64,000 nucleotides of DNA from Spizellomyces punctatus DAOM BR117 (lineage: Eukaryota; Chytridiomycota; Chytridiomycetes; Spizellomycetales; Spizellomycetaceae), in contig NW_015971543.1 of NCBI RefSeq assembly GCF_000182565.1, positions 779,397 through 843,396 on the forward strand, written 5' to 3'. Shown here piece after piece: positions 1-64,000 of the stretch. Position 1 is the stretch's first letter, and each line of letters starts with the position of its first letter. The notes below the pieces were generated by a model. The model was not told the origin of the DNA. It did no database searches and saw only the letters and a program-made list of their open reading frames with translations. A program made the position numbers and the translations under genes.

Positions 1-1343
1 TTGGTGCAAGGTTAACCTCCGTGAGTAGTCCATTACACCTTGGCCGATATGCATAAAGACCGCTTCCGCTGATTCATCCTCGCCTTATACGATAGCAGCA
101 AGCGCCAGTTGCACTACTGTGACGCCCTCAAAGCGGCTGCGAAACCTAACGTGACGCCTACCAAAGTTATGTAATTCCCGTTGCTCCCAGGCTTCCCCTT
201 ATTGCGGGTATCAAGGGAATGGGGTAGTGGAGTGTAGAGCTTTATCCAGCATGATAGCCCTAGGGAGTTAGACTTTGCGACTTTCCTGAGCATTGGCAGG
301 TAAGTAAGTCTATGTAAAATCTCTTGCCCCAAATCAGCTCCGACGAGATCCATATGAATCCCGGACCCAGGTCTGCGGACCTGATTGCAAATATTGACTA
401 ACACTCCCAAAAATACCTGCGCTTATTTACAATCAGGTCCACCCTTCACAATTGGTACCCCTAGTAGCCACTGCGAGAATATATGTTTCCGATCTAGTAA
501 GTTCATTGGAGCCAATATACATCAAACCAAAGAACACTGATAATATTCTGGATCAGCCGACTCCGATTGACAGGTTCCCAAGTGCTGACATACCCCAAAA
601 AAATAGCCAGTATAACTCCTACATGTCCGATAGCAGGGTGTATCGTAATTCCAACAGAATAACTTGGGGTGGCCTGAAATGCATGTGTTACTCACACATG
701 ACTGAATGAACGACTACATGACCTTCGTTGTGCTGATGCCATACAGGATGCCATACACACATCTCAAAAGCCCTGCCCGGCTGCCTTTGTCTTACACATG
801 GGCAATTATATATGGCAGTGTTCCATGTTAGATCTCATGGTGGTTTACAAATACTTGCCTGTAATCAGAATAAAGGACTTTTTACCGGGATATACACATA
901 CTATAGTAAATGGAGAAGTATTTTCATAGGATATAAATAACAATAAACTGGATCATCTGTATTTGCCTTGTGTCTGATTCATTTTCAGGTCTTTTGTCAA
1001 GTGCGTTGCATGCACGGAGGGCTCAACCTGGCATTCGCTGTAAACAAAACAGCTTTTGTAGTGATCGTCAGCACATACCTGGTTCGATCACATATGCATT
1101 CGAATGCAGCTTACGCTATCCGAACTGTCAACTGTCGCCTGCGCGTTCCCACGTCGCCCCCAGCAGGAAGCTTTTCTGCCCATCAATTGGCGCTGTCCAA
1201 AACTCATTGCCTTTTACGTTTTGTTTGAAGTGTGGCAAGGCGTATAGTGCTGCTTGAGCCTTTATTTTGATCATCACCAGCTGACAAGAGGCCCTATTAT
1301 CTCACCTTCGATTTTACGCTTAACTTCTTCCCGTAGTGCGACC
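1..1343. other. No confident gene
   Basis: Short open frames occur on both strands (for example 452-709 and 970-1257 on the plus strand), but none joins to a neighbour through plausible splice sites or shows a family I recognise. The frame at 970-1257 is fairly rich in cysteine and ends with CLKCGKAY, so it could be an exon remnant of a cysteine-rich protein. The rest is AT-rich sequence upstream of the gene that starts at 1344. Confidence 0.4.
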
Positions 1344-3167
1344 ATGGCCATTGAGAATGGAAGGAAGAAGCGCATGCCCTGGGATACGCTGCTTTCTGAT
1401 AGTGAAGAAGATCACGCAGGCCTTATGCCAACCCCGCTCGGCGAGGCACGCTCAAGCGACAGAGAAGTAGCATCCGATCATTCGCAACGTGCCGAAAACA
1501 AGATGGAGACAGTTATCAACAAATTCAAAACCTTTGCTGAACAGGTTGCAACCCAGAAAAGCAGTTGGATTGCTGGCTATGCCTAACGTTCCTTTTTCCT
1601 ATAGTCCTCGTACAGTCCACATCCAGCGCTGAAGGATGATTACATTGGGGAGGGCGAATCCTATCGTAGCGGCAGTAACTAGTACGTGTCGTGCAAAGTT
1701 ATAACTCCTGCGGACAATGGCGGAATTCAGCTCACGTTGTTCTCGCCTGTGCTTAGTGTCCCCAAGTCAAGTCAGGGAGGATCGTTTGGTCATAGCAATA
1801 GCACGAATATCAGTGGAAGGGGGAAGACGTCCAATATTCGTCACACGTTTCCAACATTGCGAGGGGGGTTGACCAAACCTGTAACACTAGACCGGACCAA
1901 GTTCAAAAGAACCCTTCAGCAAAGAGCTCGGGATTTCGAGTTTACGGCACCCGGACCTACTACGGTCTGGCAAAATGGGGTGCCTGCACAGGATGTCCCT
2001 CAAGGTACAAAGGGTAAATCACTTGCCTCGGTTCCCAAGGGCTCGTCGAAGGTGCCTCAGACCAAAAAGGAGCTGAAAGCCCGCTTGGATTCTTTTGAGC
2101 TTTCTCTGGTGTGTGGAGTAATTCATCTGTCGTATTGATGTTTGGAATTGAGACACTGCTGATACGTTATCTTCATCGTCCTTTACTACCCGTAGCCCGG
2201 TCCCACGCAAACATGGATTAAAGGCAAGGCAATTCCGCCAAATCCCGCACCCACAAGGTCGGAGCCACCGCATGTGAAGGATGCTGCACCGCAGGCCGCC
2301 AAAAGTATACCGTTTTCAGTACCTCACACGCCACAAGACGTTAGCAATTCGAGTACACGCTCCCTCCAGGCAGCCGCAACTGACCGGCGTACAGACTCAA
2401 GCTTCGAGGTCATCTGTGATGCCCGACCCAGTCGCTTGTCGCGGGTCCAATCGCACGCCGTGCCAGATAAAAAGTTGGCCAATGGACCTACGGCGCAGAA
2501 TATATCATCTGAAGTGAAGCAACTTCAACAAGACAGTAGCGCAAGCAATCTGGCGTACGCTGATAATGAGGGTGTGCCGCCGTTCTCCAATTCAGCTGCA
2601 ACTATGGAGAACCCCGCTGCGTCGTTGACGGATCTGTCTGCCGCGACATCCCGTATGTCATCAACCACCTCGCATCCTATCGTTAAAATCTTGCCTACCG
2701 ACAACGCGGAATGCGCCAACGAGCAGCCAATGACGGGATCACCCGTGATAGGCGGTAAAAAAGGTAATGGGGTGCCAGCACATGCGTCATTGTGGCCGTC
2801 CTGGACCGGGATACAGACAGTGGGAGAACAACCAAACTGGTCGCACCAAGGATTGCGGCCGTATGCTTTTTCGGCAGAATTGCTCCCCGGCAGTTGGGGC
2901 TACCCTACTCCCTATCCATCAGCATTTCAATTCGTTGGGACATCGCAGGGCCCTCGTCCTGGCAACAATAAAACTCAAGACAATGGAGAGGTTCAGATTA
3001 GGGTGAAGGACAGAGATGGAAAAATGTTAACCCTCTCTCTTGCTGTGGACGACACTGACCCGTCTGCTACCATTTCGCAATTTTGCAATGATCACAATAT
3101 TGGTGGCTATGTGGACTTAGTGAAGAGGATTGCAGAACAGAAGCTGGCGGAGCGCAAGGGACAGTAG
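1344..3167 (+). CDS. Unknown protein, four exons
   Basis: I do not recognise this gene. Exons are 1344-1544, 1605-1681, 1757-2108 and 2196-3167. All junctions keep frame and give about 533 aa. The ATG at 1344 (ACCATGG context) precedes an acidic segment PWDTLLSDSEED. The middle is low-complexity, rich in Ser, Pro and Lys, with two similar patches (PGPTTVWQNG before, and PGPTQTWIKG after, the third intron). The last 60 residues look folded: two beta strands, then a conserved-looking FCNDHNIGGYVDLVKR helix. A similar ending occurs in the gene at 7646-8515. The first intron has a weak donor (GTTGCA), so the 1544/1605 junction is the least certain. No membrane segment or signal peptide is seen. 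Confidence 0.6.
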
Positions 3168-3319
3168 ACGTTAGCGGTGATTCCAAAGAGGTTTCCTTCC
3201 GTCATGTTAAATTGTAACGTCCGATTGATTGTGCAAGGTTGTAGTTTATTGGCCAATTTAACTGAAGAAGCCTCATACTAGCAACAAAAGCAACATGGTA
3301 GATAATCCGTAACCCTTGA

Positions 3320-4052
3320 TCATTTGCTGCCAAGTGCTTTCGCAAGATCCTATAGTATTTGAGCACAAAGATTGCAAAGTGTAAATGCATGCATGACGGC
3401 AGACGCCTGGCACAACCGATGTCTGACCTGAAGGGCTTCCTTCTTCTTGAGGCGCGAATCTTCAACAACGCTGGCAGTCTCGTTGCCGCTACTGGAATAG
3501 TCTGACTCCCATTCCACAAGTGTACTATTATCCTGTGAAAGAAGAATCAGACAAAGACTGTGGAATTGCGCATAGCTGCCCTTTTAGAGTAACGTACATG
3601 GGTGATCTTTCTCAATTTGATCGTGTGAAGAGCAGCCGACGATTTAATGGGAGGGTTGCTTTCAATCATTTCATATGTTATAAAGTACGCCAGGTCTTGG
3701 ATCAATGTGAAAATGAGTTTCGAACCCCACGCACAAACACTTCTTGGGTGGCATCCCATCCAAACACTTCAAGTACCTGACAACTCAACAATCTGGTAAC
3801 GCTGAACAGTTCCATCTTTGAAGGTAACCTTGCGCTGAGAGCCAACTGTAGAAACAGATTTCAGCGTCATTTGCCATCCGTTACCCGACTTGTAAAAGTG
3901 AGCTGACCTTCACCGGGTAGGCCACCTTCGACTTGCGTCTCCTTGACTGCACTTGTCCAGAACTTGAAGTCGGCGGGACGTACATGGTTCCACACAACAT
4001 TGATGGGGTGGGGAAAAACCCGGGATTCTTGAACACGAGTAGCAGAGTCCAT
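3320..4052 (-). CDS. SRPBCC / Bet v 1-like ligand-binding protein
   Basis: Five exons (4052-3914, 3845-3777, 3695-3598, 3532-3428, 3349-3320) join in frame to a 146-aa protein. The order of motifs is that of the polyketide cyclase/START-like SRPBCC family: an N-terminal strand with P-x-x-VW, then VEGG, the hallmark KVTFKDGTVQRY, ITYEMIESNPP, LHTIKLRKIT, then VEWESDYSS and a long C-terminal helix. Such proteins bind hydrophobic small molecules in a cavity; plant relatives include pathogenesis-related and hormone-receptor proteins, but the ligand here cannot be read from sequence. Start chosen at ATG 4052 (MDSATRVQ); an upstream in-frame ATG at 4160 would add 36 residues with no family counterpart. 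A CACGTG site lies about 110 bases upstream. Confidence 0.85.
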
Positions 4053-4162
4053 ATCGAGTGATGTTGAGTTGGTGAGCCGATGAACAAAGAGTGCCTTGGG
4101 GTGGGCGAGGGAGGGGTTGATGCGACTGACGCTGATGACACAACTGAACGAACGCGTCAAGG

Positions 4163-4168
4163 CACGTG
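4163..4168. promoter_or_regulatory. CACGTG palindrome
   Basis: G-box/E-box type bHLH core, about 110 bases upstream of the SRPBCC start at 4052. It is one of eight such sites near gene starts in this window. Confidence 0.4.
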
Positions 4169-4998
4169 ATGCGCAAGACCCCTAACCATCACGGCAGGAG
4201 CGCCTAGACTAGCTCTTTCAGCAGAACAGTTCGTGATCACATTCCTTTTCGGTACTTTGACTCGACGTTCGGCCTCTTGCACCGAGTCTACTCTTTTGAA
4301 ATGCCAAAGAATCTTGTCAACTGCCAAGACAGTGAATGCAATCAATTGTTCATATAGTCTGAATAGTCAAAGGGACTCGTGAAAAACGAAGGATAAACGT
4401 TTGGAGGTTGTCGGAGGGTGGAAATTGGAAATTATGACATGTCTTATCAGGAATAGTGGGCTCCCGCTCCAAGCTCCTGACAGTCAAAGAACGACATGGC
4501 CTATAAGCATTCGCTGCACAGCCTCGTTAGGAGCCAGCGTTTCCGTTGATTGCTTTAGCCGCACTTCTTGCATTTGGAACAGGTTTGGACGGGAACGGCA
4601 GAGGGATGCTAAATGAAGGTGGTTTTTCTTGATTTCACTGTGATGGGATGGATGGTGGTTGCCTGTCGGGAGTTCACACTGTCGCAGCTCGTCGCCGTGT
4701 TTCCATTAGAACATACATGCATGCATCTAGTATTATTTTGTATCTATTAAAACATGCAAGGTTTCTGATATTCTTGTTTTGTGGTGAGCACAATGTCGTC
4801 AAACTTTTCCAACGTAACTGAACCCGCTCATGGCGACAAACAAAGCCAATGTGCCCCTTTTCCCGAACTCATTCGACCTGGACAGTGGCTTGTCTCCATC
4901 GTGAAGAGCATATCATTTGGCGAGAAACCTGCGAAAAACGAATGTCATTTCCTGCGTGGACGCTGCTGGGGTTGGAAGTGCAACGCTCCAGCTGGGGC

Positions 4999-5004
4999 CA
5001 CGTG
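4999..5004. promoter_or_regulatory. CACGTG palindrome
   Basis: CACGTGAT, about 60 bases upstream of the start of the zinc-finger gene at 5066. Confidence 0.4.
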
Positions 5005-5065
5005 ATCAAGCGATCGTCCTCCAGCCTTTGTTTTCACACTCAAGTGGGAGCGACAACACCCCACA

Positions 5066-6986
5066 ATGGTAGACGCCGTTCACGGTGATGTCAATATCCG
5101 AAAGGATGTTCCCACAGCTGCAGAACCTGTCATCAAGCAGGAACCCCAGGAGGACGCGCTATGGCCTGCCGACGAGACAAGACGAATACGCACACCCAAT
5201 GGTCCTCCCCCACATCTCTCCAAAGGCACCTCCAGACCAATCCCCCAGCCAGAAGGGTTCAAACTCTTCCAAGGCATGGCTGCTCCCTTAAATTCCAACG
5301 CCAGTGGAACCCTACCTACCACAAGAGCTCGACCGCCACCAGGCCGAGAAGAACGACCATCCCCACCACCATCAGAATGTAAGCTGTCGATCCAGACTTT
5401 GTTCGCGTGCCGAGATAACATACTTTAATATATATGCAGTGAATGGTGCGAAATATGACCTCAGTTTGCCGACCGACTCGGAAGTGAGAATAAAATCGGA
5501 ATTTGGCTTAGTTAATGAAATGGGTACGCCAACTCAGATAGCCAGCACAGCTTTACCAGGCACTATTCAAAGCTCCAGAGAGCGCACCACCAGCCCCTCT
5601 CCGGCTCACCTTTTTCCTGCTGTCGGGGTGAATAGTAACAGGCTGGACAATGCAGAAGCATTCGTAGCGGAACGTGTACTCCGGAGAGCAGCTTCCCATG
5701 AATGGCAGCGCAGAAGCCCACCACCTAGACGAGCAGGATCTCCGGTGCGGTCAAATTGCGAGAGCCTGAGTTTTGGTGGTCCTTTGCCCCCGCCCCCGCT
5801 ACCCGTAGTCGATGTTGCATATGAGGTCCATTCAGCAGTGTTAAAGCAGTTACAGATGGAGTATGCCGAAGGTCAGACGGAGCTTTATAAGCTTGAAGCT
5901 CAATATGCGGAAGTCGCAGAGATTTCAGATCGCTTGGCTAGGGATGTGGATGAGCTCTCCCAGATACTTGCGAGTAAAAAAGCGTCGTTAGAACGGACTT
6001 TGAAGGATAGACATGGATTAGAGGGCCTCCTTATATTTATGAGAAGGAAACAGATGCAGAAAAAGGAAGAATGGAGCATTGGACTGAGAAAGGCCGAAGA
6101 GATGCGGAAAAGGTATCCAGCAGAGTTCTTGACAACCGGTCCTTCACGATCTAGAGCGGTCACTGTTCCACCGGCGACACTGCCACGCACGATGAGCGGG
6201 CCGTTGGAGCCAGTACATGATAGTGCAGAAACCGTATTTGCATCAAGTGTGCGCGGTGATTCCAATAGTCGTCCATGCGCCGGCAGCTCGAAACCTGATG
6301 ATAGACAGGAAGAGCCGTTTACAATGCGTCAGCACCATGCAGCGGGCACCGTTTCCGTTGGCACGTTCAAGCGGTCACGGTCAACCGATGGCGAAGGTGG
6401 TGGCGTTCCTTTGGGAGGCAGACCTGATTCTATCGAATCTATTGGTGGTGATCCCCCTGCTGGAGCCATTTTGCATTTTAGACAGGTGTCCGGAAACGGG
6501 GAGATATGCTTCAAATACAATCAAGCAGAGTGTCCCGAAGGTCAAAATTGTTCACGACGACATGTTTGTGTGGCTTGCATGGGCTCTCATCCATTTTATG
6601 TCTGTGCTGCAAAGCGTACGAGTTGCTTTAGGTTTAACAATGAGGAGTGCGGGCCTCATTGTCATCGCGAGCACCGTTGCCTCCGATGTGCGTCCGGTCA
6701 GCATAGACTACCAGAATGTCATATACCCCCCGCCCCAGAGAATGGAATCGAGTATTGCCTCACATGGAATTCATCGCAGAACTGCCATAGCGGACCGAAT
6801 TGCGAGCGACGGCATCAGTGCCTGCGATGCCGAGGAAGTCACGCTGTCATCATCTGCCCGGAGAATGTGTTGAACTATTTTCAGACTGTTGACGGTAGAG
6901 TTACTACTACCCTACCAGTCGCGCGCCAAATGATGCCTTGTCTTGGAAGAGAGGAGCATGGATCCAAGCGTTCCCGTTTGGAGTAG
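5066..6986 (+). CDS. Coiled-coil protein with three CCCH/zinc-knuckle units
   Basis: Exons 5066-5378 and 5440-6986 give 619 aa. The first 230 residues are proline- and serine-rich (probably disordered). A coiled coil follows at about 231-331. From about residue 460 to 590 there are three consecutive cysteine/histidine units. Each reads roughly C-x7/8-C-x4/5-C-x3-H (CFKYNQAECPEGQNCSRRH and its two relatives), immediately followed by a C-x2-C-x4-H-x4-C knuckle. The first part resembles CCCH RNA-binding fingers and the second a retroviral-type zinc knuckle, so nucleic-acid (probably RNA) binding is the likely role. That is inference from motif type. The C terminus ends in a basic KRSRLE. No transposase or integrase domain is present, so I treat it as a host gene. 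Confidence 0.7.
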
Positions 6987-7645
6987 TTTAAGTGCGGAAA
7001 ACTATTTTTACCATGAGCAGATATTGGCTAACGCGTGAATTTACAATAAGTATTTAAAAGCCTTGAACTATTATGTATGACAGAAGGCATCCATTGCCAA
7101 AGACTCGTTCGTATATCTTAATGAAGATTTTTGACAAGGAACACGGCCTGAACCTGTTGTAATGATTTTTCCAGGCTAATGTTTGGATAGCACTCTTGTG
7201 AGAAATTTCAGAAAGACCTTGTTATTGACTCTCGGAAGGGAAGCAGGAAGGCACTCGAAAAGAAAGAGCATTGGGTAGGCCTCTCCGGATGGAATTCTTA
7301 CTACCAATCAACCCATCAGACCTGCTGGCTGAGCCCCCACTGTACTGCATGATGATAACCTACAGTAGTATCAGATACTACACCATGTGAATCTGCATTT
7401 CGGATTACATGAAGTCAATTATATGAAGTCAGCCCTTCGAGGCTTGTAAATGATCCACCAGCTGATAGGTTACTGGAAGCTTGGAAGCTACTTCTTCCAT
7501 TCTTCAAAGCTTATCACCTACCTGCATCATCACCTCCCACGTTACTTATGCGCCCTCATCGGCCACAACAGAGTGATCCACATTTTTTGTTAACATAGCA
7601 TAGCTGACCATATAGGTTATTGCTTCCAACACCTTTTTGCCGAGC
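6987..7645. other. Intergenic region
   Basis: About 660 bases between two plus-strand genes. No open frame with splice support is visible. It contains a short direct repeat (ATGAAGTCA twice near 7410-7430) and an AT-rich stretch just before the next start. It probably holds the 3' end of the upstream transcript and the promoter of the next gene. Confidence 0.4.
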
Positions 7646-8515
7646 ATGCCAGATCTCACCGGCCATAAACACAGCATCAATGGAGCAGCTGCTGCCCGTC
7701 AACCTACCAATTTATGGGGGACGCCCATCACCGATCAGCCGAACCTAAAACTCAAAGACATTGACCGAGAAATTGAAACCTTGCAGTACATGAAGCAGAC
7801 CGAGATGAAAGAGAAGCACGGTCAAGAGTATAGATATATGAAACCTATATTACATCGGCCACCAAAGGTTCACCATACTGCACCCCGTCGAACATCAATT
7901 CAGCCTGCTCGAACGACTTCGGTGAAGCCACATACAGGGTTAAAATCAACCAACGCTTGCCCTGCCCAGCAGCTCCACGAAACTGTGCGGGACAGGTTTG
8001 GTTGGGGGGCACATATATATGATTACCCTGTCATCATCTCGCAACCGCCTTTGCCCCCCAATTATGTCATTCCGGATTCCAAAACCACAAAATTGGAGGC
8101 CGAAGCTGAAACAAATCTGACAGATGGATGGACGTCTCCACCACCGGCAGGAAATAGGGAATCGCTCGAAACGAAACGGGCCCGCGACAGTTCAGGTGTC
8201 ATCATAGGGCGTGAACGTGCTTCTGTTGCCAATGAGCATTCTAGCTCACCTGCCGAACCAAAGTCCCAAATCAACAACATCCCAGGATCGGCACCCTTAG
8301 TCCGCGCTAACATCACAACTGCCTGCGGCGAGCAGCAAACGCTTGAGATATGGCCCGGAGAGGTTCCCCTACTCACGGTGGAAAAGTTCTGCGAGGTGGC
8401 TGGCATTAGGGAACACGCTAAATATGTGTGGGAAGCTTTGAAGCCCGTCGTTGACGTAGAACTAAAGCGGCAATGTTGGCCTGATGGACTTGATGAAAAG
8501 GACTACAATGCTTGA
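7646..8515 (+). CDS. Unknown protein, single exon
   Basis: An uninterrupted 289-aa frame from ATG 7646 (MPDLTGHKHS). No family is recognised. An early helix (LKDIDREIETLQYMKQTEMK) is followed by a low-complexity Pro/Ser/Thr middle and a patch RFGWGAHIYDYPVI. The last 75 residues appear folded: strands ANITTACGEQQTLEI, then KFCEVAGIREHAKYVWEAL and a helix. That ending parallels the last 60 residues of the gene at 1344-3167, including the FC pair and spacing, so the two nearby genes may share a small C-terminal domain. It is unusual here in lacking introns. An alternative is that the first exon lies upstream and 7646 is an internal Met. Confidence 0.65.
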   Translation: MPDLTGHKHSINGAAAARQPTNLWGTPITDQPNLKLKDIDREIETLQYMKQTEMKEKHGQEYRYMKPILHRPPKVHHTAPRRTSIQPARTTSVKPHTGLKSTNACPAQQLHETVRDRFGWGAHIYDYPVIISQPPLPPNYVIPDSKTTKLEAEAETNLTDGWTSPPPAGNRESLETKRARDSSGVIIGRERASVANEHSSSPAEPKSQINNIPGSAPLVRANITTACGEQQTLEIWPGEVPLLTVEKFCEVAGIREHAKYVWEALKPVVDVELKRQCWPDGLDEKDYNA

Positions 8516-9145
8516 TCCCTGCAAATCTTGTTGTTTGGAGATGACGAATAACCATTGCAAAGCTGGCTTGACATGGTGGGATATATTATTGCATCTTTTC
8601 TCTTTCTTTTTTTTTTTTTTTTTTTTTGTAAGGGGCAAATCGCGACAGCTGTCACAAAGTCGCTTGAAATGCAAATGCTTAGCGTTATCGATAAATCCTG
8701 TTTGAATTCATAACTTTATTTGTCCATACTTCTGCGCTCAGTATTGGATGCGGTTGCACGAGTAAATAAACAAACATGATCAAAAGACCTACTGACCAGC
8801 TGTATGCGATGACTGACCCAGCCAAAAGCAAATGATGAGGACAATACCAGTGGGGTTTTCTAAGAGTCATTGTCGCTAGTTCTCATCTGATGATGAAAAC
8901 CTGTTGTAAAGCTATGGAAACTACAAGAGGCAATGTGCTACACATTTCGTACTGGGCGTACCAACCCCATATGCCAACCATACTACAATACTCCGTAGTG
9001 GCTTCCGTGTCATAGTCTCTTCTTAGAATAAATCGCATATTGGTGTTCAAATTCAAAGCGGCGGCGGCAATCAAAGCACGCTTCATGTATTAAGTTCGGT
9101 CTACCCGCGATTCGAGTCACATGAAGTGCAACCTGCGTCTGATTC
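8516..9145. other. Convergent intergenic region with T tract
   Basis: About 630 bases between the convergent ends of the unknown gene (plus) and the CCDC6-like gene (minus). It holds an uninterrupted run of about 20 T around 8608-8627, a pyrimidine-rich tract. No gene is seen. Confidence 0.5.
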
Positions 9146-11135
9146 TTAAGTGGTACTCATAATGGATCCACGAGTGGAACTAACAGATCGCGATGACCGC
9201 CGATCTATATAGAATTGCTCAGTAAGCGGTCCCTGTATGATGCAGACCACATTGTCTGACATACCCCATCTCAGCGACGGATCCTGTGGCCCCACTGACG
9301 TCTCTGACGGCGATCGGCGAACTGAGGTCGAACTGGCAGATCGGGAGCGGTCATTGACAGAGAGGCTAGATGAAGATCGGCTGCGTTGTACAAGAGCCGG
9401 AAGCACTTGTGGGAATTGTCGGTCAATGTCGTCAACAGGTAACGACAAGCGACCTCGAAGAGCAATGACCTCTTCCCGCAGCTTGCTGTAGAGTTCACCG
9501 CATGTGTTTGCACCGTCCTCGTATTCTGTTTCCATATCGTGTATTCTGGTTTTTAGGGAGTTCACCTGGGATGGTACTAACGATAAGTCTCCTTCAAGGG
9601 GCGTCAGCGTCACAACCGCTCACCTCAGCTCGAAGCACTTCGGCAACCCCCGGGGACACCGGAAAGTCGACCATAGATGCATTTGGACTGTGCGTTGGAT
9701 GCGACATCTTTCTCCTAAATGCTTCCGTGTCAGTATGGGCTCATCTGCTCGTTAAGCGCAGTCTGATAGTCCATTCTGCTGGGTGCGAAGCCCGCCATCA
9801 GCACTTACGGAGTATTAGCAGATGTTTGCTGAAGGCGTAAACTCTCCAGCTGTTTTTGCAGACGATTTACAATAAATTCTTGCTCCTGCTCTAGAGCAAG
9901 CTCCATATCGATTTTCTCTTTCTGCAACTATTTCACAGATAGTCATGATCGCCATTAGCTTTGGCGGCCGTGGCCAAAATCGTAATGTTCATCCGGTATT
10001 ACCCACCTGGGATAGTTTCTTTTGTAATGTATTTGTGATCATTTCCTCCTCTTGCTCAACCTCCGGAAGACGTAAGTATGCCATATGCTTATCTTATTAA
10101 GCTCATCTAAGATTACCTTCAGCAGAAGCTCTCCCTTTTCTTTTTTGAGGTGGTTAATGCGTTTCATCAATTTATTAGCAATATACTCTTCTTCCTGTTC
10201 AGCAGATGCTTGCTGGGGTAGGTATGAAGTTCAGAGCAGTGCTATCCTCATACTACTCGCACGCAATATTACCAGCTCCACTGTCATTTGCCGCAATTTT
10301 TGGTTTTCCGCCCTGTTGATGGCCCGTTATACACAATCAGATAGCATTGATACAATGAGATAATCCCGTCATTACCGCAGTATGTTTACATGACCGCACT
10401 CCATGTCAAGCTCAAACTTCAGTTTTTTGATCAGAGCGTCTTGTACTGTCACGCGGTCTTTCAGTTGCTTAGCCAAGTCCTTGATGTGCTGTAGATCATC
10501 GGATTCGATGGCTTTGGAAAGTGATACCAAAAGCTCATCCTCATTGGGGCTGCTTCAGGAGATAGCTCAGGCCACAATATCTCCGTGGCCCAAATACGGC
10601 AGCTAGCATCATACCTATCCCCGGGTGTGCGTAAGGTCTCCAGTTGCTTTTGAAACTCTTCAGAGCGAACCTGCTGGTCTTTCTTGAGCGAAGCTAGAGA
10701 TGTTTCCAAACGTGCCTTCTCCAATGTGGCCTGACGGACGGCGGCAAATCAGCGAACGAGTCTGCTTTGGCGAAGATTTTCTATTTGCATTATACTGACA
10801 CTGTCAAGGTGCAGCTGAAGCGCCTCTTTATACGTCTGTTCATTCGCCTCCACCTTGTTTAATAGCGCTTCCTTCTCCTGTACGTGTACGGAGCCCGAAA
10901 GATAAGTCATTGTCAGATGGTCTGCAAGTACTCTTGCGACGCGTGAATTGTCATCGGCACCCTAGTACAACAATTCACACGCCTTTGGGGCGGGAAGCGG
11001 CCAAACAGCGCCTCCACCAGTGACCAGGCGTTACGGACGACTTACAGCAGTGATTTTTCTCAATTCTGCCGCTTGACGGCGCACTACATCTTGGAGTTCA
11101 CTGGGATCCGATGGTATGCTTTCTGTCCCGCTCAT
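9146..11135 (-). CDS. CCDC6: CCDC6-like coiled-coil protein
   Basis: Ten exons join in frame to 425 aa: 11135-11046, 10877-10800, 10730-10615, 10549-10376, 10312-10273, 10212-10117, 10060-10007, 9927-9809, 9714-9624, 9565-9146. The protein is nearly all coiled coil and carries the repeated signature of the CCDC6 (DUF2046) family. This is EQEEEYIANKLMKRI, then EQEEEMITNTLQKKL, then EQEQEFIVNRLQKQL, each followed by a short Leu-rich link. The C-terminal third is Ser/Arg-rich with many SRS/SPS patches, like the phosphorylated tail of animal CCDC6. In animals the protein is a scaffold linked to PP4 and DNA-damage signalling; the role in fungi is not known. Exon density is high even for this window. 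Confidence 0.88.
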
Positions 11136-11512
11136 TATTGTTTTGCGCCGCAGATATAGGCTACTACAAAGAAGCTTGAAGTCACCCTCCGGCCGTAATA
11201 AAGGAGAGCTGTCGGTCGGACAAAGCGGGCTATCTGTACACAAGGGAGGGGGATGGAGGGAGAATGTCGAACGCGAAGCCGTATGCGTCTCGCGGTGTTG
11301 GCGGATTGTCACGCTCGAGCATTTCGAACCGAGTCCATCCGGCGTTGCAACCAACTTTACAGGTGTTTGTTCATGTTACACTGGACGTTCAATAATAAAG
11401 AATAGGCCCGATCATAGAAAATTAGCCAACAATTGGATTGCAATGACGGTCAAATAAAGCGATCGGCATTCTAAGAGCCACTGCAATGTTGGCCTGTAAT
11501 ACCCAGACTAAA
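11136..11512. other. Intergenic region between two minus-strand genes
   Basis: About 380 bases upstream of the CCDC6-like start and downstream of... no other plus-strand gene; the hydrolase stop at 11513 lies on its far side. Open frames here are antisense shadows or unsupported. It is probably the promoter of the CCDC6-like gene plus the hydrolase 3' UTR. Confidence 0.4.
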
Positions 11513-12642
11513 CTAACTACTCAAAGATGACAGGAAACTTTCTACAGCTGTACAAAACCGATCCCGTTCGACTGGATCTTCGATTGCATGATTCGCCTGC
11601 GCATCGAGGATGCAACAGTCGAGGGGATTGTTGCGGGACTTGACAAATCGCTTATGTAGGGCGTGTAAATCGACAAAAGGTGGCACGTACTCGTCTTGCC
11701 CAGAAAGATATATGAGCAGTGGACACTCGATGGGAGCGTATAAGCGGTCCCAGCGCTCGGCCCCCATGGTTGACGTAAACATATCATCGTCCCCACTTGC
11801 ATTTGGTCAGTACAGATTGAGCGCAGAGCGTGAACTCAGGGCCACATTACTTTGGACCATACAACGACCTGTAGCGGTACGCTGTAATTGGAGCCGGATC
11901 CGCCTGCATCTTGAACTAAGTACTTGAGAAGTTCCAGTATATCGCGTCACACAAACGCCACTACCTCTCTAGGCATCAGAGCTTGGTCCTTGCCGTCGGC
12001 AATTAAAGCTTCTGCTATTTGAAGCCACCGCTGTGTTCCATCTGGGTCCATCCAAAGGGCATACTCGTTATCGCTCACAGGACCTTGCAGGATTCCTGCA
12101 TGTACTTGTTTACGAAGGCGGCCGTGATGGAGGAACCATATTACATCCTGTAACTAGTCACGCCACAGGTTGGTTACAGGGAGCACTGCTGGACCGTTAC
12201 CTGAGCCCCAGTTGAATGTCCAATCAACACAATGCGCATCTTCCCTCGTCGTTCTCGCAAGTAATCCACCAGTAAATCGATCTGGTCGCTATCGCTTTGC
12301 AGACTGCTGGTCCCATACCCATGGTATGAGGAAGATAAGATCGGTTGAACAAAGGAATAGCCATTGTTCTCCAGCCCCAGTCGAGAAGCTAGTGGTGTTA
12401 CGTATGCCACTAGATGTCTTGTCAGAGTATAGGACAAGTAACGCTGCAACGACGAAATGCAAGGGCCCAACCTCCCAATGGCCCGTCCGTTAATCCGCCC
12501 AGGAATATCTGGGATAGCCATGTAAGTAAGTTACAAAACACGGCTGTAGAAAGGACTGTACCACGGCGTTATGGTGTTGAGGATACGCCTCAAAGGCTGC
12601 CAATCGCCTGCTTTCGTCATATATGAACAGAGTTCCCTCCAT
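11513..12642 (-). CDS. DUF1749 alpha/beta hydrolase
   Basis: Six exons (12642-12562, 12508-12472, 12409-12201, 12147-11965, 11903-11869, 11795-11513) give 275 aa. The order of motifs matches the fungal/plant DUF1749 (UPF0613) hydrolases: FLGGLTDG oxyanion region, YVTPLA, VQPILSSSYHGYGTSSL, the nucleophile elbow GHSTGAQ (Ser), then ILQGPVSD, PITAYRY, GDDDMF, the acid in SGQDEYVP and the catalytic histidine in QANHAI. The substrate is unknown. Start taken at ATG 12642 (MEGTLFIY); an in-frame ATG at 12726 adds 28 residues. The reverse-oriented SDR gene begins only 127 bases upstream, so the two share a promoter. Confidence 0.85.
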
Positions 12643-12769
12643 CGCGAGCCAGATCGCGCGTGTTGATGCCTTGGATGACCAAGCAAACGTGCAGCCTGGA
12701 GATTCATGGAATGAGTCATACAACATCTCATCTCAGCTCTCTACGACGATACAACGCCAGGCAGCCTCG

Positions 12770-13970
12770 ATGGACTTGAAATTGGAAGGAACACATGTGC
12801 TTATAACTGGCGCGAGTGGTGGGGTTGGTGTAGTCACAGCTCGACTCTTTTTAGGTTAGTAGCTGCAGAGAGACCTGCTCACAGTGTTCCATGGGATGAC
12901 TCTCACACGGAACCATTACTTAGAGGCAGGGGCTAATGTGACGCTTCAGTACAACAGCACAAACTTAACGCTTTTACCCTTGCAAACATCATATCCAAAT
13001 CAATGTCACGCTCATCCTGCTGACGTTACTTCCGAGGGCGATATAGTCACGCTCTTCCAAGCAGCAACGTCCCGATTTGGGCCAGTCGAGGTCCTTGTCG
13101 TAACTCACGGTGTTTGGCCTTCGCAGGATGTTGGAGTCAAGGACATGTCACTGGAACGTTGGAGAAACACCATGAGCATCAACTTGGACGGGACGTTTTT
13201 GTCCTGCAAATACTTTTTGAAAGGCATCGAAACTGCCGTCCAAGAACGGAGGAGCTTGAGTAACGTGTCAATTGTCCTGGTTGGGTAAGCTTGGCGGCAC
13301 GGCTGGACATATCCGAAGAATGAATTGTGACCCTGGTTGTCAGATCAACAGCTGGTTAGAAGAACAGTAATCAGATACGCACCGCTCATCAGTCATGGTG
13401 TCCTCAACTCATTGAACATAGGAAAGTTCGGCGAGGCCTGGCATGCCGACTATGCCTGCACAAAGTCAGCAATGATGCAAGGCCTTACCTTAAGTTTAAA
13501 GAATGAAATCGTAAAAACCCATCCAAAAGGGCGGGTTAATGCTGTTGCCCCAGGTGAGTACTGAAGTAAGTCATTGAACACCTCTGCCACCATGACACAT
13601 TTGGATTGCTCTGTCAGGTTGGATCCGAACCCCCATGGCAGAACGAGCAATGCAAGATCCAACCCTATTGTACCAAGCACTGGCCAGGTAAAACACAGAA
13701 GGAGAAAGCACTCGATTGCATCCTAATTCCTCTGCTTTGCAACCAATTAGCACACCACTTAAAAAGGTGTCTGAGCCCAGCGACATTGCAAAAGGTAAGG
13801 TAGAGATCTTGCGAACCCTTATAGCGTCGGGTTTGAACTCATCCCCTACCACGTCAGCCATTCTCTTCTTGTCGAGCGAAGCTGTATCCGGGAATATGAC
13901 TGGGGTTTGTTTGGATCTGAATGGGGGAATGGAAGGGAGGCTGTTAAACAATCCACAAGATTTCGCGTGA
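12770..13970 (+). CDS. Short-chain dehydrogenase/reductase (classical SDR)
   Basis: Seven exons (12770-12854, 12924-13284, 13344-13354, 13422-13553, 13618-13687, 13751-13794, 13858-13970) give 271 aa, the normal length for a classical SDR. Visible motifs are the cofactor-binding TGASGGVG near residue 14, HPADVTSE, the catalytic serine in GSTAG, and the active-site Tyr and Lys in DYACTKSA. The C-terminal SSEAVSGNMTGVCLDLNGG is typical of FabG-like reductases. The exon at 13344-13354 is only 11 bases but restores the conserved serine loop. The substrate cannot be told. It is divergent from the DUF1749 hydrolase. Confidence 0.87.
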
Positions 13971-14150
13971 TTGGATCATGGTAATGGATAATCGCTTGAA
14001 GGACGATGACGAGATTGCGATAGGGGTCAGCATTGGTTTCAACTATAGGGACAGTTGTCATCATCAGTAACAAAAAGTCTGATGTGCTATTGTAAGAATC
14101 TAGTTCAAATACAGTTCCCAACGTTGGACACATTGGATGTGGTAATCACC

Positions 14151-14156
14151 CACGTG
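14151..14156. promoter_or_regulatory. CACGTG palindrome
   Basis: CCCACGTGAT, 86 bases upstream of the first ATG of the glyoxalase II gene. Confidence 0.4.
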
Positions 14157-14236
14157 ATGGCGATCGTTCCCCTAAGAATTACGCAAGACCCGAGGGCATT
14201 TGGTGCGCGGAATCTTTTGGATTGCAAACTGATTCT

Positions 14237-15388
14237 ATGCCATCGCTTCGTAATATATTCTCTCAACGACATAGATTTGTGCACATATTCGTAAAAAGCA
14301 TGCTGGTTTTGCCTGTTCCAGTCCTATCGGACAACTATGCATATGTCTTGGTGGATGAGGATTCAAAAGAGGTGGACGCCAGCTATCCACAGTTGCAAGT
14401 TGCACACGTTTCCACTGACGATAATACCGTGTAGGGTGTAGTAGTGGATCCGGTAGAACCCCACAAAGTGCTGCCCGTTATTGGCCAGAAGGGAATCACC
14501 CTAAATGGAGTCTTAACCACGGTAAACTGAGGAGGAGAGCAGCAGGGTATCACTATGATCTTATACTACCTGACGGGGCTCTTCTAGCATCACCACCATG
14601 ACCATGCAGGAGGCAACACGAAGCTGCTGCAAGAGAAGCCCAATGTAACAGTGTGGGGTGGAGACGACCGGATTCCGCAGCTCACACATCGAGTCAAAGA
14701 CCAGGAGGTATTCCGTATTGGTCGCTTGGAGGTTACAGCCTTGTACACCGTTTGTCATACTAGGTGAGTTAGGTCAGCCATTGCCGTTCAAAGAAATGGA
14801 AGCCTGATGCAAGATATAGGGGCTCAGTTTCCTACTACGTCGTGGATCCAAGCACAAATGACAAAGCCGTCTTCACTGGCGATACGCTGTTCATTGGCGG
14901 GTAAAGACTCGGAGAATTGGGTACTATGTGATCAATTGCCTCCCTGACATTAACACGGAGAATATGTTCCAGATGTGGCAGATTCTTCGAAGGGGACGCG
15001 AAACAGATGTATAACTCTCTGCATAATGTTCTTGGTCGTCTTCCGAAAGATACCAAAGTCTATTGTGGTCACGAATACACAAAGGTTGGTGTATTGCTTG
15101 TGCTCATCGTTCACCCATTGCTCATCGCAATATCTTTCTGAACCAATGCAGTCAAATCTTCGTTTCGCGGCACATGTTGAACCCAACAATTCTGTCATAA
15201 AAGACAAGCTTGCCTGGTGCGAGACTCATGAATGCACGGTTCCTTCGACAATTGGCGATGAATTTGAGTATAATCCATTTTTGCGTCTGAGTTCCCCTGA
15301 GATTCGAAAAGCAGTTGGATTGGATGCCCAAGCCGATCCAATCGAAGTTCTTGCCCGACTGCGGGCAATGAAGGATAATTTCAAGTAG
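14237..15388 (+). CDS. GLO2: Hydroxyacylglutathione hydrolase (glyoxalase II)
   Basis: Six exons (14237-14371, 14435-14521, 14588-14763, 14820-14900, 14973-15084, 15152-15388) give 275 aa. The enzyme hydrolyses S-lactoylglutathione to lactate and glutathione, completing methylglyoxal detoxification. It has the metallo-beta-lactamase metal motif HHHHDH, created exactly at the 14521/14588 splice. It also has the later ligands in VCHT, FTGDTLF and CGHEYT, and the glutathione-binding C-terminal domain ending in [17 protein letters not shown]. There are two plausible starts: ATG 14237 gives a basic N terminus ([14 protein letters not shown]) like a mitochondrial presequence, and ATG 14300 ([13 protein letters not shown]) gives a 254-aa cytosolic-length form. 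Confidence 0.93.
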
Positions 15389-15835
15389 AATTTGCCTTGT
15401 AGCGGTATATAGGTTGCTTGTGGACAAAGCAGAAATGGTAGTGCAAATGGACGAGGACCTTGGACAGTAGATATCATGCAGTAGGATGATGCCTATAGCA
15501 GGCTATGAGGGATCAGCTCCGGACTCTGGGGGACTTCTTGAGGTAGAGCTTGTACACCCTAACATCAAACACTTTCCAACTTTGATCTCGCTGCTAGTTT
15601 GCTTCTATTAACTACCCATAATTATAGTACCAAGATCACAGCTCGGTATCATATTGATGAGATGTCATGGAAAAGTAGTGGCAGAAACATATGCTGTTTC
15701 ATTATCGATAATATACTTTACAGGCTCAACATTAAAAAGTGGAAAGTGTTCACTGTCACGGGCGCTTAGTAAAGTGACATCCACCAGGATTTGCCTTCTT
15801 TGACCAGTTCAATCGCGATCTTGTAGACTGCAATC
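15389..15835. other. Intergenic region
   Basis: About 450 bases between glyoxalase II and ClpP, both on the plus strand. AT-rich in its second half. No gene or repeat is evident. Confidence 0.45.
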
Positions 15836-16913
15836 ATGCGACATTTCCTTCGGTTTCTGCCAACAACAAGGCAGCTGTCGATTCGGCAGTTCTCCTCCTG
15901 GAATTCCTCGCCTCGCTCCTCCTCACCAGCAACAGCACTTGGCATCCCGTATGTGATAGAATCCTCCGTAAGTACATGACTGAAAAAGTAGAGTTTACCG
16001 TCCGTTTAACAAGAAGACGTTTAGCCACGGGGCGAGCGAGTGTTTGACATCTTCTCCCGTCTTCTAAAAGAGCGGATTGTGATGTTGAACGGGGAGGTTC
16101 ATGATGGTGTGGCTGCTGTTATCGTCGCCCAGCTTCTGTTTCTCGAGGCAGAGAACCCCGAAAAGCCTATCAACTTTTATATAAATTCACCGGGAGGAAG
16201 CGTCACCGCGGGAATGGTGGGTTGACGCATGTATGTCTCGAAGTGCTTAACTATGGCTGCTAACCTATTGCGTGGTGGGTCGCCCTTCGTAGGCAATCTA
16301 TGATACGGTGAGTTTCGCAGAGTCGTAGACGACGAATTGCTGTCTGCTAATCTGTCCCACCATCATTAGATGCAGGTATGCCGCTCCTCAGGTAGCACTC
16401 ACGAGTATCGCATTTCTCTGACATCCTTGTAAAGTATATTCAATCGCCTGTTGCAACCGTTTGCATCGGCCAGGCTGCGTCCATGGGTTCGCTTCTGCTC
16501 GCTGCAGGTGAAGCTGGACAGCGCTCTATTCTTCCCAATGGACGAGTTATGATACATCAGCCGAGGTATGTAACCGCGGATCGTTCAAAAACGACATTTA
16601 TTAATTTGGCAATTCATTTGGCAGCGGCGGTGCTACGGGGCAAGCATCAGATATCGCAATTCACGCGAAAGAGATCCTCGAAATCAGAGCCCGACTAAAC
16701 CAGATATATCACAAGCATACCAAGCAACCATTGGAGTGGATAGGTACGTTCGAATAGTCGGCGAATTAAAATGTTATGTCGTATCAATGCGGTTGCGACC
16801 TCTCGACAGAAAAAACCATGGAGCGGGATCATTTTATGAATGCGGAGACTGCCCTGAAGTTCGGCCTCGTAGATAGAGTATTGGAGAAACGGGAAGTGCC
16901 AAAAAAGGCCTGA
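15836..16913 (+). CDS. clpP: Mitochondrial ATP-dependent protease proteolytic subunit ClpP
   Basis: Seven exons (15836-15967, 16025-16216, 16293-16307, 16370-16375, 16435-16565, 16625-16743, 16810-16913) give 232 aa. ClpP forms the barrel-shaped serine peptidase that works with ClpX in the mitochondrial matrix. The first 45 residues are Arg/Ser-rich without acids, a mitochondrial presequence. The core shows [27 protein letters not shown], the catalytic Ser in QAASMGS, the catalytic His in [17 protein letters not shown], and the C-terminal [16 protein letters not shown]. Two exons are tiny: 15 bases (AIYDT) and 6 bases (Met-Gln). Both are required, because the conserved AIYDTMQYI stretch appears only when they are included. 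Confidence 0.93.
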
Positions 16914-17219
16914 ATATATGAAACCTAACCTCGACCGATCGCGATTGATCTTTATTATTCAATTATAAAAAAGTATGTTATATACACAAGTTCAAACGAA
17001 GACCACCGATACAACCACCTATTCCCCTTTGAAAAGCATACCGATCCAATGGATTCCTCTGAATTCAAAAGCACTAAATGCAACTGGACATGCCATCATC
17101 GCATCCTGATCTTCCCACACCGTACTTCTGCACCATAATCCCACACCACCAATGACACACATAAAATTCATAAACGAAGAAGCGGTATAATCGACAAAGT
17201 GAACCCCCGTGAGTCTGCT

Positions 17220-17906
17220 TTACGCTGTCTCCATGTCCATCCTCTCTTCCGTCGCCATGACCTTCTGCTCCATGACCTTCTCTTTGAGAGAAGGCTCGCC
17301 GATCAGTTGGATGTTGCGTTGGATTTCCAACACATTTTGTTGTTTCTCGTGTTCCTTCTTGCCACTTATTCTATACAAAAGATGTTCAGTTATATTTCAA
17401 CGATCAGTGCAGGACTGCATATGTAGACGCACCTCTTTTTGTAGAATACACGGTCCCGACGTGCTTTGATCTCCGCCACTCGTTTCATCGCTTTCAGAGT
17501 TGTCGCCATCAGCTCCCGATCGTAGCGTACTGGAATATTGCGTCGCTTCTCAAATTCAAGAGTCGCATCCTGAATAGGAGGAAACCAACTGGCTGAGCAT
17601 ATGAACCAAATATGTGTCCCAACAACAGCTCTCCAAGCGGAGAGACACCTACGATTGTCATTTCTTTTCCAGCTGCTCTTCTGAACGCCTTTGTCCAACG
17701 AACTTTGCGTGGGTTACGCTTCATTTTAAAGTTCTTGTGGCATTTTGATCGGCACTGGTACAAGCAAGAAATGATTAGTTGACAGCTCAATATCTTGCAC
17801 ATGCCCTACTTACAAAACGGAAAGTTTTGCTGTCATTGCGCACAAACATTGTGCCATGTCCAGGGTAAACTGTGCTTGAGCAAAAGTAGCACTTTTCTAA
17901 CCGCAT
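17220..17906 (-). CDS. RLP24: Ribosome biogenesis protein RLP24 (ribosomal L24-like)
   Basis: Four exons (17906-17814, 17754-17653, 17569-17433, 17370-17220) give 160 aa. RLP24 is a placeholder on pre-60S ribosomes later exchanged for ribosomal protein eL24. The N terminus [18 protein letters not shown] followed by CRSKCHKNF forms the L24e zinc finger (Cys pairs split by intron 1). [21 protein letters not shown] and [15 protein letters not shown] are diagnostic of RLP24 rather than eL24. The tail is basic then acidic. A CACGTG site lies 89 bases upstream of the start, between this gene and PYM on the other strand. Confidence 0.92.
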
Positions 17907-17994
17907 TGTGAAATGTGTGCTTGTGGTAAAATGAAATGGGGAAACGGACGAAAGACCCGAAAGTCCGCACTGTGTGCTGCGCGCCCAGCAGAAA

Positions 17995-18000
17995 CACGTG
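17995..18000. promoter_or_regulatory. CACGTG palindrome
   Basis: Located between the divergent RLP24 (start 17906, minus) and PYM (start 18174, plus) genes, so it may serve both. Confidence 0.45.
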
Positions 18001-18173
18001 TGGATTTCACCCAACAAAAAAAATTCAATGTATTGGGTAAGGCTTTCATAAGCAGATGACTATGCATCACAGTCACGTAACTTTGCTCCAGACAGGTGCA
18101 ATCGCTGGTCACCACGATCAAAACGGGGAAGATCTCCAAATCTTATTCTCACTACGCACAAAAAGCATAAAGC

Positions 18174-18737
18174 ATGTCCATCCCACCGGTATCAGGAATC
18201 CGCGAGTCTCAATCCGGCGATCGTGTAATACCCGCAACCCGCCGTCCAGATGGCTCTGTTCGCAAGGAGCGCAAAGTTCGTCCTGGCTATGTTCCTCAGG
18301 AGGACGTTTCCAGATATACAAACGCCAAGGTTGAGGCCACCCGTGTTCCAGAGGGATATGTGCCTGGTATAGGAGTGGTTCAGCCATCGGAAGCATCGAC
18401 CGTAACAAGCAAATCAGCAAAGAAGAATGCCAAACGAAGAGCAAAGAAAGCAGGCGAAAAGGACCAGCAAGACGGGCCCGCAGAGAAGGTCACCACGACA
18501 CCCGATAGCAAGGCGCTGTCTGATACTCCGGCAAAGACACAAGCAACAGCCCCTGTGGATATAGAAAAGAAACTCAAAAACCTACGAAAGAAACTACGGC
18601 AAATTGAAGAGCTGCAGGAAAAGCAGGCAAAGGGGGGGAATTTAATTCAAGAGCAAAGAGACAAGTTGTCTGGGAAGAAGGACGTGGAGAAAGAAATAGC
18701 AGAGCTGGAGCAAAGCTTGAAGGGATTTCACGTATGA
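18174..18737 (+). CDS. PYM: Partner of Y14 and Mago (PYM/WIBG)
   Basis: A single-exon 187-aa protein. The N terminus carries the conserved PYM region: IRESQSGDRVIPATRRPDGSVRKERKVRPGYVPQEDVSRY, which in animals binds the Mago-Y14 dimer and strips exon-junction complexes from mRNA during translation. The middle is Lys-rich (SKSAKKNAKRRAKK) and the end is a coiled coil (KKLKNLRKKLRQIEELQEKQ). Presence fits an intron-rich genome that keeps the exon-junction complex. It is divergent from RLP24. Confidence 0.9.
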   Translation: MSIPPVSGIRESQSGDRVIPATRRPDGSVRKERKVRPGYVPQEDVSRYTNAKVEATRVPEGYVPGIGVVQPSEASTVTSKSAKKNAKRRAKKAGEKDQQDGPAEKVTTTPDSKALSDTPAKTQATAPVDIEKKLKNLRKKLRQIEELQEKQAKGGNLIQEQRDKLSGKKDVEKEIAELEQSLKGFHV

Positions 18738-19273
18738 TGGTTTGCATTAATCATGACGGGAGGACGGCGTAGATACTGTGCATAGGGCTGTATAGCTGTC
18801 TACAATCGTGGTGCGCTGGGGCCAGTCACGATCGACTTGTCCAGATGTACTTTACTCCAGAAGCCTGAATCTGATTGGACACGGGCCGATTTTTGGACAA
18901 GACTAGATTCGCAGGCATAGATCTTATGCTGGCTGTTACTTCCGGTGCTGGGTATTGTATACTATTTACGCACTATCCTCTTCAATTTGATTGGTCATCT
19001 GTCGTATATTCTTGCTCTCTTCGATCATACGAATCTCACGCTTATGAACATGATTGGAATCTATATTGCGACATTTCAATGGACATAAATCTAGCTTTCT
19101 ACAAACTGCCATAGTCCCATGGCAGTATCGGAGGCCAACTCGGCAGCGTTATGCCTTGTTAGTCTATAACTTGTCAAAAGCACCGGTTCGAATGCGCTTG
19201 TCAGCAAGTGACGCGATGTCAAGATCGCTGGTTGTCAAAGATCATCCATCTATCGCTGAACCACCCAGAACAA
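18738..19273. other. Intergenic region
   Basis: About 540 bases between PYM and FIS1 on the plus strand. Two overlapping short frames (18875-19114, 19054-19305) show no conserved sequence and no splice continuity. Nothing else is seen. Confidence 0.4.
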
Positions 19274-20036
19274 ATGGAAACACTGCCCCATGTCAGAGAA
19301 GCTGAGATATCTCTTTCGGAGGATGAGCTTAATGTAAGGTCACATGAATGGTTGTTGGAGCACTTGTGACTGTCTTCACATTCGCTGGCAATTACTAGCT
19401 CCTCCGCGACAACTACCGTTCAGAAGGGGCCAAGCCGCGCCCACAAACAAGGTTCAACTATGCTTGGGCGCTTGGTAAGCTGCTGTGATTTCAAATGCTG
19501 GTTGTGCTGTTCCTAATTGTCCGGCCTCAAAGTACGAAGCCGAACAAGACCTGACCAAGAGGAGGGCCTCCAGTTACTGCACCGTATGTATCAAAGATAA
19601 TTTGTTAGATATGATTGAATACTGACCTGGTGCTATTACAGAAATGTATAGTGAACTTCCCAGTCGACGGCGCGAATGTCTTTATTACCTCGCATTAGGA
19701 GAATACAAATTGCAGAACTACAAAGTACGTGGAAAACCCCCCGTCCTATCAGCCCGGGGGCGACTAATGAGCCATTTTTGAAAGAATGCACGGAAATACA
19801 ATCAAACACTTCTGGAACATGAACCTCATAATTCACAAGCACTGGAACTAGAAAGAATCATCAACCGAAAGATCAAAAGAGGTATGGTATTCCTTCCTGT
19901 TGGGCGAGAGTCGCATCAAGTTAATCTAGGTTCTGCAGAGGGATTTGTTGGCATGGCCATCCTGTTTGTAACGGTTCTTACAGTAGGTTTAGTTACCGCG
20001 GTAGTTGTGAAACGCCGACAGCCCACTAGTACATAG
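19274..20036 (+). CDS. FIS1: Mitochondrial/peroxisomal fission protein FIS1
   Basis: Six exons (19274-19333, 19399-19474, 19533-19583, 19642-19724, 19785-19881, 19939-20036) give 154 aa, the usual FIS1 length. It is a tail-anchored outer-membrane adaptor that recruits the dynamin fission machinery. The TPR-like helices show [35 protein letters not shown] and [20 protein letters not shown] single C-terminal membrane helix ([21 protein letters not shown]) ends in KRRQPTST, the short basic tail needed for mitochondrial targeting. Start at [19 protein letters not shown]. Confidence 0.93.
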
Positions 20037-20335
20037 ATCGGTCATTTTATATTTACATTTTGAAGCAGCTAAATAGCATTCATTGATCCGATAATCAAAC
20101 TCAAGCTTGATTTAGTCCTATGGTGAGCATCAATCCGAACAATTGCCAGTAGAACGGCTGCATTACCGTAGCGGTTTCCTGTACATGTATATAGAAAGCA
20201 TACTGCACGGATGCGCAGATCTCTACCTTTAACTTTTCTCGCATAAGAGATTTTCCGCATGTGCTGGTATAAAGGTGATGATTGACCAGTGGAGAACGCA
20301 AAAACAGATTACAATAACCGATTTGGATGCATGCT

Positions 20336-21184
20336 TCACTTTTTATTACAGCACTGCATGGCCCATTGCATTCCTTCCTCGATCCCTTCCCCCGTTTTTG
20401 CCGAACACGGTTGAATCTGCCACTGACGGTCCCTTATTGCATTTAAATTCAGACCTGTCGCAATCTGTGAAAATATTAGGGTTCTTATTTCAAAGCAGGG
20501 CAATTCTAATCTGAGAACCGGCATCTTACTTCGTGTCCTGGTAGTGCGTTGATAAGATCTTGCTTGTTGGCAAAAACCAGTACTGGAACACCGGCTAGTT
20601 TATTCTCTTCCAAGAGGTTGTGAAGCTCTTCTCCCCTAAAGGAACAGATGTTGGCACTGACTCTCTGCAGTAAAGTATGGGGATACTCACGTTTCCTCCA
20701 GTCGTCGCTTATCTGCGCTGTCTATAATGTAAATCTGCTCGACATGTAGGCTTTTAATTGGAGACTGCCTATCATTTCCTTCCAGGTTTACATACCAACA
20801 CATCTGTGCTCTCGAAATAATTTCTCCAATATGGTCGAATTGATTTTTGCCCTAGGAGAGACCAGTCCAAACGGTCAGAAATGAACATTAGCTCAGCCAA
20901 AAGTTTCAAACTTGAATACCTCCAATATCCCAGACATTCATTTTAAACCCCTCTTGCTGGACACTTTTGATATTGAATCCCTGTGTCGGCTTAATTTCTG
21001 TTATGTCCTCCGATGCCAAACGTTTTAGAATGGATGTTTTGCCGGCATTGTCGAGGCCGAGTAGTAGAACCCGAATCTCTCGGTCTGTGCGCTTTAGCTT
21101 GCGAAGAAGCGAAAGGAGACCCTTTGGATCATGTTAGTACTGGTGAATGTGAATTTGCAGCGCAGATGGTCTGTGACGTACCAT
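20336..21184 (-). CDS. ARL3: ADP-ribosylation factor-like GTPase ARL3
   Basis: Six exons (21184-21182, 21121-20920, 20851-20796, 20734-20691, 20635-20530, 20464-20336) give 179 aa. The first exon contributes only the ATG, immediately followed by GTACGT; the intron has a perfect TACTAAC branch sequence. The protein reads [11 protein letters not shown]-loop [35 protein letters not shown], the guanine-specificity motif NKQD and SAKTGEG. This is closest to ARL3 rather than ARL2. ARL3 releases lipidated cargo (via PDE6D/UNC119) into cilia, consistent with a flagellated zoospore. Confidence 0.93.
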
Positions 21185-21509
21185 ACTCGGATGGTGGTAG
21201 ATGGGATAGAATCTGGATACCTTTGCTGTAAGATGGTCGCGTCGCGTACAGGACGCCTTCCGTAAGCAATGGACACAGTTGGTGGAAGTCGCGCATCTCG
21301 GGGACCCAGCGCCTTACAGTATTAAGACTAGGGAACATTTTACTTATGCAGGACAGCACAGGCAATTACACAATGACGGGACAGTAGAATATATGTATAA
21401 GAAGGTCCACGTGCAGTACTCTAATTATCGAACAGGTTGATCCTCCAGCTCTAGTAGTCCAATCTAACAACAAAATACAATGGTAGGAAATACGAGAGAG
21501 GATTCATGC
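21185..21509. other. Intergenic region
   Basis: About 325 bases between the ARL3 start and the stop of the oxidoreductase, both minus strand. It should contain the ARL3 promoter and the downstream gene's 3' UTR. No distinct feature is seen. Confidence 0.4.
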
Positions 21510-23481
21510 TTAAAACCTTCCCAAATCAAGCCATAGAGCAATCCAGAGACAAATAAGCGCAAAAATAACCACGAATGCGATATTCAGGACCTCCAGAATG
21601 GGATCGCTTCGTCTTTGAGCTTTCAGAACCGCTTCGGGGGTGTGTTCGATATACTTTGGTTTTGCATGCGTGTAGATTGTCACACCTTTCTCGGTTGCCC
21701 AGCTCGGTGGGACGATGGGAAGTCGTTCTGTCGGAAACCCACCATTGAGATGGACCGGAAAGGGGCATGTGGCGCCCAGTGAGATGGATGCTAAAAGGCC
21801 GGACGTTAAACCGTCCTCTGTTACCCAGACAAAAAGCAGCGTTACAAAATATGCAGCCGGGATGTCCATGAAAAACTCGACTCTCCTTACCATGGAATCC
21901 ATAGTTGGTCCACGCGCCACAAAAGGTTACCCCATTCTTATTTTGTATCTCCTGTAACTTATCTTGCGCGGAAATTGTCTGCGGAGCATATAAAGGATGT
22001 TCATACTCCCACTCCCCAAAGACCATATCCGAGCGTGGCTCAATGAGTGGGTTGAGTGTGGCAAACACGGGACCACATTCCGCTTCTTTCACAAATGGTT
22101 GAAGACGGTTCATCCAGTATGTAAGGCATACGGTTGGAGACTCGGTTTCCGACTTGGTGCGTGTGAGGTAGTTCCATGCTGCCCAGGCTTTGCGAGATTT
22201 GGGCATAAGCTGAGGGATTATGAGTATTATACCCTCAATTCCAGTGCAAGATTGAATGAGAACGAATACTGTACCTCTGGATCCCTGTGCAACACCAACC
22301 TATTCTTCAAATACTTGATAGCTCCCAAAATTTTCCTCTCTTCACTCGTGGCGCTTTCACCCAAGATCTTGAGGGCCTGGTCGGTATGTGTTGCCAAGAT
22401 GACGTGGTCGTATGTTTCACGGTTTCCGCTGGCGTCTACAACTACGAGCTTGCCGTCTTTTTGACGCTCAACGGACACCACGGCTGTGTTGAGGCGGACG
22501 TCCGTCACGTTTTCAAGGATTTTGGTGACATATGTGCGACTATATATGCAGATAATGATGAGAGTTTGGTAGCATGTTGACAAACGCTGTTCCATTGCCA
22601 AAAATACCTTCCATCTACCACGGTTCTCCATTTTGGTCGCCTTCCAATTTGTAACAATTGATGGTTTCGCATAAACCGCAAAAGCGTCAAAACAGGGAAT
22701 TTGTCAAATGTCATGTCAGCGGGTGTTGACCAGATAGCAGCGGTCATCGGGACAATGTAGTTTTCGTAAAAGAAGCTCGAGTAATTTCGTTGCTTAAAGA
22801 ATTCGGCTAATGTCAAAGTCGCGAAAGGATGCTCTAAAGTGGAATGCGCATGGTAATCGTTGATAAGCAAAGTAAATTAAATACTGGTAATGGACGACTT
22901 ACCTCTCTCTTGTGGCGTTGTTCCCGCTCTCACTCTCCCTTCATCATCAAATGCGAGCCGGTCTGCCTCCACAGCAATCCTCTTGGCCTCATTATGAAAT
23001 CTAATAACATCCAAAATCATCCTCCACATGCCCCCTCCATTCTGTCCAAATGGCATTAAATTCCTTCGCTGTGCAAATACAGTATCGATGTTATCTCCAC
23101 ACCATTCAAACTCTCCGCCGTTTCGGGAGACAGAAAAGCTCATATCAGTGATGGCGAGAGGGACTTGAAGTTCTTTGAGGAGAGCGAGAAAATTGGGATA
23201 GGTCACTGGATTGCATACTATGAAACCCGTGTCCACTGGGACGGTTTTGGTCGGGTCAGATAGAGTTGGAATGTCGACAGTGTGCGTGTGGCCTCCTGGA
23301 TAGGAGCCGGACTCATAGAGCGTTGGAGAGAAGGAAGGGTCTTTGGAGAGGAGCCATGCGGCGCTAAGGCCAGAAATGCCTGAACCCTGACGCCGAGAAC
23401 GGGAAGGAGGTTAGGATTAGTGTGGTCGTGATCTTTACCGCACGAAACTGGACTAACAATAATCGCAACTCTAGTAGGCAT
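21510..23481 (-). CDS. FAD-dependent amine-oxidase-family oxidoreductase with C-terminal membrane anchor
   Basis: Six exons (23481-23458, 23386-22903, 22833-22608, 22539-22275, 22209-21891, 21817-21510) give 541 aa. The N terminus MPTRVAII-GSGISGLSAAWLL forms the FAD-binding GxGxxG loop only after splicing intron 1. Then come PGGHTHTV, PVDTGFIVCNPVTYPNF, YDHVILATHTDQALKIL and the C-terminal FAD motif FCGAWTNYGFHEDGLTSG. This matches the COG2907-type NAD/FAD-binding proteins, often found beside cyclopropane-fatty-acid synthase genes in bacteria. No such neighbour is here. The last 25 residues (FVVIFALICLWIALWLDL) form a membrane helix, suggesting a tail-anchored enzyme. The substrate is unknown. 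Confidence 0.87.
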
Positions 23482-24462
23482 CGCTGCGCAAAGTGGACAG
23501 AACAGGCGAGTCGGGAGGGATGAATGAGTCTATTTAACCACTGTCGCCCGTACACAACCTTGGTAACGGTGCATGCGGATAAAAGCAGAAGCGATAGCCT
23601 ATATCGCCGCGCGTGGGAATACTCATCGGTCATAGCAACGCGGTTGCTAGTGTGCTGGCTGGACGGACACCCACAGCAACAATACATAGCATATTTTGAC
23701 TTTACATTCTCTTGCGCCTAGTCCCTCAATGCACGTTCAAAAGATGAGATGCTACATGCGACTTGTTTGCACAGTGGAGGCCTCACATTTGTGCGTCGTA
23801 AACGTGCGATGGATTGCAAGACAATCCTTTAATAATCTGAATATCAAAGCAAGCAAGCTTGCTTCAAGATGCTCTATTACGGCAAACCAGTACAAGTGCC
23901 CAAAATGATTCCAATTCACTTGCCGAAAGCAAAAACCTTGGAACCCTCCAAAGCCTTCAAAACCTTAAATCGGCGGAATGCCGTCATGGCTTTGATAAGC
24001 AAGCTCCGTGGTCGGAGGTCTCAAAACCTTGGTACAAAATTCTCTTTTGCAGGGTCTGAAACGCAAGTTTCACACGTGACGTCATGACAAATTTGTTGCG
24101 GTGTTGCGGCTGGGCTACAACCAATCCCATTTTGTGGATCTCCAAATTGGGGGCGGGAAAAGGCCGTCGTTGGTTAGAAGTCTTCCATTGGAATGATCGC
24201 GTGAACCGCCACGAACGGCCAAGCCTCGTCTTTTGTCGGTTTTCTTGGCTGCTGACGTTTGTTCTGGCCTTGGCAGTTGAATAAAAAGAGAACGACGACG
24301 ACGACGATCTGGGGTTCACCTCAAAGCATTTTGAAAACGGCACTGGCATTTTGAACGACGACCATTGTTGGGACCTTAACTCATTACTCAAGTTTTTTTT
24401 TCTTACCTCTCTACACGGCACTCTCGTTACCCTCATTTTTCAATCCGGTCTCGCACGACAAT
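23482..24462. other. Long divergent promoter region
   Basis: About 980 bases between the oxidoreductase (minus) and the membrane protein at 24463 (plus). It contains a composite CACGTGACGTCA site, a 14-base palindrome of AAGCAAGCTTGCTT near 23853-23869, and a short ACG triplet repeat near 24293-24310. Frames of 65-150 codons occur but show no recognisable protein. Confidence 0.5.
24073..24084. promoter_or_regulatory. Composite CACGTG / TGACGTCA site
   Basis: An E-box-type CACGTG (24073-24078) overlaps a perfect CRE palindrome TGACGTCA (24077-24084), about 380 bases upstream of the membrane-protein start. bHLH and bZIP factors respectively bind such cores in fungi; the factors here are unknown. 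Confidence 0.5.
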
Positions 24463-25288
24463 ATGTCGATAAAACAGGGATTTAGCCTGCAAGCCATCCT
24501 CTTGTGGCTGCTGGCGGGCTTGACACTCGTGGCTGCCCAAACAGACGCGATCAATGGTAAGGATCAAAGGGACGATATTTGCAAAAGCCATTCCTGCTTA
24601 CAACTTTCCAAAACCAGATATTAAGGAAGCCATCACAGCACAAACAGCGGTTGCGGGTGCCCTTGCCATTATCCTTGGTTTCGTTCTACTCTTTTGGGGC
24701 CACAGACTCTTTTATCCAACACTCTTCCTTGCCGGATTCTTCGTTTTTGGGACCTTGGGGTACTCCATTCTCCTCAATTTGGAACCACAGCCAGATGGAT
24801 GGTCTAATCGTGACACGATCTTGTTACTCGGGTCTTTGGCGTGTGGTATTGTCGGAGGACTATTGGCAGTGTGCCTGGTCAAGCTGGGGCTGGCATGCAT
24901 CGGAGCTCTCGGCGGGTTCTCGTTAGCAATGTTTATCCTCTCCTTCCAATCCGGCGGTGTAATTCAGAGCGGTCTCGGACGTACCATCTTTATCATTGCA
25001 ATGGTCGTGGTTGGGGCTATTGCTATCTTTTTCCTGGTCAAGCCGGTACTCATTGTCTCGACTGCTGTGGCCGGAGCCATGTCCATTGTTTTGGGTATCG
25101 ACGTGTTTGCTCGAACCGGATTTACCCCGGCTCTCCGACTCTTCTTGACAGGCAACCGATTCGATGTGTCGATCTTTACGAGGGACAACAAGGTCCTCGC
25201 CCTGCTCATTACAGCCGCCGTACTTGCCATTGTGGGCATATTAGTACAGTTTAGAACCAACCGTGGTCGCACCTTTGGACACAAGTAG
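24463..25288 (+). CDS. TMEM198/DUF4203-like multi-pass membrane protein
   Basis: Exons 24463-24556 and 24618-25288 give 254 aa. The first exon encodes a signal peptide (MSIKQGFSLQAILLWLLAGL then VAAQ). The second encodes seven hydrophobic segments with glycine-rich turns: AVAGALAIILGFVLLFWG, FYPTLFLAGFFVFGTLGYSIL, GSLACGIVGGLLAVCLVKLG, ALGGFSLAMFILSF, IFIIAMVVVGAIAIFFLV, VLIVSTAVAGAMSIVLGID and LALLITAAVLAIVGILVQF. Topology and the GHRLFYPTLFLAGF patch fit the TMEM198/TM7S3 (DUF4203) family. The molecular function is not established in fungi. A possible 5' leader contains a GAC/ACG triplet repeat. Confidence 0.82.
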
Positions 25289-25494
25289 TTTTCCTTCAGT
25301 GTAGAACGTGGTTTATCTACAAGTTTGTATGTATATATTAATGATGCGAATGAGTTGTGAATAGAAATGAAAACCAAGCGTTGAATTGTGAAACAATTGC
25401 ACCAGATATCATTTATAAATATATAAAGAGTTATATACGCAAAGTAAAGCTAATGTACACGGAAAAAAATTATCTGCCAACCCGGGGTATCTGC

Positions 25495-27400
25495 CTAACG
25501 CCCATATCCTTCAATATGCAGCAGTACTCGCACGCCTCGTCGGATCCTTCCGGCACGTCCCCACTCTGGATCCATCTCTACATTGCCATCGACGTCCGAA
25601 CCCCCATCCGAGCTCGTCTCAAACCCATCACCCACAACCCGGCCCAGCCTTCCTACCTCATTCCGTATATCGTCCATCAAACCGACAGGCCCACACCCGT
25701 ATACAGAGACAATTTCACCGGGTCGAGTGTCCAGTTGTGAAAATATGCTTGCAACAGAGAGGCGGCGTGTACCCGTTTTCGGGTTGGTAATGACAAGACG
25801 CGGGACGAGAAGGGAAGTAGCACGAGGATGAGCCAAAAGATCTTGGTATAAGGAAAGTTGTGATGCATTGGGAGCTCGACAGGTCCACCAAAAGTGGATC
25901 TTTTGTATTCGTGGTGGAGGATTTTCGAGTATGGAACGCGCAATGGCAAGACCTCCAGGAATGCCGCTTCCACCGACAACAATAAGAACGTGATCAGAGC
26001 GTAGAAATCGTGGTGGGAGGTTACCATGTGGTCCGTCAATGTAAACTTGAATGTTTGGAGTCCCGCTCTCGGGATCAGTGTTTTCTTGCCATGTCCGCAC
26101 AAGCGATTGCGTCCACGAAGCATCGTGCGCCTGCGGTTTGATGATCAAACTCAGTCCAGGTGCAACAGGAGTGGACCTCGCCAACAAATATTCCATCTCA
26201 GGAGGTCCGCCCCTTCGACGTGGAGGAGAGCTGTTTGCGACAGTAAACGGATGCCATTCCACGTTTGAGACGGCTGGTACGCAGATGGAGACCCACTGTC
26301 CGGGGGCAGCAGGAATGTGACAATCTGCGATATCCAATCGCACATATCCGCAATCCTCCATCGTCAATGATGTGACATTATACGCTCGACGTCGATTGAA
26401 CACTCGTACGCATGAATCGATGATATACAATGTCAAAGTCGGCAAAGCATAGTAGAGCATGGGCGAAGCATGCACGAATGACAAAAGGATGGCCCCCAAC
26501 ACCGCGAAATGATTGAACCAGAACCAATTGAACCGTGTTCGGCGGATAGACTCGAACGAATTCAAAGAGACCCAGAGAAAGAGGAGTAGAGCCACGAGTC
26601 CCACCGGCCCCAACCAGCCTCTATACGAAGCGATCCTCTCATGTGACGCTCCAATCAGCAGCGTTGTTTTCCAAAACTGGGCCCATCCGCTTCGAGCGAG
26701 GCAGTAGGCTGCGAATGCACCAACATGCGCCCCAGCCAGTAGCACCGTCAGTGCTCCAGACCATCTATGAAAGGAGAGAGAATGGTCGTATCCGATTCCA
26801 AACAACGTGGATAGCAATCCATTGCGGGATGTCGGCAATAGGGTCAAGGACAGTTGAATGCCGGCATTGAAAGCAATGGCTTTGTAGGTAGCTCGCCACA
26901 TTCGCTGGGTCGGAGAACTTGAAGAAGAGCGGGAATGGTATTGCGTATACCAATAACAAAATTGAAAGAGCTGATGTCCCAGTACCAACAGCCACACGAT
27001 AATCTCTGCATAGGACCACTTTGTTCTGCGAGAGAGGGATATGTAACGATGTTTCCAAGAGTGCCCATGACCCCATGAGGTTCGTTGCGCCAGAGCAAAT
27101 ACGACAGCAACAACCGCAAGCCAACCATAGAATGCGACGAGACTGGACAACCAACGAGTTGTAAACAGTTAGAGAATTGTGTGGGCTGGCACAAATTCAT
27201 TATCTCTCTTACCTGTTACGCATCTCCGTATTCAAGTGCTCCTTCTCTGGACACACTTGTGACCAACACTTGCCCCCTTTAAACATAACATAGGCGGATA
27301 CGAGTAAACTTCCAGGAAGGACCGTCGCCGCTGTGAATATGGCAATGTGCATTGTCTTGAAGCGGAAAGTATCTTTTCTGGAATCTGACGGAGAAGCCAT
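25495..27400 (-). CDS. Ferric reductase-type transmembrane oxidoreductase
   Basis: Exons 27400-27213 and 27142-25495 give 611 aa. This family moves electrons from NADPH through FAD and two haems across the membrane to Fe3+ or another acceptor. The N terminus has a membrane helix and a short CWSQVC loop. The haem-bearing ferric-reductase domain contains HRWSGALTVLLAGAHVGAF and FNHFAVLGAILLSFVHAS (haem histidines). The FAD-binding motif is HPFTVAN, the NAD-binding loop GGSGIPGG, and the C-terminal YGCGPVGLM is typical of FRE/NOX flavodomains. Both cytosolic domains appear complete. The start at 27400 lies only about 75 bases from the Fanzor element end at 27476, so the element sits in its promoter or 5' UTR, which also holds a GAC triplet repeat. 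Confidence 0.9.
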
Positions 27401-27475
27401 GACGGCGTCGTTGTCCTCGTTGCCGTCGTCGTCGTCGTTGTGAAATTACGCATGGGCTTGTCGTTCTAGTTCTTA

Positions 27476-27506
27476 GTGCGGAGCCGATGGGTATTGGCCC
27501 TAGCAC
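27476..27506. repeat. Left terminal inverted repeat of the Fanzor element
   Basis: Its 22-base core at 27477-27498 (beginning TGCGGAGCCGATGGG) is perfectly inverted at 29611-29632. The following CCTAGCAC matches ACTAGTAC on the right at 6 of 8 positions. This is the 3' (right-end) side relative to the Fanzor gene. Confidence 0.93.
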
Positions 27507-27600
27507 CCGCACCAGGGATTGAACCGCGCGACAACCGGTTCGGAAAACCTAATCTAACCAATCTACGCTACGCTACCGCTGGAACACCCCTCCTGAACAC
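27476..27600 (-). ncRNA. Presumptive guide-RNA (omega/fRNA) scaffold region
   Basis: By analogy with TnpB and characterised Fanzors, the guide RNA scaffold should come from the end of the nuclease ORF through the element's 3' end and read into flanking DNA. On the minus strand this stretch contains a Pol III A-box-like TAGCGTAGATTGG (27561-27573, overlapping the ORF end). About 40 bases on it contains an exact B-box GGTTCAATCCC (27514-27524). A full tRNA cannot be folded: the T stem is only partly paired and no matching acceptor exists. So this is tRNA-like rather than a tRNA gene. The ends are inferred. Confidence 0.45.
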
Positions 27601-29469
27601 CTCTGGTCTGCCGTGTCCATCCAACATTGATTGCACGATCGTTACCATATTGCAGGTGCTCAGCGTATCTCGATTCCAGTAGCGCATCGTCCAGGCTTGC
27701 TGCAAACAGTTAGGGTTGGTACAACCCAGCAATCCGTGGACTTTTTCAATCTTGCCTTCGCGTCGCCGCCAAGGTCTTGAATGAGGTCGTGTTTTGAAGC
27801 CTTTTTCAACGCCAGAGGAACAGCAAGGGCAAACAGATGAGGTCTTGTACTCGTCGAGAAGGAAGCAGTTGATCCTGTTGCGCTTAAAGAGGGTGCGCCA
27901 GCCTTTCGTCCTTGATGAGGTCTGAAATCTTGCAGTTCGACCGGCGTCGCTCCAATCACCCATCACAACAGTAAAGTTTTCGCCATACTTGTTGCGCATG
28001 TTGCTTATGAGGTCCGATTCACTTCGCTGCCGATTGATGAAAGAGTGCCACTTCCACCGCGTGTGGGCAGGATGTGAGTAGAACTCCTTTCGACGATCCG
28101 AATCTGCATGATGGCGAACAAGAAGGTAGCGAGTAAAGTCCATGAGGTTCATCGTCTTGTGAGATGGTATTCGTGATTCTATGAGGTCAACTCCAGCTTC
28201 TTTCTTCATTGCTTCTCGTCTCTTTGCAAATCGCCGGCTGCCTGTCTCCATGGCTCGCTGGTTTGCGGTGTAGCGAAACGCTGTACCATTGCTGTCTTGG
28301 CAGTAGAGAATGTCACGCTTGTTTGGGTCGATAACAATGACATTCTCTGCTGCTCGACAAGCAGGTAAGTTTTTCTCCACATAAAGCGCTTTAACCTCTG
28401 CCTCCATCGTGTTTGCTGACTTTTTTCCTCCGCTGCGCTTTCCATACTTGTCTGCTTCTGGGTGCTTTAGGTATACAGACACCGAGGTTCCGTCCGTCGT
28501 GATCGAGCCTTCAAAACACATTCCATGACGAGATCTAAAAGCCTTGTTCTGCAGATTACAGACGCGCAACCATAAATCGACGTTTTCAACAGTTTCCGCT
28601 TCTCGTCGCGTGATGCAAAGAACGTGAGAGTAGAGGATGACGGTGTCGATCCGCACATGGCTTTGGATGAGAGAGCGGCGCAGAGGTATTGCGCTGAACT
28701 GTCGGAATCCATGCTGTTCATATAGGCTTGACAACTGACAATAAGCAGGGAAGAAGGCGAGAGGGTCTACAGCAACTGAATATGCGAGCAGCTGGTCGGA
28801 AAGGGGAATGAAGGACCACATCTCTTCTAGAAGCTCACTCTCTTCAGCGGTCAAGTCATCGAGTGACTCAGGCACGATATCAAAAAGGAAAATTGACTTC
28901 AAGTAGCGAAGACGAGCAAAGAAAGCGTTTCGCGCATCGCTTTTCAGTGGCAGTCGCTGCTTCTGTCCCTTCACATCAAGCCGCAGATTAATGTACCGGA
29001 GCAGCATCATCATGAAGTGTTCCTGGACATTGACCTTCAGATTCGTCATCATACTCGCTGTCAGATAATTGACTGATTGCTGCTCTTTTTGTAGATTTGG
29101 ATGAACGAAGCCGACGATGTTGCAGTACCGTTGGATGTATGGCAACAAGGATTCGCGTAACGCCTTCTTCGCACCGGTTTTTGGTTGCCATGATTCACCT
29201 TTGTTGAGAAGATAGAGGATGGCTTCAATCGTCTCTTGATTTACTGTGGGAAAAACTGGCGCTGATGATGAAAGGAGATAGAATTTCAGCGCGTGGGAAG
29301 CGTGGTCGGCGAGTTGATGGATGATGGCGATGTAATCTAAAAGCCGTTGGCAGTAGATGTCGTTTGGCAGGAAAGCTTTTGCAAAGGAAGTCTTGTTGCA
29401 GGTATGTAAGCAAGTAGGTTTGTCGAGTTTTTCGAGTCTTTCGAGCTTTTGCTTCTTCTTTGGTGGCAT
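27568..29469 (-). CDS. Fanzor RNA-guided DNA endonuclease (TnpB-like)
   Basis: An intronless 633-aa protein. Residues 1-15 (PPKKKQK) form a nuclear localisation-like basic cluster. The first 370 residues are helical, matching the wedge/REC part. The C-terminal half is a RuvC nuclease: the first catalytic Asp in VIVIDPNKRD (D381), the strand VVMGDWS at 501-507 where TnpB normally has its glutamate, an acidic LLDEYKTS (D539/E540), a zinc ribbon with Cys at 547, 549/550, 583 and 588, and the last Asp in NRD (D601) with alanine-like spacing. The absence of Glu at the usual site with an acidic pair before the zinc ribbon agrees with the rearranged RuvC reported for Fanzors. All key residues are present, so the enzyme is probably active. 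Such enzymes cut DNA next to a short motif, guided by an RNA made from the element's 3' end. Confidence 0.95.
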   Translation of the reverse strand: MPPKKKQKLERLEKLDKPTCLHTCNKTSFAKAFLPNDIYCQRLLDYIAIIHQLADHASHALKFYLLSSSAPVFPTVNQETIEAILYLLNKGESWQPKTGAKKALRESLLPYIQRYCNIVGFVHPNLQKEQQSVNYLTASMMTNLKVNVQEHFMMMLLRYINLRLDVKGQKQRLPLKSDARNAFFARLRYLKSIFLFDIVPESLDDLTAEESELLEEMWSFIPLSDQLLAYSVAVDPLAFFPAYCQLSSLYEQHGFRQFSAIPLRRSLIQSHVRIDTVILYSHVLCITRREAETVENVDLWLRVCNLQNKAFRSRHGMCFEGSITTDGTSVSVYLKHPEADKYGKRSGGKKSANTMEAEVKALYVEKNLPACRAAENVIVIDPNKRDILYCQDSNGTAFRYTANQRAMETGSRRFAKRREAMKKEAGVDLIESRIPSHKTMNLMDFTRYLLVRHHADSDRRKEFYSHPAHTRWKWHSFINRQRSESDLISNMRNKYGENFTVVMGDWSDAGRTARFQTSSRTKGWRTLFKRNRINCFLLDEYKTSSVCPCCSSGVEKGFKTRPHSRPWRRREGKIEKVHGLLGCTNPNCLQQAWTMRYWNRDTLSTCNMVTIVQSMLDGHGRPEVFRRGVPAVA

Positions 29470-29602
29470 GATGATATCTGTATCTGTGGAAAAGATGAAA
29501 GCCTGGGAAAATGGACGATGACTTATATAGGATTTTTTGGATCAAACCATAGTTCATGAGTCTAAATCGAGTAAAATTATGATTAAATTGGTTAGAATCT
29601 TT

Positions 29603-29633
29603 GTACTAGTGCCAATACCCATCGGCTCCGCAT
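29603..29633. repeat. Right terminal inverted repeat of the Fanzor element
   Basis: Inverted copy of the repeat at 27476-27506, at the 5' side of the gene. Just outside, on the gene strand, the flank reads GGACATA directly before the element, so a CATA tetramer abuts the insertion point. Confidence 0.93.
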
Positions 29634-29991
29634 TATGTCCGCATTGTCATCGATCTCCATCATTCCGGTGTCGGAATCACAATCCAGGAAGGCTTACAAA
29701 ATCATTTCAGCTTATCCGATTGGATGAATTCCCCGCGATGAGATTGCACGTGCATCGGTCTCGTGATATCACGCGGCCGTCAGTTCGGCTCTCTGGGTGA
29801 AGCCTCCAACACCATCGGGGATCTCCACCCATTGCATTTCATTGCTGTTCATCTCCAGCGTGCCTTTTTTGCTCGTCTTGATACGTCTTTTATGACCAGA
29901 ATAATCAAATGAATGTATTATGATAATATGGGGCCTAAATTTTACATCTGCAAACTATTATGACTCGCCAACGTCTGTTTTTCTAAACCCA
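29634..29991. other. Intergenic region beside the Fanzor element
   Basis: About 360 bases between the right end of the element and the stop of the GDPD gene. No open frame with support and no second copy of the inverted repeat is seen. Confidence 0.45.
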
Positions 29992-31396
29992 TTAACGACG
30001 ACCTCCTGCGGCAAGCCGGTCGGGATAGGTCCGCACTAACTCTTGTCGCAGAATGTCCATCCATTCCGCTCCGTCTCTCCGCGCAAACGTACTGTTCTGC
30101 TTAAAATTTACAATAGATGTTGTCCCGGTCTTGAAGGGATCAATCAGATCAGCATACTGTTGCCGAATGGCAACTGCTTCTGCTACATTCTCCACAAAGA
30201 GCCCATCCATGCCCAGTCGCATAAAGTAAAACAATTCTACGCGCCGGTCCTGTGTCGGTGGGCATCCTTGGACTCGATCACAGTTCAACAGGGCCTTTTC
30301 ATAGCTGCTGTAGAACGTGTACGGAGTTTGCTTCAATCCTCGCTTTTTGATCTCCTTACTCAAATTTTGGGGTGCAATCAGTCCTCCATTGGCTTTAATC
30401 CGAGTCTGAACGTCAGCGGGAATAGGTGCAAGCACTTCGTACTTGTACATATTCTCCGCTCCGACAGTGTAAAGCTCCTTCCATGGCCCGATTGCGGCGG
30501 CGTATTTTGCCACGTCGTCCAGACCCTTTGGAGTAAGCAGATCCACATTGCCATAAATAAGCTGAACGACGGGAAGCTTGGACTTTGTGCCAATGTATTT
30601 GGCGGCTCCTGCCTCAAAGGACTGGATCATGACGGGACCACGCGTCTTTCCGTTTGATGGGTATCCGTACTTGTCGAGGATAGCCAACAGCTTATCTTCC
30701 ATAAAATGAGGGTTCTGGTTCTTGTAGTGCTCATTGTGCCAGGCAGGATGCTTGATCTCGGGTATAATACCGATTTCACGTCCAAGTTTGGCAGAATCTG
30801 CATGGACCAAGTCGAGGTACTCTTCAAACGTGGGGATCGTAAACATGCCGTCAAAGAAGGCAGGTTTCCGCATGTTCCGATTGTCCGGGCCTCCCCCAAC
30901 GACGTTGAGACGGAGTGTTTTAATTTCAGCCAAGGTAAGATCGTGGATCAACCAGTCATTGGTGAGAGTTAAGTTGCCACCACTTCCGTCAATGTCTGGA
31001 ATGGTGACGTTTTTTATGAGGTGAGCGAATTCTGGATGTGCAGCGACATCGGTACTTGATTTAATGGAAAGCTGGATTCTCATTTTCATTAGTCATGTAT
31101 GTGGATCATTTTTATTTCAAGCTTCAACTCACATCGTGATAAATCACAAAATGTCCGTCCTTTGTCAAAACCAGATCCGGCTCGACAAAATCCGCATGCT
31201 CCCAGATACCCATATGGTATGCAGGAAGAGTATGCTCAGGGAGCGAAAAGGCCCTCTCCCCGCGATGACCGATGATCTGCGTCGGTTTGCCATCGATCGT
31301 ATGCCATTTTTTAAGGGAAAGACTAATGGGACTGGCAAGGATCTGTGATGAGGCGATCCAAGCATACGCTGCTGCTGCCAACACCTGAGATTTCAT
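29992..31396 (-). CDS. Secreted glycerophosphodiester phosphodiesterase
   Basis: Exons 31396-31133 and 31071-29992 give 447 aa. The enzyme hydrolyses glycerophosphodiesters to glycerol-3-phosphate and an alcohol. The N terminus is a signal peptide (MKSQVLAAAAYAWIASSQILA). Catalytic motifs are the HRGERAFSLPEHT loop, E-P-D-L metal ligands and the second histidine in VIYHD, which joins LSIKSSTDVAAHPEF across the intron. Later IIPEIKHP and the C-terminal LFVENVAEA strand are typical of the long bacterial GlpQ-like branch. It probably scavenges phosphate or glycerol outside the cell. An alternative ATG 21 bases upstream would change only the signal peptide. Confidence 0.9.
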
Positions 31397-32275
31397 GTTT
31401 CCGATGCCGCTTGCCAATGCGACGACAGCTCTTCATCCTCGCCGTTCCTCCCCTTTTTATAGCTCTACTTACTATTTAAAAACTCCACTTTTTTTTGTCG
31501 AGTGTAACTCGCAGAATTTCAATGGCAAAAATGTCCCATCCAAATGTCCGAAGCACGTTCATGTCCGATCACGCACGTGGACAATAGGCGTGCTTTTAGT
31601 CTTGAACCTCGATTTGCTTACAATCCAACCTCATTCCAATGCTGATCGTGAGCATTACGTAATGCTTTTAGTATTTCTCCGACGTTCATGCACGGGTTGC
31701 ATGTCCAAGGGAACGAGTGGACAGAATGACAGTTGAAAAGCACGAGCAATGGTGCCACTGGTGGGGACGCAGGGGGAAAGGGGGGGAGGGGTGGAAAAGA
31801 CATCTGGTGATTGTAACGTCACAAAGAGACGTTACGCGAGCTTCAAGATGGCGTTCAAAGCCAAGAGTCCAAGGCATGCGTGAAGGAGCATTGTTTTGGG
31901 ATCAAAAAAGAGAGAGTGGCCTTGAAGTCTGACGGCCCATCATCATCATCTCGAATGGAAAAGCAACGGCCCCCTTCAGAACTTGCATTGACTATCACGT
32001 AGGATTGAATCAGTAGTCCAGACATGATTTTGGTAGTTCATCAACGGGGGGCCTTTAAGGTTATGTTCCATTATTCTTTATTTGACGATGAGAATTCGAT
32101 ATTTGGGGGTCATTTTTAATTCGTACCGTGACCGAACATCGGAGATTTTCAACATTTCACACCCTGAGATACTATTATTATACGTTCTGAAATGATCCAC
32201 TCACACACGCATTCACGCATTTGGTATTAACGCTTAACTGGCACATGTTGCCGATCCGCTCACATCACACCAAAA
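31397..32275. other. Divergent intergenic region
   Basis: About 880 bases between the GDPD gene (minus) and the coiled-coil gene (plus). A G-rich patch (GGGGGGAGGGGTGG near 31780-31795) and a CACGTG core are present. No convincing gene. Confidence 0.45.
31574..31579. promoter_or_regulatory. CACGTG palindrome
   Basis: GCACGTGG, 178 bases upstream of the GDPD start at 31396. Confidence 0.4.
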
Positions 32276-33710
32276 ATGCCACCTAAGAAAAAAAGCAAAG
32301 CAAAAGGCAAGGGTGGCAAGAAGAAGCGATCGCGATCGCGGTCTCGGTCTCGTTCCAAGGGCCGTGGAAAGAAGATGGGAAAGGAGCAGGCTAGTGCCGT
32401 TATGGTCTTTGTTATGTTGGTAGACGATATGTGTTTCGCTGGGAGAGACTGAGGAATGACGTATAGTTGTTTTTGGCATATTAGGGTGGAAGCTCGCAAG
32501 CAGTCAATTCTCTTGTATAGAACCTGGTTACTGGAACAGTTGAGTATTCTGCTGTTCCCAGCGCCCACCCATTTGATTTTGACACAAGCCTAAAACAAAA
32601 CCCATCACAAAATAGAAAGGAAGAAGCCACACGTCTTCGCCAAAAGCTTCGACGTGTCGAGAAAGAGCGGGTAAGGTCCTTCCGCTTCCCATTTCTCTTC
32701 CTCTTCTCACGTATGTCTTGCTCCAGTACAGCCATATGCGGAATCTCATTGACACGACAGACGCCATGTCAACCAAAATCGATAAAATGCATGGAGAAAA
32801 GTCTATCGGTAGAGCATTCGACACCAACCTGGACGCTAAACTCATTCAACAGCGAGAAGACATTGAAGGTAAAGGAACATTTTGTTTCATCCTCCAAGAA
32901 TGCTCACTAACATGTCATCTCTCTCATCTCTATTATACGACAGTTCTCTATGACACCCTCACCAGACATTCCAACCGCCTCTCGGCCTTAACCACAGAGT
33001 ACTCTAGCCTCCTTATAGCAAGCAGAACCTCTCTTGAAGACGCCATGGCCGGCCTCCGCGCAACCCACGCAGTACAAATACAACGCCATCAAACGGAAAT
33101 TGACCGTCTGTACAAAAAGCACGAACAAAGCATTGAAGGTACCCGCCAAAGAGCAGATAAAATCGTTCTCGGGGTCGAAAGTGTGGCCAGTCAGCAAGAG
33201 TTGGATGAAATGTCCGTACAGACTCTCCAAACGATCCATCGAAACAGGAAATTGCACGCTCAAGTCGCGGCTGCAAAGGTGGAGATCGAGCGACTGGAAA
33301 CGATTGTGGAAGAGTTTGAGGAGAGGAATTTGGAACTCTCTAAGGAATTGAATCTATCTGTGGACTGGAATTTGGGGTTGGGGTTAGTCGCTGAGGCTGA
33401 GTTGGAGGAATGGGAAGATGACATGGACTCTGAGGTGGAGCGGGGCAGGAGTCCGAGCGTTCGACGTCCGAAATCCAAAGCATCAACAACACCTTCATCC
33501 CCTCTGCCACCTCTACCCGTTTCGAAATCGGGAACACCGTCCCCAAGCTTATCCCACCTGACTCTAACTGAAGTTCTTCACCGAGAGGCCAAACGACGGG
33601 AGGTGGAAACCAAACGATCTGGGCTGGGCGTCACGGGCAAAAGCGTCGATATGAAACCACCCGACCCACGACATGCTGGTGGACTTCTCTATCAAACCCT
33701 TTGTATCTGA
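32276..33710 (+). CDS. Coiled-coil protein with Lys/Arg-Ser-rich N terminus (cilium-type)
   Basis: Exons about 32276-32398 (or 32419), 32521-32670, 32727-32868 and 32944-33710 give about 393-400 aa. The N terminus MPPKKKSKAKGKGGKKK then four or five RS pairs is very basic. Such MPPKK-KGKGK starts are common in ciliary coiled-coil proteins (for example CFAP157-like and DRC-type proteins). Most of the rest (residues about 75-310) is heptad-rich coiled coil; the tail is Ser/Pro-rich and ends with RHAGGLLYQTLCI. I cannot assign a named family. The first donor site is uncertain because two donors in the same phase (GTTATG, GTAGAC) both fit. Confidence 0.65.
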
Positions 33711-33855
33711 TACGATGATTTTTATTCATATACGTAAGCGCAACAGTTCTCTAGATACAGCATGCTCAGCAAGTGCTTGATACAGACATCCGAATGCCGA
33801 CAACAGCCCGGCCAACTCGCACCCCCACAAATGTACATGTACCAATTCACATTGA

Positions 33856-35590
33856 CTATACTGTCCAATACCTTTCTAAAATAATCAAATCAGCCACGAC
33901 CCACGCTGTCAAAATGGGTACACTAAGGAGATAGGACCAAAAGAGGAGCCTAGCAGTCACGGTCTCGTGGTTGCGGTGGGCTTGGCTTATGTTCATGAGA
34001 TTTAGCGCAGTGGGACAAGCTGCCAAGAGTAGCATGGCTAATATGCAGGGCCGGGTTAGCTATCATGTACCACGTAATGAACCGATAATACGAGGAAAAT
34101 GGTGCATACCCATTGCAAATGTTGGATCCTGGACCAAAGGAACAAACGGCTTCATGCCTAAAATCATAAGCAACCCGACCGCTGGTGTCAAGATCATTTT
34201 CACCAAAATGACCAAGGCAACGTCTTTGCCTTCCGCCGCGGTATCGACATGCTCCACTTTCCCCATACTCCCAAGCTGTCCTCCAAGCGTCAAGATGATG
34301 ATAGGCACAGACGCTTCACCAAGACTGTACAGAGGGTCCGTGACGATCTCTTCAAGAGGGCCAGTGTTGCCGTGATCTGGACCGAAAAAGAGGCTCTTTA
34401 CGGGCGGTATCAGGCCGATTATGAGGGCCAGCAGGGCGGCATACAAAGGAGCATTCATAAGATCGTACAAACGAGTGCCCAGCGCTCGTAGACGACTGCG
34501 TGGTGGAATATCTGGCACGGACTCTGTGGGTGAGTCTATCAGTTGGGGCCCCGGAACGGGGTTGGGTAGTATGAGAGGCGTTCGCTCTGTGGGGCTTGCC
34601 GTGTGTGCGGAGCCTGTCGCGGCAAAGGAATCAACGTCGGCAGAAATGCTGAAGATCTGAGAGCGGCGTCGGAGGCGTGTTGCGTGAACTTGAGGATCCG
34701 CGTCTGGAATCTCCGCAATGACTACATCCGTCAAACCTATCAGCTGTTGATTGCCAATCACGCAATGTTCATTATCCTGATACAATACCTGCATCCCCGG
34801 GAAATACCTCCTCTTGTTTTGCAATCAAGTCCGTTACTTGTGCATCCCCTTCATGCTCCTGAACGGCGGCATGCTCCTCATCTCCAGGACATTTGGCAAG
34901 CAACTGATAGCAAATTGTCCATCGAAGAATATTGGAGAACAAACTGAAAAATAGGACAAAGGCGATTCCTCTCCGTGCCACTTCGTCTGCGTCGCTCGCT
35001 TTGGGATTCAGAACTGCCCGTGAGCCTGGGTCGCGGGCTAGACTGTGCATCAACGCAACCTACGAAGCAAACATGGTTAATCTTGGAACTTTTCAGGCAT
35101 CCAAAATGTTCACTTACTGGTAAACTGTTTGTGTTGCTCATCATGGCTGCAGATGCTATGAAGTGCGACCGACTACGGGGGATGCGGAAGAGGAAAGAAA
35201 GTACCACCGCAAATATGAAGGAGGCCAGTGTCAACGCGCAAAACAGCACTAGGTTCCCGAAATTCAGCACCGAATCCAACATACAACGTAATGAACTAGT
35301 CAACCCACCTGGAATTGGCCACCAGAGATGAAATGACTCCCAACTAACAGTATGGGCAATAGAAACCAACAACAAACACGGCGCCAAAAGTTGGACCACC
35401 AAGCGCGCCAGATCCTGCAAACCAGAAAGTGAGTTCTCCCGCGATAGTATCGCAGAACAGAAGCTCTTACCCTCTGCATGGAGAGAGGGAAATAACCGTA
35501 AAGAGCATATACCCATCCTGCAGCTACTACAAAGGCAACAGCACCAAGGGATTGCAACGCAGCAACTGCCAGTTCCAACATGGATGACAT
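33856..35590 (-). CDS. PIN-like auxin efflux carrier family protein
   Basis: Six exons (35590-35471, 35414-35309, 35248-35118, 35059-34808, 34743-34110, 34037-33856) give 474 aa. It has the architecture of the fungal AEC (membrane transport protein) family, such as yeast YNL095C/ECM3-type proteins. There are five N-terminal membrane helices (AALQSLGAVAFVVAAGWVYA, LVVQLLAPCLLLVSIAHTV, VLFCALTLASFIFAVVLSFLF with SHFIASAAMMSNTNSLP). A roughly 150-aa hydrophilic cytosolic loop with RLRRRSQIFS follows. Then come five C-terminal helices (APLYAALLALIIGLIPPV, PIIILTLGGQLG, LVILVKMILTPAVGLLMILG, MLLLAACPTALNL and LLFWSYLLSVPILTAWVV). The substrate in fungi is not known. Confidence 0.87.
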
Positions 35591-35836
35591 GGCTACAGTG
35601 AGAAATGTTAGTGTCGCAGAAACTGCTGACGGATTGTTGAACAAAATAAAAGGCCCCCGTTCTCTTCGAGATGTCGTTTTATTTGCAGTTTTCCATTCAA
35701 AATGGCGATAAGATCCCACCCAAAAGCCCACCACCCTTTGCCTCATGAATGGCGACGCGCTCCGAATCAAAAGACATGTGAGATTTGAGGTTTCGTTTGG
35801 AGATTTCTTTCATTTTCGTTTTGAATTCTTGGAGCG

Positions 35837-36949
35837 ATGCCGCCTGTAACCGCTCCAACGCTCAACTATCATGGTAAGCTTATTATGTTCCAAAACAGTT
35901 GATATCATTATGTGTGCTCAATACGTTGAATAACCAGAATTGGTCGGTACGTTCTGCAAGCATGGTTTACTAGCAGTTCATGCAATTCCTAACAAGACGA
36001 ACACTACCCAGACACCCTTCTCGAGTTCCTCGAAGTTGCCATACACTACGTGCTATACGTGAGAGAGATCTATCCCGCCGATATCTTTGAACCACGACGG
36101 AAATATAATGTTCCCGTTCGAATGTCACGGCATCCCGTTCTGAATGGGTATATACGGGACGTTCTGGCTGGGATCAAACCGGACCTGCAAAAGGTCGTTG
36201 GAGAGGTTCACTTTTGAATGTGTATTTGAGCAGAGTTAATTGTTTTTACCATCCACCACAGGGAGTCGTTTCAAAAGTGTATCTAGCGATACATGATCCA
36301 GCACGGAACGTTGTCGAAAAGTTCACGTTTCAGATACGGTCCTTGATGGAGGGCATTGAGGAGGGTGTAAGGAAACAGTATGTACCGCTGGCCACCGTTT
36401 ATGTTCTAGAACAAGTTTGTCATTTTTCGTCTCTACAGCGCCCAAACCACGATCAATACATCCGATGTGGAAGCATACTTGCGCTCGTTTCTGCTCAAGA
36501 TTGCCGTTTGCGATTCAATGTTGAATCCCAATCCTCCAGGTAAGCTCGTCCGGTCATGATCTTTTCCACTTCACTGTATTAATAATCTATGCACAGATTG
36601 CTCGTTTGTATTATTGGTAGAACTGGCAGGGGACCATCCAACTCCGACCAGCGTATCGACAGTATGTAATCGAGCATCTATGTTCTCCACTGCTATGATT
36701 TACTTACTCGCGCATGATTCTGTGTATTGTGCAGGGAGCTCCTTGGGTGCCTAGTGAACCCACGGATGTAGAAGTCACATCACCCTCCCTTATCCCTCTG
36801 AAAACTATGGATGCTGGGTTGCTCAAGGTACGGTGGTATCTCTTTCTTTTCTGTGCAATAACATTTGCTGATAGTGCCTTTTGGTACGGTCTGGATAGAT
36901 GCAGCTATACGTCGAGGAAAGCGATGCGAAGCAATCTTCAACGGGATGA
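35837..36949 (+). CDS. REV7: HORMA-domain protein REV7 (MAD2L2)
   Basis: Eight exons (35837-35873, 35938-35946, 36012-36193, 36262-36377, 36439-36539, 36597-36661, 36735-36827, 36899-36949) give 217 aa, like human MAD2L2 (211). REV7 is the accessory subunit of translesion polymerase zeta and part of shieldin-like repair. Matches run along the whole HORMA fold: [97 protein letters not shown]. Exon 2 is only 9 bases long. The safety-belt region at the C terminus is complete. Start [15 protein letters not shown]. Confidence 0.93.
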
Positions 36950-37306
36950 GAGTGGAATCTGAGTGTTTCCTTCAAACTTGTTTGCGGAATGCGTGTAGGC
37001 TTCCAGATGGCTTATTGCCTTGACGGTCATCATACGCGCAGAACAGCAAAAGCATTCTGTTGTCGCTATTCAGCTGGAAATCCATAAGTTCCTCTCCACT
37101 CACTCACTCGTGATTGATTTCGTCGCAGCCCTCGTGGTATCTGGTTAAGCTTTTGAGTGTGCATAGAAGTGTGAATATAGTGACTGCCCGAGTAGAGTAC
37201 TTTTTAGTTGGTTAGGGTGTAATTCTCTAATAGATACCAACTATGTGGCGGGGAATGACTTATCGGCCTTGGTTACCGGCCATCGCAACCCAAACGCGGT
37301 GATTGC
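36950..37306. other. Intergenic region
   Basis: About 360 bases between REV7 and COQ7, both plus strand. Nothing recognisable. Confidence 0.4.
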
Positions 37307-38153
37307 ATGATACTGACTTTGCACGGCCCACTGCTGCCGATTCGTTCGTCCACCATGTCGGCACTACCAATGCGACTTCCAATATCTCAAACCCGTCAAC
37401 TCATTCGGCTCCAACCATGTTGCGCACGTTCCCTCTCCACTTTCTCAGAACATAGCGAGACTCCCCGACCCCGGGTGAAGCGGCCGCTCACCGAAAAGGA
37501 AAAGGATCTCATCGCAGCGATGCTTCGAGTAGACCACGCAGGCGAACTAGGAGCCAACTGGATTTATAAGGGACAGATGGCGGTTCTGGGTAAGGACCCT
37601 AAAGTGGGGCCTGTAGTGCAGGTGTGCCGTGAACTATAAGTTTCCAATCCTGTCTAAACATTACTCACCCTTACTCTAAACAGCACATGTGGGACCAGGA
37701 GAAATTCCATCTCAAGGTTTTTGACGACATGATTGCTGCAAATCGAGTAAGACCAACGGCGCTGCGACCTTTCTGGGAGGTTGCAGGATACGCTCTAGGA
37801 GCGGGCACCGCGTTGTTGGGCAAGGAGGCTGCCATGGCGTGCACAGAGGCTGTTGAGACGGTGATTGGGGAACATTATAATGAGTATGTGAGCTAGCCAT
37901 ATGTTTGGCTGACATATCTCAGGGCGCGATCTAAGTTTATGTTCTTTTCAGCCAGCTAAGAGAGCTATTGAAGATCGACCATCCTGAAGTAGATAAACTC
38001 AGGGAAGTCATCAAACAGTTTCGTGATGAGGAGTTAGAACACCTGGATACGGCTGTGGATCATGAGGCAAAGAAGGCGCCAGTCTACCCGGGGTTGACTG
38101 CAGTGATTCAGCAGGGCTGTAAGGCGGCGATTTGGATTGCCACCCGTATTTAG
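37307..38153 (+). CDS. COQ7: 5-demethoxyubiquinone hydroxylase COQ7 (CLK-1), mitochondrial
   Basis: Exons 37307-37621, 37684-37883 and 37952-38153 give 238 aa. COQ7 is the di-iron enzyme for the penultimate step of ubiquinone synthesis. Diiron ligands are visible in [34 protein letters not shown] and [14 protein letters not shown]. The N terminus is a basic, Ser/Arg-rich presequence (through [16 protein letters not shown]). The first ATG gives MILTLHG; ATG 37355 ([11 protein letters not shown]) is an equally good start. It ends with the membrane-binding helix [12 protein letters not shown]. Confidence 0.95.
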
Positions 38154-38348
38154 ATTTGGACTCGTCATGAAGCAGGTGTATATAAGGAATACCGGAATGC
38201 ATTTCAATTCGGGGAGTAGGACATCATTCATTGCACTACAGCATTTTATACAGATGGAACCTTAGCGGTAAAATAGGGTAGTGGGAAATTGGGATATTGA
38301 GATATAAGTATTCCTCCCAACAAATGTACAAAAGTGGCTAAAGTATGT

Positions 38349-41300
38349 TCAGAATGCATCATCATCGTCATCGGGCTCTGCACCGCCTTCATCGTATGAC
38401 ATGGCATCGTCGGAAAACACTATCTCCCCGTCGTCAATGTCCTTATCATCCAGTTCAATCTCGTCATCTGTGTGTCCCGCACCAAAATCAGACGAGTACT
38501 CGTCGTCAGCTTCCGACTGCTTTTTTTCTAGACCGTGATCACTGCCATTCGCACTCAACGGGGGTATGGTGTTTTCCGATTTAAGCCATTTGGATCCCGC
38601 GGAAGTGGTATTTTTTATGCCCCTAGCTCCCTCCTCGTTATCTCCAAGGGGCAGCGATTCAATATCTTCATCGCTGAAATGCAAACTTTCCTCGTCCTCA
38701 CTAGCCAAGCGGTCATCGGAAGGTGGACCTGGAACACGAGGAGCGTTCTCAATGTCGGAGAGCCATCCTCTGCTGCCTTTAACCCATGGCGACGAGTTTG
38801 GACTTTTATCCAATGATGCCCGATCCGCAACAGGTGATAGAAGACCTGGTGGCGCTAGCTTCTTTGGAGGTTGAATAGACTTTGCTGACGTCTGGGATTC
38901 ATGGTGGGATTCGCTTTCGTTGGCCGAGGCTACATCCCTCTCGTCTTTCTGTATGTCGTTCTGTTGAGCAGATTCCACTACGTGCCCCTTGGCTGTGTTG
39001 TCCACATGCTCGTCATCGCTTGCTTCATGTGCTTCGTCTTCTATTTCTTCTGGTACGATTTCTTCTGCGATCTCGTCATCAATTGGTTCCTCCGATGATG
39101 TGGGTGCCTGTGGAGAGGGCTCTATTGTCAAAGCGGATACGGGTGCAGGAGTGGTTGCCGAGACAATTGGAGCGACAGTCAAGAGTTTGGGAAGTCCCAC
39201 ACCCTTGGTAGCTGCTTTGGCCTCTACATCTGCGTCTGGAAGCAGCGGCACAGGAACGGTTTCCTCAAGTTCGCCTTCGCGTTTCTCGGGTAGCTGTAGG
39301 GGCGATGGACGATGTCTGTAGTTGGAATCAGAGATTCCGATTGCATCAGCCTCTTCTCGCCCAAGTGCAAGCGGTCGTCTGCCAACACTTTTGCGAGATA
39401 TTTCGCTGACGGAACTGGTGCGCCTACTGCCCTGGACAATGTGTGAGGAGAATGGCCGATGTTCCTCATCGTCTGAATCCAACATGTCGAGTACCGCATC
39501 CAGATCTGCGGTTGATTGAGTTTCTGCTTGTTCGCCGATATCACTGGGAACATGGGAGGACGGTCTACCAGAGTTGAGTTCTTCCATGCTCGCACTTACA
39601 TTGTTGTCATTGGCGAGTGGCTCGCCCTTGAAATCTTGGACAGACATTTGCGGCTCTCCGTTTCTTTTTTCCTCTGAATTGGCTTCAGAATTGTCTTCCT
39701 TCTCACTCGGTTCATCTTCATCGCCTTCTTCTTCGCCCACGTCGTTCAAGTCCGACGACCACTTGTGAGAGAGCTCCTCAACAGATTCGGCATATAGATT
39801 CTTCTCCTCACGGGAAGCGACCGAGACGCGGCGACGCCTATACGTCGATTCCTCCTGTTCTTGCGGTTGTGGAGCATCTTCCTCCTGTTCGTCTTCTTCG
39901 TCTTCTTCGTCTTCTACCTCGGCTTCCTCGTCTGCCTCTTCCCCAAGCTCGGCCGAAAGATCGCCTTCGTTCTCGGAATAGTTGTACTTCCTTTCGGAAC
40001 CTTCTACTTCTTGTTTGTCAAACTCACTTCCGCTGGCCGAGACATTATCATTATGATTGGAGCTTTCCCCTTTCCTACTGTCATCCTCTTCATTGTTCTC
40101 CAGGATTCCCTCGTCAATATCCTCTATATCCTCTTCGATATCAAAATCTTCGCCTTCCAGCAGATCATCGACGTCTTTGAGTACCTTGCCAGTCGTGGCT
40201 GGCTTCAATGTGGAAAGAGATGGGAAGGTAGCGTTGTTTGCGATGGGCTTGCCAGCGTCGGTTTCTGATTCCTGGTCCCATTCGTTGTCTTCAACGGGTG
40301 GACCGAAGGATTTCTGATTTCAAACGTGGGCAGCGGAACACTTGGGTAATGTGCATTTAACTGATTACCTGAACATCATAGACGTATCCTGGATCACCAG
40401 GTTTTATCCGGGTTTTCTCAAAATCATCATTCATGGATTTCTTGATCTTGGCTAGATCCTCGTCCCTTTGAGCATCTTCTTTAACGAATTGTTGGCCAAG
40501 AAGGAGGAACGCGTTCTCTTACCCAAGTTTGTTCAGATCCAAATTTCCATCAATCTGATGGGCTTTCGCGGCAACTGTTTCTACCTCCGCATCGGCAGCT
40601 GGTTGCTTCTTCTCTTTCTCGACTGAATTGGATAGTGGGGGCAATTCTCGCGCAGGTGGTTGCAGGGTGGTCAAAGGGGTTAGCTTCTTGGGTAGTGGGA
40701 GAGCTCCGAGGTGTGAGCCAGTGTTGACAAGAGAAGGGCCTTTTGTTAGCCACGCGGGCGCTTCTGTTGCGAGACCTTGTATCGGGACACTCCCAGGTTC
40801 TTTGGAAGCCTGAGGTCGACTTTCCACCTCTTCGGCGTATATGCGGTCAACAATCCGCTTCACCTGAACCGAAAGCACGCGTTGATCAGCGTCCATCCCA
40901 TTCCCGATGAAAGGGAGGAATATGAAAATACCTGTTCAACTTTTACAGTGCCCAGATATTGCTGATGCCTATCATAGATATGTTGCACAACATCGGTGAC
41001 ATTGTTCTTATCCAGTCCTCGCAGTGGCATGCTTCGTCGCCGTGATTTACCTGATCACAGAGTAATTTGATCCATTAGTTCCATTTCAATGCATGCTTAT
41101 AGTTCATGCAGCCATCACCTACCCGTATCCTCCGCGACATAAAAAAGGACTAATACTGGCCTTTGGTAACGAATTGCTAGTTTTTTGGGTGAAACCATTC
41201 TGTTGGAAGGCCGCCAGTTCGCAGAGTGACCAGTCTTTGCGGCGGTGTTCTGGGGGAAAGTGGAGTATGGGCGTGATGGGTCAGAATGTCTCGGCAGGAT

Positions 41301-41444
41301 ATCATCTAGGTTCATGCTTTCCAAACTTGAGCCCGCCGAAGACGTAAGGCTGCTAAGACTGCTGGCGGAGCTTTGGTTGCTCCGATCAAACGAGGGGCGT
41401 TTCCCAATTGGTAATGGAATAAAGGATGTTGCCACAGCAGTCAT
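38349..41444 (-). CDS. CEP19: CEP19-domain protein with long acidic C terminus
   Basis: Exons 41444-41123, 41050-40932, 40863-40523, about 40476-40369 and 40313-38349 encode about 950 aa. Spread over the first four exons is the full CEP19 domain. It includes AIRYQRPVLVLFYVAEDTG, SRRRSMPLRGLDKNNVTDV, QYLGTVKVEQVKRIVDRIY, then after a spacer LDLNKL, DEDLAKIKKSMNDDFEK, and PGYVYDVQ followed by EDNEWDQE (human CEP19 has FVYDIEVEF...GWD). CEP19 is a basal-body protein that recruits RABL2 to start intraflagellar transport. Human CEP19 is 163-167 aa; here a roughly 650-aa Asp/Glu/Ser-rich tail is attached in one long exon. The junction between exon 3 (donor at 40522) and the DEDLAKIK exon does not work with any GT-AG pair I can find, so that exon end is unresolved. 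Confidence 0.8.
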
Positions 41445-41672
41445 TGTTTACAGGGAATGCCAGAGACGGAAAGGTTTAAATCCGGGAAGGTGGAATGCGT
41501 ATGTGTCGTATTTACGTCTGACTATGTGTGTGTGATAAGTTTGGATCTGCCAATTTAAGGATTGTGAAGTTGGATTGGGACGGGCCTATTCGATCAAATG
41601 AGGGGATATTTCAGGGTCAAGATCAAGACCATATCGAAAGGACTTAAAGCAGATCAGAACAGTATCAAAATC

Positions 41673-44518
41673 ATGTCCACGGTAGAGTTTGGGACCAGAT
41701 CCCGTCCACTCTCTCCTTACAGATATGTCAACAGAAGTGGTCAAGGGAGTCCTCAAAATGCGAATCGGAGCCGGCCATCAAGTGCCAGATATATTGAGGA
41801 TGATAATGGCAACCGGGAACGACGGGCAATGGAGAAGGTTCTCACAGAAGTCGAGAACTCCAGGACCTACCTTTTACGAGGATTGATTCTTGCTGATAAA
41901 AGTAATCAGACGGAAGACAAAGATCTTCTTCCATTTGATGAGATGGATCGGATGGTGCAGACTTTTCACCGGGTGAGTGTGCCCACACAAACGTGCATCC
42001 ATTATATTGTTGAGATGGACTCGTATGAACCGATGGACTGCTAGGAACTGGATGTGATACGGTGTATGCTGCAAGTCAATCAAGACTCAAAGATCCAGAT
42101 GCTGGTCGATCAGGTATACGATACAATCAAAGATCGTTTACAGACATTAGAACAAAATCACCGTGCTGAGGTGGATAGAGCGAGACAGGACTGTAAAGCT
42201 CAGCTCAAAGGGGCTGTAAGAGAATTGCTGCAAACACATAAGGTATACTGCCACCCCAATGCCTTGAGACCACCAAGGAATTGCTAGACAAACTCTTGAA
42301 TACAGAATTACAATGCATACGCTCTGCATCAAGCCGATGAGCAGCTGGGAGACGATATCCGGCGCGGAGAGGCAAGGGTCGAAAAGGTTGCTAGTAAACT
42401 CCGACAGATGGAGGATGAAGAGGAGCGCCTGCGATATTCCATCGCGAGAGCTTATTTGCTGCTCAAAAGGAAGGGCCTTCTCAGCGAAGCGGAAGTGAGT
42501 AGGACAAAGCTGACCTAGATATTTCCAATTGACTGAGTATGATTGTAGATCGCGGTGGCAGATGAGGCACGTATGAGAACGGTGGATGTGGTTGACCAAT
42601 ATCAATCCATGCTCTCAAAGCGGGATGACGAGATCTTCTGGTTGCGAGGACAAATATCAGAGCTTGAAGAATTTTTAGACGAAGACGTATCTCCGGATTC
42701 CAGGCCAAGGACGCAGACTACACAGCATCATCGAACCTCCGTCAGTGGGAGCACTGGGACGCTACGACTGGGCAGTTCGAGAACCGCAATGATGCGGAGC
42801 ATGTCAACAGCATTGGATACGCTCATTGAAGATACATCGCAGCCTTCCGAAGACGGGGGCGATCAAGTGGAATCTGATGCAGAAGATGAGGACGAACTTG
42901 CAGTCGTGGATGAATTGGAACGTACATACGAAGAGAAAATCCGTGTGTTGGAAGAGGAACACATGAAGGAAGTTGCTGCAGCCACAGCGGAGCACGATCG
43001 TATCCTACACGGATGGGAGGTTCGACTATCCAGCCTTCTACAGCTGCAAGACCAGGAGCACGTTAAAAGAGTGACAAAACGACAAGAAGAACTGCTACAA
43101 CTTGCAATGCAAGTATACAAACCCCGGCCACCTGCCGATAAAGAAGTGACTGCATATACCGCAGGACTGACCTTGCAAATGTTACTAGACGAAGAGGCAC
43201 GTTGTAAAGAGATAGAGGAAGAGGAAAACAGGAGAAGGCAAGAGGAAAGAGAGGAAGAGGAAAGAGCTGAACAGGAAGAATTACTACAAGGTCATGGGTC
43301 CATGGAGTTTGCGATATATATGCGCGGTCGAGCTGTCTCCAACAGATTTAGCAGTGTAAGTGCGGAGTAACGACCTTGCATTTTCGTTTTTCCAATGTAA
43401 CTTCATGATTTTCAGGAGGAGCTTGACCTTGCCTTGGGTAGTGAACTGCCGCCGTACTCCATGGGAGCCTTCCGAGGTCATCCCGCACCCCTTCGCCGGG
43501 GAACAAGTAACCGCTCAATAGAAAACGCGGAGCATCGACACTCCACCAATAGTTTTGCGAAATCAAGAAGCCTAAACCTATCTAATGACGGAATATCGTC
43601 AGGAACCGCTAGTAGGGTTTCGGTGTCACATGCTGACAGCAAGCAGGCAACGGTCAAAGGACACGGCCGTCGAACTATATCTGAGAGCAGACGATCCTCA
43701 GCCTGTCAGCGAGCGCCTTCAGCAGGAAAGCTTGCTCTCGGATCGACTGTAACTCGCAGGAGCATTTCACGGGCGGAAGTGCCGAAAAGTCAAACAGATC
43801 CAAAGGCACGGGTATCAATATGGCAACAGAGTAGGCTCCTCACGACAGCCGACACTGAAATACAAGGGATGAACGTAAGGGGCCAATCCCCGTCCTCTCC
43901 ACATGATGCAGATCATGAGGTATCTTGTGGAACACCGATGATGTTATTCCCGGAAGCGACCAATGTAGCCCAGGAAACGAGACCATTGCAACCGAGTATT
44001 GTGAGCAATTCTATGGTTACTACTGCGAATGACATTGAGATGGAGCTGAATCATAATCAAGGGATAATGGATAAGGTGGGCAAACGGTTTCTGGCAACAA
44101 TAGTACTGGTTACTAATGATGAATTCCACCGCCGCATGTACAGCCTGTGATCGGGCGGTCATTGATGTCCGGAGGCACATCGACGCAAGTCGCAGGCCCG
44201 GTGACACCTTCCATTTCCTTCATTCCGTCCAGTCCGTCTCGCGATCGTCCCACAAGCAACAGCAAATCATCCAAGCCATCATCTGCATCACCATCGCCGA
44301 GCCGATCTGGCACAGAAGAAGAGCTGATTGACGCGATCAGCGTACGACCATGGAGTGCAACATCTGAGGGAGATGTTCTTTCCAGACTGAACAGGGCGAG
44401 AGTCAGTCACCCTGGTAGTGCGCCATACTTATCCAAGCCTATACGCAGGCTTGCGTCGGGTGGTAGTGTTGCAGCAAGGTCCCCACCCATCCGAACGCCG
44501 CCTAGGAAATCCCAATGA
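41673..44518 (+). CDS. Large coiled-coil protein of unknown function
   Basis: Six exons (41673-41972, 42045-42242, 42306-42494, 42549-43355, 43416-44075, 44144-44518) give 842 aa with every junction in frame. A Ser/Arg-rich head (residues 1-50) is followed by long heptad helices from about 55 to 270, an acidic break (SDAEDEDELAVVDELE), another coiled coil to about 500 ending in EEEENRRRQEEREEEERAE, and a 340-aa Ser/Pro-rich disordered tail. I do not recognise the family. The company of ciliary genes and the overall build suggest a cytoskeletal or centrosomal role, but that is inference. An in-frame ATG at 41598 could add 25 residues. Confidence 0.7.
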
Positions 44519-45153
44519 GGTATACGGAGTAGATAGATAGATGATGTAGACTGCTCATAGTATCGTCAGTATCAGTAATAGCTTCAAGGGGCAGCTTGTG
44601 GGGAATAGATGTTTCTTTGCGTGTATTGGCAGATGCGATAGTGCACGCCGATACCCAGATTGCTCCCATCTGAAACGGATACAGTGTCCTCGAACGCAAG
44701 TGCAGGGGCAAGCGAAATAATTGTATTGGAGAAATGCAAATACAAGACATGTAGGGGCTACAAACTGAGTGTGCATGAACATTCTCGAGTAAACAGAACT
44801 TGTCGTACCCTGGTAGTGGGATAAGAGTAGATTTGAATTAGTATTCAAGCACACATAAAGTCGTCGGTGGGCTGCCCGCCGGCAATTGCTCAGAGTATAT
44901 TGCAATCTCTCCTCAAAAGGTTTCAGAGTAGCGATTCTTTTTAACTCTCATCACCGCACACAAAGGTCTATACTATCGCCATGGGACCGCCTCGAATCTC
45001 TCCCCAACAATCCGTACGTACCTTTGGGTCTCATCAGTGATGGGAGGCCTTTGGAGAGCGAGACGAGAAGAAAACCTTGCAGATTGTTACCCTGGAATGG
45101 GTTCCAGTGCGGATGCAATTCTGCTTAGCTGCTTAGCATAGCACTTTTCCGAC
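44519..45153. other. Intergenic region
   Basis: About 635 bases between two plus-strand genes. Short antisense frames only. Starts with a short TAGA repeat (ATAGATAGATAGATG near 44533). Confidence 0.4.
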
Positions 45154-47740
45154 ATGCCCCAAAGTCTTTTCCTGCCGTACCCTTCTCGTCGAACGATCGA
45201 ATATCTGCTTGAGGATGATGAAGCTCTGACCGATATCATTTGTCAGTGCATGATAGATTGACTAGAAAGACGTGGAACTCATCAGCCAGTGGGCGGCCGT
45301 TCCATTTCTATTGGCAAAGCTTCCTGGCAAAGCCTGTGTCCCACAACGCAATATATAAGCGCTAAGCACACTATGCTTGGTAAAAGACCATCTGGTCTAC
45401 TGCAGTCTTCTGGGATCAGTCCCAAACTCCATTTGGTTGTTCATGTTCATACAGTGCACTCAATTTCCTCTCCAACCTGGGCGGAGGAGCCACTACTGAA
45501 AGAGCCCGCCTTCATTTGTTTATCCGATCCGGGTTTAACAGTAGAGGATTTACGGAGTAGCTTTGTAGAATCTGGCCTTGGAAAGCGGGTAACCCTCTGG
45601 AACGAAGACGGCAGCGTGGTTCCGGGCTCTTGTACCGTTCAAGATGCTTTCCATGATGGGGAACGTATTCTCGTTGGAGTTCACTCACCGGTCAAAGCCG
45701 AAAGGAAGACGACCTTTATAGATGGTATGATGCATACATAGCACTGTGAACAACCAGCCGCACGGATCTCAGTGTCTTCGTGTAGATTGTAGAGCTGCAC
45801 AGAAACGTCCACGAGAGGATGATTCAAAAAGTCTGATTGGCGAGGATGTGGGACGACAGAGGACCAAACGAAGGAAACAATCGGTCGGTTCGTTCGATGA
45901 CTGTTTTGAGAGAGGGAACACGGTAAAGCGGCCACACAAAGTCGCTCTGGGCAAACAACCTGTTCGCACGACATCCTCTACTTGTGCTGAATTAGGTCGA
46001 GATACACAGCCTACAACTACGGTATGCACTAGTGTGGGGATTGAGGCCAGTGACGCTTATTATCTTTATACACTAACAACGCGATTACCGCAGACCAACT
46101 CCTCCGACATCATCGCCGGGACTCCTCAGAAGGAGCGCAGTAAGAGACGAAAGAGGCCACAAATACTTGGTTCGCCTTCCAAGAAGATACTAAACAACAA
46201 TCCTGTTTCGGCTTGGACGCCTCCACACCCACAATTACCTTCACAGTCACCCAACAGCCGCATGGCGAGTGCATCCGCGCCGTCTCATTGTGCAATCGTC
46301 AATCGAAAAGAGTCAGAAAAGCTAGAGTTCCGGCAAAAAGAGACTCTGGAACGGCAATCTTTCGAAAATGCATCTGAAGCATATACTGGCTGTAAAGATT
46401 ATGTAGATGCAAACGGTAAAGAGATATCTGGTGGGGTGCGCGCTACCTATGAAGCGACAGAACACCAAGAACATCAAGATGCACATCCATGTCAACTCAT
46501 AGATGACAGCCATCTGGACGAATTCCCCCTTTCTCTACCCGCATCTTTTGCCGCATGCCTTGATAATGCAGAGTTGATCAATGATTTGGATGATTGCGAG
46601 CGGGCTGCTGACGAAGAAGCGCTCGCAAAGGAACTGGAGACTGTAATGGCTGCGACCTTTCAGATGGAATCCTGGCAACTACAACACGCACCATCGCCAA
46701 ATCCAAAGGGGGCGCAGGATGGCGTTTCAGAGAAGCAGTACGATGTCTGGGATCAATTGGAGCATTGCCGCGAAACAGTTGTCGCACCACCAAAGAAGAC
46801 GGCACCTACGCCGGATGGTCAATCTGCCAACCGATCTGCCGAAGATGACGGCGTATCGGCAGCATGCTTTGGGAGTGCTGCGAGCAAGATGAAGTCAAGA
46901 CAGAGATCCCATTTGGAGCAGCATGACTTCAATCCAGTCAATGAGGGTGAACTGATAGGGAGTTCTGTGAAACAGAAAACATCAACGGAAGGACACTCCA
47001 GTGTTCCGACAGGAACCAAGGTACGAGGACGAGCTTTACGCAAACAGAAGAGCAATAACGGAGCGACAGCGGCGCGACTGCACGTGAATATTGGGAGTGC
47101 TACAGGCAAGATGCAGTCAAGAAATGTATCTCCTCTGGAACAGCATGGCTTCGATCCAGTCAACGAGAGTGAGTCAATGGAGGGTTCTGTCGAACAGAAA
47201 ACGTCAACGGAAGTACACTCGAGTGTTCCGACAAGAGCCAAGGTACGTGGGGGAGCTTCACGGAAGCACAAGAGCAAAAAGGGAGCGACAGCGCCACGAA
47301 TGCACGTAAATGAAAATACAGAAGCTATCGATAATAGTGCGAAGGAGAATGACCGCCGAGAGCGCATGAAACTTACTCTAAAGCGTTTTCACGATCGTGA
47401 AAGGAGATATTTGGACCGACTGGAAAATCGTGCTGTCCGGGAAATTAGAGCCGCTAGAAAAATCGCAAAGTTGGATGCAGAAAACGCTTGGATGGAAAAG
47501 CAATGCGGCTTTCTGCAAGAGGAAATAACCCAGCTGGATGAAGAGCGAAATGATTGGGATGAAATGAGACGACGTCAGTCAGAGCTGATTGCTACGTTGC
47601 AACGAAGTATATCTGAGGCCAGAAATAAGCGTGAGAGGCTAGGACAGGAAGTGCTCGCATTACATACGCTTTTCGGGGATCGTGTCAAGAAAAGCATGAT
47701 GAGGGTTATGGGTAAGTCGCTGCAGGAAGGAAACGGCTGA
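45154..47740 (+). CDS. Unknown nuclear-looking protein with 74-aa tandem repeat
   Basis: At least three exons: a start at 45154 (MPQSLFLPYPSRRTIEYLL), a central exon ending near 45726 (…KTTFIDG) and a long open stretch 45746-47740; splice sites in the first part are only partly resolved. A folded-looking segment LSDPGLTVEDLRSSFVESGLGKRVTLWNEDG is followed by very basic clusters (RQRTKRRKQS, KERSKRRKRPQ), likely nuclear localisation signals. Residues encoded by 46871-47314 are two copies of a 74-aa unit. The last 140 residues are a coiled coil (RFHDRERRYLDRLENRAVREIRAARK… to LGQEVLALHTLFG). The stretch 46021-46092 has GT and AG ends and may be an intron kept in frame. No family is recognised. 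Confidence 0.6.
46871..47314 (+). repeat. Tandem repeat, two 222-bp units inside a coding region
   Basis: Units 46871-47092 and 47093-47314 encode related 74-aa blocks. Each starts GSA(A/T)xKM(K/Q)SR, passes through LEQH(D/G)F(N/D)PVNE, QKTSTE(G/V)HSSVPT and KVRG, and ends near ARLHVN/PRMHVN. Divergence is roughly a fifth to a quarter of residues, so the duplication is not brand new. Confidence 0.85.
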
Positions 47741-48432
47741 GGACGTATAGCCACAGTCTTTATCCGATCAGCAGGAGCAGGACACAATGTGCCGGTTAGA
47801 TCATCCCCGAATCATCCAAATATGTACCTACCAGATATCACATGAAGCTCGTGATTTGTAGCAAGGGCCCTTGAGAGGGAAGAGACACTTCCAGCGTCCG
47901 GTAGGCGACAAGTCCTTTTGAGGGAGGCCTAGATGGGATGCGCTGATATCTACTGTTGCGGCGTAGAAACTGATTCGTGTACAGTTTTTTTTATTCGATA
48001 GTATGTAGTTGATTTTAGTCGAAATCCTTTTCAATACAATCTGTCATTATGATGATGGAACTGACGGCGGCTCATGCCAGCATTTTTTGAATTTTTACGT
48101 ACGTATTTATGTTCTTACCATCAAAAACTTCATTGTGTTCTTCCCGTCGAGGGAGTTGTCAAACTACAAAAGCTTTTGCTGACCTAAAGAAATAATGCCT
48201 TACATAAGCCGATCGTCTCCTACATCCGACACCCGACCTCAAAGTGCTTTTGCCATTCGATTCCTATGATATATCTCTAGATATCACACAAAATTTGCAA
48301 AAGGAGTTTCTAGGATCTGTCCCATTCCATAATGGTAGGTCATAACCGTTCACCGTCGATCGCCTTGTCGTCAAGTCTCACTTGAATTTCAATGGGGAAT
48401 CATGCTGCATCGGATTAGTCCAAAACTCTGAC
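47741..48432. other. Intergenic region
   Basis: About 690 bases between two plus-strand genes. AT-rich, no supported frame. A possible non-coding first exon of CFAP119 may lie near 48330-48435. Confidence 0.4.
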
Positions 48433-49863
48433 ATGGTATGTGAAAGCCAACACAACAATCTTGCAGACATTAAGTTAAACTTATTTCATACAGGAAGCAT
48501 CTCTCGATGAACCAAGTGTACGATTTCTACACGATCAGCACCGGTGAAGAGGCATTGAGGTATCTAGGCACTGATGTAAATATTTGTAATAATTCGCTGA
48601 TTCGGTCTGCACGCTGGCCTCTTGTAGATATCTAGCATCAATTGTGGAGATTGGCGACGATCCCCAGAGGGGCGCTATTCTGTTAGACTTTTATTACTAT
48701 AACCTCAGGTTGGGTCACATTGCAGGAATATTCAGAGCTGTCAAATGGCTTACCTTCTGTGCAGGTTTGCCAAAGACCAACACTTCTCCCCTGAGCAAGC
48801 ATCAGCTTTCTTCTCTATAATGAAGACGACGCACGACAAAGCGATGGGTGTGTAACCCCAAGGGATTTTACTTGCCATTATTTGTATAATTACTCACAAG
48901 CAGAAGACTTTCTTAGCTTCACCCTTCATTAATCTCGATAAGGATTATACCTTCTTCAAAGATGTACTTTTGCACCACTCCGTCCATCGCCCGCCATACA
49001 GTCAAAAAGTATTTTCCCTTGCGGAGGTGAAAGCCATTACCGAATATGCCGTAAACACGTAAGTTGCGTAGAATTTCGCTGCCTTGCCAGTTGATCTCAA
49101 CTTTCAATGACCGCAGGTACTTTCGGCACTATCTAATGTACAAGTACGCATTCACAAAGAAATTGAGATTGGAGCTATCCTTTGATAATGATCTGGTGAA
49201 CGAAGAGCCAGATAAGAAGCAAAGCGAAGAGGAAATAGCGGGCAGTGCTGGTCTAGAGGCGGAAGGGACATTGCACACCGAGGTTGGCTTCGTTCGTGAG
49301 AAGTACCGAAAAGATTTAGCGCTAATGAATGCATTGCAGTCCACTCCAGAAGAGAAGCAACAAGGAGCCCAGCACCCTGCCATCGACAATTCCGGGGTTG
49401 ACGTGCAACAATCCGAGCAGCCCCAAGTTGAGGTAGTTGGCAGTGGAGGAAACCTAGAAATCCCACCTGTCAAGGAACCTGCAGCAACACCACAACATAC
49501 TGATGCGAAGGAAACTGTTGTGAAAGAAACGGAACAAAGTGAAGTTAAGGGAACGACTCCGGAGGTGTCAGGTAGGAAAATTTCGCAAATGGAGCGCATA
49601 GGTATCGGCTCAAACTCATAACTCTTCTCTCTCATGTACCAGGACAAGGACGACCTACTCCGCAAGAAATCGCCGCGAGAGAATTGAGCGCGTTTGTTAC
49701 TGCCACGTTATCCACCAAAATAGACGAGCTACGAAAAACGCTGTTGACTAGACTACAAACCCAGGAGGACCAGATCAATTCAAAGCTGAGAAAACTGGAA
49801 GAGAAGGAGGAGGAGAGAGAGCGATCCGTGAAAAGCAAAGATGCGAAAGGGAAAAAGAAGTAA
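48433..49863 (+). CDS. CFAP119: Cilia- and flagella-associated protein 119 (CCDC189)
   Basis: Seven exons (48433-48435, 48494-48543, 48628-48708, 48765-48849, 48904-49058, 49117-49571, 49643-49863) give about 349 aa. The conserved core matches CCDC189/C16orf93: ILLDFYYYNLRFAKDQHFSPEQASAFFSIMKTTH, FFKDVLLHHSVHRPPYSQKVFSLAEVKAI and YAVNTYFRHYLMYKYAFT. The rest is an acidic spacer and a C-terminal coiled coil (RKTLLTRLQTQEDQINSKLRKLEEKEEE) ending in a Lys-rich tail. The animal protein is an axonemal, radial-spoke-associated factor needed for sperm motility, fitting a motile zoospore. The proposed start codon sits alone before a GTATGT donor, as in ARL3; a different first exon is possible. Confidence 0.85.
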
Positions 49864-49945
49864 CATTTCGGTTGAATAAAATAATAGTATTCTATATACA
49901 GTCGCACTTCTATCTAAAAAAGGATAACTTATCGGTTGCTGATAT

Positions 49946-50480
49946 TTATGCTGAACAGCACCGTTGAGGCGCATTTCCGGTCCGTTGGGCAGGTTGCCGC
50001 TGTCCAGCAAGCTTTATGGTATCATTAGAGTTTATCTCCTTCTCTTCATCCAACTTCAGAACTAAGTGAAGTAGAAAGATATCGGTTAACACATGAGCGC
50101 CCTCAAAGATGCAGGTATCCTCCAATGACTCGGCGAGTTTCCAAACATGTAAATGCCTACCATAGGTTTCGTCGGCTTTCTCTTTCTTTACACCTTGTAC
50201 AATGTTCTTTCGGATGATAACCGCAGCCTGCTGTGCCGTCTTTACCAGTTTCGCCAGTTTTTCAGGATCTGTTTCGTCCTTTTGCTGAAGGAATTGTTGG
50301 CGAGTGTACAGCCGAGCATCTAGCAAGACAATAACAATTATTAAACTATGCGACAAATACGGAGTGTCGCAACGAGTACCAACTTTTTATCTGAGCAGCA
50401 TCCGCGTCGAAGGTCTTCCTTTGAGCTTTAAGAAGATCCTTGTAAGCCCTCAAGACTTGTGATCGCATCGGCGCCGACAT
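49946..50480 (-). CDS. MZM1: Complex III assembly factor MZM1/LYRM7 (LYR motif)
   Basis: Three exons (50480-50384, 50319-50161, 50061-49946) give 123 aa, the normal size. MZM1 is a matrix LYR protein that stabilises the Rieske iron-sulfur subunit before insertion into complex III. Visible motifs are the N-terminal VLRAYKDLLKAQRKTF, ARLYTRQQF (the L-Y-R triplet), RKNIVQGVKK and the C-terminal YVLKLDEEKEINSNDTIK, created by the last splice. A CACGTG core lies 90 bases upstream. Confidence 0.88.
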
Positions 50481-50569
50481 TGTGCAGCAGTTCAAATGCA
50501 CTGGCAAACCTTTGAACAAAACGCTTCGACTGTTGGTTGAGTCATTGGTTGTTATGGCAACTAAAATGG

Positions 50570-50575
50570 CACGTG
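50570..50575. promoter_or_regulatory. CACGTG palindrome
   Basis: GGCACGTGGGG, between the divergent MZM1 (start 50480) and DUF2358-type (start about 50828) genes. Confidence 0.4.
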
Positions 50576-50827
50576 GGGCGATGAATCATCATCCAATTCC
50601 ACCTCAAATTCCGACAATGCGCTCTTCCGCCGACGCATCACGCACGATCTGGCACGGCGACCACCGAAAGACTCGACTTGTCACTCCCGCAAACGAACAA
50701 AAACTCATATGGTCATCTCAGCCTATCTTCTAGTGAGGTCCAGAGTAGGTTCGCATTTATTTTATGGTCACGGCCAGTTGTCTAATTGACTGATTTTGCC
50801 AGCACGAAAGCGGTTCATTGTATTAGC

Positions 50828-51757
50828 ATGGGCAAACTTTTGTGGTCATCCGGTGTTCGCAGTATCCGATTTTGCAATGTAGTTATAGCACATGGTGAAT
50901 GTACGCGCACCGCCCGAACGTGGGCTCACTCCCCTCCGTTGCCCGCAACATGCTTGCTCTATCAACATCGTAGAAGGCATACGCACCACCGAAGCGTACC
51001 ACCCATAACTCTTCCCGCCACTCTCCATTCTTTGAACTCCTGTCTGGCTCAACGAAAGAACATGTATTCACGGATGGTGAGCCATCGTCAGGCTACATCT
51101 CCCGCGTCTGCCTCCCCCGATAAACACGATCCCGATTACTATATCAACATTGGAACAGCCACTCGCATCCTGCGAGACGATCTACCAAGTTTCATGGAGC
51201 AAGGGCTGACCACGTTTGATATTTACTCGAAAGAAGTGGCTTTCACGGAGCCTTACCACTTGAAATTCTGCTGTCGTGGTCGGCGATGGTACAAGTTTCT
51301 TGCTGGCTCCACCCGAACACTATTGAGGATGTATTTTGCCGAGGGTGAATTGAACATTATCAAGATGCAGCAGATGCGTGGGCCAGAAAGGGCCGCTGGC
51401 GACAAAACCCAGGATGCTGAACCTGAGCAATCGGAACTTGATGGGGACGGAAGTGGAGTGCGATTAGTTGTGCGATGGATATTCGAAGGCACCCCTCGGC
51501 ACCAGCTGATTGCCAATAACATGGATATCCTGGCCACTCCACGATCAGTATATGAAGGAGTGTTCGTCTATGTATTCGATGATGAGGGATTGATAAAGGA
51601 ACATCGACTAGAAGCTATTCATCCCTCGCCACCATTGTTTTCGGGGTATAGGTGGTGGAAGGGCTACCGTGCGCCAGTAGAACCGAATCTCAGCATGAGA
51701 GCAGAGGCCGTAAAGATTCCAGTTCGAGGGCGACGAGTGGATGATGATAAAGGATAA
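50828..51757 (+). CDS. DUF2358-type conserved protein
   Basis: A single open frame; from ATG 50828 it encodes 309 aa. The region from about residue 100 reads TRILRDDLPSFMEQGLTTFDIYSKEVAFTEPYH, RTLLRMYFAEGELNIIKMQ, LVVRWIFEG and YEGVFVYVFDDEGLIKEHRLE. This is the SnoaL/NTF2-like fold of the DUF2358 family found in plants, algae and fungi; its function is unknown. The first 75 residues are rich in Arg, His and Ser and nearly free of acids, compatible with a mitochondrial presequence. Start uncertain: ATG 51061 (MYSRMVSHRQ) would give the core without the presequence, and the frame is open back to 50786. Confidence 0.75.
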   Translation: MGKLLWSSGVRSIRFCNVVIAHGECTRTARTWAHSPPLPATCLLYQHRRRHTHHRSVPPITLPATLHSLNSCLAQRKNMYSRMVSHRQATSPASASPDKHDPDYYINIGTATRILRDDLPSFMEQGLTTFDIYSKEVAFTEPYHLKFCCRGRRWYKFLAGSTRTLLRMYFAEGELNIIKMQQMRGPERAAGDKTQDAEPEQSELDGDGSGVRLVVRWIFEGTPRHQLIANNMDILATPRSVYEGVFVYVFDDEGLIKEHRLEAIHPSPPLFSGYRWWKGYRAPVEPNLSMRAEAVKIPVRGRRVDDDKG

Positions 51758-52030
51758 CGAGAGGAGCTGATGCCAAGTGTTTACAGACCTACTATAGATG
51801 AAGAGACCTCTACCGATTAAATGTGGGCGGTACTACAGGGATCACAGACAGCCCAGCAACCCTTGCTGTTCTCATTACAGTCGGTGGACCCGAAGCCCGG
51901 TTATCCGAGATACAGCGAGTACGTCCTCTATGCGACTCTGTCATGCTCAGTAACATAAATATCCCACGTAACGCATACGTTCTGCCATAATATCAAATTA
52001 TCTATACAAAAATGCACCACTAAATATATG

Positions 52031-55000
52031 TTATTCTCTCTCCAATGGTTTGCTCCGCTCCAGTTCCAGCTTCCGCTCGCCATCCTGGCCCAGCATACCC
52101 ATATCAAATCCCCATCCCATCTTTGCACTCCCTTTTCGCCTCCCAGCTCCTTCTCCATACATTTCATCCCATTTGCGCAGTTCGACCAATGTCTGCATCT
52201 CATCAGTCAAGCTGGGGGGTACTTCTTTCAATGCCACGTCAAAATGTGAGTGTTTAAGTGGACCGAGCTTCGAAGCCGCAGAGGGAACAGTAGTGGCACG
52301 GGAAGCCGATTTTCGACCCATAGGTGGAGTTCGACCCACAGTAGTAGATGTCGTTGCGGATGCAGCAACAACGCTGGCAATATCCTCAAACTTGTCCAGT
52401 TCTTTCAGTAAATCCTCTGTAGTTGCCTGTTCATCTTCCGCAGTACCCGCTTTTGCTTCCCTGACTAGAGACTCTTTGACTCGCGCGGTTGCCGCAGCGA
52501 CGCAAAGGTTCTTCAGGTCGCTACCAGAGTAGGACGCAGTGCGCTTAGCCAGATCAACGACATCTAAGGATGCATCAACATCTTCGCCGCGGAGGTGCAG
52601 ATTTATGATTTTAGCACGTTGTTCTTCGTTAGGTAGGTCGACTACAATTCAGAGTCAGCATATTGGAACTAGTGACTACAGACAAATGAACATAAAAATG
52701 TCGCACCTAATACACGTCGTGGCATCCTTCGCAGGATAGCATCATCTAGGTCGAACGGCCGATTGGTTGCTAGTGATGATGTCACCTTAGTACCCCGGTG
52801 CGCTGAAATCAAATATACCCATCTATCTAATTATACACACCTCCCATAATGAGGATTCCCGCATTATTCGACGTCAACCTAACAACGTGTCAGCTCAACT
52901 CTCAGTTGCATATTCATTAAGGCACGCTACTCACCCGTCCCACTCGCTCATAAACTCGTTGATGATCTCCCGTCGACTAGCGTGGGCCGCATCGCTCCTT
53001 CTTGCTCCAAAAAGCGCATCCACCTCATCCAAGAACACGACGCAAGGAGAGAGCTTCCTAGCCAGTGTGAAAACAGCTTTGACATTTTTCTCTCCTTCCC
53101 CAACATATTTATCAAAAACGTCAGAAAGGGCCACACTCATGAAGCGGGCTCCCGAGCTTTTCGCTACAGCTTTGGCCAACATGGTTTTTCCCGTTCCCGG
53201 CGGTCCAAACAAGAGGACACCGTTTATGGCATTTCGGGACAGAATGCCTTGCGCGAAATAATCGGGTCTGAGAAGAGGTAGCGTGACGACAGTTTGAAGC
53301 ATTAGCTTCGTTGAGTTTGGAAGAATCAGGTCGTTAAAGCTTGTTTTAATGGCATCTTAATAAAGATGACCACAAGTAAGATCATCAAGGTCGATTCGAC
53401 ATATGAATTGTGCAATGCCTACCTGGATTGACAACAGTAGAGACAAGACGCTTCTCACGCTGATTCAACCCGTATCCCGTCCTTTTTCAGCTGCTGTAGA
53501 ACAGTGTCCGAATCTGCTACCTCAGTCTTCGCCGCTTGTTCCTGCTCCTGAACGGCGTTTGCATCCTCATGCTGCTCTCCAGTCCTCGCCGGCACGACGC
53601 GTTGCTCTGCACCTTCAACCGATTTGCTCGATGGCCTTTGGGACGCCCCATTTCGCATCAATTGGAGTGCCTCAGCAAAGTGTCTCGCCGACAGATCCAA
53701 AGGTCCTCGCAACATATGATCGTCCCGTCCCGAAGACTCACCACCACTAGCAAGCTCTAGCCTGAAGCCCATCGCCAAGGACACCAGTCTCTCGACACGA
53801 TGACGAGGCCAGATGGACTGCTCCAACAGGTGCAGCCCGCCTTGCAAAGAAGGCGGTACAACATTGCGATCCGCGTCCTCTGTTGTGACAGCAGATACAT
53901 CTAAACCTCGTATTGTCACACCTCTTTGGCCGCAGATTGCCTCCACCCTTTGCCAGTTGACCTCCTTAATTCGCCGGCGTAAATCTTTTTGCATTGTTTC
54001 CAGCCAGATCCCAAGCTTCTCTTTGTCAGCCGTTGTTGCAGTATTTTCACTGTCAGACAACAAGTAAGGGGCCGGAGGCAGCATTTCCACTTTTTCAAAA
54101 TCTTTCGTCATTCGGTCCAAAGGCGTGCGGAAGAGGGTTCCTTCAGTCCAGATACGTTCCTGCTCTGGTGAAAGACGTCCCGACGCTCGCACAGACCCTT
54201 CAAATAAGTCTTCATAAAATTCCACCGTTCGATCAAGGTTGCCCGGATGGAGTAGTGTTGGTGAGCACCCGCCGATGAGCACCACGGGAATGTTATGTCT
54301 AACACGAGCCACCACATCAAGAAGGCTCAGTACTACCCGCTTTCCGCTCTCGCCTCCTACTTCCAAAATATCCGTCATGTCTTTCACATAGATAATTAAT
54401 CGACGAGGGTATCGTAAATTTGTTAACAAGGACTTTGGAAAACTGGAACATGTCGTCTTGATGAAGTCTACGAGGGCTTTCGATGCTTCACGCAGCTCCA
54501 AGCTAGTTAGAGGTTCCTCATAATGAGATCCTTTACCAAGCGCATCCTTGTGCATGTTGGCGAGAAGAGTGTCCACTGGAAGTGCTGTGGGCGGAGACGG
54601 TGCGCTAGCAACAGATATCTTTATAGGTAATCCGGCTATAGGACTAATATGGGCTTCCGATACCCGATTTGACGAAGGTGCCTCGGAGGTACCACTCATG
54701 GTGGAACAATCTTCCGTCTTTCCGTTCCGCTCCCCCACATTGAAAGTAACCACCAGAGGATGTGTCGGTTCAGATGCGCGATAATTGCCTACCCATGGCA
54801 AGTTCCGTGAACCAGAAGCGACAGCATGGTAATCTACATCATCGTCATCTTCTTCGATATCATGCTCATCATCAAACTCCTCGTCTTCATCATCAATACC
54901 CTCAGCTTCCTTCGCGGTAACTGTGTTGAACATTGCAGGGGAAAATGATTCGGAAACTTGCAGGTACTCTGGATTTTCTGTACGGCCTGGTGTTACAAGT

Positions 55001-55958
55001 TTCGTAAGTTCACCTCACATTTGGTTCAGACGACGACTGATGTGACCGTTAATGTAGTCAATAACTCACCTGTCACAAAACTGCTTCGTTCTCTGCCCGA
55101 CGGTTTTGGGGACTCTTTGCCAGAAATCTCGCGGACTGCTTGAAGCATGGTGTGATAATCGAGGGTCAATACGTCTGCTCCAAGATCGAAAGCCACGGCT
55201 TTGACGGTGTTTTCCAGAAACAGTGGAGCCCCAGGATGTGGCGATGCTAGAATGATATTTCTGCTTGCGTATGGAGATAGCTCTACATGCGTTATCGCTT
55301 TCAATGTTCGGCGATTTGCGTCAGAAATATAATAGGGGTATGTTGTCTCGCTTGCAAAGGACTGTTGGAGCTGACTATGAGGGATGAAGTTGCGCCGAAA
55401 CGCAACGACTGGGCGGACATGACTCTCTTTTGATGCGCTTGTGGAATGTGGAAAATTCGCTTCTCCTGCTGTTGCTTGAGACTTTGTTTTGTGCCCAAAA
55501 TCGGCCCAATGCGCCATTCCTCTTATCCCGCCTCGACTCCATCGCGAATGACGAATGATTGAATGGAAGTTGTATCGCATGCCTGCTACCCCAAACACGC
55601 CCGCTCGATGCGCAACTCGTCCTGCTACTTCGCCCCCAGAGTTTCCCGTTTTCACAGGCACCTTCCCTCTACATCCTTTGCTTAATAATGGAAACTCTGC
55701 CTGATCTGTCGTCTGTTTAATCCTCTCGCCTATTCGTCCAGGAACGCCGGAGAGGTTACGCTTACAAATGCACTGAGGCCATGAGCGACGAGCACCAGCG
55801 TGGATATAACCCAAGGGAGATTGTTGGCTTTTACGAAAAAAGCGCTGTCGAATGTCGCCTTCCCGGACTCCAATTCTGTGAGCAGGCATTTGGCGGCTTG
55901 CCGCCTGGCAATCGCTGAAGAGTAGGAAAAACGCTTCTGAGCCGGCAATCGGTCGCAC
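52031..55958 (-). CDS. Msp1/ATAD1-related AAA ATPase, large mitochondrial type
   Basis: Seven exons (55958-55070, 54977-53521, 53459-53423, 53355-52935, 52878-52841, 52769-52707, 52641-52031) join in frame to 1171 aa. The C-terminal AAA module has Walker A GPPGTGKT (about residue 845), VFDKYVGEGEKNVKAVF, Walker B CVVFLDEVDALFG (about 904), ATNRPFDLDDAILRRMPRR (sensor and arginine fingers) and SGSDLKNLCVAA. It ends with HFDVALKEVPPSLTDEMQTL…KWDEMYGEG. A degenerate AAA-like region lies at about 450-540 (RRLIIYVKDMTDIL, VVLIGGCSP). The N terminus is Arg-rich. This layout fits the long fungal Msp1/ATAD1-like ATPases thought to act on mitochondrial membrane proteins. The acidic DEDEEFDDEHDIEEDDDD stretch is probably disordered. 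Confidence 0.88.
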
Positions 55959-56116
55959 CCAAGCCTACCAATATCGCTACTCTGCTTTACCGATCTCAAA
56001 GTTGCAAACCCCTCAAAGCGATATTGTTAACCGATAATTTCTTGGAGCTCCGCAAGATCCTTTGAGCATCGAGGTGATTTTTGGGAAAAGCACGAGCGAT
56101 GAGTCACAATCCAGTC

Positions 56117-56142
56117 CACGTGCCTGTCGGACCCTGACGTCA
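56117..56142. promoter_or_regulatory. CACGTG and TGACGTCA sites in a divergent promoter
   Basis: CACGTG at 56117-56122 and a perfect CRE TGACGTCA at 56135-56142 lie in the 270-base gap between the AAA ATPase (start 55958) and MscL (start 56229). It is the same pair as near 24073. Confidence 0.5.
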
Positions 56143-56228
56143 GCAATGATTCATCAGATCCGTTTGCCTTCAAAGCTTGCACTCGACCATCTTGCGCTCA
56201 ACTTTCCTCTCATACAAAGGCCGTCGAT

Positions 56229-57034
56229 ATGCCGCCGAGGACCACCGAGCATCAACCGCTCCTCCCACGAGCGGCCGAAATGGCACGCGAAGTGACTCGG
56301 TCAAACTGGGAGGACTTTAAAGTAAGTTCCCTTTGAAAAAAAAAAAAAGAAAGAAATAGCAGTCCAGACTTCTATATTCATTTCTTCGCCGCAGGAATTC
56401 ATCAATCGTGGCAAAGTAGTTGACTTGGCCGTTGGTATTGTCATTGGTGCATCATTTTCTTCCATTGTCACTTCCTTGGTGGACGATCTCTTGTCCCCTA
56501 TCCTATCTTTGGTTGTGGGCAATCAGCTGGAAGATGCGTTCATTCTTCTGAAGGCCCCTGATATGAATTCGGAAGCGTGCAAGCAACATGAAGAATTGTG
56601 TCTAGATCCAAAGACCCCACAGCAGGCACATGCAGGTAGGTATCCGAAATTCTTGGCATAGCTTCAAGCCAGCAGAATGTCTAACACGAGAACATTGGCG
56701 ACCAGTCGGTGCAATTACGTTCAACTAGTATGTACGAGTGTTCATATATTGTCTAACTGTCTCACCATTAAATTCTTGTTACAGCGGGCATTTTATCCAA
56801 CGTATCATCAATTTCTTCCTTATCGCAGTGATACTATTCTTTCTCATAAAGGCATACACAAAGCTTTTGCACAAAGGATCCAAGTTCTTGAAGAGATATC
56901 GGGATTGTCCTTGGTGCTTAGAAGAGATTCCCGAGAAAGCCAGGAAATGTAAATATTGTGGAAGCGAGGTAGTGCCATTAAACCATGGTGTGGAACTCGC
57001 CATCGACCGCCCTCCTCCTGGAGTAGCGCATTGA
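56229..57034 (+). CDS. mscL: Large-conductance mechanosensitive channel MscL with zinc ribbon
   Basis: Exons 56229-56321, 56395-56635, 56706-56727 and 56785-57034 give 201 aa. MscL opens under membrane tension to release solutes on osmotic downshock. The bacterial core is clear: [37 protein letters not shown] (helix 1 and the N-R-G-x-V-x-D-L-A pore motif), the loop, [30 protein letters not shown] (helix 2). Exon 3 is only 22 bases. Unlike bacterial MscL, it ends in a zinc ribbon ([18 protein letters not shown]). MscL is rare in eukaryotes. Introns and expected codon use show it is a resident gene, perhaps an ancient transfer or a fungal family. Confidence 0.92.
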
Positions 57035-57304
57035 CTGATTTCGTGTTCAATGTGGGTAGATTGCAAGAATAGCATGTACATAGGCGAAAGAGAGGGTCTT
57101 GGTTGGTTCATTTTAGGGAAAGTTTAGAACCAAGGTTGATGGCCATAGCCGTTATTTCGTGTGTATCTCATTGCTTAGGCGTCGGCAATAAACGATTACA
57201 TCGCCTCTTCTTCGTGGATCATCGTGAAAATGCGAGTTGAAGAATCGTTCACACTAGAATACATAGCCCGTTAGATACATATATATATCACTGCTCCGGT
57301 ACCT

Positions 57305-59401
57305 CTATCTGACCTCTTCATAGTTCGACCCTTTGAAAATATCGAGCATATCCCTCGATAGTGCTTCAAAAATGACAACATGACTCGGCCAGTAAAATCG
57401 TTGTATTCGCCAATGTTGACCAGGCACAGGTATGGTGTCGTCATGGTAGGCTGTCGTGGAGACCCCGATGCTCCTCATATTGGGATCAAAATACTTCTCT
57501 ATAAATGACTTGGGGCTTTGATAAAAGATATCTGCCTCATCTTGGTACGTGCTTGGGTCAATCCTAAAGAATCAGAACTGCCTGTGAATAAGCTAATTAA
57601 ATATGCATTGGAGCAATACATCATACCCGACAGGGGGCTCACAGGTCAAAAATCGCATCGACACATTTCGGTGTAGATGGCTATAAAATGGGGTCGAATG
57701 ACATGGCATGAGAAACAAAATTCCGTCGATTCGTTCATGAGCCGCTTCCTCTCGCAACCAATTCATCACATCTACGACTCCACGTTGATGAAGGATGCCT
57801 AAATAGTACCCCGCTAATCCATTCGTAATCACCAGGAACGTGACGAGCAGCGGAATCCGGTTCCGATAAAGACACCTCCTTGCTTTAGCCTTGTCCGTCC
57901 AAGACTCAATCCTATGGATAGCCGCACCAGTTAAGGCAATGGTAGGCGGTAGTATGGGAAAAATGAAGCGGAACTCCTTATGCGGCAAGAGGGTGTAAAC
58001 ACTGAGTGTCCACAACACTAGCCTCAGTAACCTGCCTCTCATTGGAGCTTGGTGACCTTTGGTAGAGAGGGTGTCCCACACAAGGAGAGGGAGAAAGCTG
58101 AAAGTGATGACAGGAAATCCTTGCGAAAAGTACCAGTGCCAAGCATGGTTCCCGTAAAAGGATGCGATGCCCTCCACAAGATTTTGCCGGATAAAGTTGT
58201 ACGGGACAACAGTCCATTCTTTATAAAAGATATAGTCGATGAGGACGGACGTTTGCAACGCAAGGAACCTGTCGTAGGGCTCGTTACGGATGTTCCAAGG
58301 ACAATACATTAAAGAACGAGCTTACACCAGCGTTAAAGCGTCTAATGCAATTGTCTTCCACATTCTGATGTTTTTCCAAACGAGGTTGACGCCCAGGTAC
58401 AACCAGATGATTGCGTTCGTAGGGCGAACAATACAAGCAAGGGATGCAACCGCTAAAGCTACTCGAAAATGCCTATACCAACCCAAAATGATTAAACTAT
58501 TCACAAAAGTCATTGATTCGGTCATGTAACCGTCATACTTTCGGTGCATATGATTGAGGTTCCCCTCACTAGTCCACGGCCAATAGTAGAGAGCAGCCAC
58601 AGTGAGGACCGATTCCATGCTATTCGAATAAGTCCGAATCCCGCAGAAAAACGTATACCAGGACAACACGGAACACATGAGCTACATCAACGATGGATAT
58701 AGGAACATCAAGATCCAGTGTCAGGTATCCCATCACAAACCGTACATACCGCCCATTTGGCAGCACCATGACCAAAGAGTCTGTATGCCAACAAATACGT
58801 GTAGATATCACCCACGGCAGCGAATCCCGCTTGGACGAGACGTGGTGCTACAATCTATACCAAACCAAGTATCAAAGACTTATTGGTTGACGAGCAAATC
58901 AGAACATGGCTCGTTACCAAAAGTTCTGTCTCATCCAATCCCAAAACCGCCAGCGTTTTGTAAATGAAAGTGAAAATCAATGGATGTGCGAATCCGCGAA
59001 TCTTATGTGTCCATTCCCACGTAAGATACCCGTAAGTGTTCGATCATAACAAAAAAAGGAAAAAAGACAAGGCTCTGGTTAAGGACATTTACTGCTTATA
59101 TTTAGAGAACTAGAAAATATCAGAAAGGATATCCAAAGACCAGTTTATGAGCAACTTCTAGTGCCTGCCAATACTCATCGGGATCATAATAAGTACGAAC
59201 GAAAAGAGCATTGGCTGCACGATAGCAAAAGAGTAATAGGTAGAGCTTCAAGAGTCTTCGCTGTGAGGGTCCTTCTTTGCGACTCGTAATCTCATCGTCA
59301 TGCTTGTCGCCGGCGTCGTGCTGAAATGAGGACCTGGGTCCGACGTGGTTCAAACTCTTATCAGCTCGAGACGCACGGTCCCGCTTGGACGATCGTAGCA
59401 T
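57305..59401 (-). CDS. GPI10: GPI mannosyltransferase 3 (PIGB/GPI10)
   Basis: At least seven exons on the minus strand from ATG 59401 (MLRSSKRDRASR) to stop 57305. PIGB adds the third mannose to GPI anchors in the ER. Conserved features are the luminal YYDPDEYWQALEVAH (acidic catalytic motif of family GT22), YGYLTWEW, RGFAHPLIF, PRLVQAGFAAVGDIYTY, SNSMESVLT, VRPTNAIIWLY, PYNFIRQN, PHKEFRFIFPILP and, in the last exon, FYQSPKSFIEKYF. About ten hydrophobic helices are visible. Well-placed exons are about 58672-58324, 58243-57603 and 57575-57305. The join between the first exon (YYDPDEYWQ) and YGYLTWEW near 59020-59140 could not be fixed with a standard donor. Confidence 0.85.
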
Positions 59402-59690
59402 GACATGAACCAGTAGGATGCAACTCGCAAGATGCGTAGAGTCCGCTTCATGAGCGAAGCGCGTTCCTCGTTACCATGGGGATACTGAGTCATCTCACCA
59501 CAATTGAAAGTCTTTGACTTGGGAAGATGCAACTCCAGCCGCGAGGGATTCCAACTGTAAAGGAAAGCAAGGTAGGGAATACATGCTTCCGTATTGCCCA
59601 TGCGGTGTAGATGGCACCTTGCTATTATGCATTTGGTTTATGTTTTTTCTAATACGAACGTACTTTCACCCTTGAAGCAGAGCGGGCATC

Positions 59691-60256
59691 ATGTCGACTC
59701 CAAAAACGCTTATCAAGAAGCTACAAGAGGCAGGTCTGCACAAACGGATCCTTCCACCAAAGGTACGGTGAGGAAAAGAGGAGGAAAGGATAGGAGCATC
59801 TCTCATTCATGTCTTTTTTATCAGGACTTGACGTCACGAACGCACAATGGTGCAGGTGGTGCATTCGTACCTCAAATAACTAAACTCACAATTCATTACG
59901 ACCACCCTCGTATCGACGCTGGTGGAAACTCTCGAGGAATGGTCAAATTTCTCTTGGATCGACTTCCAACATTAGCAGCCGAAAGACCATACGTTGAGAT
60001 TTGCGTTCAACCCCGCCGAGCGTCGCCCCCAAAGCTCGTTGCCACGTACGCCAACGGAAAGGTGAAGGCAATTTCGTGCTCAAAGTTCACTCCGGAGCAG
60101 ATTGAGAAACAGGTGGCCTTTTTATGCGATTCGATGGACGGCGAGGAGAAGAGAGTAAAACGGGGTCAACCAGTGATAAAGGGCGGGAATAAAATGGCTG
60201 GTCGGGTGGAGGGTGTGTGGGATCCATTCACGGCGCGGCAGACTTTCCGACCGTAA
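59691..60256 (+). CDS. MRPL43: Mitochondrial large-subunit ribosomal protein mL43
   Basis: Exons 59691-59762 and 59825-60256 give 167 aa. The conserved L51/S25/CI-B8 domain starts with AFVPQITKLTIHYDHPRIDAGGNSRGMVKFL, then RPYVEICVQPRRASPPKLVATYANGK and a short helix, a thioredoxin-like fold. The first exon supplies a short N-terminal extension (MSTPKTLIKKLQEAGLHKR). It is divergent from PIGB. Confidence 0.9.
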
Positions 60257-60435
60257 AATGGTGCTTTGGTGATGGGCTCGGCCGTTTATATTTATATACA
60301 TTGAAATTAGAACTTGAACCTTCTGGATCATCGCAGCCACAGTTTACATATCATGAGCACTTTCGCCGCCAAATGATTACCATGTCATATTTTAGTATCA
60401 ACGAGGTCCAATGTACAAGGCACTAATTGCATTTC

Positions 60436-61309
60436 CTAACTCGACTTCCACGCAGTGTAAAGCTGGGCAATCGCCGCGATGGTACCGCAAATCCCAACGC
60501 CCACATCAGGGAACGAGCTAGTTTCCAAAGACCAGTGCACAGTCAATGGGAAGTAGGCCGCATTAATGATGGTGTTGACAAGCAAGCCCTTCCTTTCGTT
60601 CTTCAAAGCCTGTCTCTCCACAGCAAGCTCCTTTGCATCAACATCCTTATCGCCGCCCACCTTCAACTTTTTCTTGGCCAGGGCCCGTTCGCGGACAGCG
60701 AGCTCCTTGTGCTCCTCCCATAGCTGAGCAAAGTACAGAACAACGTAAGCAGCCCAGAATCGACAGGACCAAATCCCAATCTTGTCTCTAGTCTCGGGCT
60801 TCATTGGAATCACATCGTGAAGACCGAGCCAGTAAGCGTGCTCCAGAGGATAGTAGCAAAAGTTGGAGAGATTCTGAAGACGGCCCAGGAGTTGCAGTTT
60901 GCGTGTTGGGGCAGGATTTTGTTCCGAATAAGCGGTCCATTGCAACAGAGGAATGAGACCATAGTAGCGGAGGAGAATCCTAAAGTCAGCGACTGGGCCA
61001 GCCAGGTTGAGAATACGTGTAGCAAGGGTAGAGGAAGGATCCTTGCGCTTCAGGTGCCACATGAGGATTTTCGAGACATATTGGACCAGCTGTATACACG
61101 ATAGAAAAGACATCAACAAACTCTCCTCCGTAATACCGCGAGCTGCATCACCTCACCATCAAGACTTTGTCGGTACCCCTGTAAGATAAGAACAAGAGTT
61201 AGTGATCACACCACTGCAGAACGTTGTCCCAGCTGTGTACTGCAGACCTAACAGAGTTAAGGAAGCGACAAAGCTTGTCCAACGTTGGGTTCGGTTTCAA
61301 CACCTGCAT
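60436..61309 (-). CDS. PEX11: Peroxisomal membrane protein PEX11
   Basis: Exons 61309-61248, 61178-61157 and 61089-60436 give 245 aa. PEX11 shapes peroxisomal membrane and promotes its division. Family features: LDKLCRFLNSVRGTDKVLMLVQYVSKIL (N-terminal amphipathic helix, assembled across two introns), ADFRILLRYYG, LSNFCYYPLEHAYWL, WSCRFWAAYVVLYFAQLWEEHKELAVRERA and the C-terminal membrane segment near VGICGTIAAIAQLY. The second exon is 22 bases. FIS1 elsewhere in the window acts in the same peroxisome-fission step. Confidence 0.9.
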
Positions 61310-62235
61310 GTCGTCGTTTGTTGAATTTCCGCGATGAGAGCAAGTGAGCCCCAAAAACCACACGACGAGACCAGCGATTTCCAACCGATGCATGACTGTG
61401 CCACCATACGTTGGGAAGGCTTGAAAGGGCATCAAGATAAACAAAGAACACTCGTAACCTTTCATGCCGCCAACCACAGATTTTGAAAGTATCTACCATA
61501 TGCTTTCATTCTCTCTCCTTCCTTGTCTTTGCACTATACAGTACCTTTTGATTCCACTGCTTCTTTCCTGAAAGGAAGCAAGCATCAATTTCACATCCAT
61601 CAAAAAGGTCGGATAAGGATTCAGCACAATGTCTTGCCGGAAGTGAGCTGTCACTGGGGACCAACGGATCGTTTCCGTCTAAAATATATTGTCTTAGTGC
61701 CTGATTTGTATAAGGATAGTAGCATTCCTAGTTGCCCAACTACTGTGATTTCCTTCGTTGGGCAGCCAAGCTGCTATGGAAGAGAAGAGACTGTACTCTG
61801 CCTGAATGCATCTGTCAGTAGCGTGCTTCGATGGTTGGCGAGAGGATTTTGCTGTGTAGAATTCACTAGCATATCTGCAGACAGCAAATACGCCCCATTG
61901 AGATGAAGAACAAATTAGGTACTGTCAACATCTAGGACGACCATTAGATAGCTCAAGAAGAACTTGATAACCTTTGGAGGGTGAACGTGTGTGCTAGAAT
62001 CACTGCTTTCTAGTTTTCAACTTCTGGCCTCTTCAGTGTGCTTCCCATTCAGCCATATGAACTGTGTCAATCCCGCAACCACTGTATATTTTTTTCCAGC
62101 TTTCACCATGTTGAGAGATTGCGAGTACATGTCTTTTTGCTCGACCAGCACTATGCTCGACTGGAGCCATTTGCGAAAGCGCCAAAATGATAGTCTTGAA
62201 TTTACATTGTTTTTTTGGAGGTCCAGTCCACCAGA

Positions 62236-62272
62236 CCAAGACTAGAGAGGAATCGAACCTCTATGGTACGAT
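62236..62272 (-). other. tRNA 3'-half-like fragment
   Basis: On the minus strand, AGAGG-TTCGATT-CCTCT (62246-62262) makes a perfect 5-bp T arm, followed by CTAGTCT and TGG as an acceptor-like end. The 5' half with D arm and matching acceptor strand is missing, so it is not a complete tRNA. It could be a mitochondrial or nuclear tRNA relic. Confidence 0.4.
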
Positions 62273-62277
62273 CCAGG

Positions 62278-62432
62278 TCCTCCCTCCGCCCGAAGGCATC
62301 ATCGGGTATAGCAGCCGCCCCAACCAACGCGACTGCAGTCCATGCAACCACCCACTCAGGCCCTCCCTCCGCCCGAAGGCCTCATTGGGTATATCCCCTC
62401 AACCCGAAGGCATCATTGGGCATATAGCAGCT
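62278..62432. repeat. GC-rich imperfect repeats, three copies
   Basis: Three similar units begin near 62278, 62360 and 62401, sharing CCCGAAGGCATCAT(C/T)GGG(T/C)ATA. The first two have CCCTCCCTCCG before it. They lie in a locally GC-rich patch in otherwise AT-neutral DNA. Confidence 0.7.
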
Positions 62433-63255
62433 GCCCCACGCCATCGCAGCCCACAGTCCATCTCAACCACTTGCGGGGGAACGGGGGGACGAGGGAAGGG
62501 TGCCTTTTTATAACCGAGCGCGACTGCGCGTTGTGGCTGGGGAATGCCACGTAAGCTGGTCTGATGATCTTCTAGCCCCTTGAAAGTAGGACCAATCGTC
62601 GTGGATTTGTAGAAGCACGTTCTACCCCTAGCTTCCCCTTGACGCGCTCGTTCTTCCGCAAGATCCCGTTAAATCCCGATATGATGATGAACCTTCTCGA
62701 CTGGACGCCGTCACCAGCAGCTGGACATGGTCAAGACGACATTGAAGCATTGAAGGCCCGTCCATATTTCTGCATTGGCTGCTGTTGATCTGTGCAATAA
62801 CGGTGGTCGTGTTCCGCCAAAGCGATAATCTTCAAAAAGGTAATATCCATGGTTGACACCCATCTCCACCAAATGACTCCTCTTTTGGGGGATAGACCTC
62901 AATGAACTTTGCACATGGGCTTTGCCGATGTAAAGGCTGTAGATGATCTATAGTTCGCTCAATACTTGGTTCAATCTACTCAACTGCTAGTCAGGTTGAC
63001 TGTGGAAACGTAGACTTTTTGCGAAACCAAACAGCAGAGTCTAATTCACATATGCTGTTCTTCTTCTTGCCAGCCACAAGTTACTGCTGCTACAGGGGGA
63101 CATTTTAGGAAGCATCTGTTACTGCATTGCTGGAATGGTGAACAAAATAGTGGAAAGCGCACACACCATGATTGATTCGTAAGCTCTTAGTAAGCGACAA
63201 GTCCGATCAGCGCTATGCAATTGAAATTATCCTGGGGATGACTGATCACTGATCT

Positions 63256-64000
63256 ATGCCTATGATGTCTGAACAACTGGCAGATACGGCTGGACAAGAT
63301 GTTGAAGCTGATGTCCCCGCAGATGGAACTTTACCTGAACCCACGCTGGAAGCGGAGGAGCCCACAAATGCAGCCCTTATGACTGAACCCATCGAGAGCT
63401 CTGCAGTTGAACCCACGGGTGACGCTATTGGAAGTTTACCTGAACCTATACCGGACGCAGACCAGCCCACAGATTCAACAATAACGAGTGAGCCCATCGA
63501 AGCCTCCGAAGTTCAACCCACGGATGAACCTATTGGAACCTTACCAGAACCGACACGGGAAGCTGAACAGCTCACAAACGCAACCCTTGACACCGAATCC
63601 GTCGCAAACTCAGAAGTTCAACCCACTGATGAACCTATTGGAACTTTGCCAGAACCAATACCGGAAGCAGACCCGTCCACAAATACGACCCTGATGACTG
63701 AACCCGTCGAGGCTTCCGACGTTCGACCCGAGAGTGAAGATGTTAAAACTTCACTAGAACCGACGATGGAAGGAGAGCAACCCACAATTACGACAAGCAT
63801 GACTGAACGTGCCAAGAACTCAGAAACTCCTGTTAATAGAGACGTTGGAACGCCGATTGGAGCAACTGTCATGGAAGTCACAGAGATGGAGCAGATGAAC
63901 ATTGGGGTCGTGCAGGAAGAGCATGTGATGGAGGTCACCGCGGTTGAGCAGATGAATATTGGGGTTCTGCAGGAAGAGCAAATGCTAGAAACTGGAGAGA
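63256..64000 (+). CDS. Repeat-rich acidic protein (3' end outside window)
   Basis: An open frame from ATG 63256 runs to the window edge without a stop (about 248 codons). It contains about five imperfect units of roughly 43 aa, each with TEP(I/V)E-S(S/A)-V-PT--IG-LPEP--EA--PT. Near the edge are 19-aa units EVTEMEQMNIGVVQEEH. The composition is rich in Glu, Pro and Thr with no hydrophobic core, so it is probably disordered or surface-type. The 5' end may extend upstream through introns; the true start is unsure and no family is recognised. Confidence 0.6.
   Translation, partial: MPMMSEQLADTAGQDVEADVPADGTLPEPTLEAEEPTNAALMTEPIESSAVEPTGDAIGSLPEPIPDADQPTDSTITSEPIEASEVQPTDEPIGTLPEPTREAEQLTNATLDTESVANSEVQPTDEPIGTLPEPIPEADPSTNTTLMTEPVEASDVRPESEDVKTSLEPTMEGEQPTITTSMTERAKNSETPVNRDVGTPIGATVMEVTEMEQMNIGVVQEEHVMEVTAVEQMNIGVLQEEQMLETGE

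Follow-up and report, generated by a model that had tools for sequence, protein, structure and literature searches.

A Fanzor1 element of the SPu-1 family in Spizellomyces punctatus, its predicted omegaRNA and its flanking letters

The SPu-1 family and its window copy

Statements on published systems follow the available text of each paper. The SPu-1 elements of Spizellomyces punctatus were described by Bao and Jurka in 2013 as units of ~2.1 kb with a 633-aa protein, 33-bp repeats and putative TA duplications, present in 17 full-length copies of which nine were intact, and the Fanzor1 motif was given as D-X(125-275)-[TS][TS]XX-C4 zinc finger-X(5-50)-RD (PMC3627910). Saito et al. 2023 counted 42 Spu-1 Fanzor loci, 19 of them full-length, and 134 ghosts, which have no protein and different terminal repeats, and reported that a transposase is absent between the Spu-1 repeats (PMC10432273). 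RNA-guided DNA cleavage was demonstrated for SpuFz1, whose cutting needs the TAM CATA and is abolished by any change to it, and the S. punctatus omegaRNA was described, at four loci that are sisters of the window copy, as a 75-nt scaffold with a 14-15-nt flank-derived guide (PMC10432273). The TAMs are CATA for SpuFz1 and TTAA for GtFz1 (PMC10432273 and the later text of PMC11423790), their order being swapped in one sentence of PMC11423790.

The window is the whole 64,000-nucleotide stretch of the S. punctatus DAOM BR117 genome that was analysed (contig NW_015971543.1, positions 779,397 to 843,396). It contains the following features.

27474..29635, minus strand: complete SPu-1 Fanzor1 element with the TA at each end (from the inverted repeats and the length)
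27568..29469, minus strand: Fanzor1 protein, 633 aa, intron-free (from the frame, the SpuFz1 match at E=0 and the aligned residues)
29603..29635, unstranded: left-end (5') inverted repeat in element orientation (from repeat comparison)
27474..27506, unstranded: right-end (3') inverted repeat, doubling as the 3' part of the predicted omegaRNA (from repeat comparison)

By sequence comparison the window element is one copy of the already described SPu-1/Spu-1 family of several dozen copies. It is 2,162 bp long and has CA before its left repeat, shares species, protein length, element size, repeat length and terminal TA with SPu-1 and its protein SPu-1-1p, and showed no difference from SPu-1 as described in PMC3627910. 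Its novelty is accordingly low, the family having been described in 2013 and the protein characterised in 2023. A first-pass annotation made from the letters had placed a complete Fanzor element here, and this is confirmed by the intact frame, the inverted repeats and TA at both ends. The 31-bp repeats that it set at 27476-29633 are present with their TAs; only the extent changes, to 33 nt at 27474-29635 counting the TAs, with 30 of 33 letters matching. The intronless ORF was borne out, running from ATG to stop on the minus strand. That the element has no transposase of its own also stands: a single second frame of at least 100 aa lies inside it (110 aa, overlapping), and no transposase frame was seen among frames of this size. 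In this the window element differs from an autonomous Tc1/mariner element, which encodes a transposase between its repeats, and the proposed dependence on another element for movement agrees with Saito et al. 2023 (PMC10432273). The likeness to prokaryotic TnpB (IS200/IS605, IS607; PMC10711439), as generally understood, lies in a right-end RNA, a flank-derived guide and a target rebuilt on exit, whereas the window element encodes no TnpA partner and ends in inverted repeats with TA.

Across the 23,997,880 bases and 29 contigs of the host genome, a search with the 20-nt core of the repeat, allowing up to 3 mismatches, gave 74 matches against none for a reversed control, so the repeat is not a chance one; one of the 74 matches (L068) is visibly no element end. 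A protein search of the same genome gave at least 71 matching stretches, many of them fragments of broken copies, the number being a lower bound with 70 of the 82 candidates scored. Two copies of a second Fanzor family lie about 5 kb apart at C9:617000-625000 (L043). Identity to the window protein is 62% for one and 59% for the other, and both contain stops; they have a related omegaRNA stem 1 and a much shorter right-end hairpin.

The window copy is virtually certain to be a Fanzor1. Its protein matched SpuFz1 (8gkh) over residues 2-633 in a phmmer search of solved structures (E=0, 1217.6 bits) and Parasitella parasitica Fanzor 1 (9cf0) at E=2.5e-45; the identity rests on these structures because Pfam gave the Fanzor protein no match beyond a chance-level Ig_PIFI (E 0.19). 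The TnpB-related Fanzor identity proposed in the first pass is thereby upheld, as are the RuvC residue D381 and the final D601, the counterparts of D383 and D606 in SpuFz1. To these comes a third acid that it had left unnamed, E540 (SpuFz1 E541). This triad is common to all 13 intact copies, and N383 aligns with SpuFz1 N385. The zinc-ribbon cysteines named earlier (547, 549/550, 583, 588) are all present, and the published motif can be followed through D381, TSSVC up to C547, C547/549/550 with C583/C588, and R600-D601. Among 11 further SpuFz1 contact residues 10 are identical, the exception being the TAM contact R96, which is K97 in the window copy and K in four of the 13 copies. The suggestion that this might be the characterised protein or a close relative holds in its second half: the window protein is 83.9% identical to SpuFz1, has identical catalytic residues and an equally placed predicted omegaRNA and left CATA, and sits with its own guide at another locus of the same genome, while locus L060 encodes all 637 residues of the solved SpuFz1. 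Intactness of the copy is supported by its uninterrupted frame, and the window Fanzor is probably active, judging from its catalytic and zinc residues, the intact predicted omegaRNA fold and purifying selection.

Selection was estimated from 13 frames of at least 600 aa, from the loci read and the window, that match SpuFz1 almost end to end; L015 (625 aa) was excluded, its match ending at SpuFz1 residue 580. Across the 78 pairs the medians were dN 0.081, dS 0.52 and dN/dS 0.154 (range 0.114-0.228, Nei-Gojobori), and because so low a ratio occurs at so high a dS, the coding comparison indicates that the family is old and maintained by selection on the protein, with no recent burst. This settles the alternative left by Saito et al., 'recent duplication or strong selection' (PMC10432273), toward selection. 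Changes private to a single copy (162 nonsynonymous, 119 synonymous) reach a ratio of 0.39, so single copies have lately been under weaker constraint, which is what drift after insertion would give. The window copy has 14 nonsynonymous and 8 synonymous private changes (0.51), and the extremes are L055 (0.10) at the low end and L064 (0.93) and L013 (1.87) at the high end. These less constrained private changes count against the explanation of Fanzor function favoured below.

Predicted omegaRNA and guide

By analogy with the published RNA, the right end of the window copy should yield a 75-nt scaffold and a guide read from the 3' flank. The predicted parts are as follows.

27474..27548, minus strand: predicted 75-nt omegaRNA scaffold (from position, analogy with the published scaffold and co-variation)
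27521..27541, minus strand: predicted stem-loop 1, with 7-nt arms, of which 6 of 7 pairs form in the window copy
27476..27512, minus strand: predicted stem-loop 2, with base GTGCGG (27512-27507) pairing with CCGCAC (27481-27476)
27458..27473, minus strand: predicted guide AGAACTAGAACGACAA, read from the 3' flank

The predicted scaffold begins 19 nt past the stop codon and ends in TA, which fits RNA scaffolds of other systems that incorporate the target-site duplication (PMC10711439). Pairing was scored in 46 of 47 distinct right ends (22 Fanzor, 25 ghost, from 69 right ends in all; GL092 was dropped with its anchors missing), with stem arms placed by our own anchors. In stem 1, 313 of 322 cells were paired and two of the seven pairs showed double changes; for stem 2 the figures were 269 of 276 cells and three of six pairs. 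In controls shifted in register by one or two, pairing was 9-61% and 9-82%, and no control had more than one double change. In this alignment, then, both predicted stems co-vary in the manner of conserved stems. The CCGCAC arm of stem 2 sits inside the terminal repeat and the stem takes the forms GTGCGG/CCGCAC, GTGTAG/CTACAC and GTGTAT/ATACAC by subfamily, so repeat and inner arm have changed jointly between subfamilies.

Words around the stop codon and omegaRNA, which we take to resemble A-box and B-box motifs (GGTTCAATCC being the B-box-like one), raised a Pol III reading that was dropped. Over 27300-29800 Rfam returned nothing even with E allowed up to 5, neither ARAGORN nor Rfam at gathering score found a tRNA in the window, GGTTTATTCC replaces the B-box-like word in 14 of 30 ghost loci, and that word itself forms the 3' arm of the conserved stem 1.

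A ferric-reductase/NADPH-oxidase-like gene (Pfam PF01794, PF08022, PF08030) occupies window positions 25495-27400 downstream on the same strand, with the right end of the element about 73 bp upstream of its putative ATG (27400, minus strand), so the window guide derives from the upstream region of that gene.

Flanking letters and vacated sites

The left junction of the window copy carries one further feature.

29634..29637, minus strand: CATA formed by flank CA and terminal TA, equal to the published SpuFz1 TAM (PMC10432273)

Conservation of CA before the left repeat was first observed by Saito et al. (PMC10432273); the comparison of left with right flanks is added by the present analysis. Left ends were chosen by the repeat and inner letters, CA not being used, one right end (L033) was dropped as a duplicate with the same flank as L032, and a left end was obtained from 23 and a right end from 29 of 30 ghost loci. 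At Fanzor left ends the preceding letters are CA in 31 of 35, and at ghost left ends in 20 of 23 (51/58 combined), the remaining flanks being TA (four Fanzor, two ghost) or TC (one). At right ends the mirror image TG comes next in 5 of 39 Fanzor and 3 of 29 ghost cases (8/68), near the 7.7% background at TA sites of the window, and the left-right difference is significant (Fisher 5e-19). By position, A stands at -1 in 57/58 and C at -2 in 51/58, with T there in six. The four Fanzor exceptions are broken copies (L030, L057, L063, L065), and CA was found in 12 of 12 intact-copy against 18 of 22 broken-copy left ends, numbers too few to mean much; L061, its left-end fragment being inverted, was omitted from this comparison.

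The right end terminates in ACTA in all 39 Fanzor ends (24-mer, up to 4 mismatches); ghost right ends were found through an exact ACACTA, which makes their 29/29 uninformative. Because the Fanzor right end reads ACTA, an occupied site has no CATA ahead of its guide sequence. For most of the copies read, joining the two flanks would give an empty site with CATA followed by the guide sequence, unlike the occupied one, and from the sequences the flanks look as expected if each copy targets its own vacated site.

This arrangement suggests a mechanism in which Fanzor and omegaRNA would cut DNA bearing CATA followed by the guide sequence. Exit of the element would leave a left flank ending in CA, one TA and then the guide sequence, which is the target, while the occupied site would be spared, its right end supplying ACTA instead of CATA. 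Fanzor would thus cleave those copies of its own site that are vacated or empty, repair templated by an occupied copy would keep or restore the element, and movement would fall to a separate TA-targeting transposase. A homing-like retention role is plausible, and the whole chain from identity to self-site retention is our best explanation, with about an even chance of being right throughout.

No empty site was found. When flanks were joined and compared with the genome, 23 Fanzor pairs (40 of 46 candidates scored) and 22 ghost pairs (28 of 28 scored) matched the flanks themselves alone, and because no empty site was seen for these 45 insertions the TA duplication and the pre-existing CA are putative, which counts against the best explanation. 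In a local comparison of loci, L055 matched weakly (79% over 48 nt) at two places, its own flank and the overlapping L081, and this is read as a local repeat. The window CATA with 15 nt of guide had no exact match in the genome; the nearest were two sites with 2 mismatches each, one being its own occupied junction, and the search returned 9 pattern matches against 15 in a reversed control.

Beyond the CA, T at -4 (32/58, expected 15.4, p 3.9e-6) and A at +4 (46/68, expected 18.4, p 3.5e-12; both p values uncorrected over positions -10 to -1 and +1 to +14) mirror each other about the TA. The former is due to Fanzor copies (24/35, ghosts 8/23), while A at +4 occurs in both classes (Fanzor 25/39, ghosts 21/29). 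A at -3 is also frequent (32/58, expected 15.6) with its mirror missing (T at +3 in 22/68). The window copy has G at -4 and A at +4.

These preferences bear on how the CA arose, since a left-only CA can equally arise at integration, which counts against the best explanation. A transposase might insert one-way at CATA, the TAM merely matching, and RNA-guided cutting might still help, the CA being then no footprint of selection by Fanzor; we regard this as a real possibility falling somewhat short of even. In prokaryotic IS200/IS605 the TAM equals the insertion site, A at +4 reveals a target preference of integration itself, and CA is equally frequent beside the protein-less ghosts. The mirrored T at -4 and A at +4 are what a symmetric transposase would give, and the ACA at -3 to -1 is unmirrored, which speaks against one-way insertion, although this argument is weak, T at -4 being carried by the Fanzor copies and present in 8/23 ghosts. 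The retention explanation can be extended to read the left-only CA of SPu-1 and ghosts as a footprint of RNA-guided retention: integration itself would have no more than a weak preference, symmetric around TA, and the copies to persist would be those that landed with their CATA on the guide-competent side, because only then could the vacated site be cut and the element copied back, the ghosts being parasites that keep an omegaRNA and borrow the protein. We hold this extended form to be rather unlikely.

The CA might instead belong to the element's own left end (CATAGTG...) and move along with it, the TA then being no target-site duplication. Its conservation, about that of element letters, and the C-to-T pattern at -2, like that of a decaying inherited C, would suit such an origin. 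The right end, however, has no matching CA/TG (8/68), although the other letters of the inverted repeat do recur there. The TA at either end and the mirrored T and A fit a TA duplication, and we consider this origin of the CA improbable.

The additions made here concern what Fanzor does for its element, a point left open by Saito et al. (PMC10432273). Left-only CA together with the integration preference at +4 provides a concrete test between RNA-guided retention and a TAM that matches the integration site. Among titles and abstract openings in the literature, with subscription journals mostly uncovered, none was found to test the retention question in S. punctatus.

Ghosts, decay and rearranged loci

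Ghosts resemble the window element in an omegaRNA-like right end and in the CA preceding the left end and differ in having no protein and other repeats, yet two Fanzor-bearing copies, L046 (C10:2500-5400) and L044 (C9:735000-737500), bear ghost-type right ends. L046 also has a ghost-type left end preceded by CA. Alignment to ghosts gave 98.7% identity for its right-end piece (L069, 77 nt) and 92.8% for its left end (L073, 69 nt), and a Fanzor-bearing form therefore exists or existed for one ghost subtype or more. Such copies, not seen in the available text of PMC10432273, tie the ghosts to Fanzor-bearing elements, and by the sequences both a deletion derivative and recombination are possible.

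The ghost-type right-end pattern occurred at 179 sites against 3 in a reversed control, some Fanzor ends also being caught. This abundance, and the help in trans raised by Saito et al. (PMC10432273), would be in keeping with a Fanzor recruited otherwise, for cutting other elements or aiding unrelated transposons in trans. Against such recruitment, every guide read is the copy's own flank, the window guide has no exact second CATA target in the genome, and copies exist at every grade of decay, like parasitic elements; we judge it very unlikely.

Scored against the intact-copy consensus, C-to-T change at CpG reached 30-38% in five of seven non-intact Fanzor copies (L046, L022, L051, L033, L044) and was lower in L025 (13%), L026 (9%) and four intact copies (6-9%), with other C contexts mostly at 3-13%. 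In sequence this resembles what methylation and deamination of cytosines would leave in some of the copies.

A DDE_3 search of the genome for a partner transposase gave two places. The first is a long intact IS630/Tc1-type frame with HTH_23 (C3:533347-534495; L099:1330-2478, minus strand; E 1.4e-12), around which no SPu-type repeats were found within the 3.4 kb read, and which as a genome query returned itself and three poor fragments. DDE_1 gave zero matches in the host and likewise in the control genomes, which makes this negative uninformative. In the loci read no transposase was bracketed by the SPu-type repeats, and this too counts against the best explanation. The IS630-type frame starts about 180-230 bp from a ghost right end (L099:2716). 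The other DDE_3 place is a remnant (C5:992487) with a ghost-type site some 2.2 kb away; these may be either partners or chance neighbours.

At L061 (C17:397100-400200) an intact Fanzor copy has its right end 74 nt away from a left-end fragment that faces the opposite way. The copy's own 5' side yielded no left end, and the locus is either rearranged or nested. Right ends at C7:276426 and C7:283424 (L032, L033), 7 kb apart, have an identical 3' flank, so a stretch containing the element end was duplicated, and a run of N (gap or masked) adjoins one of the two.
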